A stretch of DNA of 44,718 nt, from contig JAPPOR010000180.1 of assembly GCA_028817905.1 (NCBI GenBank), positions 1 to 44,718 of the forward strand, read 5' to 3'. A model generated the notes under the pieces. It made no database searches and was not told where the DNA came from. It worked only from the letters and a program-made list of their open reading frames with translations. Source of the stretch: Myxococcales bacterium (GTDB lineage Bacteria > Myxococcota_A > Polyangia > Polyangiales > JAFGIB01). Positions 1-44,718 of this stretch are shown here, in pieces. Numbering within the stretch: position 1 is the first letter of the stretch; every line of letters starts with the position of its first letter. The translations under genes were made by a program, and so were the position numbers.

Positions 1-66
1 AGCGAAAGCGCTGCGGAGTCGAGCAGTTGTGCGAGGGCGCGTGATTTGGTGATGCATGCGGGCTAG
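1..66 (-). repeat. GCTAGC-bounded intergenic palindromic element, copy R0 (truncated by window edge)
   Basis: The reverse complement begins GCTAGCCCGCAT and continues TCACCAAATCACGCGC, ending GCAGCGCTTTCGCT. Over about 67 bases it differs from copy R7 (from 34828) at only about three positions. It is one arm of the larger element; the rest lies outside the window. It directly follows the TAG stop of the AI-2E-family gene, arranged as GTAGCTAGCCCG, so the stop codon overlaps the element boundary. Confidence 0.85.
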
Positions 67-1563
67 CTACGGGTCCGATGGCTCGGGGGCCCACGGCTGA
101 CTGGCCTGGGTTTGTTCAGGGGCCGGGGGAGGCGGGGGCAACGAGCCGGGGCGCGGAATACCCAGGTTGCGCTCGCGCAGGTAGAGGAACAGCGTCTGGG
201 TGATGCTCAGGACCGGGACGGCGAACAGGGCTCCTGCGATGCCGGCGACGTGCTCGCCGGCGAGCAGGGCAAATACGACGAGGACCGGGTGCACACGAGC
301 GGCGTCCCCCATGATCTTGGGGTTGAGCAGGTTGGCCTCCAGCTGGTGAATCCCAACGATCCAGGCCAGCACCAGAAGAGCGAGACCCAAGCCCTCCGGC
401 AGCGCGACCAGGACTGCCGGAATCGTGCTCAGGATGGAGCCGAAGATCGGAATGATCGACATGACCCCTGCGAGCAGTGTCAGGAACACCCAGTATTTCA
501 GCCCTAGAAGATAGAAGCCGATGCCCGACAGCACCCCGTTGACAAGGCTTATGGTCAGCTGTCCACGCACCACACCGGAAAGACCGCGATCGAGGCGCCG
601 GACCAGATCGTCGAACTGATGTTTCTTGCTAGCCGGATAGAAGGAACGGACGAACTCATGGATCCGGTCGCCCGTAACGAGTAGATACGCCGACAACATC
701 AGCATCATCACGAAGCCGAAGATGCCGCGCGTCAGGGCACCGATGACCTTCTGGGCGGTCTGCATCAGCGCTATCGCGCCCTTTTCCGTGTTCTGGATGG
801 TGTGTGACACAGCGGCGGTGACCGTCGTGGCGATGTCACGATCAGTGCGCTCTGACTCGAATCCTGGCGGTGCCAAGCGGTAGCCCCCGTCGCCATGGGG
901 GCGGATTTCCAAGCCCGCCCGCGGCAGGCGAACCTCGAACGACCCGTCGCCTTGGGGAGTCACTACGATCGCAGGTCCTACCCGAGAGTCGGTCTGCTCC
1001 CCAGTTCCACGGGCGCCGGAGAGCTCGTCAGCTGAGCGGGCACTTAGCTGCGGATGGGCGGGGGTGGTCGCCGACGTCGCCTGATCACTGGCGCCCGCTC
1101 GGTAGGGAGCGGCAGCAGACCGCAGGCGGCGCTCCAATTCGGGCAACCACTTGGTCCGCGCCTTGTCGACTACCAGCGGCGCGTCCTGGGCCAGACGCGC
1201 GAACTCGTCCGACAGACGTGGGATGGTTGCGGCGACCAGGGCGCTCAGGCCACTGAGCAAGACGAGATACAGCAAAGCGACCACGGTCCAGCGGGGCAAC
1301 GAGCGACCGCGAACCGACACTCGCTGACCCGCCTCGACCAGGGGCGAAAGGACGTAGGCGACGATTAGGGCCAGCAGGAAGGGCAGTAGGACTTCTCTGA
1401 ACGTCCACACCACCGCAACGAGCAACAGGCCGGTTGCGATGAGAAACCACCGCCTGCGCACGCGAGAACCCGGGCCCGACGGCGGGATCTCGCTGCCATC
1501 GCTCGTGCGCTCGTCAGGAACTCCAAGCTGTTCGTCCGCCACGCGATCCCGGATCGCCGGCAA
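67..1563 (-). CDS. AI-2E family (UPF0118) transporter / permease
   Basis: This is a polytopic inner-membrane protein of the AI-2E exporter family, whose members move varied small molecules or ions; the substrate cannot be read here. Hydrophobic segments lie near residues 39-75 and 93-112, and a cluster runs from about 275 to 465, the usual pattern of two N-terminal helices, a soluble part and a C-terminal helical bundle. The soluble part (about 145-245) is unusually long and hydrophilic, and the C-terminus ends in a Pro-rich tail. The listed start is TTG; a GTG at 1542 is equally possible because no clear RBS decides. It is the last gene of the minus-strand run after rpsA, with its stop inside the edge of repeat R0. 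Confidence 0.85.
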   Translation of the reverse strand: MPAIRDRVADEQLGVPDERTSDGSEIPPSGPGSRVRRRWFLIATGLLLVAVVWTFREVLLPFLLALIVAYVLSPLVEAGQRVSVRGRSLPRWTVVALLYLVLLSGLSALVAATIPRLSDEFARLAQDAPLVVDKARTKWLPELERRLRSAAAPYRAGASDQATSATTPAHPQLSARSADELSGARGTGEQTDSRVGPAIVVTPQGDGSFEVRLPRAGLEIRPHGDGGYRLAPPGFESERTDRDIATTVTAAVSHTIQNTEKGAIALMQTAQKVIGALTRGIFGFVMMLMLSAYLLVTGDRIHEFVRSFYPASKKHQFDDLVRRLDRGLSGVVRGQLTISLVNGVLSGIGFYLLGLKYWVFLTLLAGVMSIIPIFGSILSTIPAVLVALPEGLGLALLVLAWIVGIHQLEANLLNPKIMGDAARVHPVLVVFALLAGEHVAGIAGALFAVPVLSITQTLFLYLRERNLGIPRPGSLPPPPPAPEQTQASQPWAPEPSDP

Positions 1564-1734
1564 CTGCCACCGGCCGCAATTCAGGGGCCGTCTGTAACGC
1601 GCCCACCAGCCAGTGTACCGCCTGCCGGCCGCTTGAGCACGCGAGCGTGGTGAGGGAGCGTCAAAACCATGGGTCGAGACACTTCACCGACGTTCGCGTG
1701 GGCCACAAGTCGGTCGGTTGACCGCGATTTCAGG

Positions 1735-1770
1735 ATTGCGGTAGCGGCGTGCCTGGGTGAAGGAGCCGGG

Positions 1771-1776
<6 letters not shown>
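1735..1776 (-). repeat. possible degenerate half-copy of the GCTAGC element downstream of rpsA
   Basis: Downstream of rpsA on its strand, the sequence runs GCTAGCCCGGCTCCTTCACC then CAGGCACGC. This matches the R7 end (GCTAGCCCGCATCCCTCACC, then AAATCACGC) at most positions. No convincing second arm is seen. The rpsA TAG stop is in the GCTAGC end. The remaining roughly 200 bases to the permease gene show nothing else. This is either a decayed copy or chance similarity helped by the GCTAGC core. Confidence 0.4.
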
Positions 1777-3540
<1,764 letters not shown>

Positions 3541-3930
3541 GATTGTGATGGGACCTTTCAAGATGTCCACTCTGCGTGGGCACCTGGACGGCGGCGATGG
3601 CCACCGCTGCAAAGCACTGGAGGTTAGGGGGCCTACCTTTACACGCCCGCGCGGGAGGCCTCGGTGATTGGAATGGCCGCGGGCTTTATGGGCGGGCAAG
3701 CCTAGTGCCCGGAATTGCGGCTGTCAAGGCGACACCCTGCGTACATGGCGCGTGTTGCTCCGTCCTTGTCGCACCTTGCCCCTTCCGAAGGGTGCACGCC
3801 GCAGGGCGGCGGCGAAGGCGCCTTCTTTTGTTCACGGAGACCACGGGCCCCCTCGCTTGCGGGCTCAGGGCGCCCGGCTCCGGTGTCTCTCTCGGACGGG
3901 GCAGCATGGGAACACGCGCGGGTGCGCCCG
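3541..3930. other. cmk-rpsA intergenic region (rpsA leader)
   Basis: These 390 bases lie between cmk and rpsA. They hold the rpsA promoter (3699-3727) and the untranslated leader of about 150 nt down to 3540. The open frames crossing it on both strands look like high-G+C noise. The stretch 3728-3930 shows no gene that I can support. Confidence 0.6.
3699..3727 (-). promoter_or_regulatory. sigma70-type promoter of rpsA
   Basis: On the minus strand TTGACA (3722-3727) is followed after exactly 17 bases by TAGGCT (3699-3704), with GCAC directly before the -10. Transcription would start near 3692. It is the best promoter match in the window and sits upstream of a highly expressed gene. Confidence 0.8.
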
Positions 3931-4614
3931 CTAGGAAGTCCGGAGCTTGCGGACGAGCTCGACGATGGTTTCAACGACCTGGTCGATAGTCATGCCGCTG
4001 CTATCAAGCTCGATAGCGTCGAGAGCCGGCTTCAGGGGCGCCACGGGGCGATGGCTGTCTTGCTGATCGCGCTCCCTGACCTCGCGCAAGGTCGACTCCA
4101 GGTCGGCCTCAAGACCCCGACCGCGCAGGTCCGACACGCGGCGCTGGGCCCGTGTGCGCGGATCCGCTGTCAGAAAGACCTTGGCCTCCGCGTCGGGGAA
4201 CACCACCGTCCCGATGTCCCTGCCCTCCAGGACGACACCCCCTTCGCACCCCAGCCGACGTTGCAGGTCCAGAAGCGCCGCTCGCACTTCGGGATGCTTG
4301 GAAACATGACTTGCCCCCATCGAGATCTCCGGCGTGCGGATCTCATCCGCCCGGTCGACCCCGTCGATCAGCAGGCGCGGCACCCCGCGGGCGTCCGAGG
4401 CGAAAGCGAAGTCGAGCCCCTGGGTCAGGCGAGCAAGACCCGGCCCGTCCGACCATTCAACGGCGGCTTCCCGAGCCGCAAGGGCTACGCCGCGATAGAG
4501 GGCCCCTGTGTCGACCAATACGAAATCGAGGGTCTGCGCCACACGATGGGCAACCGTACTCTTCCCGGCGCCTGCAGGTCCGTCGATCGCGATGACTGGC
4601 TTGGCCCGGGCCAT
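3931..4614 (-). CDS. cmk: cytidylate kinase
   Basis: Cytidylate kinase phosphorylates CMP/dCMP with ATP in the cytoplasm. The 227-residue protein has the P-loop GPAGAGKST (residues 12-20), the LVDTGALYRGVA segment (about 33-44) typical of CMP binding, the GRDIGTVVFPDAEAKVFLTA core near residues 130-150 and an RRVSDLRGRG lid-like segment. Its length matches the bacterial Cmk family. It lies upstream of rpsA on the same strand, a widely conserved neighbourhood. The ATG at 4614 directly precedes the P-loop region, so the start is safe. About 110 bases separate it from the lipoprotein gene before it. Confidence 0.97.
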   Translation of the reverse strand: MARAKPVIAIDGPAGAGKSTVAHRVAQTLDFVLVDTGALYRGVALAAREAAVEWSDGPGLARLTQGLDFAFASDARGVPRLLIDGVDRADEIRTPEISMGASHVSKHPEVRAALLDLQRRLGCEGGVVLEGRDIGTVVFPDAEAKVFLTADPRTRAQRRVSDLRGRGLEADLESTLREVRERDQQDSHRPVAPLKPALDAIELDSSGMTIDQVVETIVELVRKLRTS

Positions 4615-4724
4615 TCACTCACCTCCGGCCGCACATGAGCATGAGGGGACGTCGACGTCGCCCTGCCCTGGCTGCGCCCGCTCGCGCCACGCCGGTTGGA
4701 AACCGCGTCCTTCCCAGCGGCAGT

Positions 4725-5756
4725 TCACCGCGGTAGCCCCATGTGGACGAGTGCCCGACATGTGCGCTCCGCCGCACCGGGAATGGTCGGTTCTGCGAAC
4801 TTCATCAGACGCTTGGTCTCGTTGCCTGACAATGCCAGGTTGGCATGCAAGGTCGCCCCTTTGTGCGTCGTTTTCACCCGCTTGTCGAGTGGCAACCCGA
4901 GCAAGCGGAAAATCAGCGCGGCGCCTCGCAGTCGGCCGCGGACCCTCTCGACCACCGAGCGCGCGTCCCGCTCGTAGCGCAACTGCGCCTCCAGACGCGT
5001 TTCCAGTGGCTCCGCCTGCACCGCCAGGCGAAAAGGTGCGCCGAGCAATGCCTTGGCCACTGCGCCCCCGGCGAGTTGCGCAAAGGCACTCGCGTGTGGC
5101 TCCGAGAGCGCCGGGGTCGTCCAGTTGAACAGATGCCCGCGGTCCGGTCGATAGGACGGGGGCTGCTGCTGCCAATAGCCAGGCTTCGCCGCGTTGCCCG
5201 GATCATCGTACCCTTGCAGTAGGCGGCGGACGCGTCCACTGGTTCCAATGGCTAGCAGTCGGCCACCCAGCTTGACGGCTGTCAGTCCTGCGGCTTCTGC
5301 TCTCCGATGGCGACCCTCGGTCACTTCCTCTGGCCGTCCCGCCGGGGTTTGCCCAAAGACGCCTAGCACTGTCGTCAGCAGCTCTGTGGGCGAAGTCTGC
5401 CGCTCGGAAGCCCGCTGTTCGATGAAGCCCACGAAGTCCTGTTCCGGCCCCCAGCTTGCGAAGCCGATGCGGTCGGCGTCTGCAAGCATGGCCCGGGCGT
5501 TGCCGCGCTGGAGGCATGGAAAGAGGTCCAACCACCCACGCGCACGGGCCAGGGTCGGCGCAGTGCGTAAGTTGGCCAGATCCACCTGCAATGCTTCCGA
5601 GGCATCCGCGGGCACCGCTTCGCTTACGGTCCTTGGTTTGGGGGGCAGGGGGGCAGGTGGCGAGGTGCTGGGTGTGGGCGTCGAGACCCCCGTGCCGCCG
5701 CACCCGACGGCGAGGACCACGCACCACGTTCGCACCATTCGCGCCATTCGTGCCAT
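4725..5756 (-). CDS. probable lipoprotein of unknown function
   Basis: I do not recognise a family. The frame runs on to 5867, but the likely start is one of three successive ATGs at 5756, 5747 or 5738. They are created by a 9-base tandem repeat, giving MARMARMVRTWCVVLAVGC. This looks like a lipoprotein signal with cysteine in AVGC, followed by a Thr/Ser/Pro linker. The mature part of about 320 residues is soluble and of mixed composition, with no catalytic motif I can name. A longer start at 5801 is possible. It lies between the hisC-type gene and cmk on the same strand. The missing clear RBS leaves the exact start open. Confidence 0.7.
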   Translation of the reverse strand: MARMARMVRTWCVVLAVGCGGTGVSTPTPSTSPPAPLPPKPRTVSEAVPADASEALQVDLANLRTAPTLARARGWLDLFPCLQRGNARAMLADADRIGFASWGPEQDFVGFIEQRASERQTSPTELLTTVLGVFGQTPAGRPEEVTEGRHRRAEAAGLTAVKLGGRLLAIGTSGRVRRLLQGYDDPGNAAKPGYWQQQPPSYRPDRGHLFNWTTPALSEPHASAFAQLAGGAVAKALLGAPFRLAVQAEPLETRLEAQLRYERDARSVVERVRGRLRGAALIFRLLGLPLDKRVKTTHKGATLHANLALSGNETKRLMKFAEPTIPGAAERTCRALVHMGLPR

Positions 5757-5760
5757 TCGC
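5734..5760 (-). repeat. three tandem 9-bp units carrying successive ATG codons
   Basis: RCCATTCGY occurs three times in a row on the plus strand. Read on the minus strand it gives CGAATGGYR units, so three in-frame ATGs encode M-A-R-M-A-R-M-V-R ahead of a signal peptide. Copy-number change in units of 9 would keep the frame and only alter the n-region. Confidence 0.75.
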
Positions 5761-5925
5761 GAAGCGGTGCGAGGGCATCTCCGAGTCCACACACAGGTCA
5801 TGCTTCTGTCCATCGGCAAGGGAGGGTACCGCCCTCGGAGCGAACGAGCTGGTACTCCCCATCTCATAACCGCGACTGGCTACCCTAACCCGAGCGGCGC
5901 AGCAAGTGCGCCTCGCACGCCTGCA

Positions 5926-7035
5926 CTACACAAGCTTGGATAGGGCCGCCAGCAGTCGATCGTTTTCGGCCACGCTGCCGATGCTGATACGCAGGCAGTC
6001 TGCGATCGGTGGACCGAGCTGCCGTACGATCAGGCCTGCATCGAGCAGCCCATCGTACACGGGGCCGGCGGACGCTCCGAATGGTACCGTGACGAAATTG
6101 GTCTGGCTGGGGGCGGGTGCAACCCCCAAGTCCCGAAGCGCCGCGATCATCCGCGCGCGCTCCTGCCGGTTCGCACGCACGCACTCAGCCAGGTGGGCGG
6201 TGTCGTCCAGGGAGGCCAGGGCAGCCGCTTGACCGACGGCGTTTGCATTGAACGGCAGGCGGGCCCGGTTCACGTAGCCGACGAGCGGTGCCGGTGCAAC
6301 CGCATAGCCAACCCGCAACGCCGCCAGGGCGTGAGCCTTGGAAAACGTCCGCACCACCACCAGCCGTTCGCGTAGATCCCGCAGAGTAAGCGAACTTACG
6401 TAGTCAGAGGCTTCCGCGAAATCGATATAGGCTTCGTCCACGACGACCGTAACCGCTTTGGGTACGTCCCGCAGGAACGCTCTCAGGGTCGTCGCTGGAA
6501 CGTGCGTGCTGGTCGGGTTGTTCGGGTTGTCGATGAAGATCAGCCGCGTTTCGGGGCGCACCGCCGCGAGGACCGCGTCCAGGTCCCAGAATAGCCTGCC
6601 TCGCAGGGGCACCTCGGTGAACGGGACGTGCGCGGCTCGAAGACTGAGCGCGTAGGACGCGAAGCTGGGCACGCCACAGATGGCGTGGTCGGTGGGTCCC
6701 ACGATGGTGCGGGTCAGTAGATCGATCAGCTCGTTGGAGCCATGACCAAACATAAGCTCTGTGGGCTCGACGCCCAGCATTCGAGCAAGCCGCGCGCGCA
6801 GGTTGTACGCCTGGTCGTCCGGATATCGATGTACGTTACTCGCCACGGCACGGACGGCCGCGATCGCTGCCGGTGACGGTCCCAGGGGGTTCTCATTGGC
6901 CGACAGTTTGACCGCGTTGGCGATCCCGCGCTCCCGCGCCAATAGCTCGGGTGGCTTGCCGGGCTCGTAGGGAACGATGTCATCGAGGTGAGCCTGGGCC
7001 CAGCGAGGCTCTAGCTGCGTTTCCGGTTTCGCCAC
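5926..7035 (-). CDS. hisC: histidinol-phosphate / aromatic aminotransferase (HisC-type, PLP)
   Basis: This is a class I/II PLP-dependent aminotransferase of the HisC family, 369 residues. It shows SANENPLGPSP (residues 45-55), IDNPNNPT (168-175), VVDEAYIDF (198-206) and the PLP lysine in TFSKAHALAALRVGY (K233). The ATG start is four bases after the pheA stop, so the two are translationally coupled. HisC enzymes transaminate imidazole-acetol phosphate, and many paralogs act on aromatic oxo acids. Because the partner is pheA and no other his gene is present, a role in the last step of phenylalanine (or tyrosine) synthesis is a fair inference. Substrate choice cannot be read from the sequence. 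Confidence 0.93.
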   Translation of the reverse strand: MAKPETQLEPRWAQAHLDDIVPYEPGKPPELLARERGIANAVKLSANENPLGPSPAAIAAVRAVASNVHRYPDDQAYNLRARLARMLGVEPTELMFGHGSNELIDLLTRTIVGPTDHAICGVPSFASYALSLRAAHVPFTEVPLRGRLFWDLDAVLAAVRPETRLIFIDNPNNPTSTHVPATTLRAFLRDVPKAVTVVVDEAYIDFAEASDYVSSLTLRDLRERLVVVRTFSKAHALAALRVGYAVAPAPLVGYVNRARLPFNANAVGQAAALASLDDTAHLAECVRANRQERARMIAALRDLGVAPAPSQTNFVTVPFGASAGPVYDGLLDAGLIVRQLGPPIADCLRISIGSVAENDRLLAALSKLV

Positions 7036-7039
7036 AACG

Positions 7040-8116
7040 CTACTGGTCCGCTCGAGGGTAGCTTCCGAGTACCTTCACATAGCGACTGGACACGCGCAGC
7101 GCCTCGATGGCGGCCAGCAAGGGTCGGTCCGTAATGTGTCCATCGACTTCAAACAGAATGAGGTAGCGGAACTCCCACCCGCGTGCAGGACGCGTCTCCA
7201 AACGATAGAGGTTGATCTTTCGCTCTGCGAACGGCTGCAAGCAGTCGAGCAAGACGCCAGGAGCGTCATGCAACGCGAGCACGATCGCCGTCCGATCCGC
7301 GCCGGTTCTAGGTGGGTAGTCGTCGCCCACGATCACGTAACGGGTGTGAAGGTCCGAAACGTCCTCGATGTTGCGCTCTACGAACGGCAGGTTCGCCAAC
7401 TCCGCCACCACTGCGGTGGCGAGCGCCGCCGCTTCGGGAACGCCCTTGACCTTCTCCGCTGCTGAAAGACCATTGCGTGCGTCGATTACGTCCACCTCGG
7501 GGAAGCGTTCAGAAAGGTAGTGCTCACATGCCGTGACCGCCGCTCCAGACGCGTAGATGCGGCGCAGTCCCTCCACACTTCCCTCGCCCATCAGGTGAAA
7601 GGTCCTGCGCACCGGCACTTCCGCACAGATCTTGACATCGCTGCGCGCGAGTAGATTGAGAGTCGACGTGACCGCTCCGTCGGAAGAGGTTTCGAAGGGC
7701 AGCACTCCGTAGGAACAGTGTCCGCGCTCCACCTCGGACAGAACTGCATCACCGCTTGGAAAGACGTGTAACGACGCGGCGGCACCGAAGTGTTTTCGAG
7801 CGGCGAGATGCCCGAAGCCACCGAGCGGCCCGGCATAGGCCACCTCAGCCGGACTGATGATTTGCTGGCAGACCGATAGCACCTCGGTCATTACAGGCCG
7901 GATACCTTCGGTCGGAAAGCTGCGCGCCTGTTCGCTGACCCGGGCAATCGCGTCCGCATCGCGGGGCGGCACGAAGTAGCCTTCGGGTTCGGCTTCCCGC
8001 AGCGCGCTCAAGTCACGCATGGCCTCCACGCGTTGGTCCAGCGCTTCGGCGAGCGCACGGTCGGCGGCTTCAATCGCTGCGCGGATTCGCTCAAACTTGG
8101 CCTGCGGGTCACTCAT
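7040..8116 (-). CDS. pheA: chorismate mutase-like / prephenate dehydratase (P-protein)
   Basis: Prephenate dehydratase makes phenylpyruvate. The start chosen is the ATG at 8116 (MSDPQAKFERI), preceded by AAGGA at good spacing; a frame start at 8146 lacks this. Residues 1-85 resemble an AroQ chorismate mutase helix pair, but several usual charged residues are altered. From about 95 to 275 is the dehydratase (YAGPLGGFGHLAA, YGVLPFETSSDGAV, and HTRYVIVG in place of the usual TRF). From about 285 to 350 is an ACT regulatory domain with LYRLETRPARG (usual motif ESRP), suggesting phenylalanine feedback. It sits between mutS (60 bases upstream) and the hisC-type gene (4 bases downstream). Confidence 0.92.
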   Translation of the reverse strand: MSDPQAKFERIRAAIEAADRALAEALDQRVEAMRDLSALREAEPEGYFVPPRDADAIARVSEQARSFPTEGIRPVMTEVLSVCQQIISPAEVAYAGPLGGFGHLAARKHFGAAASLHVFPSGDAVLSEVERGHCSYGVLPFETSSDGAVTSTLNLLARSDVKICAEVPVRRTFHLMGEGSVEGLRRIYASGAAVTACEHYLSERFPEVDVIDARNGLSAAEKVKGVPEAAALATAVVAELANLPFVERNIEDVSDLHTRYVIVGDDYPPRTGADRTAIVLALHDAPGVLLDCLQPFAERKINLYRLETRPARGWEFRYLILFEVDGHITDRPLLAAIEALRVSSRYVKVLGSYPRADQ

Positions 8117-8176
8117 GGACGTCCTTGTTGGCCTTTCCTGGCGCATCGACGGGCCGGAGCGCTCCGTCCGACCGCG

Positions 8177-10849
8177 TCACGAGGGAATCATATCCTTGAG
8201 GCGCGCCAGTGCAACCATCGCTTCGATCGGTGTCATTCGATCCAGGTCGAGGGCGCGCAAGGTCAGCTCGACCTCGGAAGGCGCTGGTACAGCGACCTGC
8301 TCGAACATGTCTAGCTGCCCGTGGCCGTCCTGGGGTACTTGGGATCCCGACCGGGGTGCTCCAGGCTGGGGTGACTCACACGCGCCGTGAGGCAAGTCAC
8401 CGCGTTCCAACTGTTCGAGCCGAGCGCGCGCCCTGGCGACCACCAGTTCAGGCAGGCCCGCCAGCTTGGCCACAGCCACGCCGTAGGATCGATTCGCCCC
8501 GCCCGGAACCAGGCGATGCAGGAACACCACATCTTCGCGGTACTCCTTGGCTGCGACATTGTAATTGGCCGCACCCGGGTGTTCCCTCGCAAGGGCACAT
8601 AGCTCGTGATAGTGGGTCGCAAACATACCCCGGCAGCCGATTGCGTCGTGGAGGTGTTCCGCGACCGCCCATGCGATCGCCAGACCGTCGTAGGTGCTCG
8701 TACCGCGCCCGATCTCGTCCAAAATCACGAGTGAACGCCGGGTTGCTCCGTGCAGAATGCTGGCGGTTTCGCGCATCTCCACCATGAAGGTGCTTTCGCC
8801 CTGTGCCACGTTGTCGCTGGCCCCAACGCGCGTGTAGATGCGGTCGACCACCCCGAGGTTGGCTGACGCGGCGGGGACAAACCCGCCGGCCTGGGCGATG
8901 ATCACCGAAAGCGCCACCTGCCGCATGCATGTGGACTTGCCGGACATGTTCGGCCCGGTAATGATCATCAGTCGTTCGCCCTCGGTGTCCAGGGCGATGT
9001 CGTTGGGAACGAACGTGCCCGCGGGCAGGTTGCGCTCTACGATCGGGTGCCTCGCGTCTCGCAGTTCGATGCGCTCCGAATCGTTCACGGTTGGGCGCAC
9101 GTAGTCGTATCGGTGGGCAAGTTCGGCGAACGCCGCGTGCACGTCCACGTCGGCCAACCGTTGGGCCAGTCGTCGCAGACGTGGGGAAAGCTGTCCGATG
9201 TCTGCGCGCAGGACTTCAAAGCGCTCCTGCTCGAGGGTTCGCAGCCGCTCGTCCGCATTGACGATCTTCTGCTGCAGCTCGTCAAGTGTGGCAGTCGTGA
9301 AGCGCTCGCCGCTGGCCACGGTCTGTTTGCGCCGGTAGTCGTCGGGGACAGCTGCTAGCTTCGCCTTACTGATCTCTATGTAGTATCCAAACACCTTGGT
9401 GTAGCGGATCTTCAGGGTCGGGATGCCCGTACGCTCCCGCTCCTCGGCCTCGAGACGCAGGATCACGTCCTTGCTAGATGCGCTTAGCTCGCGCAATTCG
9501 GCGATGCGGACGTCGGTGCTGTCGCGAAAGATGCCGCCGTTGGCCGCCGCCACCGGTGGCTCATCCATCAGTTCGCTTTCAAGCCGGGTTACGACGTCTT
9601 CGCACGAATCTTCCGGGACAAGGGCAACGAGGGGGTCCTCTCCCGGGCGGGGCTCTTGCGTGCTCTCGCGAAGCAGGGCCACCAGCGTCTGGGTGGCCGC
9701 CAGGCCATTGCGAAGCGAGCCGAGATCGCGCGGGGTCGCGACCCCCAGGGACGCTCGGGTGGCCAGGCGCTCGAGGTCGCCGACGTGGCCCAGCTGTTGT
9801 CGCAGCCCTTCGCGCAAAGGCGCGTCTTCCACCAGCCGGGCTACCTGATCGTGCCGGCGGCGAATCGGCGACAGTGCTGTCAAGGGAGATAGCAACCGGT
9901 GTCGCAGCAGGCGGGCACCCATCGGAGACTTCGTCACGTCCAGTAGATGCAGAAGGGAACCGCGACGTTCTCCAGAGAGGGTCTTGACGAGCTCCAGGTT
10001 GCGCACGGCAACGTCGTCCAGGACCAGTTGCCGACTGGGGTCGTAAGGTGCGATGCGCGAAATCGGCAGGCGGGTACGGGGCTGCGAACGCTGTGCATAG
10101 ACAAGAGCGCAGCGGGTGGCCAACAGGCCGGGGGCTGACAGGGGCTCCTCGTCGCGCTGCGCCGCCTCTGCAAGCACCTCTGCGAAGTCACCGCTTTCTT
10201 CGGCATGCACCACGTCGCTCGCCGACAGGGGCACGAAGCTCGCTCGCGGCAATAGAGACCGCAATTCATCGGCGCGCCCATCCAAGCGGCACAGCAGGAC
10301 CTCGCGCGGATCCAGGCGCACGAGCTCGGCCGCCAGATCCAACGGCTGTGGAACGGTTGTTGCCCGCACTTCGCTTGTCGACAGCTCCAAGACCGCGAGG
10401 CCGAACGCCCCGTCGCATTCGGCGACCGCTGCGAGATAGTTGTGGCTGCGCGCGTCGAGAGCGTCTTCATCGAGCACCAAGCCCGGCGTAACCACCCGAA
10501 CCACTTCGCGCGGGACCACGCCCTTGACCTGGGATGGATCCGCCATTTGTTCGCAGATCGCCACGCGTTTGCCCAACTCGATGAGCCGGGCCACATACCC
10601 GCTGGCGGCGTGGTGTGGAACACCGGCCATGGGAATCGCTACGCCGTGCTCATCGGTGCCCCTGGACGTCAGCGAGATGTCGAGCAGCTGCGATGCGAGG
10701 ACCGCGTCCTCGAAGAACATCTCGTAGAAGTCGCCCATGCGGAAGAATAGGATGGCGTCCGGGTACGCCTCCTTGGCGCGAAAGAACTGCAGCATCGCGG
10801 GCGACTTGCGGCCCTTCTTGCTGCTCGTCTGCGTCCGCTTGGAGGCCAC
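8177..10849 (-). CDS. mutS: DNA mismatch repair ATPase MutS
   Basis: MutS recognises mismatches and recruits MutL. The 890-residue protein has the mismatch-binding GDFYEMFFEDA (F41 and E43 of the Phe-x-Glu motif), connector, lever and clamp regions, then the ATPase with Walker A TGPNMSGKST (about 632-641), the SxxS-like GESTFMVEM and Walker B LVILDEIGRGTSTYDG. Near residue 845 a Gln-rich linker holds QLDMFEQ, which resembles a beta-clamp binding motif. The start is GTG at 10849 with GGGGAG upstream; the protein begins MASKRTQ. It lies 18 bases after the stop of the upstream large lipoprotein and ahead of pheA, so it may be read from a shared transcript. Confidence 0.98.
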   Translation of the reverse strand: MASKRTQTSSKKGRKSPAMLQFFRAKEAYPDAILFFRMGDFYEMFFEDAVLASQLLDISLTSRGTDEHGVAIPMAGVPHHAASGYVARLIELGKRVAICEQMADPSQVKGVVPREVVRVVTPGLVLDEDALDARSHNYLAAVAECDGAFGLAVLELSTSEVRATTVPQPLDLAAELVRLDPREVLLCRLDGRADELRSLLPRASFVPLSASDVVHAEESGDFAEVLAEAAQRDEEPLSAPGLLATRCALVYAQRSQPRTRLPISRIAPYDPSRQLVLDDVAVRNLELVKTLSGERRGSLLHLLDVTKSPMGARLLRHRLLSPLTALSPIRRRHDQVARLVEDAPLREGLRQQLGHVGDLERLATRASLGVATPRDLGSLRNGLAATQTLVALLRESTQEPRPGEDPLVALVPEDSCEDVVTRLESELMDEPPVAAANGGIFRDSTDVRIAELRELSASSKDVILRLEAEERERTGIPTLKIRYTKVFGYYIEISKAKLAAVPDDYRRKQTVASGERFTTATLDELQQKIVNADERLRTLEQERFEVLRADIGQLSPRLRRLAQRLADVDVHAAFAELAHRYDYVRPTVNDSERIELRDARHPIVERNLPAGTFVPNDIALDTEGERLMIITGPNMSGKSTCMRQVALSVIIAQAGGFVPAASANLGVVDRIYTRVGASDNVAQGESTFMVEMRETASILHGATRRSLVILDEIGRGTSTYDGLAIAWAVAEHLHDAIGCRGMFATHYHELCALAREHPGAANYNVAAKEYREDVVFLHRLVPGGANRSYGVAVAKLAGLPELVVARARARLEQLERGDLPHGACESPQPGAPRSGSQVPQDGHGQLDMFEQVAVPAPSEVELTLRALDLDRMTPIEAMVALARLKDMIPS

Positions 10850-10867
10850 GCTTCGCTCCCCATCCGG

Positions 10868-13837
10868 TCAGTTGAAGTGAGAAGCGTTGGAAGGCAGCGC
10901 GGCCGGGAACGAATCGAGCGGGATCGGCAACAATCCTCGGATTTGCGGATCGACCATGTACACCCGAAGGTCGGTCTCGCTGTAGCGCATCGACAACGGC
11001 AATACACCGAATTGGTTGCTGAACGACAGGCTCCCCGCGCTGAACCGTTGTCGTGGTGACGGAGCTTGCGTCGCGATGTTGAGGGCAACGTTGGCCACGC
11101 GCGAAGGCGCAGGGCGGGAAGGTAGGGCGCGTTCCCCCAGGCACAGCGCCAGGCGGCCGTTGTTGAAGAAGTTGCGGTCCCCCGGGCGGCAGAACCCGTC
11201 TTCCTCCTGCTGTATTGCTAGCTCCGGATCCGGCAGGTAGACGCGGCCGGTGGTGGTGAGGGGATCGGAGGCTGACGTCTCGCAGCGCCCGTCGACCGAC
11301 GAAACCCGATGCTGGAAGCCGGTGCGTGCACTCCACACCAGAAAGGAACGGTACCCCCTCACCTGGTAACTCATGGCGCGCGGGATCTCGGGCAAGTACT
11401 CTTCGTCCTCCGCGGACGGCTGGAAACAACGCCACAGGTCCGCGAAGCTGGAAGGCAGGTCAGGGTATGGCGTCGCGATGCCGCTCTCCGTCGTCTTGGA
11501 CCCGACCGGAACATTGGAGATGACGAAGCGGTCCTCGTAGGCCTCGAGAATCTCGAAGCCCATGACACGTCTATCCTCGAGGCTCTCGACGGTGGTGACG
11601 AAGGCCCGGCATGGCGCGGGATCAAAGGAGTTGTCCTCGTCCGAGCCCTCGTCCCAGCTGCGGCGGACCAGGTCGTCCGGTACACTCGTGATCACGAGTT
11701 GATCGCCCGCCAGCACGCCATCCGAGCAGTGATCGCGTTCGACGCGAAAGCTCCACGTTTCGTCATCCTCCTGATCTGCGCGGCCTTCACGACCGGTAGC
11801 ACCTGGCAGGCGGCCCTCGAATTGTAGCTGCCAATTCTCGCTCACTCCCGCCCAGGGATCGCTGAGCGAGCAGATACGGCCGTGACCATCGCTACAGGCA
11901 GCGGGTTGACCCGCACCCTCCTCTGCTCGTCCCGCGTCGGGATTACCCGCATCGGGAGTATCCGGGTCTTCGGCCATGCCGGCGTCCACCATCGGGGGAT
12001 CCATCTGTGCGCCGCGCCCGGCGAGGCTGGTGACGAGCCGTGGGCCGGACTCCCGATCCTCGGTCGGGGCGCGCTCCTCTACGCTTGCAGCTGACCTGAC
12101 CCTGGCGCTGCCGTCACCGAGCGGGAAGGCACGTGCCATGCTGAGTTCGCGACAGGGCAGACAGCTGAGCTGGGGCAAGTGCCCTTCACTGTTGCTACCG
12201 TCGGGACCTACGGTTAGGAGTCGATCGTCGACGGTGTAGGCGAGTGTGTCGACGACGTTCGACAGGGCGACCTCGTCGCCGTCCATGGGCACTGGCTGCA
12301 CGGTCCCCGCCAGGTCCAGGGCCAGGCGCGGTCGGTGACGCCTGACCAACAAGGGGCAGGCGCGGCAGGGCGGGTCATCGTCTCCAGCCAGCAAATGGTG
12401 GCGAAGGTCCAGATCGTGCACATCCACCACGCGGATCGCGCCCTCGCTTGTGCCGACCAGCAGGAACACGCCCCGCAAACGGTTCGCTCGACCACGGACC
12501 AGCTCCGGGGTGCGCGCCTCGGCGGCCATTTCCAGGCCCGTCAACGCGCACATCAGGTCGTCTGCACTCGGGTACCCCGGCGTGACGATTTCGAGCGACA
12601 GGGCGCGCTCGCCATCGCGCGCCATCAGGCCTATGCGATCGCGGCGCTGGTCCGGCATCTCGGAGACCGTCAGAAGCTCGCCCTCCTCCAGCACCAGAAC
12701 CGAACCGTCTAGACTGTCGATGGCGTACACGTAGTGCGTCATCTCATCACCATCGGGAGTCACCGGAACCGGCGGGCTGACAACGACGTCACGCACGGGG
12801 ACACGCGTCTCGAGGGGCGGTAGCCCGGACACCTGCTCCCCGAGCTCGAAGCGGTGAATCACGGGGAGGTTGTCGTCGCCGGCAAGCAAGATCGCGCGGC
12901 AATCGTCTGCGTCGGGGTCGGGACACCCGCTGAGATCGAGGGCGAGGCTGCTCGGTTGGGGGCCCGCCTCCGCGTCGCGTGCGACGGCGGCTGGCAGCGT
13001 CGGCGGTGGCAGCGCGGGTCCTCGCAGGAAGCTGAACTCGCACTGCGGCTCGCCCGCAAGCTCGGGGTCGCCGCCCAGCGCTTCGGCCGGGCACTCCTGC
13101 GCCGTACAGGCCATGTCGCTCGCGTAGGCCTCAGTGGCGTCCAGACCCGGCTCCGCAGGCAGGGCCAGGGAGTCTTCAGGAACGTCTGGGGCCAGTACTT
13201 CGATGGCACCGAAGTGCTGTTCGGGGGCGCACTCGCGACACAGCTCGACGCGCAGCACCACGCCGTCCCTGGGAGCGCTGAGGTAGAGAAAACGCTCGCG
13301 TGGTCCGAGTACCATCTCGGTTGGGTGAACTCCCAGCGGCAGCGGATCGCCTACGCGCGCGCGCACCTGGCGTGCTTGCGGCCGAAAGGCCGCGGTGCGC
13401 AGGGCTGAAAGGGATTTTTCGCCAAAACTCGCGATGTACGTGAACTCCGGATGTTCGGCCGGCACCACGATGTCCGAGGGCACGGCGCCCACGTCGACGA
13501 ACGTGAAGCCGGGGATATCCGGCCGGCTGTCGATGACACGCCCGGGCTGGACTCCGATCGAGGTCCGATTCGCGCGCATCTCCACTGCAGCCACCTCTCC
13601 GGTCGAGGTCTGGGTCACCAATGCGTGCAGGACGTGGGTATCGGATGGCTCCTCGCGCGGGTTCGGACAGTCCGCCAGAGGCACGGCGCGTACCTCGTCG
13701 TCCTCCATTTCCATGCAGACGAAGGCCACGTCTTCGGGCCGAGAGAAGTTGGCGGGCGGTGGCGGTGGGTCGTCATCGCTGCAAGCGGCGACACTGAGCA
13801 TTGCGGCTAGCAGCGTGGCGGTGATCGGCTTGTTCAC
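10868..13837 (-). CDS. large secreted lipoprotein of unknown function (989 aa)
   Basis: I do not recognise a named family. The GTG start at 13837 overlaps the stop of the upstream gene (GTGA), which fixes the start. Residues 1-19 are a lipoprotein signal (LLAAMLSVAAC with C19), followed by an Asp/Pro linker. The mature chain has repeated segments of the kind seen in beta-propeller surface proteins (FTYIASFGEKSLSALR, FLYLSAPRDGVVLRV, HYVYAIDSLDGSVLVLEEG, GVFLLVGTSEGAIRVVDV). An acidic Pro/Ala linker with DTPDAGNPDAGR lies near residue 620, then a second part with many cysteines. It probably sits on the outer membrane or surface. It is paired with the lipoprotein at 13834 and followed by mutS. 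Confidence 0.85.
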   Translation of the reverse strand: MNKPITATLLAAMLSVAACSDDDPPPPPANFSRPEDVAFVCMEMEDDEVRAVPLADCPNPREEPSDTHVLHALVTQTSTGEVAAVEMRANRTSIGVQPGRVIDSRPDIPGFTFVDVGAVPSDIVVPAEHPEFTYIASFGEKSLSALRTAAFRPQARQVRARVGDPLPLGVHPTEMVLGPRERFLYLSAPRDGVVLRVELCRECAPEQHFGAIEVLAPDVPEDSLALPAEPGLDATEAYASDMACTAQECPAEALGGDPELAGEPQCEFSFLRGPALPPPTLPAAVARDAEAGPQPSSLALDLSGCPDPDADDCRAILLAGDDNLPVIHRFELGEQVSGLPPLETRVPVRDVVVSPPVPVTPDGDEMTHYVYAIDSLDGSVLVLEEGELLTVSEMPDQRRDRIGLMARDGERALSLEIVTPGYPSADDLMCALTGLEMAAEARTPELVRGRANRLRGVFLLVGTSEGAIRVVDVHDLDLRHHLLAGDDDPPCRACPLLVRRHRPRLALDLAGTVQPVPMDGDEVALSNVVDTLAYTVDDRLLTVGPDGSNSEGHLPQLSCLPCRELSMARAFPLGDGSARVRSAASVEERAPTEDRESGPRLVTSLAGRGAQMDPPMVDAGMAEDPDTPDAGNPDAGRAEEGAGQPAACSDGHGRICSLSDPWAGVSENWQLQFEGRLPGATGREGRADQEDDETWSFRVERDHCSDGVLAGDQLVITSVPDDLVRRSWDEGSDEDNSFDPAPCRAFVTTVESLEDRRVMGFEILEAYEDRFVISNVPVGSKTTESGIATPYPDLPSSFADLWRCFQPSAEDEEYLPEIPRAMSYQVRGYRSFLVWSARTGFQHRVSSVDGRCETSASDPLTTTGRVYLPDPELAIQQEEDGFCRPGDRNFFNNGRLALCLGERALPSRPAPSRVANVALNIATQAPSPRQRFSAGSLSFSNQFGVLPLSMRYSETDLRVYMVDPQIRGLLPIPLDSFPAALPSNASHFN

Positions 13838-15510
13838 TGCAGTACCTCCACCAGGTTGGGTCTACCCAACGTTGCGATGATCCGGGCCTGGCGGCCCTGG
13901 GCCAGTCCCTGCACCGAGACCACCCGCACGACAGAGGCACTGAAATCAGCTACATAGATCAGCTCACGCGCTTCATCGACGGCCAGCTCGAACGAACCGC
14001 TGAAGCCGGGCACGATCGACAGGGCGCGGCCAAGGTCGCGGTCGATGATGAAGAGACGGCGCTCGTCAAAGCAACTGACGACGGCGATGCGAAGGTCCCC
14101 CTCGCGGTCGGGGTCCGGCAGGCGTCCGAGCGCGAGCCGTGCTGGGCCCTGGCCCACCGGCGCGATCTGCTCAACCGTCTGCTTCGCCGGTAGTCCCGCG
14201 ACCAGAGGCACCCGCAGCAGGGCGTTCGGCTGGCGGCTCACTACGAAGGCTGTCGACTGCCGTGCGTCTTCACCATCGCCCGCGTCGCCCTCGTTCTCGT
14301 CGCCTCCGCTATCACCCGTGCCTTCCTCGTTGTCGGCTGCGTCTGACACGACCTGGATCGCCCACGTATCCTGTGCGCCCGTCACGCCCTCGAGCTCCAG
14401 GGCGGCAAGGCGAAACACGTGCTCCGAAGGGTCAGCGAGCAGACCGACGCGCTGAAGCGTGCGCGCACCGCCGCCACCGAGTGCCCTGGAGGTTACGAGG
14501 GACACCCTGCCAGCCGGATCATAGGCGAGGCCTGTGAGGTTCCCGGCTAGGTTCGCGCTGACGTCGGCCAGCACTGGCCCATCCTCGCTTGCCGAAAACA
14601 GTGCGACCGCTCCCGCGCGATAGGCCACGATCACGTACTCCGAGCGCTGCCGCTGCCCAGAAGCGAAATCTCCGAACGCGCCCGCGATGACCCCTACGGG
14701 GTCCACCATTTCACGGCGGTCGTCGTCGCTACCTGCTTGACCTACAAGATGTCCGCCCGCGCAGCGCCGACCGCTGCCTTGCCCGCAACTCAGCTCCAAC
14801 GAACCGTCGCCCTTGTCGATGTCGATGAACGTGAGCTCGGCGTCCGCCGCCGTGGGCACGTAGAGCCGCGTCCCATCCCGCGACAGCGCTGCCCCGCGGC
14901 CCAGGGAGCCGATGACCACCTCGTCCGCGATCACTTCTTCGGGCACCCGCCAGTCGTCTTCTGCGACCTGGTGCGCGAGCAGGCAGTCCCGGCCACCACC
15001 TCTGCTGCAGGCCCCCCCTACCCCCGTTTCTCTCTCTTGGTCATCCGCCGCCTCGAGCGTCCCTGCGATCTTCTCTTGCAGCTTGTCCAGGTCGATCGCG
15101 AGAACGTTCCCGCTGTTGTATTTGCGGTCGAAGTTCGAGTTGACCACGTAGAGATAGTCAGGCCGACCCGTCTCTGCGTCGCGCCCCAGGGCCACCGCGG
15201 TGGGAAAGTAGAATACGTCGCGGGGAGGGGGTTCCCCGTCCTGTTCGAGCGAGCACGCATGGACACCGAGCAGGAATGCCAGCCCGGAAAGCGCAGCCGC
15301 CCACTTTCGCAACCCGCGGCGTTTGGGCTTCTTCGGCCCTCTCGTGAGCGGTCGTGTACCCGCTCCAGCTGCAAGCAAACCGACGCCGCGCGGCCGGGGG
15401 AACCGGACGAATCGGTGCCAAAACGAGAACAGCCGCCCACGGGCGGCGAGAGGGGTCGCGTGCAGCATGGGCAGCGCAACGTAGTCGTTGTGCGTCGACG
15501 CTGCAACCAT
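13834..15510 (-). CDS. beta-propeller-like lipoprotein of unknown function
   Basis: The open frame has 558 codons, but the first 66 or so are basic and look uncharacteristic. A TTG at 15312 would give LRKWAAALSGLAFLLGVHAC, a textbook lipoprotein signal with the lipid cysteine 20 residues in; I consider that start likely but not proven, so the full frame is given. The mature part carries propeller-like strands (YLYVVNSNFDRKYNSGNVLAIDL, TRLYVPTAADAELTFIDID, LIYVADFSASVVRVVSV) and an acidic Gly/Asp/Glu linker near residue 410. Together with the overlapping downstream gene it forms a two-lipoprotein unit, plausibly partners in one surface complex. The function is unknown. Confidence 0.8.
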   Translation of the reverse strand: MVAASTHNDYVALPMLHATPLAARGRLFSFWHRFVRFPRPRGVGLLAAGAGTRPLTRGPKKPKRRGLRKWAAALSGLAFLLGVHACSLEQDGEPPPRDVFYFPTAVALGRDAETGRPDYLYVVNSNFDRKYNSGNVLAIDLDKLQEKIAGTLEAADDQERETGVGGACSRGGGRDCLLAHQVAEDDWRVPEEVIADEVVIGSLGRGAALSRDGTRLYVPTAADAELTFIDIDKGDGSLELSCGQGSGRRCAGGHLVGQAGSDDDRREMVDPVGVIAGAFGDFASGQRQRSEYVIVAYRAGAVALFSASEDGPVLADVSANLAGNLTGLAYDPAGRVSLVTSRALGGGGARTLQRVGLLADPSEHVFRLAALELEGVTGAQDTWAIQVVSDAADNEEGTGDSGGDENEGDAGDGEDARQSTAFVVSRQPNALLRVPLVAGLPAKQTVEQIAPVGQGPARLALGRLPDPDREGDLRIAVVSCFDERRLFIIDRDLGRALSIVPGFSGSFELAVDEARELIYVADFSASVVRVVSVQGLAQGRQARIIATLGRPNLVEVLQ

Positions 15511-15555
15511 CTGCTATTGCGCCGGATCCTGGCCTGGAAAACGGGCCTTGGCGGG

Positions 15556-17214
15556 TCAGTCCCAGGGGTCGAGGACCTCGGACTTGAGCCGATTTCCAGC
15601 CGGCCTGTCGGCCTTGGGCTGCTTGGCAGCGGGGGGGGCGCTGGACCGGGTACTGCGGGTGCTGGCGGTTCTCTTGCGCGAAGCCCGCTTCTTGAGCTTG
15701 GTCATTCGCACGGACATGGACTCGGGGCTCAGGGCGCGAACGAGGACGGACTTGTCCTGATAGCCCTCGCGCTTGAGCACCAGGCGGATGTTGTCGTCCG
15801 CCTCCGGTTTGAACAGGGCGAAGGGCGTCGACCCGACCAGATCGCCGTCGCGGTATACCTCAGCACCGGACGGCTTGCTCTGGAGCGTCATCTTCGCCCG
15901 CGGAGCATCCGGAGCATCCCCCGCGGCCTCCGGGGATGGCTCGCCTTTGTCGCCTGGCTGTGCGGTCTGTTCGGGAGCCTGTTCGCCCGTAGCTACGGGT
16001 GCGTCGGCTTCGAGCTCTTCGTGTTCTTTTTCGGCCGGCGACACGACGTTCGCTCCGACCTCACTCGTCTGTCCATCGGATTTCGGCTCGCCCGCGAGAG
16101 CCCATACCCCCGCTACGGCGGCGGCAGCGAGCACCAGGCCTCCCAGCAACAGCGGCAGCAAGGGTCGGCTGGGGACGCCAGCCGGCTGACCCACACCCAT
16201 CGTCATCCGCCCGGGTTCATCGTCGTCATCGAGCGTCAGCGTTCCCTGCGTACTCCCGGCGCTCTGACGGTCGACCGCCTCGACCACCGCGCGGGGTGTG
16301 GTGCCCCGTTCAATGGATTCCAAATCAGCGGCCAGCTCCGCCATGTTCTGGTAGCGCTGCTCCGCCTTTTTCGCGAGGCACTTGAGAATGACGGCTTCGA
16401 GCGCCACTGGAACGTCGGTCGGTGGCGGCAGATCGTGGGGCGGCACGGGCTTTTCGTACAGGTGCTTCGTGAGGATCCCCATCAGGTTGTCCGCGTCGAA
16501 CGGCACTTGCCCGGTTCCCATCTCGTACAGGATCACGCCGACGGCATAGATGTCGGTGCGATGATCCACGTTCGTACCCGCACACTGTTCCGGGGACATG
16601 TAGTGCGGAGTCCCGAACACCTGGCCCGCCTGCGTTAGCTTGGTGTTGCTGCCGCCGACCTTGGCGATCCCGAAGTCGAGTACCTTGACGAAATCGTCCG
16701 TTCCACCGCGCGGGATCAGCTGAACGTTGTCCGGCTTCATATCGCGGTGGACGATGCCCCGTTCGTGCGCAGCGCCCAGCGCCTTGCATAGCTGCTGTGC
16801 GATGTGAATCGTGCGCTCGGTGGACAAGCGGGTTTCCAGCAGTGCATCCGTGAGCGAACAACCCTCCAGGAACTCCATCACGAAGTAGGTGGAACCATCA
16901 GGAAGCACGCCGAAGTCACTGATGTCGATGATGTGCTGATTTCCGATCGCCGACGCGCTTTGCGCCTCCTGTCGAAAACGCGCGACGATCTCGTCGTTCT
17001 TGGACACCTCGGGCCGCAAGACCTTGATCGCCAACGGCTTGTTGAGAGCGGTGTGGGTTGCGCGATAGACGATGCCCATGCCGCCCTCGCCGAGCAGCGA
17101 TTCGATGCGGTAGCGCGCGTCGATGACCTGGCCGATCAGGGGATCGTCCGGCTGCTCTGGCGCACCGGCCTCGGCCGCGTGGTCCACCACCCCATTTCCG
17201 CCCTGCTGTGCCAT
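15556..17214 (-). CDS. membrane Ser/Thr protein kinase with C-terminal PEGA domain
   Basis: This is an eukaryotic-like (Hanks-type) kinase of 552 residues from the ATG at 17214 (MAQQGGNG); the frame extends upstream to 17271. The motifs are complete: glycine loop GEGGMGIVY (42-50), K64, catalytic HRDMKPDN (156-163), DFG (180-182), activation segment to SPE (207-209) and DIYAVGVILYEM. One membrane segment spans about 352-375. Outside the membrane are an acidic/Pro linker and a PEGA domain (about 455-525: SKPSGAEVYRDGDLVGSTPF), then a basic tail. PEGA domains are usually extracytoplasmic, so it may sense envelope state. It lies between scpB (120 bases) and the two-lipoprotein unit (45 bases). 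Confidence 0.95.
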   Translation of the reverse strand: MAQQGGNGVVDHAAEAGAPEQPDDPLIGQVIDARYRIESLLGEGGMGIVYRATHTALNKPLAIKVLRPEVSKNDEIVARFRQEAQSASAIGNQHIIDISDFGVLPDGSTYFVMEFLEGCSLTDALLETRLSTERTIHIAQQLCKALGAAHERGIVHRDMKPDNVQLIPRGGTDDFVKVLDFGIAKVGGSNTKLTQAGQVFGTPHYMSPEQCAGTNVDHRTDIYAVGVILYEMGTGQVPFDADNLMGILTKHLYEKPVPPHDLPPPTDVPVALEAVILKCLAKKAEQRYQNMAELAADLESIERGTTPRAVVEAVDRQSAGSTQGTLTLDDDDEPGRMTMGVGQPAGVPSRPLLPLLLGGLVLAAAAVAGVWALAGEPKSDGQTSEVGANVVSPAEKEHEELEADAPVATGEQAPEQTAQPGDKGEPSPEAAGDAPDAPRAKMTLQSKPSGAEVYRDGDLVGSTPFALFKPEADDNIRLVLKREGYQDKSVLVRALSPESMSVRMTKLKKRASRKRTASTRSTRSSAPPAAKQPKADRPAGNRLKSEVLDPWD

Positions 17215-17334
17215 GAACAAGCCAATCGTGGGCGACCAAGGCGCCCGGCGGCGAGGGCGGCTGAACCGCAACTCACCGGTTCCAATGATGTCCTTCGTGG
17301 TCGAGTCCGGTCAAGTCCGGGGGCGCCGACCTGT

Positions 17335-18384
17335 TCAGGTGGGAGTCCCGTCCCCCGTGTCCTCTGCCTCGCGGGGGGTGTCTTCTGGGCCGGTCTCCTG
17401 CTCTTCGGTCGGCTCCACCGACATGTCGTCCTCGGCCCCGGCGGGCTCCCGCGCGGCCGCGAAGTCTCCCCCTGTTTCCGCTGTTTCCCCGACCGTGGAG
17501 TCTTCCAGAGCGTTGGCATCGTCATCCCCGCGTGCGGACATCACATCTGACGTGTCTGCATCCGGGCCGGCATCGTCGGTAGAGCGTTCGGCGAGCTCGG
17601 CTTCGGCTTGCTCGACCGACTCCCCGGTCTTGCGCTTGAATAGGGTCCGGTTTTCCTCGGTCAGATCGGCGAACTCCTTCAGTGTAGGCAGATCTCTCAG
17701 GGTCTTGAGACCGAAAAACTCCAAGAAATACGGGGTCGTTCCATAGAGCATGGGCCGGCCCGCCTCGTCCTTGCGCCCGAGCATCTTGATGAGCCCCCGG
17801 TCGAGCAGCACCTTCACCGCGGAACCCGTGTCAACGCCTCGCACATCGTCGATCTCTGGGCGCGTGATCGGTTGGCGATACGACACCAGCGCCAGCGTTT
17901 CCAGCTGCGCGCGCGTCAGCCGGACGGGCTTCTGGGCCACCATTTCGCGCACAAACTCCGCGCAGGCGGGCGCGGACCGAAACTGATACCCCCCCCCCAC
18001 CTCAACGAGCTGGACCCCGCGGTCTGCATACTGGCTGATGAGTTCGGCCATCAGCGGCTTGACCTCGCTTGCTTTGAGTTTGACGATCTTTCCCAGCGCC
18101 TGGGCGGTCACAATTCGGTCGGATACAAACACGATGCTCTCGAGACCCCGGAGCAAGCGTTCGCGGCGGGTTTGCTCGGACTCGCCGTCCGCTTCGTCCT
18201 CGCCGCTTCCCGTCTGCGAAGCCCCGCCCAGCTCGCTCACGTCCGAGACCGCGGGCACCGCCCGCCCCCCGTCCTCGGCAGCGGGCTCGTTGGGGTCGTG
18301 GTCTTCTGGCTGCGCATCAGAAGCGCCTCCGGCGCCCGCCGCCTCGGGCAACTCCTCGGCGTGATCGGGTGTCTCGCTGGTCAT
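17335..18384 (-). CDS. scpB: segregation and condensation protein B
   Basis: ScpB is the winged-helix (kite) subunit that dimerises and binds ScpA in the SMC condensin complex. The conserved part, about residues 75-235, holds RLLRGLESIVFVSDRIVTAQ, the first winged helix, then LTRAQLETLALVSYRQPITRPEIDDVRGVDT and MLYGTTPYFLEFFGL. At 349 residues it is far longer than usual (about 200) owing to acidic, low-complexity extensions at both ends. Its ATG overlaps the scpA stop (ATGA), so the pair is coupled. A run of ten G in the coding strand (17989-17998) encodes the end of V and three Gly, a possible slippage site. Confidence 0.95.
   Translation of the reverse strand: MTSETPDHAEELPEAAGAGGASDAQPEDHDPNEPAAEDGGRAVPAVSDVSELGGASQTGSGEDEADGESEQTRRERLLRGLESIVFVSDRIVTAQALGKIVKLKASEVKPLMAELISQYADRGVQLVEVGGGYQFRSAPACAEFVREMVAQKPVRLTRAQLETLALVSYRQPITRPEIDDVRGVDTGSAVKVLLDRGLIKMLGRKDEAGRPMLYGTTPYFLEFFGLKTLRDLPTLKEFADLTEENRTLFKRKTGESVEQAEAELAERSTDDAGPDADTSDVMSARGDDDANALEDSTVGETAETGGDFAAAREPAGAEDDMSVEPTEEQETGPEDTPREAEDTGDGTPT
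17989..17998 (-). repeat. homopolymer G10 tract inside scpB
   Basis: Ten consecutive C on the plus strand give G10 in the scpB reading frame (GTG-GGG-GGG-GGG-TAT). It is the longest mononucleotide run I noticed in the window; gains or losses of one base would truncate ScpB before its second winged helix. Confidence 0.85.
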
Positions 18385-19370
18385 TGACTCTCTCCGTCAG
18401 GGCCCGCGCCCGGGTGTTCCGGATCGAGCGCCTGCTCCGCAGGCGTCGGCTGGGTCTCATCGAAGCCCGCGCGGGGTGCGTTCTCCAAAGGGTCGGACGC
18501 GTGGAAGTCGCGCCCTTGGCTGGCTTCGGGTTCGGGAAAGCTCGACGGGTCCGAGCCCACGGAAGTGGGACCGTCGGGAGGTACACTTGGGCTCTCCGGG
18601 TCCAGCAGTGCAGAGCGCACGTGAATCGGCCCGCTGAGTTCGGCCTGGTACAGGCGGGTCACGTGCATCTTGGTCATTTCCAGGATCGCTAGAAACGTGA
18701 CCACCACGTCGTAGCGCGTGCGATCGTCTTCGAACAGCTCCTCAAATGTGCATTCGCGGCGCTCGCGCAGGAACTCCGTGATCTGGGTCATGCGCTCCTG
18801 GATCGAGATGCGTTCGGTGGTGACCTCGAGGGCCAGCTTCCCGCGCACGCGCTTCAAGATTCCCTGGAACGCGTCCAGCAACTTGAACAGGCTGATGTCG
18901 GCAAGGGGCGCTTCGCCCTGAACAGATGGCACAGGCATGCCGCGGCCAAAGACGTCACGACCGGCGACCGAGCGCTCGCCGAGCTGGTCGGCAGCATGCT
19001 TGTACTTCTGATATTCGAGCAGGCGCTTGATCAGCTCCGCCCGCGGATCCTCCATGTACGGGTCATCTTCCTCCCCATCGTCTTCGTCCGGGCTTGGCGG
19101 GAGCAGCATCTTGCTCTTGATGTGGGCCAAGGTGGCGGCCATCAGCAGGTACTCGCTCGCCACGTCGAGGTCCAGCTCCCGCATCAAACCCAGGTACTCG
19201 AGGTACCGTTCGGTCACGAACGCGATCGGCAGATCCAGCAGGTCCAGCTCGTGCTTGCGGGCGAGGTGCAGCAGCAGGTCGAGCGGTCCCTCAAAGGTGG
19301 GTAGCTCGACACGGAACGTGGTGTCCTGGGGCAAGTTGGTGGTGTCCACGCGTGGGGTGTCCCGGGGCAT
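18381..19370 (-). CDS. scpA: segregation and condensation protein A
   Basis: ScpA is the kleisin that bridges the SMC heads. The start chosen is the ATG at 19370 (MPRDTPRVDTTNLPQ); the frame continues to 19688 but that part crosses the promoter. The N-terminal kleisin motif FEGPLDLLLHLARKHELDLLDLPI is complete, followed by EYLLMAATLAHIKSKMLLP and a central acidic loop. The C-terminal part has the TFEELFEDDRTRYDVVVTFLAILEMTKMHVTRLYQAE winged helix. An extra Pro/Ser/Asp tail of about 75 residues follows. The product is 329 residues, with the stop overlapping scpB. It is transcribed from the promoter at 19468-19496, divergently from the coiled-coil gene at 19700. Confidence 0.96.
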   Translation of the reverse strand: MPRDTPRVDTTNLPQDTTFRVELPTFEGPLDLLLHLARKHELDLLDLPIAFVTERYLEYLGLMRELDLDVASEYLLMAATLAHIKSKMLLPPSPDEDDGEEDDPYMEDPRAELIKRLLEYQKYKHAADQLGERSVAGRDVFGRGMPVPSVQGEAPLADISLFKLLDAFQGILKRVRGKLALEVTTERISIQERMTQITEFLRERRECTFEELFEDDRTRYDVVVTFLAILEMTKMHVTRLYQAELSGPIHVRSALLDPESPSVPPDGPTSVGSDPSSFPEPEASQGRDFHASDPLENAPRAGFDETQPTPAEQALDPEHPGAGPDGESQ

Positions 19371-19467
19371 GGGAGCCGGGGCCGGAGGGTACCAGATAGC
19401 CCGGCCCCTTTCCGCGAGCAGGTGGGGTGGCCAGGGGCCAAAGTGGGTTCTCGAAATTGTGGGACAG

Positions 19468-19496
19468 GCCCTACTAGTGCGGTCGATCACTGTCAA
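19468..19496 (-). promoter_or_regulatory. sigma70-type promoter of scpAB
   Basis: On the minus strand TTGACA (19491-19496), a 17-base spacer and TAGGGC (19468-19473) lie about 100 bases upstream of the scpA start. A perfect inverted repeat GGATTC-AG-GAATCC lies just upstream at 19507-19520 and could be an operator. Confidence 0.7.
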
Positions 19497-19506
19497 TGAA
19501 GCGGCT

Positions 19507-19520
19507 GGATTCAGGAATCC
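19507..19520. promoter_or_regulatory. inverted repeat upstream of scpAB promoter (candidate operator)
   Basis: GGATTC-AG-GAATCC is a perfect two-fold symmetric site in a relatively A+T-rich stretch between the divergent scpAB and coiled-coil genes. It lies about 15 bases upstream of the scpAB -35. No regulator is identified. Confidence 0.4.
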
Positions 19521-19604
19521 ATATGGAAAGCGTTCAATATAGCAGCGGCCACCTTCCGTAGGCCTTCTACCCGCATGTCCGTGTATCCGCCCCTGCGGAC
19601 CACA

Positions 19605-19634
19605 TTGCCTATCCACCTGGACCGGAGATATAGT
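19605..19634 (+). promoter_or_regulatory. candidate promoter of the zinc-ribbon coiled-coil gene
   Basis: TTGCCT (19605-19610), an 18-base spacer and TATAGT (19629-19634) lie about 65 bases before the ATG at 19700. The -10 is good and the -35 partial. With the scpAB promoter this accounts for most of the divergent 329-base intergenic region (19371-19699). Confidence 0.5.
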
Positions 19635-19699
19635 AATTTCAGTCACGACGTCTTCTTGTAGTTTTACCGCAAGAGATTCTCCTGGCACCTACGTCTCCG

Positions 19700-21136
19700 A
19701 TGGCTACGAGTTTGTGTCCCAACTGCGGCCAAGCGGCCGACGACCGCGCGCCCGCGTGCGGCGTTTGCGGAGCCCAACTACATGCCCAAGCGCCCGTACA
19801 GGCTGCGGCCAGCTGGGGTGGGCTTCAGTGCCCCGCGGGCGCCGCGCCCGCGGCCGCTTCCGCTGACAGGACCTCGACGAGTCGCGTGTTGGCCCACCGC
19901 TCCTCCGCACCCGACGCGGGGTGCGAAGGCGCTCCTCCGGCCACAACCACCGATTCCATGTCCCACGCCCAGTGGGGCATGGTCAACGATCCGCTGGCCG
20001 AGGACCTGAGTGCGCAACCCAGCCTCGAGTTGGCTTCGGTGCCCGTTCCCGGCCGCAAGAGTCGCCCGAGGCAAGCCAAGGTTGAGGAAGGCGGCGAAGC
20101 AAACCAGGAAGCTGAGGCCAAGCCCAAGAGACCCAGCCGCGCGCAGCGCCGGCGGAGCAAGATCCTGGAAATCGCGGGCTATGGCCCTCGCCCCACCTCG
20201 GTATTGTACGTAGTGCCGTACTTTGTCCGCGTGTTCCTGCGTCGACGGGTGGTCGCCGAGGAACTCGCCGAACTTGCCGTAGCCCGCAAGAAGGCCGAGT
20301 CCCAGCTGGCCGACGCTCTGGGAGAGGTGGGTGGAGCCCTATACGTCCGTCGGGCGGATCCCCGCCTCGCGGCGCTGGGCCGGCATGCTGCGATCGTGAC
20401 CGAAGCTGAGCGCCAAGTCGATGCGGGCCACAAACACAGCCAGCTGGCGCAACAGGATGCGAGCTCGGCCATGAGCGAAATCGCCCGCCGCCTGGAGGCC
20501 GCTCAAAACGCTGCCGCACCTGTGCGCGAACGGGGCATTAAGCTGCAGGCGAAGCTTCACCAGCTCGAACAGCACGTCGCAGCGTTGGCGCAGACGGTGC
20601 AGAGCTGTGAGCAACGCATTGCTCGAATCCAGAGCAAGAAGGTGGCGGAACCCCAAGACGTCGAGGTGCTTCAGGGCCTGCACGCGGAGCGCGCGGAGGC
20701 CCACGGGCATGTGCAATCGACCCAGCTAACGATGCACCCGATCAAGGAGGAGCTGCAGACCGTACTGGTCAAGGTCAAGAAACACCAGCAGATCATTGCC
20801 GAGCTTGAGGCAGAGGCAGAGCGCCATGGCAAGATCATGGAGCGCGATCAGGCGCGCCACGCGCGCCAGGCGGGAGATGCCCGCAACGCCCTGCAAACGG
20901 CCCTGCAGTCGCTGGCTCGGGCTGCCATTGAGCAGGGCTTCGGCCGGGCCGTCCCACGGCTGGTGGAGGCGGTCGAGCGGCGAGAAAAGGACGTGGCACG
21001 CAAGCGAGAGCGTGAGGCGGTCCACCGCGAGGCCCTGTCGAGCTACGATGAGTCGGCCTATCGCCGCGGCATGTTGGGTCTTGTGGGAGGCACCGGCGCG
21101 GTCTTCTTGACGACCGTGTTGCTGATCGCGCTCTAG
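19700..21136 (+). CDS. zinc-ribbon, coiled-coil, C-terminally membrane-anchored protein
   Basis: I do not recognise a named family. The 478-residue protein starts with a zinc ribbon (CPNCG at 6-10 and CGVCG at 20-24), then a Pro/Ala/Glu linker to about residue 150 and a short hydrophobic patch (SVLYVVPYFVRVFL, about 172-185). Long helices rich in Ala, Gln, Glu, Lys and Arg run from about 190 to 445, clearly coiled coil. The last 20 residues (MLGLVGGTGAVFLTTVLLIAL) form one membrane helix. The architecture suggests a membrane-tethered scaffold. It is transcribed divergently from scpAB. A role in chromosome or envelope organisation is inference from position only. Confidence 0.8.
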   Translation: MATSLCPNCGQAADDRAPACGVCGAQLHAQAPVQAAASWGGLQCPAGAAPAAASADRTSTSRVLAHRSSAPDAGCEGAPPATTTDSMSHAQWGMVNDPLAEDLSAQPSLELASVPVPGRKSRPRQAKVEEGGEANQEAEAKPKRPSRAQRRRSKILEIAGYGPRPTSVLYVVPYFVRVFLRRRVVAEELAELAVARKKAESQLADALGEVGGALYVRRADPRLAALGRHAAIVTEAERQVDAGHKHSQLAQQDASSAMSEIARRLEAAQNAAAPVRERGIKLQAKLHQLEQHVAALAQTVQSCEQRIARIQSKKVAEPQDVEVLQGLHAERAEAHGHVQSTQLTMHPIKEELQTVLVKVKKHQQIIAELEAEAERHGKIMERDQARHARQAGDARNALQTALQSLARAAIEQGFGRAVPRLVEAVERREKDVARKREREAVHREALSSYDESAYRRGMLGLVGGTGAVFLTTVLLIAL

Positions 21137-21197
21137 CCCGTGCCCGATCGTGCCTGGGCCTTCTAGGTCATCTTGACGAGCATGGACACGACCCTTG

Positions 21198-21236
21198 CGA
21201 GTTCATGTCGAGGGCCACGTTCGGGGTGAGAACTCG
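21198..21236. terminator. inverted repeat between convergent genes (weak terminator candidate)
   Basis: CGAGTTC (21198-21204) and GAACTCG (21230-21236) are perfect inverted arms around a 25-base loop. They lie between the convergent coiled-coil and peroxiredoxin genes, close to the peroxiredoxin stop. There is no U-tract, so termination is only suggested by position. Confidence 0.3.
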
Positions 21237-21237
21237 T

Positions 21238-21699
21238 CTACAACTCGCCCACGACCTCGAGCACCTTGTCGACGTGTCCCTTCACGCGCACCTTCGAAAA
21301 GACCTTAGCCACCTTTCCGTCAGGTCCGATGACCACGGTAGTGCGGATGATTCCCATGCTCTTCTTCCCGTACAGGTTCTTCTCTCCCCAGGCGCCGTAC
21401 TTCTCAAGCATCGTGCCATCCGGGTCACTCAACAGCGGGAACTTCAGCTTGTACTTGTCTCGGAACTTGCAGTGTGACTCGATGCTGTCCTTGCTAACGC
21501 CAACGACCGCCGCCCCGGCCTTCTGGAGCTTGCTCAGAGCTTTGTTGAAGTCGTTTGCTTCGGTCGTGCACCCCGGCGTGTTGTCGCGCGGGTAGAAATA
21601 GACGACCAGCGTCTGACCTTTGAAGTCCTTGAGCGCGACCTTGCCGCCCTCCGATGACGGTAGGCTGAAGGCGGGTGCGCGCTTGCCTTCCTCGAGCAT
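21238..21699 (-). CDS. bcp: thioredoxin-dependent thiol peroxidase (Bcp/PrxQ)
   Basis: This peroxiredoxin of the AhpC/TSA superfamily reduces hydroperoxides in the cytoplasm. It has 153 residues with the peroxidatic cysteine C44 in PRDNTPGCTTEANDF. The resolving cysteine five residues later in E. coli Bcp is Asn49 here. A cysteine at C77 (SIESHCKFRDKY) lies where the other PrxQ subtype (resolving Cys in helix alpha3) has it, so a C44-C77 disulfide is predicted. The ATG at 21699 is preceded by GAGGAG. The leader holds two mutually exclusive hairpins (21722-21749). It is a single gene, divergent from the phosphoesterase with repeat R1 between them. Confidence 0.95.
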   Translation of the reverse strand: MLEEGKRAPAFSLPSSEGGKVALKDFKGQTLVVYFYPRDNTPGCTTEANDFNKALSKLQKAGAAVVGVSKDSIESHCKFRDKYKLKFPLLSDPDGTMLEKYGAWGEKNLYGKKSMGIIRTTVVIGPDGKVAKVFSKVRVKGHVDKVLEVVGEL

Positions 21700-21721
21700 G
21701 ATTGGGTCTCCTCACCTGTGT

Positions 21722-21749
21722 GACTGGGTTGTGGGCTGAATGCCCAGTC
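21722..21749 (-). promoter_or_regulatory. alternative hairpins in bcp leader
   Basis: GACTGGG (21722-21728) pairs perfectly with CCCAGTC (21743-21749). The inner TGGGC (21732-21736) pairs with GCCCA (21742-21746), sharing bases with the first stem. The two stems exclude each other. They lie about 25-50 bases upstream of the bcp start. Confidence 0.35.
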
Positions 21750-21800
21750 CAGGACGCTACGCGAGCCGCCATTGGACCGCAGCAAATGTCCGGCGCCACC

Positions 21801-21959
21801 CTAGCCCGGATCATTCATGACTTCGACGGTGCCTCGCTTGTTCTTCGACTTCACAGGGCCTCCGCCGACCTAGAAAGTACGGGGAGCGTTCCCTTCGGCC
21901 GTCGAAAGTCCTGTGAAGCTGAACCCCTGCGCGATCCGGCGCCGATGTCATGACCGGAC
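21801..21959 (-). repeat. GCTAGC-bounded palindromic element, copy R1
   Basis: It begins CTAGCCCGGATCATTCATGA. The arm ending CTTCGACTTCACAGGG is answered, inverted, by CCTGTGAAGCTGAACCCC then TGCGCGATCCGG. Both arms match those of R3 and R4 but in reverse order, so R1 is inverted relative to them. The centre (minus strand GGGAACGCTCCCCGTACTTTC) follows the family core. It lies in the divergent region between bcp and the phosphoesterase. The rest of this region (21700-22096) holds only the bcp leader. Confidence 0.8.
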
Positions 21960-22096
21960 TTTCCGTGCTTCCGTCTGTGGTCAGTTTGAGAGAACGTGCT
22001 TGCGAGTCTGCGATCTGCCGGCCGCGCGGCGAATGGGCTCGAGGAATTGGCCGCCAGCGCCCAACGGCGGCGTCGCGGATCGGCTATGCTGACCGG

Positions 22097-22765
22097 GTGG
22101 CGGACCGAACGATCGTCGTAGGGGACGTGCACGGTTGTTCAAGCGAGTTGGATGCCCTCTATCGGCTCTGTGAGGTCGGACCCGGCGACGAGCTCGTCTT
22201 CGTGGGGGACCTGGTTGCCAAGGGCCCGGACAGCGCGGGGGTACTCGCCCGAATGCGCGCGTGGAACGCTCGCTCGGTACGCGGCAACCATGATGCTGCT
22301 GCGGTCGCTTGTCGGCTCCTGCCCGAGCATCAGGTGCCGGTACACCGGCGTGCTCTGGTGGCGAGCTTGTCAGACCAGGACCTCGCCCTGCTGGCCGGGT
22401 TGCCGCTATGGCTTCGGCTCTCGCGGGGGTTAGTCGTACATGCGGGCATCGTGCCGGGGCTCGCTCTCGAGCGGCAAGACCCGTACTTGCTGATGAACAT
22501 GCGAACGCTCGACGAGCAGGGCCGCGGAAGCCGGTCGGCAGCAACCGGGCAACTGTGGGGCGCCGCCTACCCTGGGCCGGAATTGATTCTGTTCGGACAC
22601 CACGCCCGCGCCGGCTTGCAGCTGCACCCGTTCGCGTTGGGCCTCGATACCGGATGCGTATACGGCGGCCGCCTGACGGCGTGTATTCTCCCTGAGCGTC
22701 GGATCGTGTCGGTGCCGGCCAGACGAGCCTACACTGCCACGTCGGACGCTCGGAGCCGAAGATGA
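22097..22765 (+). CDS. metallophosphoesterase (PrpE/ApaH-like)
   Basis: This calcineurin-like phosphoesterase resembles small Ser/Thr phosphatases and symmetrical Ap4A hydrolases. The chosen start is GTG at 22097 (VADRTIVVGDVHGC), because the conserved fold begins at once; the open frame from 21950 crosses repeat R1. Metal-site motifs are complete: GDVHGC, GDLVAKGPDS, RGNHD, VVHAG and FGHH. The product has 222 residues. A TATGCT hexamer ends only six bases before the GTG, which would fit a leaderless transcript, but no good -35 is seen. Its stop overlaps the ATG of the Rieske gene (ATGA), so the two are coupled. The substrate is unknown. Confidence 0.9.
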   Translation: MADRTIVVGDVHGCSSELDALYRLCEVGPGDELVFVGDLVAKGPDSAGVLARMRAWNARSVRGNHDAAAVACRLLPEHQVPVHRRALVASLSDQDLALLAGLPLWLRLSRGLVVHAGIVPGLALERQDPYLLMNMRTLDEQGRGSRSAATGQLWGAAYPGPELILFGHHARAGLQLHPFALGLDTGCVYGGRLTACILPERRIVSVPARRAYTATSDARSRR

Positions 22766-23127
22766 CGGCGGCCCATGCACCCAAGGGCTGGTTGAATGCT
22801 TGCGACACCCGTGCGCTCGTTTTGGGGCGGGTCCTCGAGATTCCTTTGCCGAGCGAAACCGATCGGCCGCTCACCGCGCTCTTGGTGCGTGACGGCAAGG
22901 GTTGCCCACGGGCCTATCTCAACCTTTGTCAGCACCTGCCGATTCCGCTAGATGCTGGAGGCGGGCGCTTCCTGTCGGCTGACGGATCCCACTTGGTGTG
23001 CCAGACACACGGGGCGGCCTATCGACTATCCGATGGTGTGTGTGAGCGCGGGCCCTGTCTCGGCAAGGTGCTGGTCGCGCTGCTCGTACAGGAGCGCGCA
23101 GGGCGTCTCTTCATCAAGTGCCCGTAA
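22762..23127 (+). CDS. Rieske [2Fe-2S] protein
   Basis: A small stand-alone Rieske ferredoxin-like protein, 121 residues. The cluster ligands are C56-x-H58 (NLCQHLPIPLD) and C80-x2-H83 (VCQTHGAAY), followed by RLSDGVCERGPC as in soluble Rieske proteins of this group. There is no signal peptide or membrane anchor, so it is probably cytoplasmic. It starts inside the stop of the metallophosphoesterase gene and its 3' end overlaps the convergent map gene by 14 bases. An electron-transfer or redox-sensing role is expected; its partner is unknown. Confidence 0.9.
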   Translation: MTAAHAPKGWLNACDTRALVLGRVLEIPLPSETDRPLTALLVRDGKGCPRAYLNLCQHLPIPLDAGGGRFLSADGSHLVCQTHGAAYRLSDGVCERGPCLGKVLVALLVQERAGRLFIKCP

Positions 23128-23962
23128 GCGACGCGGGACATGATTTGGGGCCGAGTTTGGCGAACGGGCGATCTTCGCTCTGGCGCAGCAGAGCCTTGCG
23201 CGCTGTCAGTACCTCGGAGCCAGCTCCCGTCACCAGGATCGTATGCTCAAACTGGGCTGACAGCGACCCGTCAGCTGTACGTACCGTCCATTCGTCCTGG
23301 TCGACCTTGCAGGCCCAATGCCCGGCATTGATCATGGGTTCGATCGTGAACACCATGCCGCCCTTGAGACGCTTGCCACTGCCTGCGGCGCCGTAGTGGG
23401 GGATCTGCGGCGCGGTGTGGAACTCACGACCAATGCCATGGCCCACATAGTCGCGCACGACCCCACAACCCTGGGCTTCGGCGAACTCCTGAATGGCCGC
23501 GCCGATATCGCCGATGCGAGCGCCGGCCTTCACCACGGAAATGCCGAGTTCCAAGCACTGGCGCGAGACTTCGGTCACATGGCGAGCTTCCTCGGAGACC
23601 TCGCCAACATAGAACGTCGCACTTGTATCTCCGTGATATCCGTCGGTCTTGGGAAGGTACGACGTCACGTCGACGTTGACGATGTCGCCCTCCTTGAGCT
23701 TCTGCGGACCCGGAATTCCGTGGCACACGACCTCGTTGACGCTGGTGCACACGGACTTCGGAAAACCGTTGTAGTTGAGCGGTGAGGGCCAGGCACCGTG
23801 CTCGACCGTGTAGTCGTGGACCAGCTTGTCGATTTCATCGGTGCGCATCCCCGGACGTAGGTGCTCGCCCACCATGAGCAGCGTATCGGCCGCCAACTGG
23901 CAGGCCCTGCGCATGCCTTCAAGCATGCGCGCATTCATGATTTGGACGCCGCTCACCACCAC
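23114..23962 (-). CDS. map: methionine aminopeptidase type I
   Basis: Map removes the initiator methionine. The metal ligands and core motifs are present: NYNGFPKSVCTSVNEVVCHGIP, the two Asp in EGDIVNVDVTSYLPKTDGYHGDTSATF, the His in YVGHGIGREFHTAPQIPHY, Glu in MVFTIEPMIN and the last Glu in AQFEHTILVT. The frame starts with GTG codons at 23962, while ATG at 23938 (MNARMLEGMRRAC) fits the family length better. Either is possible; the wider one is given. A C-terminal tail of about 30 residues (LLRQSEDRPFAKLGPK) is extra. The gene runs convergent with, and slightly into, the Rieske gene. Confidence 0.96.
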   Translation of the reverse strand: MVVSGVQIMNARMLEGMRRACQLAADTLLMVGEHLRPGMRTDEIDKLVHDYTVEHGAWPSPLNYNGFPKSVCTSVNEVVCHGIPGPQKLKEGDIVNVDVTSYLPKTDGYHGDTSATFYVGEVSEEARHVTEVSRQCLELGISVVKAGARIGDIGAAIQEFAEAQGCGVVRDYVGHGIGREFHTAPQIPHYGAAGSGKRLKGGMVFTIEPMINAGHWACKVDQDEWTVRTADGSLSAQFEHTILVTGAGSEVLTARKALLRQSEDRPFAKLGPKSCPASLTGT

Positions 23963-24035
23963 CTCGTCAGGTCGATCGTGCGCCTTGGATCTCGGCCAGG
24001 CCAGGGGCCGGGAATCCGCAAGACGCAGACCCTAT

Positions 24036-24161
24036 TCAGATACAAGAAAGGATATAGATCACGACGACCGAGGCGGCTAGGAAAGCAAGGCCCAGCGCGA
24101 AGAGCCGCGGGCCGTTCCAGAACTCCTCTTCCTTCGCGATCCGTTCTTCGTGTGACGTCAT
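24036..24161 (-). CDS. 41-residue single-pass membrane protein
   Basis: This small gene reads MTSHEERIAKEEEFWNGPRL, then FALGLAFLAASVVVIYILSC, then I and a stop. A charged N-terminus is followed by one membrane helix. Support is unusually good for so short a gene: AAGGAG eight bases before the ATG, a promoter TTGTCA-N17-TAAAAA at 24192-24220 giving a leader of about 24 nt, and a clean stop. It lies upstream of map on the same strand. I know no family for it; it could be a small membrane-complex subunit or regulator. Confidence 0.75.
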   Translation of the reverse strand: MTSHEERIAKEEEFWNGPRLFALGLAFLAASVVVIYILSCI

Positions 24162-24191
24162 GGGCGGTTCTCCTTCCCGATGCGAGCCGGC

Positions 24192-24220
24192 TTTTTAGTG
24201 CCCCGCGGTCGAGATGACAA
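24192..24220 (-). promoter_or_regulatory. promoter of the 41-residue membrane protein gene
   Basis: On the minus strand TTGTCA (24215-24220), 17 bases, then TAAAAA (24192-24197), preceded by GGGGCAC as at the rpsA promoter. The predicted start site, near 24185, leaves room only for the AAGGAG RBS before the ATG at 24161. Confidence 0.65.
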
Positions 24221-24339
24221 GCGGTTTGGCCAGGATGTCTCCTCAACCCGACACCCGCGTTCCTGGGTCTTGGACGGCCGGGCGCCTTGCTTCCCGGACC
24301 CGGTAGAAGTCGCGCGAGCCTGGGTTGCGGCCTCACTGG

Positions 24340-24487
24340 CTATCCCGGATCATTCATGATTTCGACACCGCCTCGCTTGCCCTTCGACTCCACTGGGCTT
24401 TGGGCGCCCTGGACAATCCGGGGAACATTCCCGCAGGTCATCGAAAGTCCTGTGAAGCCGCAACCTTGCGCGATCCGCTCGCCCCGG
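24340..24487 (-). repeat. GCTAGC-type palindromic element, copy R2
   Basis: The left end reads CTATCCCGGATCATTCATGA (CTAG changed to CTAT), then CCTCGCTTGCCCTTCGACTC. The inverted arm is TCGAAAGTCCTGTGAAGCCG then TTGCGCGATCCG. It is closest to R1 and in the same orientation. The far end has decayed. It occupies the middle of the 523-base gap between the 41-residue gene and the 54-residue gene; the rest of that gap (24221-24339 and 24488-24684) holds nothing else I can support. Confidence 0.75.
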
Positions 24488-24684
24488 GTTGCCGAAGGCC
24501 GTGCATGTTCCGAGTCGATGTCCCTGCTGTAGGATGAATAAGAAATGCCCTCCGTCGGGGGCGTCCGGCGGAGGGCGGGTGTCCGACAGGCAACGGTCGA
24601 ACAGGCTGGCAACTCAAGATGTGAAGCCAAGCGGCACCACGCGTCCGACTCACGCCGGCCTGGTGGTGGAAGTTGGAAAGGCGG

Positions 24685-24849
24685 TCAGCCGAAGTCGAGC
24701 TCCTCGGGTTCTTGCTCGGACTGGTGGTCGCGGGCCGGACGATAGGTGGCCTCGGCTTCGAGGTCGTCCAGGCAAAACCCCGCCTTTTTCATCGGATGGA
24801 TCTCCTCGCGCTCGAACTCAGCGAAGGATGCGTATCGACTTGGGCTCAT
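24685..24849 (-). CDS. small acidic protein of unknown function (54 aa)
   Basis: From the ATG at 24849 the product is MSPSRYASFAEFEREEIHPM followed by KKAGFCLDDLEAEATYRPAR and an acidic tail ending EPEELDFG. It is soluble, with no signal or membrane helix. GGGAG lies about ten bases before the start, and a strong hairpin (24868-24900) sits just upstream of that RBS. The frame extends to 24900 only through the hairpin. I do not recognise a family. It is divergent from parA-parB, with about 258 bases between the starts. The composition looks protein-like, but confidence is moderate because it is short. Confidence 0.6.
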   Translation of the reverse strand: MSPSRYASFAEFEREEIHPMKKAGFCLDDLEAEATYRPARDHQSEQEPEELDFG

Positions 24850-24867
24850 CGCGACGTATCTCCCTTG

Positions 24868-24900
24868 GTGCAGCGGGCGGCCGGCAGCCCCTCGCTGCAC
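24868..24900 (-). promoter_or_regulatory. strong leader hairpin upstream of the 54-residue gene
   Basis: GTGCAGCG (24868-24875) pairs perfectly with CGCTGCAC (24893-24900), with further G/C pairing inside. The stem ends next to the RBS of the gene starting at 24849. A second stem, CCCGGG-CTTCA-CCCGGG (24923-24939), lies upstream. No U-tract follows, so a translational control role is likelier than termination; this is inference. Confidence 0.5.
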
Positions 24901-24983
24901 GAGGAGGAACCGGACGGCGTGGCCCGGGCTTCACCCGGGGGCTCCTTGACGACCTTGGAGGACATTGTGCTCTACCGGTCACG

Positions 24984-25012
24984 TTGTCCTACATTCGACG
25001 ACAACCTATCCG
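24984..25012 (+). promoter_or_regulatory. candidate parAB promoter with overlapping inverted repeats
   Basis: TTGTCC (24984-24989), 17 bases, then TATCCG (25007-25012) precede parA by about 95 bases. The region also holds GTTGTC...GACAAC (24983-25005) and an imperfect GACATTGTG...CACGTTGTC (24961-24988), which could be operator sites for parAB autoregulation. The hexamers are only partial matches. Confidence 0.35.
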
Positions 25013-25107
25013 GTCCGGCCTCGGGGACAAAAAAAGCGGCGACAATTGCCCTCGGGGGCTCGTCAGCTTGAGCTGGCGTTCTGCGCTTGCTACTCCTTTT
25101 TGCCCAA

Positions 25108-25875
25108 ATGGCTCGGGTAGTCGCGATCTCCAATCAGAAGGGTGGTGTCGGAAAGACAACCACCGCTGTGAACCTGGCTGCGAGTCTGGCAGTCGCGGAG
25201 CAGCGCGTGCTGCTGCTCGACGTGGACCCACAGGGCAACGCGACCAGCGGCGTCGGGTCGCGGCGCGATCGGGAAAACTCCCTGTACCCGGTGCTGTTCC
25301 ATGAGCGCCCCCTGCCGGAGGTCATCCAGTCGACGGACCTGCCCTTTCTCGACGTGGTACCTGCGTGCCGCGACCTCTCGGGAGTCGAGGTGGAACTCGT
25401 CGATGAGGAAGACCGGGTCTGTCGCCTCCGCGATGCGCTGGAAACGGTCAAACCTCGGTACGACTTTATCTTCGTCGACTGCCCCCCCTCTCTGGGGATT
25501 CTGACGCTCAACGCGCTAGTGGCCGCCGATGTGGTCCTGGTCCCGATGCAGGCGGAGTACTATGCGCTCGAGGGATTGTCTGACCTGACGGACACAATCG
25601 AGCGCGTACGCGGCTCGCTCAATCCGCAGCTTCGCCTACACGGCGTGCTCTTGACCATGTTCGATGCCCGCAACAATCTCGCCAACCAGGTGGCTGATGA
25701 GGTGCGGAAGCATTTTCACGTTTTTGACACCGTCATACCCCGCAACATTCGGTTGGCGGAGGCGCCGTCCCACGGCCGACCCGTGATTCTCTATGACGCC
25801 ACATCACGGGGCTCCCATGGCTACTTGAGCCTGGCACGCGAAATCTTGGATCGGCCCCCGGAAGCGGTGGCCTAG
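25108..25875 (+). CDS. parA: chromosome partitioning ATPase ParA (Soj)
   Basis: ParA is a Walker-type ATPase that binds nucleoid DNA and moves ParB-bound origins. From the ATG at 25108 the protein reads MARVVAISNQKGGVGKTTTA, with the deviant Walker A lysine at the start of KGGVGKTT (residues 11-18). Further motifs are LLLDVDPQGNATSG, DFIFVDCPPSLGILTLNAL and VLVPMQAEYYALEGL. Its 255 residues and lack of an N-terminal HTH make it the small chromosomal (Soj) type. parB follows after one base. No parS sequence (TGTTCCACGTGGAACA type) was found in the window. Confidence 0.97.
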   Translation: MARVVAISNQKGGVGKTTTAVNLAASLAVAEQRVLLLDVDPQGNATSGVGSRRDRENSLYPVLFHERPLPEVIQSTDLPFLDVVPACRDLSGVEVELVDEEDRVCRLRDALETVKPRYDFIFVDCPPSLGILTLNALVAADVVLVPMQAEYYALEGLSDLTDTIERVRGSLNPQLRLHGVLLTMFDARNNLANQVADEVRKHFHVFDTVIPRNIRLAEAPSHGRPVILYDATSRGSHGYLSLAREILDRPPEAVA

Positions 25876-25876
25876 G

Positions 25877-26791
25877 ATGGCCGAGACCCGCAAATCCCGG
25901 CGGGCGCTGGGCCGAGGGCTGGACGCTCTGCTGCCCAGTACCCCGAAGGGCGGGGAAGGCAAGACAGGCGCGGCGCTGTCTGCGAGTGCGGCGCCCAGGA
26001 GGCGCAGCGAGACGGGCTTTCTGGCCAAGGTCGAGGAGCTCCATCCCAACCGCGGCCAGCCGCGCACACGCTTCGACGATGAGGCCCTGGGGGAGCTTTC
26101 GGATTCGATCCGCGAGCTCGGCATGCTCGAGCCGATCCTGGTACGCCGCCGGAGCGAAGGTGGCTACGAAATCGTGGCCGGCGAGCGTCGCTGGCGGGCA
26201 GCCCAACGGGCCGGGCTGTTCGAGGTGCCGGTCTTCGTTCGTGAGCTGACTGAGCACAAGGCCTTCGAAGCGGCCTTGGTTGAGAACCTGCAGCGCGAGG
26301 ACCTGAACCCACTCGAAACCGCCAGGGCCTTTCAACGCCTGATCGACGAACACGACCGTTCGCAGGAGGCGGTCGCCAAGCTGATCGGCAAGGATCGCTC
26401 GACCGTCGCCAATGCGCTGCGGCTGCTGAAGCTCCCGGACCCGATTATGGACCTCATTGAGGCGCGCGAGCTGAGCGAGGGGCATGGGCGTGCGTTGCTC
26501 AGTGCCGGGGACCGCACGGCGATGGTCGAGCTGGCCCGCAAGGCGGTAGCCCAGGACTGGAGCGTACGCGAAACGGAGCGACGGGCGCGGGCCGCGGCGC
26601 GCGAGGGCCCCGGAAAGGCAGGCGCCGCGGATCAGAAATCGCCTAACGTGCGAGATCTGGAATCGCGCCTAAGCAAGTCGATGGGTACACGCGTGACCGT
26701 GGCCGATCGCAAAGGCAAGGGTCACCTGAAGGTAGCCTTCTCGAGCTACGACGAACTCGATCGCCTGCTCGAAATCATGACACGGGGCTAG
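25877..26791 (+). CDS. parB: chromosome partitioning protein ParB (Spo0J)
   Basis: ParB is the CTP-dependent clamp that loads at parS and spreads. The 304-residue protein has a basic N-terminus for ParA contact ([15 protein letters not shown]), the CTP-binding domain with QPRTRFD and [29 protein letters not shown], the [23 protein letters not shown] and a C-terminal dimerisation domain ([18 protein letters not shown]). It is coupled to parA by one base. Its TAG stop lies in the GCTAGC end of repeat R3, so the element abuts the gene exactly. Confidence 0.97.
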
Positions 26792-26960
26792 CTCGGATTG
26801 TTCATGAACTCTGCGTCGGATCGCGCAGGGGTTCGGCTTCACGCGGCTTTTCGGTGAACGACGGGAATACTCCGCGTATTTGCTAGGGCGCCGAAAGCCG
26901 TGTGAAGTCGAAGAGCAAGCGAGGCGATGCAGAGTTCGTGAACAATCCGGGCTAGCTAGC
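26787..26960 (+). repeat. GCTAGC-bounded palindromic element, copy R3 (most complete)
   Basis: This is a 174-base imperfect palindrome. The left arm (GCTAGCTCGGATTGTTCATG, ACTCTGCGTCGGATCGCGCA, TTCGGCTTCACGCGGCTTTT) is answered by a right arm whose complement reads GCTAGCCCGGATTGTTCACG, ACTCTGCATCGCCTCGCTTG, TTCGACTTCACACGGCTTTC. The centre is GGGAATACTCCGCGTATTTG. It fills the gap between the convergent parB and qor genes, and both TAG stop codons fall in its terminal GCTAGC sequences. It could serve as a bidirectional terminator. Confidence 0.9.
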
Positions 26961-27933
26961 CGGCGACCGTCAAGAGCACCTTTCCGGTGGTCTTGCGGCC
27001 CTCCAGCGCCCGATGGGCTGACGATGCATCAGCGAGCTCGTAACGATGATCGATGCGGACCTGCAGAGTCCCGCTCCGGATCTGCCCGAACACGTCGGCG
27101 GCGCGCTGTCGTAGCTCACGCTTGCTCGCCGTGTAATGGGCAAGCGAAGGACGCGTTACGAACAGGCTTCCACCCCGGTTGAGCCGCTGGAGGTCGAACG
27201 GCTCCACGGGCCCGCTAGCCTGGCCATAGAGACACAGCAGCCCGCGCGGGCGCAGCGCTTTGAGACTGCGATCGAATGTGCTCTTACCAACCGAATCGTA
27301 TACTACGTCAACGCCGCGACCGTCGGTCAGACGGCGCGCCTCCTCGGCGAAGTCGGACTGCTCGTACAAGATCACGTCGGTGGCGCCGGCCTTGCGCGCA
27401 AGCTCGGCCTTGGCCTCAGTCGAGCAGGTTGCGAGCACACGAGCCCCCGCGCGGGTAAGCATCTGCACCAGCAATTGCCCGGTTCCGCCGGCCGCTGCGT
27501 GTACCAGAGCCACATCCCCCTGGGCGGTCTGACGTACCCCTTCGGTGAGGTAGTGGGCCGTCATACCCTGAAGCATAGCGGCCGCCGCCACCTCCAGGTC
27601 CAGGGTCTCAGGAATCTTCACCAGTACGTCCGCCGGCGCCAACAGCTCCGTGGCGTAGGACCCGCGCGCAGACGCCCATGCCACGCGGTCCCCGGGAGAG
27701 AGACCATCGACCCCCTCCCCCACGGCTTGGACGACGCCGGCCCCTTCGACCCCGTCGATGAAGGGAACTGGAACCGGATACGCCCCCGTTCGGAAGTACG
27801 TGTCGATGAAGTTCACGCCGGCGGCCGCGACGCGTACGCGTGCCTGGCCCGGGCCGGGCTGTCCGGGGTCATGCGGGCCCATCTCAAGTACCTCGGGTCC
27901 GCCGTGTCGGGTCACAAAGATCGCCTTGGCCAT
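26956..27933 (-). CDS. qor: NADPH:quinone oxidoreductase (zinc-less MDR family)
   Basis: This is a medium-chain dehydrogenase/reductase of the quinone oxidoreductase class, 325 residues. The N-terminal GroES-like part has AAGVNFIDTYFRTGAYPVP and FIDGVEGAGVV. The cofactor fold has VHAAAGGTGQLLVQML, and YDSVGKSTFDRSLKALRPRG follows. The zinc-ligand cysteines of alcohol dehydrogenases are absent, as expected. It would reduce quinones with NADPH in the cytoplasm. The stop codon is in the right end of repeat R3; upstream, repeat R4 separates it from the divergent VWA gene. Confidence 0.93.
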   Translation of the reverse strand: MAKAIFVTRHGGPEVLEMGPHDPGQPGPGQARVRVAAAGVNFIDTYFRTGAYPVPVPFIDGVEGAGVVQAVGEGVDGLSPGDRVAWASARGSYATELLAPADVLVKIPETLDLEVAAAAMLQGMTAHYLTEGVRQTAQGDVALVHAAAGGTGQLLVQMLTRAGARVLATCSTEAKAELARKAGATDVILYEQSDFAEEARRLTDGRGVDVVYDSVGKSTFDRSLKALRPRGLLCLYGQASGPVEPFDLQRLNRGGSLFVTRPSLAHYTASKRELRQRAADVFGQIRSGTLQVRIDHRYELADASSAHRALEGRKTTGKVLLTVAG

Positions 27934-27975
27934 CCGGGAAACCTACCATGATTTCAGATGCCTGCGCCGCTTTGG

Positions 27976-28135
27976 CCCCGATTGTTCATGACGCTACGTC
28001 GGATCGCGCATTCGGCTTCACGCGCCCCTTCGGCGACCGACGGGAATACTCTCCATATTTTCGAGGGCGCCGAAAGCCGTGTGAAGTCGAACAGCAAGCG
28101 AGGTGATGCAGAGTTCGCGAAGCATCCTGGCTAGC
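27976..28135 (+). repeat. GCTAGC-bounded palindromic element, copy R4
   Basis: It is very close to R3 and in the same orientation: CCCCGATTGTTCATGACGCT, ACGTCGGATCGCGCATTCGG, a centre GGGAATACTCTCCATATTTT, then GGGCGCCGAAAGCCGTGTGA and AGCAAGCGAGGTGATGCAGA, ending CTGGCTAGC. Unlike R3 it lies in a divergent promoter region (qor and VWA), so the family is not limited to gene ends. Confidence 0.9.
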
Positions 28136-28138
28136 CTC

Positions 28139-28200
28139 GCAGGCACCATCGAGGTCAAGACAAGGCGGAATCGCCAAAGTTCGTGAAATATCGGCGTCTC
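28139..28200. repeat. possible fragments of further GCTAGC elements next to R4
   Basis: AGGCACCATCGAGGTCA (from 28141) matches AGGCACCGTCGAAGTCA of R1 read on the minus strand at 15 of 17 bases. CCAAAGTTCGTGAAATATCGG (28174-28194) resembles the R3 right end GCAGAGTTCGTGAACAATCC. Both look like leftovers of one or more older copies. Confidence 0.4.
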
Positions 28201-28237
28201 GTTTGGACACACAACGGACTGCGCCCCAAGGAGTGGT

Positions 28238-28266
28238 TTGAAGCCTTCCCGCGACCGCGCTAGCTT
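28238..28266 (+). promoter_or_regulatory. promoter of the VWA lipoprotein gene
   Basis: TTGAAG (28238-28243), 17 bases, then TAGCTT (28261-28266), about 60 bases before the ATG at 28326. The spacing and TAG-type -10 agree with the rpsA and scpAB promoters. Confidence 0.55.
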
Positions 28267-28325
28267 TTGAGCGCCGGTAGGGTGGTGTGGTGCGCCAGCG
28301 CCCAGGTGCGGAAAGGGTCACGGTG

Positions 28326-29852
28326 ATGACGCGAAGCGGTTCGAACAGCCCTGGCAGTGGCTGGTCGCGAGGCCACATGCTCATCGCTGCGCTTGCGACG
28401 GTCATGTGGGCGGGCAGCTGCTCGGAATCGGACGGCAGCAGAACGGAAGGCACCGCCGAACGTTCCGCCCGGGCCGCGACGAACGCCCGTGGCCAAGATG
28501 GCCCCGGGTCAAGCGCTTCGGGAACGAATTTCGGCAACCCGACAGAACAGTCTGAAGCCGCTCCGATGCCAGCAGACAATGGCGGGACCAGGGGCGCCCC
28601 CCCTCAGCCGGGGCCAGCCGAAGACTGCGGCAAAGACGTGCAACGCGCCATGCGAGTCGAGGTAGACATGTACATCATGCTCGACCGCAGTGGCTCGATG
28701 CTTGCGGAAACGGATAGTGGCGAAACGAAATGGGATGCGATCCGAGACGCACTGACTACGTTCGTACAGGACCCCGAGTCAAGTGGGCTGGGCGTGGGTC
28801 TGCAGTACTTTCCACTGGGCGTTGAGGGCGTACCCGAGAGCTGTGTTTCCGATACCGAGTGCGGTGCACGGGGCGGGCCATGTACCAACCGGGCATGTCT
28901 GCCGGGGCCATTCACGCAGGAGTTCATGTTGATACCTTGCTTGAATGACAACGAGTGCCCCACGAGTTCGCGCGGCTGCGGTCCTATCGGTGTCTGCGAG
29001 GAGGACGAGAGTTACGCGTGCTACAACTTCGACCAGGGGTGCGGTCGGATGGGCGCCTGTTTGCCCCTCGCCGGCGAGTGCCTGGGTTTCGCGACCTGTG
29101 AACCGTCAGCCTATGAGACTCCAGCGGTCGAAATCGGCGTGTTGCCGGAAAACGGCAGCAACCTCGTGGATTCACTGATGAACGCGAATCCAACGGGCCT
29201 CACGCCGACCGGGGTCGCGTTGGTAGGGGCCATTGCACAGGCACGTGCCCGCGCCCTTGCGAACCCCACGCACCGCGTGATCGCGCTGCTAGCCACGGAC
29301 GGCTTGCCAACCGACTGCGTGCCTCCGGCGGTGACGACCCTCGATGAGGCGGTGGATGCGGTGGCGCTGGAGGCATCCGACGGAGTGTCCATGACGCCTT
29401 CGGTTCCGACCTACGTCATCGGTGTGTTTTCCCCCGAGGAGCCCGAGGCAATGCCCAAGCTCGATCAGATCGCGCAGGCTGGCGGGACCGACCGCGCGTT
29501 CATCGTCGATGCGACGGCCGACGTCTCCCAGCAGTTCCTGGACGTACTGGCTCAAATCCGGGCGGGTTCCCTCGCGTGCGAGTTTCAATTGCCGACCCCT
29601 CCGGAGGGCGAGGAACTCGATCCCATGTTGGTCAACGTGGACCTGACGCGCGCCAGTGGAGCTACCGAGACCCTGGCATTCGTAGGAGACGCGAGCGGTT
29701 GCGGGCAGGTCGAGCTGGAGTGGTACTACGAGGCCGGCGCTGGCGGTGAGATGACGATCAACACATGCGCATCAACCTGCCAACAGCTCCAGGCGGAGAA
29801 AGACGCCACCGTGCAGATCCGGATCGGCTGCCCGACCCGCGGGCCCCAGTAG
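28326..29852 (+). CDS. VWA-domain lipoprotein with Cys-rich insert
   Basis: The start chosen is ATG at 28326 (MTRSGSNSPG), with GAAAGGG eight bases upstream. An internal signal (MLIAALATVMWAGSC, lipid cysteine C32) is followed by a low-complexity linker to about residue 100. A von Willebrand A fold begins at MYIMLDRSGSM with MIDAS residues D120, S122 and S124. It is interrupted at about 173-258 by an insert with 13 cysteines in short C-x(n)-C modules, then resumes (LTPTGVALVGAI, HRVIALLATDGLPTDC). The secreted 508-residue protein probably binds a ligand or partner at the cell surface. Such proteins are frequent in Myxococcota, which is part of my lineage inference. It is a single gene, convergent with the PAP2 gene. 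Confidence 0.88.
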   Translation: MTRSGSNSPGSGWSRGHMLIAALATVMWAGSCSESDGSRTEGTAERSARAATNARGQDGPGSSASGTNFGNPTEQSEAAPMPADNGGTRGAPPQPGPAEDCGKDVQRAMRVEVDMYIMLDRSGSMLAETDSGETKWDAIRDALTTFVQDPESSGLGVGLQYFPLGVEGVPESCVSDTECGARGGPCTNRACLPGPFTQEFMLIPCLNDNECPTSSRGCGPIGVCEEDESYACYNFDQGCGRMGACLPLAGECLGFATCEPSAYETPAVEIGVLPENGSNLVDSLMNANPTGLTPTGVALVGAIAQARARALANPTHRVIALLATDGLPTDCVPPAVTTLDEAVDAVALEASDGVSMTPSVPTYVIGVFSPEEPEAMPKLDQIAQAGGTDRAFIVDATADVSQQFLDVLAQIRAGSLACEFQLPTPPEGEELDPMLVNVDLTRASGATETLAFVGDASGCGQVELEWYYEAGAGGEMTINTCASTCQQLQAEKDATVQIRIGCPTRGPQ

Positions 29853-29875
29853 TTACAGCTCATCCGCGGAGCGCG

Positions 29876-30841
29876 CTAGAAGGTGGCGAGCCAGGCGGCG
29901 CCTAGATGCCCACGCGAGACCACGGGAACAATCGCGTGCCGTGGGCCAGGGCCGTTGCTGCGATGTTCCCGAGACGGTCGCCAGAACGGCTTATAGTATA
30001 GAAGCGTGGGCAGGCCATAGCCGACGCCGAAGCCGACGACGATCGATACGAGCTGGTCGCTGAGCCAGTGCCGGTCGGCAAAGAGACGCGATAGGAAGAC
30101 GCCACCCGCCGCCGCCATGGCTCCCGCACAGCCCAGCCGGTCCGCCAGGCCGCCACCGAGTGGCTGGGCGTGCTGGTGGTGGGCGCAAGCCAGAGACGCG
30201 CCGGTGATGCTGATGGCCGCGTGTCCGCCGAAGAAGCTGACATACTGGTTGACCGAACCGCAGTTGACGCTGTGATCCGGGTTCTCCCGGCAGCCCACCG
30301 CGTCGGGTCGTTCCCTCCCAAGCAACTTGTGCGGAATTCGGACCAGGATGCTGGCCACCATGAAGACCTGCAGATTCATCATGCTCATTTGCCAGACCTG
30401 GTCGAAACTGCGACCCTGGGCCAGCGGACCGGCAATGGACAGCAACACCGGATACACGGTCGCCGAGTACCACAGCAAGTCGCCGCCCCGGTCGGCGATC
30501 TGGCGGGCCTCGCGCGACCCGAGCATGAGCAGGTCACGGGTGGGCTCGTCTAGCACGGGCACTGGCTTCGTCCATTCGGCTCCACGCGGGCTGTCGAGCC
30601 CAAACTCGATCGCGTAGTACACGCCGGTGGCGGCGAGCGTCGCGAGATAGTCCACGACCTCGAAGCGCCGCACAGGGGCGTGTTCGGCCCGCAAGAGCCT
30701 TGCTGGCTGTTGACCGCCGCGGGCGCCCTCGCTCTCGGCTGCAGACGGCGCAGCACGAGCCCGCTGCGCTCGGCCAACCGCCGGCGTGACGACCACCACC
30801 AGCCCAAAGAGGGCGGCCGTGATCCGCGTGGACAAGGTCAC
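29876..30841 (-). CDS. PAP2-superfamily membrane phosphatase
   Basis: This is a membrane protein of the phosphatidic acid phosphatase type 2 superfamily, 321 residues. It has an N-terminal signal-like helix (ITAALFGLVVVVTPAVG) and several further helices. The three motifs are recognisable: KLLGRERPDA (KxxxxxxRP type), FFGGHAA in place of PSGH, and SRLFADRHWLSDQ (SRxxxxxHxxxD). The changed second motif keeps the essential His. The likely substrates are lipid phosphates or undecaprenyl diphosphate, but this is not decided by sequence. Its ATG overlaps the folD stop (ATGA), so it is co-translated with folD. Confidence 0.85.
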   Translation of the reverse strand: MTLSTRITAALFGLVVVVTPAVGRAQRARAAPSAAESEGARGGQQPARLLRAEHAPVRRFEVVDYLATLAATGVYYAIEFGLDSPRGAEWTKPVPVLDEPTRDLLMLGSREARQIADRGGDLLWYSATVYPVLLSIAGPLAQGRSFDQVWQMSMMNLQVFMVASILVRIPHKLLGRERPDAVGCRENPDHSVNCGSVNQYVSFFGGHAAISITGASLACAHHQHAQPLGGGLADRLGCAGAMAAAGGVFLSRLFADRHWLSDQLVSIVVGFGVGYGLPTLLYYKPFWRPSREHRSNGPGPRHAIVPVVSRGHLGAAWLATF

Positions 30842-31695
30842 CCGGCAGCGCGGGCGTAGGCAGCATCGACGGTATTCGACAGGAGGACCGCCACGGTCAT
30901 GCGCCCCACGCCCCCCGGAACTGGCGTAATGAAGCTTGCGCGCTCTCGGGCTGGTTCGAAGTCCACGTCGCCATAGATTTGCCCGTCCTCGCCCCGGTTG
31001 ATGCCAACGTCTAGCACCACGGCGCCTGGCTTGATCCAGTCGCCCTGCACGAGCGCGCGGCGTCCCACCGCCGCTACTACGATGTCGCCCTCACGTACGA
31101 GGTCGCCCAACTGCTTGGTGCGTGAGTGAGCGATCGTGACCGTCGCGTTGCGCTGCAATAGCAGCTGCGCGATCGGCTTGCCAACGAGGTTGCTGCGCCC
31201 CAACACAACCGCGCGTTTGCCTTCCGGGTCGCACCCGATTTCTGCCAGCATCCGCATGCAGCCCACGGGCGTGCATGGACAGAGCCCCGGAACGCCCAGA
31301 GCGAGTCTCCCTGCGCTTACGGCGGTCAGCCCGTCGACGTCCTTCGCCGGATCGATGCGTGCGATGACCTCGAGTTCGTCGTAGCCATGCGGAAGCGGCA
31401 TCTGAACGAGAATGCCGTCGACCTTGGGGTCGGTGTTCAACTCATCCACGAGCGCAAGCAAGCGCCCTTGTCCAAGATCGGCCGAAACCCTGTGAACCTG
31501 ACCTGCGAGGCCGGCCTTGCGGCACGCGCGCTCTTTGTTCCGCACGTATACCTGAGAGGCGTGGTCCTCGCCCACTAGCACGACGTGCAGCCCCGGCGGC
31601 CGTCCGTACGCTTGGGCAAAGGCGGCGGCCCGCTCGGCGGCCTCCGCGCGAACTTTCATGGCGATCGGTTTGCCATCGATAAGCTGCCCGCTCAT
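30838..31695 (-). CDS. folD: bifunctional methylene-THF dehydrogenase / methenyl-THF cyclohydrolase
   Basis: FolD interconverts methylene-, methenyl- and formyl-tetrahydrofolate using NADP in the cytoplasm. The 285-residue protein has the substrate and catalytic motif SQVYVRNKERACRKAG (Tyr and Lys of the YxxxK pair), VDGILVQMPLPHG, PAKDVDGL, PCTPVGCMRML, the cofactor motif VVLGRSNLVGKPIAQLLL and the C-terminal FITPVPGGVGRMTVAVLLSNT. All are canonical. The ATG at 31695 begins MSGQLIDGKPIA, as in the family. It is coupled to the PAP2 gene downstream; repeat R5 lies just upstream. Confidence 0.97.
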   Translation of the reverse strand: MSGQLIDGKPIAMKVRAEAAERAAAFAQAYGRPPGLHVVLVGEDHASQVYVRNKERACRKAGLAGQVHRVSADLGQGRLLALVDELNTDPKVDGILVQMPLPHGYDELEVIARIDPAKDVDGLTAVSAGRLALGVPGLCPCTPVGCMRMLAEIGCDPEGKRAVVLGRSNLVGKPIAQLLLQRNATVTIAHSRTKQLGDLVREGDIVVAAVGRRALVQGDWIKPGAVVLDVGINRGEDGQIYGDVDFEPARERASFITPVPGGVGRMTVAVLLSNTVDAAYARAAG

Positions 31696-31740
31696 GGGTC
31701 CTGACTACCAGTCGCCGCCCCTATCCTCAACCGGAACCTT

Positions 31741-31871
31741 GCTAGCCCGGATACCCTACCAACCTTGTGCGCCCTCCCCTGGTCTTCGACCTGACAGCGC
31801 TTTGGCCTCACTCGCCGTGCTCGCGGAAGGTCAAACGCGCGCTGTGGAGGGTCAAGACATATGCGGGCTAC
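31741..31871. repeat. GCTAGC-bounded palindromic element, copy R5
   Basis: It begins GCTAGCCCGGATACCCTACC, then CTTCGACCTGACAGCGCTTT and GGCCTCACT, matching the R6 left arm near GCAGCGCTTTCGCCTCAGT. The opposite end is ATGCGGGCTAC. The right arm is shortened, so the copy is about 130 bases. The last codons of lgt (Ser-Pro-His-Met-Ser and the stop) are written in this end. It lies between folD and lgt, both on the minus strand. Confidence 0.75.
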
Positions 31872-32775
31872 GGCCAAGCCGGGCCCATAGCGCTGCGACC
31901 AGGCCGATCATCAGGACGCCGAGCAACTGTGAGGTCGAGAGGCCCAATAGGCCCCCCCGGTCATCGGCGCGCACGAATTCAATGAGGAAGCGCAGCACAG
32001 CGTAGCCGCCTAGAAACGCCAGCATCACCTGTCCGTGGAACCTCTTGCGGGGCTGCAGCCAGAGCGTCAACGAAAGCCCTAGCAATAGGCAGCCGGCCGC
32101 CTCGTAGAGCTGCGCTGGATGGACCGGCAGCGACTCGAGCGACTTGCTGGCCAGCAACCCCTCCCGGTACTGCTTCTCGCTGGCGGCGGAAAAGCGTGGA
32201 AACGTCAGCCCAAGTGGCCCGTGCGTGACCACGCCAAAGCAGCAGCCTCCGAAGAAGCAGCCCAGGCGTCCAAAGAAGATTCCAATCGGCAGGGCCGCTC
32301 CCACGGCGTCGATTCCATGGCCCAGCGGAAAGCGCTCCCGGCGCAAGAACCATAGACCGCTTGCGCTGGCCACGAACAGCCCGCCATAGTAGGCGAGGCC
32401 GCCGTTCCAGAACTTCGCCCAGGCAAAGCAATCCTGCGTGCGGGCGTGGCAGGTGCTCGTATCGGCATGCCACGCGCCCTCGAGCTCGGCGCATTCTGCC
32501 GCGCTCTCCACCACCTTCCAGACGACCTGGGAAGGGTCCGTGCACAGGTGCACGTAGTCCCAGAAATACCCGTCTGCGATGACGTGTAGAAGGCGACCGC
32601 CCACCACGCCAGCGATCACAGAGAGCAGGCCAAGGTCGATGATCACGTCGTGATCGTAGCCGGCTCGCTTGGACCAGTAGGCGGCGAGGAAGGTCGCGAC
32701 ACCGAACCCGACCATCAGAAGCGTGAAGTAGGCCGGTATGGGTTCGCCGAAGATATGACCGAAGACGGGTATCAC
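31852..32775 (-). CDS. lgt: prolipoprotein diacylglyceryl transferase
   Basis: Lgt moves diacylglycerol from phosphatidylglycerol to the lipobox cysteine of pre-lipoproteins, in the inner membrane. The polytopic 307-residue protein has YFTLLMVGFG, the family motif FWNGGLAYYGGL, GIFFGRLGCFFGGCCFG and VHPAQLYEA, and RFLIEFVRADDR near the end. Between the second and third helices (about 80-120) is an extra loop with four cysteines (LCTDP...AAECAEL...TSTCHARTQDCFAW), likely periplasmic. The start is GTG at 32775. The final five residues are encoded by the end of repeat R5. lspA2 and lspA1 lie directly upstream. Confidence 0.96.
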   Translation of the reverse strand: MIPVFGHIFGEPIPAYFTLLMVGFGVATFLAAYWSKRAGYDHDVIIDLGLLSVIAGVVGGRLLHVIADGYFWDYVHLCTDPSQVVWKVVESAAECAELEGAWHADTSTCHARTQDCFAWAKFWNGGLAYYGGLFVASASGLWFLRRERFPLGHGIDAVGAALPIGIFFGRLGCFFGGCCFGVVTHGPLGLTFPRFSAASEKQYREGLLASKSLESLPVHPAQLYEAAGCLLLGLSLTLWLQPRKRFHGQVMLAFLGGYAVLRFLIEFVRADDRGGLLGLSTSQLLGVLMIGLVAALWARLGRSPHMS

Positions 32776-32829
32776 ACGGTCCCCTTCAACCCAACCCGGA
32801 TTATTCGCCGAAACGGGTAGCCAAGGGGA

Positions 32830-33426
32830 TCACGAGGTGGCCTCCGGCGCAGAGCCTGGCGCGGCAGGGGCTTCGTCGGCGGTCCGTGGTCGGCGCATGC
32901 CGTCGAGCAGGAGAAAGGCGACCCCGATCGTAATCGTGATGTCAGCGACGTTGAAGGTGGGCCACTCCCAGCCATCATGGAGATGAAACCGGATGAAGTC
33001 GACGACGTAGCCGAGCCGCCAACGGTCTACCATGTTGCCCAGCGCACCCGAAACGATCAGGGGCACGCTCCAAGCGAACAGAGGCCCGCCGTGAAATGTC
33101 ACGAACATCCACAGGAGCGCCGCGGTCGCGACCGTCGCGGCACCCGTAAACAACGTCGCGCGCACCCAACCCGGCGCATCGTTGAGCATCCCAAAGGCCG
33201 CACCGCGGTTTTCCGCGTAGCTGAAGTCGAGATACCCAGGCACCAGTTCGATGCCGCCGTTTCTGCTCGGGGGCTTGTTCGGAACGATGCGGCACGACGG
33301 GGTGGTCTCAGGATCGCACGGTAAGGCCCTTGTGGCCCAGTCCTTCGTCCACAGATCCAACCACGTGAAGAACGCCAGGAACAGGAGGCACAGGGTGATG
33401 GCTTTTGGGCTTCTACGCTGGGTCAT
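32830..33426 (-). CDS. lspA: signal peptidase II (second of a tandem pair)
   Basis: LspA cleaves the signal peptide of diacylglyceryl-modified lipoproteins. The start is the ATG at 33426 (MTQRRSPKAITLCLLFLAFF), overlapping the stop of the upstream lspA (ATGA); the frame extends upstream only as shadow. The 198-residue protein has four membrane helices, the substrate loop SYAENRGAAFGML, and the two catalytic Asp in SGALGNMVDRWRLGYVVDFI and FNVADITITIG. An enlarged loop after the first helix has two cysteines (LPCDPETTPSCRIVP) not present in the neighbour. lgt follows after about 54 bases, so three lipoprotein-maturation genes lie together. Confidence 0.94.
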   Translation of the reverse strand: MTQRRSPKAITLCLLFLAFFTWLDLWTKDWATRALPCDPETTPSCRIVPNKPPSRNGGIELVPGYLDFSYAENRGAAFGMLNDAPGWVRATLFTGAATVATAALLWMFVTFHGGPLFAWSVPLIVSGALGNMVDRWRLGYVVDFIRFHLHDGWEWPTFNVADITITIGVAFLLLDGMRRPRTADEAPAAPGSAPEATS

Positions 33427-33950
33427 GGCGGGGGACTGATGGGAAGGGCCACAGTTTGGGGGTTGAGCAGGTCTACGATCAAGAGCGCAATGCCCACCGT
33501 CAGGTATACATCGGCGACGTTGAATGTCGCCCAGTGAAATACCTCCCACATGTGTAAGTGTAGGAAATCTATCACTTCTCCTCGATGGATCCGATCGATC
33601 AAGTTGCCTGCCCCCCCCGTCAGAAGCAGACCGAGCCCAAGGCGCAGGCGGGTCTGCTCTGGGGCTGTCTGGGCGAAGAGCGACAGCACGAGTCCCAAGG
33701 TCACCACGGTGACTCCACCCAGCACCAACACGCGGTAGGCGTCGGGAAGATCGGCGCCGAGACTGAAGAAGGCGCCACGGTTCAGAGTGTATCGCAACTC
33801 GAAGAAGCCCTCTATCAGGGTCACGAAGGGTCGACCCTGAAGGCGTGCCTCCGCCTGCCCCTTGGTGTACTGGTCCAGCCATAGCCCCAATGCACTCAGG
33901 GCGGCAAGCTTCAGCCAGGCGCGCGCCCGGTTCATGCGCTCGCCGCACAT
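33423..33950 (-). CDS. lspA: signal peptidase II (first of a tandem pair)
   Basis: A second LspA paralog, 175 residues or fewer (an ATG at 33935 is an alternative start). Motifs are LGLWLDQYTK in the first helix, LRYTLNRGAFFSL, the catalytic Asp pair in TGGAGNLIDRIHRGEVIDFLHLH and WATFNVADVYLTVG. It is only moderately similar to the gene that overlaps its stop, so the duplication is old and both copies look active. Different substrate ranges or control are possible. A G8 run (33611-33618) codes for part of TGGAGN. Confidence 0.94.
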   Translation of the reverse strand: MCGERMNRARAWLKLAALSALGLWLDQYTKGQAEARLQGRPFVTLIEGFFELRYTLNRGAFFSLGADLPDAYRVLVLGGVTVVTLGLVLSLFAQTAPEQTRLRLGLGLLLTGGAGNLIDRIHRGEVIDFLHLHMWEVFHWATFNVADVYLTVGIALLIVDLLNPQTVALPISPPP

Positions 33951-34082
33951 TGCCCGGCGCGCCCCTCCACCCGAGTGGTTGGACGGTGGCCCCGTGATCC
34001 GCCGCGGGTTTCGCTCGTCACCCAGGAGCCCGGTGAAGCAGAGGTCCCGCGCATCCGATGCGGCGTTCCAGCATCGATCCGG

Positions 34083-34655
34083 CTAAAAGCCATCTGCCTG
34101 GGCCCTGCGGCGCTCCCGGTCGACCACGGGAGCCATTTGGCGTTGGCTATCGTGCCGTTCGATGAGGACGATCTCGTCCATTGGCGGCCCTTGTTGAGAG
34201 GCGCGCACCAGCGCTTCCATGGCCGCCACGGGGGCCACCACCTCGGTGCTACGACCCGGCAGCACGACGGCAGAGGTGCACCCCCCCGCCTGGGTGACTG
34301 TGCGTAGGATATGGCCAAGCCGCTCGGACGCATGGTCCACCGACAACGCCGCTTGCGGCCCCAAGCCGAACAGAAATACCTTCTCGACTGGCAGGCGCTT
34401 CTGGGCGGGGACGAGGACCTGCTCATCGCGGTCGCCCGTGATGAAACCGTCCATTAGGCGCTGGGAAATCGCGCCGCACAAGCGCCAATCGACGAGCCCA
34501 CCCGCACCCCGCAGGGGGCGTTCATCGCTGAAGAGCGTGAGCACGATCGCGTCGCAGCGAAGCCGATCGAGTTCTGCCAGGGTCGGCGCGATGAACCGGA
34601 TGTGCATCGGGCGGTCCGTGGACGCGGCCGTGGGTAGCTGGGCCTTTTCAGGCAT
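34083..34655 (-). CDS. stand-alone leucyl aminopeptidase-type N-terminal (macro-like) domain protein
   Basis: The sequence DAIVLTLFSDERPLRGAGGL and VDWRLCGAISQRLMDGFITG, with VEKVFLFGLG, match the N-terminal domain of M17 leucyl aminopeptidases. The protein ends after that domain, and none of the catalytic M17 motifs (such as NTDAEGR) follow here or in the next 130 bases. The start is ATG at 34655 or, closer to the domain, 34607. In M17 enzymes this domain holds the hexamer together and in PepA takes part in DNA binding. A free copy could regulate a full peptidase or bind a nucleotide-like ligand. It lies upstream of the lspA pair. Confidence 0.78.
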   Translation of the reverse strand: MPEKAQLPTAASTDRPMHIRFIAPTLAELDRLRCDAIVLTLFSDERPLRGAGGLVDWRLCGAISQRLMDGFITGDRDEQVLVPAQKRLPVEKVFLFGLGPQAALSVDHASERLGHILRTVTQAGGCTSAVVLPGRSTEVVAPVAAMEALVRASQQGPPMDEIVLIERHDSQRQMAPVVDRERRRAQADGF

Positions 34656-34665
34656 CGGGAGCATC

Positions 34666-34831
34666 CTAGCCCGCATCCCTCACCAAATCACGCGCGCTCG
34701 CACAACTGCTCGACTCCGCAGCGCTTTCGCCTCAGTCAGAAATACAGCGAGTATTCCCTCCTTCCCCGAAAGGGCTGCGAAGCCGATCACTTGCACGACC
34801 ATCACGTGCCTTGGTGATGGATGCGGGCTAG
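34666..34831 (-). repeat. GCTAGC-bounded palindromic element, copy R6
   Basis: The left arm is CTAGCCCGCATCCCTCACCA, AATCACGCGCGCTCGCACAA, CTGCTCGACTCCGCAGCGCT. The right arm returns as GGGCTGCGAAGCCGATCACT and TTGGTGATGGATGCGGGCTA. The centre holds AAATACAGCGAGTATTCCC, the complement of the R3/R4 core. The first 65 bases are identical to R7, 162 bases on. The SD of the M17-type gene (start 34655) overlaps its outer end. Confidence 0.9.
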
Positions 34832-34960
34832 CCCGCATCCCTCACCAAATCACGCGCGCTCGCACAACTGCTCGACTCCGCAGCGCTTTCGCTTCGCGGG
34901 CCAAATGCAGCGCCACGGCTTGCTTCACCGAAGGCTCTCGCTTCACCCCACCGACAGCCG
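34828..34960 (-). repeat. GCTAGC-bounded element, copy R7 (one complete arm, other arm decayed)
   Basis: Bases 34828-34892 repeat 34666-34730 of R6 without a change. Then AAATGCAGCG recalls the family centre, and CTTGCTTCACCGAAGG a decayed second arm. R6 and R7 share one end: ATGCGGGCTAGCCCGCAT (34821-34838) is a perfect 18-base palindrome. No gene lies in the 363-base stretch between 34656 and 35018 that holds both copies. Confidence 0.8.
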
Positions 34961-35018
34961 GGGCCGCTGTTCTTCAGTGCGGCGGGAAGGTCGCTCCGCC
35001 GCCAGGCCCGCAGGGCGC

Positions 35019-35432
35019 CTATACGTCGCTACCGTGCTCTGCCGCAATTCGGTCGAGGACCCCGTTGACGAACGCCGGGCTCTGTTCATCGCCGAACCGC
35101 TTGGCGAGTTCGATCGCTTCGTTCAAGGTGACGCGCGCTGGCAGATCCTCTCGGAAGATAAGCTCAAAGGTGGCCAAGCGGATCACGTTGCGGTCCACAC
35201 GTGCCATGCGCTCCAGACGCCAGTGACGACTCGTCCGCCGAATGGTTTCGTCGACCTGTTCTCGTTGCTTTGCGTAGCCGAAAACCAGCTCGTCGGCGAA
35301 CTCGCTGCCGGGTGCGCGGTGCCCGAGATTCGACCAATAGAGGGGGACCGCCTGATCGGCATCGAGGCCCGTTGCATCCATTGCGTACAAGATCTGGATG
35401 GCTGCTTCGCGGGCTTTGCGTCGCGTTCCCAC
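35019..35432 (-). CDS. nusB: transcription antitermination factor NusB
   Basis: NusB binds boxA RNA with NusE (S10) in rRNA antitermination. The 137-residue protein is all-helical as expected: RRKAREAAIQILYAMDATG, FADELVFGYAKQREQVDETI, LERMARVDRNVIRLATFELIFREDLPARVTLNEAIELAKRFGDEQSPAFVNGVLDRIA. The length and the final FVNGVLD motif are typical. It starts six bases after the ribH stop, the common ribH-nusB order, and is the last gene of the riboflavin cluster. Confidence 0.97.
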   Translation of the reverse strand: MGTRRKAREAAIQILYAMDATGLDADQAVPLYWSNLGHRAPGSEFADELVFGYAKQREQVDETIRRTSRHWRLERMARVDRNVIRLATFELIFREDLPARVTLNEAIELAKRFGDEQSPAFVNGVLDRIAAEHGSDV

Positions 35433-35438
35433 GGCCCG

Positions 35439-35930
35439 CTACAGCCCGTCTACGCCCAGAGACCGCAGCAGGTTCGCCATCTCGAGTGCGGACAGGGCGG
35501 CTTCACTGCCCTTGTTGCCGGCCTTGGTGCCGGCTCGCTCCATCGCCTGCTCGATGGTATCCGTGGTGAGCACGCCGAAGATCACGGGTACGCCAGTCTC
35601 TACGCCCGCTTGCCCGCAACCCTTTGCTGCCTCGCCCGCGACGTATTCGAAGTGGGCCGTCGCTCCTCGAATGACACATCCGAGTGCGACGATCCCTTCA
35701 AACTTGCCGCTTGCCGCGAGCCGTTGGCACAGGAGCGACAGCTCGAAAGCACCAGGAGCGCGCACCGCAACGATGTCACTGGCCGCGACCCCGTTGCGGA
35801 CCAAGGTATTGATGGCGCCCTCGACGAGCCGATCGACGATGAACTCGTTGAAGCGGGCCGAAACGATCGCAAAACGAGCGCCGGCCGGCGCGCTGTACTG
35901 ACCTTCGTAGACTTTCACTGGATGGCTCAT
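35439..35930 (-). CDS. ribH: 6,7-dimethyl-8-ribityllumazine synthase
   Basis: Lumazine synthase condenses 3,4-dihydroxybutanone phosphate with the ribitylaminouracil to give the riboflavin precursor. The ATG at 35930 ([13 protein letters not shown]) is chosen because the frame before it overlaps ribBX. Motifs are [79 protein letters not shown] and [17 protein letters not shown]. The 163-residue length is typical of icosahedral or pentameric enzymes. It lies seven bases after the RibB-type gene and six before nusB. Confidence 0.96.
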
Positions 35931-35937
35931 ATCTCGC

Positions 35938-37089
35938 TCAGTGGGTCGTGTGGTTCGCCTCGTCATCGCGAGCGTGCGTGGCATTGAATATCACTTGCTC
36001 AACCACTTCCAGATCGTAGCCCCCAGCCGCTACCAGCCTGCTGGGACGGTTCGTGAGCAAGCGCAGTTTGCGGCACCCCAACGCCGCCAGGACCTGGGAT
36101 CCGAAGCCGGTCTCGCGTAGCACGGTGTCCTGTGTCGGCCGTCGGGTGGCCTGCGAAACGAGGGAATCGACCTCCGAGAGCAACCCCGCCCGGGACGGGA
36201 TGTACAGAATCACGCCTCTCCCCTCGGCGGCGATTCGCGCAACCGCGTCCGAGGCCACGATCCGCAGCCCCATCGGGGCTCCGAACACGTCTCCCATGGT
36301 ACTGCCCACTTGCACGCGCACCAGCGTGGGCGACGCATCGATCTCTCCCAGGGAAAGCGCCAACATGTGGTTTTGTCCAGCCTTCCCTGCCGTTTCGAAT
36401 ACGTGAACCTTCCACGTCTGGCCGCCGGGGGGCAGGCTGACCTCGACTTCGCGCACCTTGTGGACCAGGGACTCGGTTTGCAGCCGATACTGGATCAGGT
36501 CGGCGATCGACAGAATCTTCAGGTCGTGCTCGACCGCGAAGCGCTCGAGGTCGGGCATGCGGGCCATCGTGCCGTCCTCGTTCATGATTTCGCAGATCAC
36601 TCCGGCGGGGCCCTGGTCGGCTAGCTTCGAGAGGTCCACCGATCCCTCCGTGTGTCCCGCGCGCTGCAACACCCCGCCCGCTACCGCTCGCAGGGGAAAG
36701 ATGTGGCCTGGGCTGACGATCTCCTCGGGCTTGACCTCAGCGGAGGCGGCCACTCGAACGGTGTGGGCCCGGTCGGCGGCGCTGATGCCGGTGGTGACCC
36801 CTTCGGCCGCTTCGATCGACACAGTAAAGGCGGTGCTGCGGTGGGCCGGGTTGGTGTCCACCATCAGCGGCAGCTGCAGCGCATCGATGCGCTCAGGCGA
36901 CATGGCCAGGCAGATCAGCCCGCGCCCATGGCGCGCCATGAAGTTGATCGCGTCGGGTGTGACCAGCTTCGCGGCCATCACCAGGTCACCTTCGTTCTCG
37001 CGTTCCTCGTCGTCCACCATCACGACCATGCGGCCCGCCGCAATCTCGTTGATGGCTTCATTGACTCGCTCGATCGCATCACCACGCAT
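35938..37089 (-). CDS. ribB: 3,4-dihydroxy-2-butanone 4-phosphate synthase with degenerate GTP cyclohydrolase II-like domain (RibBX type)
   Basis: Residues 1-200 form an intact Rib[14 protein letters not shown] (24-36) for Mg and substrate, [12 protein letters not shown], and [25 protein letters not shown] (125-149). Residues 205-383 have the RibA fold, but the zinc site is lost. Where GTP cyclohydrolase II has three Cys ligands, this protein has Ser263, Gly274 and Arg276 ([19 protein letters not shown]). The later [15 protein letters not shown] and [10 protein letters not shown] still show the ancestry. The domain is therefore predicted to lack GTP cyclohydrolase II activity, as in proteins described as RibBX. 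Start ATG has AAGGAG upstream. A separate ribA must exist elsewhere. Confidence 0.9.
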
Positions 37090-37111
37090 CTGGCTGCTCT
37101 CTCCTTGGGAT

Positions 37112-37131
37112 CCCGGCTGGCTCGCGCCGGG
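37112..37131 (-). promoter_or_regulatory. hairpin in ribD-ribBX intergenic region
   Basis: CCCGGC and GCCGGG form a perfect 6-bp stem with an 8-base loop, about 25 bases upstream of the RibB-type start and just before its RBS. It could tune translation or stop part of the transcription. The 121-base gap does not contain a recognisable FMN (RFN) riboswitch. Confidence 0.35.
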
Positions 37132-37210
37132 TCGCCACAGATACCTACCTCATAGTACCAGCAAAGGCCCGCACGTTTCTCCACACGACGGATGACGATT
37201 CGGTTACCTG

Positions 37211-38305
37211 CTATTCCACCCGACCACTTACCAGAATGTCGGGCCCGAAGCGCCTCGTCCTGACCGCGCTCAGGTTGGTCGCGTCCAGAATCCGCCGTCG
37301 GGGCCGTCCTTGAAGCATCGACCGGCCCTCGGCGTCCCCGAGCAGGCGCGGGGCGATGAAAATCTCCACCTGATCGACCAATCCCGCATCGAGGAGCGCC
37401 CCGTGAACGGTGGGCCCGCCCTCGGCCAATACTCGCAGGACTCCCAGCTTGGCCAGGCGTTCAAGGGCGGCGCGGACGCGAATGTGACCGTTTCGGGCCA
37501 CCGCCACCGGTACCAATTCGACGCCCGAGGAAGCCAGGGCCTTCGCCCGCCGGGGGGGTGCGTCCCGCGCGTGAAGCACGACCGTCGGGGTGACTCTGGC
37601 GCTGACAACCACCTGACTGCCCACGGGCGTGCGCAGGCGGCTGTCCAGGACCACGCGCATAGGGTCCTGGCCCCGCACATGCCGGACGGTCAGGGCCGGG
37701 TCGTCGGCTAGCACCGTACCGACGCCCACAACGATGGCGTCGGCTTCCGCCCGGAGCCGATGGGCCTGCTTGCGCGCAGCTTCCCCCGTGATCCACTTGG
37801 AGTCTCCCGAACGAGTGGCCATGTGGCCATCGAGGGTAATGGCCGCTTTGAGCGTCACGAGCGGAAGCCCGAGACGCGCGTGCTTGTCGAAGTCGGCGAT
37901 CAGCTGGCGAGCCTCTTCCCGCAGGTCACTTGCGACCACCTCGATGCCTGCTGCCCGCAAACGTTCGAGCCCGCCGTCGGCGTTGCCGCTGGGATCCGCG
38001 CAGCCCACGACCAGCCGCTTGGGGCGGGCGGACAAGATCAACTCCGTACATGGGCCGGTTCGCCCCCTGTGGTTGCATGGCTCCATGGTGACGTACAAGG
38101 TTGCGCCCTTGGCCTGTTTGCCAGCCCGAGCCAGGGCGACAGCCTCTGCGTGCGGGCCGCCGCAGGCCGCATGGTGGCCGAGCCCAACCAACTCCGGACC
38201 TCGCGCCACCACGGCCCCGACCCGGGGGTTGGGGCTCGGCTTGCCACGTAGGGCCTGCCGCAACGCCCTGCGCATCATCGCTCGGTCGACCTCCCGCTGG
38301 GACAC
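37211..38305 (-). CDS. ribD: bifunctional riboflavin deaminase/reductase
   Basis: RibD deaminates and then reduces the pyrimidine intermediate of riboflavin synthesis. The N-terminal zinc deaminase has SPNPRVGAVVA, GGPHAEAVAL (His52 and Glu54) and EPCNHRGRTGPCTELI (Cys77 and Cys86). The reductase follows from about 150, with LPLVTLKAAITLDGHMATRSGDSKWITGEAARKQAHRLRAEADAIVVGVGTVLADDP and VLAEGGPTVHGALLDAGLVDQVEIFIAPRLLG. The 364-residue length is normal. It starts three bases after nrdR, an order conserved widely in bacteria. No ribE follows; the next gene is the RibB-type gene after 121 bases. Confidence 0.97.
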   Translation of the reverse strand: MSQREVDRAMMRRALRQALRGKPSPNPRVGAVVARGPELVGLGHHAACGGPHAEAVALARAGKQAKGATLYVTMEPCNHRGRTGPCTELILSARPKRLVVGCADPSGNADGGLERLRAAGIEVVASDLREEARQLIADFDKHARLGLPLVTLKAAITLDGHMATRSGDSKWITGEAARKQAHRLRAEADAIVVGVGTVLADDPALTVRHVRGQDPMRVVLDSRLRTPVGSQVVVSARVTPTVVLHARDAPPRRAKALASSGVELVPVAVARNGHIRVRAALERLAKLGVLRVLAEGGPTVHGALLDAGLVDQVEIFIAPRLLGDAEGRSMLQGRPRRRILDATNLSAVRTRRFGPDILVSGRVE

Positions 38306-38308
38306 CGC

Positions 38309-38776
38309 CTACCGAGACCCCTGTTGGGATGTCAGCAACTGAGACAGCTCCGCCATGAACTCGTGAATATCGCGAAAGCTTCGATACACGCTTGCGAAGC
38401 GCACATAGGCGACCTGATCGAGATCCTTGAGCTCCGCCATGACCTTCTCTCCAATGGCGGATGCGTAGATCTCCTTGTCGCCCGATTCGACCAGGTCCCG
38501 CTCGATTCGGTCGACGAGGCGCTCCAGGTCCTCGGTGGGGACGGGTCGCTTCTCACACGCGCGGCGCAGGCCCGCCATGATCTTCATACGGTCGAATGGT
38601 TCTCGACGGGCGTCCTTCTTCACAACCATCGGTAGCACCAGCTCGATGCGTTCGTAGGTGGTGAACCGCCGGCTACACGCTTCGCACTCGCGTCGGCGGC
38701 GCGTCACCTCGTCACCCTGGGAAAGCCGCGAGTCGATGACTCGGTTGTCTACGCAGCCACAGAACGGACACTTCAT
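38309..38776 (-). CDS. nrdR: transcriptional repressor NrdR
   Basis: NrdR senses ATP/dATP and represses ribonucleotide reductase genes. The ATG at 38776 gives the canonical N-terminus [17 protein letters not shown]. The zinc ribbon is C3-x2-C6 and C31-x2-C34 ([17 protein letters not shown]). The ATP-cone follows with [29 protein letters not shown]. The 155 residues match the family. It heads the riboflavin cluster; no NrdR-box pair was noticed before the gene. The longer frame to 38797 is not needed. Confidence 0.97.
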
Positions 38777-38875
38777 GGCGGGGGCACCATACTGCAATGG
38801 GAACCGAACGGAAATGCGTCGCGCCCACCGCGTGGGGCAAAAGCCGGGCTCGCTGGGCGTCGTCGAAACGACACC

Positions 38876-40192
38876 TCAGGCTGGACGCAGCCGGACGGCA
38901 GTCTCGACGTGAGCGGTGTGGGGGAACATGTCGAAACCCTGCGCCCTATCCACGGCATAGCCCGACTGCAGGAGCGTGGCGAGGTCCCGCCGCAGGGTGG
39001 GCGGGTCACACGAAACGTAGACAATGGTCCCGGGTCTGAGCCCAACGATGTCCGGAATGACTTCACGCGCCCCCGTCCGTGGGGGATCGAGTACCACAAC
39101 ATCCACCCGGCCGCGCCCCAGGCGTTTTGGCAACGGTCGCACCTCTGCAGCCACCACCTTGGCCGTTCGAATCCCGGCCGCGGCCAGGTTCGCACGGCAG
39201 GCCTCTGCAGCCTCACGGTGATGCTCGATGGCGGTCAGGCTGGCGGCAGTCCTTGCCAGCGGCACCGTGAAATTGCCGTGGCCCGCGTACAACTCCAGGA
39301 CGTTCAAGGCCTGCGGCGCTGCCGCCTCTACGACCCAGGCCACGAGTTCGCGGTTGACGCTGTCATTGGCCTGGCCGAAGCCACCGGTAGCACCCCATAG
39401 GGGCACTTCCCCTTCCATGACCGCGGGAAAATATGCGCGGGGGTCGCCGATGCGCTCCTCGGTCGGGCCGCCCGTCAGGCGCAGGCTGGCACCAGCCAGC
39501 CGATCCTCGGCCACTAGGGCGCGCAGGCAGGCGTAGACCGATGCTGGCTGGGGCTCTTCGCACATCAGGTGCAGGACCACCTTGCCCGCCGCACCGAGCC
39601 CCAGCTCCACCTCGCCGTTTGCGGCCAACTCTGGCAGCAGCCGAGCGCGGACCACACCAAGCGCCTGCGCCAGGGGCTCGCTTAGCACTGGACAGCCCGC
39701 GACGTCGAGCACGCGATTGGAACGCGGTTCCTGGTAGCCCATGCTGCGGCGCACACCGGTGACGTGGAAGTGCAGCCGCGCCCGCCGGCGGTAGCCAAGC
39801 GAGTCACTCCCGGCAGCGATCCCGATCCCGGGCGGCGTCTTCCCCTCGGCGACGCCGGCGGTGACGGCTGCGGCGACCCACGCGCGCTTCTGCTCTTGCT
39901 GGGCGGCGTCAGACCAGATCATCAATGGGCACCCTCCGCAGCGCGCCTGCAGACGGCAAGTGGGCGCCACCCGGTCGGGGGCGCTCGCGACGACTGAGAC
40001 GAGTCGTCCTCGCTGGACCCCGCGTCGCCGTCCCGTGAGTGCGATGCGCACCGCCTCTCCCGGTAGGGCTCCAGGCACTAGCACGATGCCATGTTCGGTC
40101 TCGACGGCACCATCGCCCCCGTACCCCAGATCGCGCACCGTTCCGGAAACCGTGGGAGGCGTGTGTGAGGGCTTCGATCCTCGCGGGGTCAT
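38876..40192 (-). CDS. rlmD: 23S rRNA (uracil-5-)-methyltransferase, RlmD/TrmA family
   Basis: This is a SAM-dependent m5U methyltransferase of the TrmA/RlmC/RlmD family, 438 residues. A TRAM domain (about 14-68: VRDLGYGGDGAVETEHGIVLVPGALPGE) is followed by a [4Fe-4S] site (TCRLQARCGGCPL, plus GCPVL further on). The SAM fold is marked by LELYAGHGNFTVPLA. The catalytic part has VVLDPPRTGA and YVSCDPPTLRRD with the nucleophilic Cys. The rRNA target position cannot be settled by sequence, so RlmD is the family name only. It lies between the small lipoprotein gene and nrdR. Confidence 0.9.
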   Translation of the reverse strand: MTPRGSKPSHTPPTVSGTVRDLGYGGDGAVETEHGIVLVPGALPGEAVRIALTGRRRGVQRGRLVSVVASAPDRVAPTCRLQARCGGCPLMIWSDAAQQEQKRAWVAAAVTAGVAEGKTPPGIGIAAGSDSLGYRRRARLHFHVTGVRRSMGYQEPRSNRVLDVAGCPVLSEPLAQALGVVRARLLPELAANGEVELGLGAAGKVVLHLMCEEPQPASVYACLRALVAEDRLAGASLRLTGGPTEERIGDPRAYFPAVMEGEVPLWGATGGFGQANDSVNRELVAWVVEAAAPQALNVLELYAGHGNFTVPLARTAASLTAIEHHREAAEACRANLAAAGIRTAKVVAAEVRPLPKRLGRGRVDVVVLDPPRTGAREVIPDIVGLRPGTIVYVSCDPPTLRRDLATLLQSGYAVDRAQGFDMFPHTAHVETAVRLRPA

Positions 40193-40277
40193 CGACAGGT
40201 CCCGTCGGCCTGCGGTGGAACCGGGGGCCCGTGGTGCGTGGTCGGCCGTGGATGAAGGTCAGCGGTCAGACAGACTA

Positions 40278-40622
40278 TCAAGGCAGCGTGACCCGGTAGT
40301 CTAGGGAGCCGGGCTCGGGCTCACACAACAGATGGGGTTGCGCCTCCAGCTCTGCTTGCAGCCCGACCGCCCGTTCTTTGCGGACGACCACCTTGGCGCT
40401 TACGGGATCGGTCGGCCTCGAGGAGGCCTGGCCCGGCGGTGTGATCACGAGCGTGAGCGCAACGCTGTCGGCGCCCACGTCCCGATGGCTTTCGGTCTGC
40501 TCGATGCGAAGAAAGTGGCAGCGGCCGGCGTGGGCCGGAACGGTTGGCCGAGGGGTGGCAGCGCCACACGCCCAAAGACCGCCGATGGCGCTCGCAATGC
40601 CCAATGAAACCAAGACGCGCAT
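40278..40622 (-). CDS. small lipoprotein of unknown function
   Basis: From the ATG at 40622 (MRVLVSLGIASAIGGLWAC) the protein has a lipoprotein signal with the lipid cysteine C19, then a Pro/Thr-rich linker and about 80 residues of mainly beta-type sequence (HFLRIEQTESHRDVGADSVALTLVITPPG, AKVVVRKERAVGLQAELEAQ). The open frame reaches 40730, into the mnmA end, without support. No family is recognised. It lies between mnmA and the rRNA methyltransferase on the same strand. Confidence is moderate: signal and composition look right, with no homology argument. Confidence 0.65.
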   Translation of the reverse strand: MRVLVSLGIASAIGGLWACGAATPRPTVPAHAGRCHFLRIEQTESHRDVGADSVALTLVITPPGQASSRPTDPVSAKVVVRKERAVGLQAELEAQPHLLCEPEPGSLDYRVTLP

Positions 40623-40719
40623 GCCCGGCAACCTAGCCCCTTCCGTCGTTTCCGCAAACCCACGCAGGCGCGGGAGGGGGGCATCGTTTGTTCGCAGACC
40701 AACCAGAATCTGACCCTGG

Positions 40720-41784
40720 CTACCCTTCAATCACCCCGCCGCCCAGCACCTGGTCCTGCGCATACACGACCGCGGCCTGGCCCGGGGCGATGGCGCGCTG
40801 GGGGGCCTCGAAGCAGACCTGAAACCGATCTCCGTCGATGGGGGTGACCGTGGCCGGGGCAGGCGTATGTCGATAGCGGATGCGGACGCTGGCGGAAAAC
40901 GGGGCAGCTGGCCGGGCAGCGATCCAGGACGCCGTGTGTGCCGAGAGTGTGGGCTTGAGCAGGGCATGCGCGGGGCCGACCCGGACCGCGCGGCTTTCGG
41001 GAAGCACTTCCAGCACGTAGCGAGGGGCCGGCCCAGCGATCCCTAGCCCCCGTCGCTGTCCTACAGTGAACCCCTCGATGCCAGCGTGCTGTCCGAGCAC
41101 CTTGCCGGCCTCGTCGATCACGGGCCCGGGCCCGGCCGACCCCCCAGCCTCGCGCCCGATGAACCCGCGCACGTCCCCGTCGGGGACAAAGCACAGCTCC
41201 TGGGAGTCGGGCTTGTTCCAGTTCGACAGGCCCAGACGCTTGGCTTCCGCGCGGGCTGCGTCCTTCGTCAGCTCACCCAGGGGACACATCAACCGGGCAA
41301 GGAGCCTCTTCGGCACCCCGTACAGGAAGTAACTCTGATCCTTCGTGGTATCCAACCCACGCAGCAGCCTCGCCTCCCCTTCACCGTCCGAGCGCACACG
41401 CACGTAGTGTCCGGTCGCAACGGCCTGAGCGCCGAGCCCCTGGGCGATTTGCCACAGCCGGGTGAGCTTCACATGCTGATTGCAGGCCACGCATGGGCTC
41501 GGGGTTACACCCGCAAGGTTGTCCGCAACAAAGGGCGCGACCACGTGACGTTGAAAGGCCTCCCGCTCGTCCATAACGTAGTGAGGCACGCCCAGGTGTT
41601 CGCAGGTGCGGCGGGCGTCGTCCCGGTCCTCAGGAGCACAGCAGCGACCCACTTGAGACGCCCCGCGGGCGTCCCAGAGATGAAGGGTCACGCCGACCAC
41701 GTCGTAGCCCTGCTCTGCCAGCAGGGCGGCCGCGACAGACGAATCGACCCCACCGCTCATGGCAACCAGTACACGCGGCTTCAT
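40720..41784 (-). CDS. mnmA: tRNA-specific 2-thiouridylase MnmA
   Basis: MnmA (TrmU) thiolates U34 of Lys, Glu and Gln tRNAs. The 354-residue protein has the PP-loop VLVAMSGGVDSSVAAALL (residues 5-22), VGVTLHLWD, the first catalytic cysteine in TPSPCVACNQHVKL, ATGHYVRV, KDQSYFLYGV, and the second cysteine in PDSQELCFVPDGDVRGFI. Then come the central VLGQHAGIEGFTVGQRRGLGIAG part and the C-terminal beta-barrel with VRIRYRHTPAPATV. It is the first clear gene of the minus-strand run, with a long unassigned region upstream (41785-42350). Confidence 0.97.
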   Translation of the reverse strand: MKPRVLVAMSGGVDSSVAAALLAEQGYDVVGVTLHLWDARGASQVGRCCAPEDRDDARRTCEHLGVPHYVMDEREAFQRHVVAPFVADNLAGVTPSPCVACNQHVKLTRLWQIAQGLGAQAVATGHYVRVRSDGEGEARLLRGLDTTKDQSYFLYGVPKRLLARLMCPLGELTKDAARAEAKRLGLSNWNKPDSQELCFVPDGDVRGFIGREAGGSAGPGPVIDEAGKVLGQHAGIEGFTVGQRRGLGIAGPAPRYVLEVLPESRAVRVGPAHALLKPTLSAHTASWIAARPAAPFSASVRIRYRHTPAPATVTPIDGDRFQVCFEAPQRAIAPGQAAVVYAQDQVLGGGVIEG

Positions 41785-42350
41785 GCCGGCCTACGTGCGG
41801 CAAAGCGGCGCTGTGGTCAAGCGCGCGTTCGTTTGAAACGAATCGCCCGACCCTTCGCAACTCTCTCAAAAAGCGCAGGAGGCTCGCGCACTTGGGTGGC
41901 CAAGCTCAAACAGACGGCCCGCTGCGTCGCGCGAGTTCGAAGGTACTCGAGCTTCCCAGAAACCGTGGCCAGGGTCATCGCCTCAACAATAGCGTTTGAG
42001 GAATTTTGAATTAAAATCATGCATTTGCTAGTTAAAGTTAGATTCTGCAATAAGGTGGGAGTTGGCCCAGCCCCGGCCAGGCGCGCCCTTGGCGTCGGTT
42101 CGCGCAAGGGATGCGAGGCGGCGTCGGAGTCATCACGGATCCGCGCTGGGGTGTTCGCGATCAGGTACAGCATGCGCCCGCGAGAGCCCTGACTTCGGAC
42201 CGGACCAAACCGGTTCCAAGAACACCCAACGGCCCGAAGGTGCGTGCGCGCGACCCGCAATTCGGCCTACACCGCTCGTGCGACGCGTTCGCTCACCATG
42301 CATGCGGACTGTTGTTCGCGCACGGGGTGACGGTAGTATCCCACTGAGCG
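41785..42350. other. 566-base region between mnmA and the hybrid kinase with an A+T-rich island
   Basis: No certain gene lies here. Bases about 41990-42055 are strikingly A+T-rich against the high-G+C surroundings (TTTTGAATTAAAATCATGCA, then TTTGCTAGTTAAAGTTAGAT), so a regulatory region for the divergent genes is likely. Just before the kinase, TTGTTC (42312-42317), 16 bases, then TAGTAT (42334-42339) could be its promoter and would leave almost no leader before the ATG at 42351. The remaining frames look like noise, except the short one listed at 41817. Confidence 0.5.
41817..42020 (-). CDS. possible small basic protein (uncertain)
   Basis: A minus-strand frame starting at the ATG at 42020 (MILIQNSSNAIVEAMTLATV) or at 41978 (MTLATVSGKLEYLRTRATQR) ends 32 bases before mnmA. 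The C-terminus is Arg/Lys-rich (RVAKGRAIRFKRTRA). The A+T-rich island lies at its 5' end, where a promoter would be expected, but the RBS is poor (GAGG only two bases from the second ATG). It may be a leader gene of mnmA or nothing. Confidence 0.25.
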   Translation of the reverse strand: MILIQNSSNAIVEAMTLATVSGKLEYLRTRATQRAVCLSLATQVREPPALFERVAKGRAIRFKRTRA

Positions 42351-44672
42351 ATGGGAGAGGACCTTCACGGGTGGAAGAAGGCTGCGGCGCGGGCACTCGA
42401 ACACGTGCTGTTGGTGGATCGCGCCCTTCGAGTGCACTATCTCAATCGCCCACACCCCGGTGGTCCGGATCCCACCGGTGCGCCCCTGATGGACTTCATC
42501 CAACCCGGCGGGCAGCCTGTGTTGGGGAGTGTGATCGAAGAGGTATTCGCGACCGGGGAGCCGGGGTACTGCGAAGTCGAGGCGCCCGGGCCACACGGAC
42601 GGTTCACGCCCTACAGCGTTTGGGTCATCCCCGTCGGTCCGGCGAACGACTTGGGAATGGTGGCCCTGGTATGCGCTGACCTGGGCGAACGTCAGCGAGC
42701 CGAGCGTGCCTTGCAGGACGAGAAAGAGGTGCTCCGCTCCTTGCTCGACAATGCGCCCGATACCGTCATGATCCTGGATCGCTCGCATCGAGTGCAGTTC
42801 ATCAACCATCTGACGCTCGGGTTCACCCGGGAACAGATCATCGGAAGGAACGCACACGAGTTCTTGCCCGAGGCGGAGCGAGCACGCGTTCAGGCGGTCG
42901 TGGAGTCGGTCTTTGTGACGGGCCAGCCCGGGTCTTTCGAGGTCCAGGTCAACGGGCCACGGGGCGCGTTCATCTTCTCGGAGCGCGAAGGTCCGATCGT
43001 AATCGATGGCAAAGTGCAGCGGGTGAGTCTCGTCGCCACGGATGTGACGGACCGTTTTCGTCGTGAGAAGGAGCGCGCCCGGGAGCGCGAGGCTCTGAAG
43101 CAGAGCGAGGAGCGGTTCCGAGTGCTCGTCGAACACGCGCCGGAAGCACTGGTGATCTTCGATGTGGACAGTAAGCGCTTCGTCCAGGTCAACCAGAAGG
43201 CCTGCACGTTCTTTGAGTTGCCGCCCGAGGCGCTGCTGGAGCTGGGCCCCGCGGATCTGAGTCCCGAAGTACAGCCCGACGGGCGCGCGTCCGCGCAGCA
43301 GAACGTCGAGTACATCGCGGCGGCTCTGGCGGGTCAGGCCCCCGTCTTCGAGTGGGTTCACCTGACGGGGAGCGGTCGTCCGTTGCCCTGCGAGGTGCGG
43401 CTTGTACGGCTACCCGATGCCGAACGAACTCTGGTGCGTGGCAGCATTATCGACATTAGCGAGCGAAAGCGCGCGGAGGCCGAGCGCGCGCGCCTGCAAG
43501 CCGAGTTGTTTCAAGCCCAGAAGATGCAGGCGATCGGTCAACTGACCGGTGGCGTCGCGCACGACTTCAACAACCTGTTGACGGTGGTCATGAGCCATGC
43601 GGAGTTGCTTGGTTGCGATGCGGATGACCCAGGCGCCGTACACAGGCACTCCGAGGAAATCTGCGCCGCCTCGCGCCGCGCCGCCTCCCTGACGCAGCAA
43701 CTGCTAGCCTTCGCGCGCAAGCAGCCTTTGCAGCCCCGTGTCATCGATGTAGGTGCTTTGGTCTTGGACGTGGCGGAGCTCCTTCGCCGCACTCTGGGGA
43801 AGCCAATCGATATTCAGACCATCACCCCGGGTGAGCCACTCGTCTGCAAGGTGGATCCGATGCAGCTCGAGAATGCGTTGCTGAACATCGCGATCAACGC
43901 CCGAGATGCCATGCCCGAAGGAGGCACGCTTCGTGTCCGTGTTGTCAGCGCCGAGCTTCCGGCCCGCGAGGATGGAGACGGCACCCCCGTGCCAGCCGGC
44001 CACTACGCGACCTTGTCCGTCGAGGACGATGGCTGTGGGGTGGCGCCGGAGCTGCGCGACCAGGTCTTCGAACCCTTCTTCACTACCAAGGAGGTCGGTG
44101 GTGGCAGCGGCCTCGGCCTGAGCATGGTCTATGGCTTCGTCAAGCAATCGGGTGGACAGATCGACCTACACAGCGAGGTCGGTCGAGGAACGCGAGTAGA
44201 CATCCATCTCCCGCTCCATGAGGGGCCAGCCCTGCATGAGCGGGAGACGGTCGCAAAGTCCAGTTCACCTCGTGGTTTGGGAGAGACCGTTCTCGTAATA
44301 GAGGACGAACCACAGGTACGATCCGTGATCGTAAGCCAGCTGCGCAGGCTTGGATATCGCCCCCTCGAAGCATGCGATGCGATGACCGGAATCGAGGCCC
44401 TGGAAGCCAATCGCGGGGTCGCGTTGTTGCTTACGGATGTGATGCTCCCGGGCGATGCTGATGGGATTGAACTTGCCAGGCGCTGTCGTGCTCGGCTTCC
44501 GGGTCTGGCCGTCGTATTCATGTCCGGCTACCCAAGCTCGGCAGGCGCGTCCTTGACTACTGGAACGCTCTTTCTCAAGAAGCCGTTCAACCAGGACGAA
44601 CTGGCCCGCATGCTACGCGCTGGCCTGGAAGCTCCGGGCAGCGCAAACGCCGCAACAACGGAGACTAGCTAG
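42351..44672 (+). CDS. hybrid sensor histidine kinase (PAS-PAS-PAS-HisKA-HATPase-REC)
   Basis: A 773-residue soluble hybrid kinase without membrane helices. Three PAS-type sensor regions lie at about 10-112, 125-235 and 250-372, joined by charged helices. HisKA has the phosphorylated His404 in AIGQLTGGVAHDFNNLL. The HATPase follows with N-box LLNIAINARDAMPEGG, G1 VEDDGCGV, F-box FEPFFTTK and G2 GGGSGLGLSMVYGF. A C-terminal receiver (about 645-765) has EDEP, acceptor Asp696 in LLLTDVMLP, Ser725 and Lys744. No response regulator or DNA-binding partner lies next to it in the window, so its output partner is unknown. The TAG stop is part of CTAGCTAGC. Confidence 0.95.
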   Translation: MGEDLHGWKKAAARALEHVLLVDRALRVHYLNRPHPGGPDPTGAPLMDFIQPGGQPVLGSVIEEVFATGEPGYCEVEAPGPHGRFTPYSVWVIPVGPANDLGMVALVCADLGERQRAERALQDEKEVLRSLLDNAPDTVMILDRSHRVQFINHLTLGFTREQIIGRNAHEFLPEAERARVQAVVESVFVTGQPGSFEVQVNGPRGAFIFSEREGPIVIDGKVQRVSLVATDVTDRFRREKERAREREALKQSEERFRVLVEHAPEALVIFDVDSKRFVQVNQKACTFFELPPEALLELGPADLSPEVQPDGRASAQQNVEYIAAALAGQAPVFEWVHLTGSGRPLPCEVRLVRLPDAERTLVRGSIIDISERKRAEAERARLQAELFQAQKMQAIGQLTGGVAHDFNNLLTVVMSHAELLGCDADDPGAVHRHSEEICAASRRAASLTQQLLAFARKQPLQPRVIDVGALVLDVAELLRRTLGKPIDIQTITPGEPLVCKVDPMQLENALLNIAINARDAMPEGGTLRVRVVSAELPAREDGDGTPVPAGHYATLSVEDDGCGVAPELRDQVFEPFFTTKEVGGGSGLGLSMVYGFVKQSGGQIDLHSEVGRGTRVDIHLPLHEGPALHERETVAKSSSPRGLGETVLVIEDEPQVRSVIVSQLRRLGYRPLEACDAMTGIEALEANRGVALLLTDVMLPGDADGIELARRCRARLPGLAVVFMSGYPSSAGASLTTGTLFLKKPFNQDELARMLRAGLEAPGSANAATTETS

Positions 44673-44718
44673 CACCCGCTGCGCGCGCGCGGTTCAGCAC
44701 GAGCGCCATCTTCTCTAG
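44665..44718 (-). CDS. possible C-terminus of a convergent gene (partial)
   Basis: A minus-strand frame open to the window end reads LEKMALVLNRARAAGAS and stops with TAG in the CTAGCTAGC shared with the hybrid kinase stop. The composition is protein-like and the head-to-head stop arrangement resembles that of parB and qor. At 17 residues it cannot be proven or named. Confidence 0.3.
   Translation of the reverse strand, partial: LEKMALVLNRARAAGAS

Follow-up and report, generated by a model that had tools for sequence, protein, structure and literature searches.

Does a gene that stands back to back with scpBA, and whose product carries a membrane anchor, belong to the apparatus of chromosome segregation? 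We addressed this question for the protein P0001, which is encoded in a 44,718-nucleotide stretch of a Myxococcales genome (hereafter, the window). The original prediction had proposed a membrane-tethered scaffold, and suggested from its position that it could link condensin or the nucleoid to the membrane.

Anatomy of the window protein

The zinc ribbon, the coiled coil and the single C-terminal membrane helix that had been read from the sequence are each present (Table 1). The ribbon has all four cysteines (C6xxC9-x10-C20xxC23) and scores under the curated Pfam cut-offs (20.0 of 27 bits for PF13248 and 19.2 of 25 for PF13240); residues 1-30 were modelled by AlphaFold2 with a pLDDT of 79-88. 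Helices of the coil cover residues 168-446, and a lone hydrophobic helix lies at residues 451-477 of 478, with no other stretch above the hydropathy threshold, so that hydropathy and AlphaFold2 both describe a tail anchor, whose insertion and topology are predicted. The range originally assigned to the gene started at 19371, the first intergenic base past scpA, and thus takes in 329 bp of intergenic DNA upstream of the ORF; frame 1 read from this base contains stops.

The AlphaFold2 model of P0001 (pLDDT 83.9, pTM 0.63) has helices at residues 168-216, 221-312, 318-411, 419-446 and 451-477, with a pLDDT of about 97 in the coiled-coil helices. That of L101, a family member from a different clade (pLDDT 81.0, pTM 0.61), has them at 163-208, 220-308, 319-413, 421-449 and 453-479. 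In both models a linker of low confidence is followed by a short helix, by long helices flanking a turn at about 313-317, and by the membrane helix. In P0001, the helix breaks at 217-220 and 412-418 are equidistant from the turn and may form the elbow of a hairpin, the pairing of the helices being judged from their positions. Together with the alignment described below, the two models are consistent with the proposed membrane-tethered scaffold.

Pfam and NCBIfam gave no family model above its curated cut-off for P0001 and no match to an ATPase family, and the Pfam scan found no protein kinase domain. A reading as a defence system was dropped because neither P0001 nor L101 had a match in PADLOC, where the fused kinases of distant relatives match kinase models.

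Table 1. Features in the window, and tip-split homologues with positions in their own loci (L numbers).
Feature	Position	Strand	Evidence
scpB	17335..18384	-	PF04079, 2.6e-50
scpA	18381..19370	-	PF02616, 1.3e-37
Intergenic region common to P0001 gene and scpA, 329 bp	19371..19699	.	weak conservation, 47% mean column identity, five f1 sequences
Tail-anchored coiled-coil hairpin protein, whole ORF, 478 aa (predicted fold)	19700..21136	+	ORF, homologues, profile
Zinc ribbon CxxC-x10-CxxC, residues 6-27	19715..19780	+	PF13248/PF13240 below cut-off; AlphaFold2 pLDDT 79-88
Low-confidence, presumably disordered linker, residues 32-145, with PSLEL segment at 107-111	19793..20134	+	block pLDDT 38-52 to residue 140
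Most conserved motif A-x-Y-G-x-x-P...Y-x-x-R-V-x-x-R-x-R-x-L, residues 159-185	20174..20254	+	42-row alignment
Ascending hairpin helices, residues 168-216 and 221-312 (predicted)	20201..20635	+	AlphaFold2; same in second family member
Hairpin tip, residues 313-317; homologous genes split here (predicted)	20636..20650	+	AlphaFold2 and split homologues
Descending helices, residues 318-411 and 419-446 (predicted)	20651..21037	+	AlphaFold2
C-terminal membrane helix, residues 451-477 (predicted)	21050..21130	+	hydropathy, AlphaFold2; G457 in 98% of 42 rows
bcp-like thiol peroxidase, block neighbour	21238..21699	-	PF00578, 1.5e-41
Metallophosphatase, block neighbour	21950..22765	+	PF00149, 1.9e-11
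Rieske protein, block neighbour	22762..23127	+	PF00355, 1.2e-9
M24 metallopeptidase, block neighbour	23114..23962	-	PF00557, 1e-53
parA and parB	25087..26791	+	PF13614, PF02195, PF17762
Tip-split family gene, two overlapping or near-adjacent ORFs, kinase first in second ORF	L227 7607-10254		
Tip-split family gene, kinase first in second ORF	L238 300-2561		
Tip-split family gene, kinase first in second ORF	L241 3458-5898		
Tip-split family gene, kinase first in second ORF	L242 48-2722		
Tip-split family gene, kinase first in second ORF	L243 2710-4494		

Extent and conservation of the family

A search with P0001 at E <= 0.001 gave relatives in 17 of 56 genomes, one of which is the source of the window, and a 17-row profile matched 91 of 183 Polyangiales genomes at the same threshold, 67 of them at E <= 1e-15. 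These 67, counted from the profile-search tables, are our strong-match set; the linkage count does not include the weaker matches (E over 1e-15, 24 of the 91 genomes), among which are some genuine short or split forms, and about 16 genomes added by a later search at E <= 1e-10 lie outside the linkage survey. Across the phylum, strong matches were confined to Polyangiales and three more genomes of its class (G312, G351 and G390), whose ORFs show a ribbon, a coil and a hydrophobic C-terminus. Matches outside the class are weak and partial, and we took them as chance coiled-coil or ribbon matches, a reading that would extend to G229 (E 7.9e-14) and G273 (7.5e-11).

In a 42-row alignment, from which the fragment L097 was left out, as it was from the trees, the most conserved residues were P145, P165, Y174, V178, R181, L at 185, A445 and G457, most of them in the foot of the rod; P165 is kept in 98% of rows, Y174 in 100%, and V178 and R181 in 95% each. 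Position 185 is L in the family and V in the window copy. Outside family f1 the tip has a consensus of its own (R at 302, I at 305, E at 306 and R at 308, in 74-86% of the 42 rows), which the window copy lacks: E at 306 occurs in 86% of rows, and the window copy has R. The ribbon is not universal, occurring in 16 of the 42 members. For the other 41 rows, scans reported as E-values only name ribbon and coiled-coil models.

One could argue that P0001 is an ordinary, fast-evolving coiled-coil membrane protein, kept by chance and without a conserved role: near relatives are only about 30% identical, whereas ScpA keeps 60-68%, and profile searches found no family member in many Polyangiales genomes. 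We consider this unlikely, since foot residues retained in 95-100% of 42 divergent members, the symmetry of the hairpin and the coupled split genes described below point to selection. We recognised no paper that describes the family among those listed by literature searches, and a term search of PMC3087755 gave no match. We conclude that the family is real and undescribed: a kind of membrane-tethered rod that occurs in Polyangiales and in a few other genomes of the class, without a curated Pfam or NCBIfam match.

Linkage to scpBA

Pfam confirmed ScpA, ScpB, ParA and ParB. The P0001 gene diverges from scpA, 329 bp away, across a shared intergenic region, and parA starts 3.95 kb beyond its stop, in line with the parAB distance of about 4 kb given by the original prediction. 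The protein is also more than a chance ORF, as homologues of the same layout occur in many related genomes. One explanation of the position would be a condensin or nucleoid tether, in which the rod joins SMC-ScpAB or ParB-bound origins to the membrane.

To examine the linkage we counted by hand, from the profile and ScpA tables and from neighbourhood scans, how the gene lies in the 67 strong-match genomes. It stands divergently beside scpA in 16, which span four families (G000, G001, G003, G005, G006; G008, G048; G014; G041, G053, G062, G063, G066, G067, G068, G083), is cut by a contig end in two (G027 and G040), and is unlinked in 49, 39 of them by scanning 6-19 kb around the gene and 10 by separate contigs or because no scpA was found. 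Within the window's clade, 16 of 18 decidable genomes are linked. On the tree, all 16 fall in one half, which also contains G002 and G009, both unlinked, and two second copies; none of the 21 rows of the other half is linked, and one of them is a second copy in G001. The dividing branch has support of 94/88, just short of the starred level. Linkage is clustered, with four label changes versus 12.9 in shuffles. Such clustering across four families, and the presence of parAB in the same block in f1, speak for a condensin tether. The family as a whole, however, lies mostly away from scpAB, so that the conserved association with condensin genes that would mark an SMC-ScpAB accessory was not found: the linkage holds within the window's clade.

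Viewed from the other side, ScpA was found in 165 of 183 genomes, most of which lack a strong family match, and among 80 ScpA loci with named contigs a family member stood beside scpA in only four (L141, L142, L143 and L157, from uncultured Myxococcales, Myxococcota or Deltaproteobacteria MAGs), although some of the others lie so close to a contig end that the gene beside scpA may be missing. Three genomes with 95-99% stated completeness (G046, G086 and G026) have a family member and no ScpA match, for which assembly gaps are possible. In G158 and G175 (Sorangium cellulosum So0157-2), a gene for a 784-aa Ser/Thr kinase diverges from scpA (L132 2643-4994 and L133 3192-5543), and by eye its N-terminus resembles a zinc ribbon.

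The linked genes form a block, glyS-glyQ-scpB-scpA on one side of the family gene and bcp-metallophosphatase-Rieske-M24-parAB on the other, parts of which recur in each linked family; in f1, glyQS were not called next to scpB. Five genomes in which no family member was found retain scpBA and, as a minimum, bcp and metallophosphatase/Rieske genes of the block: G017 and G032 keep scpBA, a cysteine-rich gene (c8), bcp and the metallophosphatase/Rieske pair; in G010 and G028 scpA adjoins bcp; and G007 keeps scpBA and other parts. G015 keeps parts of the block with a weak family match (3e-4), and in G002 scpBA lies near parAB while the family gene is on another contig. Conversely, four linked loci (in f3, f9 and one locus of f5) have genes between scpA and the family gene, two in L084 and L087 (c47 and c34), one in L085 (c34) and one unclustered ORF in L093, and a shared promoter region is therefore not the rule. 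Five aligned f1 intergenic regions likewise showed no convincing conserved element, and the shared-promoter reading was dropped. The thiol peroxidase gene bcp, too, stays in the block in most linked loci. In f3, f5 and f9, the family gene and bcp are separated by a cysteine-rich, lipoprotein-like gene with a PF04885 (Stig1) match (L084 10403-11506; homologues at 14 further loci).

Neighbourhoods in the other clade follow no single theme (SDR, folE, DUF2203, MlaE, DUF507 or kinase-trpF-Crp genes), and the segregation genes seen there were limited to one parA-like ORF each in L107 and L110 and, in L236, a parA-like stretch of 51 residues. A search of the 44.7-kb window for parS gave a single match with three mismatches, at 29010, where 0.96 would be expected by chance; a nucleoid link through a nearby parS was accordingly dropped.

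Because the block persists without the family gene in several genomes, and because genes intervene in some linked loci, the place of the P0001 gene beside scpBA is probably a matter of inherited gene order and not of function. The proposed link from condensin or nucleoid to the membrane is thus not supported. A condensin tether could also appeal to the resemblance of the hairpin to SMC arm segments, but this likeness is generic, as chemoreceptors, myosin, tropomyosin and further proteins score alike. We rejected the tether as the main reading after the synteny survey, and regard it as very unlikely.

Split genes, kinase fusions and arm length

Distant homologues suggest signalling instead. In eight genomes of a single family, f12, the gene is split at the predicted tip, and in six of them (G124, G046, G155, G118, G154 and G109) the second ORF opens with a Ser/Thr protein kinase domain, after which come the descending arm and the membrane helix as far as the contig reaches; in G019 and G125 the split is at the same place without a kinase. 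Pfam scored the kinase over its cut-off in five tip-split partners and one N-terminal fusion (L249); the sixth tip-split kinase, in L259 of G109, was recognised by eye in the translation of a gene truncated at a contig end.

In seven split genes, the match of the first half ends at model positions 243-258, and that of the second half begins at 260-285 in five, at 240 in L238 and at 234 in L243. Four of the seven (L227, L241, L229 and L223) have clean breaks at 256-258/260-264, corresponding to P0001 residues 312-314/317-321, the predicted tip; breaks in L238, L242 and L243 are less exact. The second start codon overlaps the first stop in six of the seven (offset -1), L238 starts 6 nt after the stop, and the eighth gene, L259, has the overlap TGATG. 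In short forms from other f12 genomes, both arms lack corresponding stretches (breaks 152/361, 141/371, 143/371, 143/380, 233/285 and 233/282), centred at 256-262 compared with a tip at about 261; L247 shows no such matched loss. The splits, the codon overlaps and the matched arm losses are support for an antiparallel hairpin that does not depend on AlphaFold2.

At least three copies occur in G124: the tip-split form with a kinase, the N-terminal kinase fusion (L249 2953-5055) and a whole form with a ribbon (L248 2313-5060). In a tree that left out L243 and L259 (cut by contig ends), L245, L247, L251, L252 and L260, six split rows cluster with L249 and its sister (support 99/99). The split state requires two changes on this tree, and one change in 50% of bootstrap trees, so the split forms may go back to one fission event.

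Kinase domains are also denser near family genes, with 17 in 436 kb within 3 kb versus 6 in 540 kb at 3-9 kb, yet this enrichment is weak because the near kinases come mostly from two conserved blocks, f1 and f8. The kinase gene at 15556-17271 of the window, beyond scpB and 2.5 kb from the P0001 gene, was not counted as evidence, since it belongs to the same inherited block in f1. At four f8 loci (L100, L104, L105 and L106), a kinase match lies 115-224 bp upstream on the opposite strand, with a second 1.2-1.3 kb away. All tip-kinase forms are from f12, distant from the window's clade, and no family member examined from that clade has a kinase.

A structural spacer or tether without any kinase role, such as a golgin-like rod that organises the envelope or a pole and captures a partner at its tip, would account for a long rod with a membrane foot, for the conserved foot motif and for the tip conserved outside f1; it has a precedent in golgins, which PMC4707255 describes as C-terminally anchored rods. 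Beyond the elbow, however, the arms vary between about 95 residues per side and hardly any, which means that a fixed reach cannot be important in every member, and the kinase fusions would need another explanation. We hold this reading to be possible, though rather unlikely.

Proposed function

We propose that P0001 is a cytoplasmic, tail-anchored protein of an undescribed family, seen so far only in Polyangiales and its class. On sequence and structure prediction, its C-terminal helix would lie in the inner membrane, two long helices would extend outward and return, forming an antiparallel coiled-coil hairpin of about 20 nm by helix length, and a flexible linker would bear the optional zinc ribbon. 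We infer the cytoplasmic side because a kinase needs ATP. Sequence comparison shows that the parts are exchangeable: some members have a ribbon and others none, a kinase can be N-terminal or sit at the tip, the arms can be long or almost missing, and the protein is encoded by one gene or by two coupled half-genes. The most likely task of such a protein would be to keep regulatory modules at a defined distance from the membrane, as an anchored spacer or scaffold, and the fusions in a distant subclade make Hanks-type Ser/Thr-kinase signalling the most plausible setting. The window copy, with a ribbon and no kinase, may then be an adaptor subunit, a kinase link that is drawn from distant relatives, as its own clade shows no fusion. 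A tail-anchored hairpin rod acting as a modular spacer or scaffold, probably in kinase signalling and in an inherited position, is our best explanation overall, held tentatively and at slightly below even confidence.

A bolder version, which we offer as speculative and think doubtful, sees the family as Polyangia-specific, membrane-footed 'yardsticks'. Hairpin length would evolve by matched arm loss, a cut at the tip would yield two translationally coupled proteins that reassemble, a Ser/Thr kinase could sit at the far end and a zinc ribbon near the foot, and the window protein would be a kinase-less adaptor form. If right, Polyangia would have a modular membrane rod, whose reach and tip module evolved independently, and a natural test system for the effect of membrane distance on kinase signalling, while the coupled split hairpin would show how one protein becomes an obligate heterodimer. 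The case also shows that divergence from scpAB, even when conserved, does not have to indicate a condensin role.

Comparison with known systems

Long intramolecular antiparallel coiled coils are common to P0001 and to the arms of SMC and Rad50 (NCBIfam SMC models; PDB 5xg2, 5nnv and 1l8d). SMC complexes consist of SMC, ScpA and ScpB, and SMC has an extended antiparallel coiled coil, as stated in PMC7333895. Weak SMC_prok_B matches occur in 19 of 42 family members, and 94 residues of the Rad50 hook hairpin align at 2.6 A with a Z of 11.9, which is in the range common for long helices. P0001 differs in having a membrane anchor and no detected ATPase head, and its best SMC model score, 16.7 of the 567 bits needed, does not place it in the SMC family. 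Foldseek and VIA-align returned many unrelated long helical proteins at similar scores, and a PDB sequence search returned myosin, tropomyosin and SMC, with no specific relative in either case.

C4-type zinc-ribbon hairpin proteins (CT398, 4ilo; HP0958, 3na7; MSMEG_4306, 5y05) also combine a helical hairpin with a zinc ribbon, and CT398 aligns with P0001 at Z 12.1 and an rmsd of 5.9 A over 173 residues. In the CT398/HP0958 family the ribbon is C-terminal, after the hairpin. P0001, in contrast, has its sole ribbon at residues 6-27, optional in its family, and an added membrane helix, and no family of this type was among the four Pfam families reported at E <= 0.1, which argues against membership.

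Hanks-type Ser/Thr kinases of myxobacteria are related through the kinase domain fused to six distant family members (and to a seventh, L259, by eye). Their usual layout is kinase, transmembrane helix and external sensor, whereas in this family a cytoplasmic rod lacking any external domain would carry the kinase at its tip or its N-terminus.

Golgins are eukaryotic and show no sequence relation, but according to PMC4707255 they have a C-terminal membrane anchor and a rod projecting into the cytoplasm, as predicted here. By concept, a bacterial analogue of a golgin-like tether comes nearest, in analogy and not in membership.
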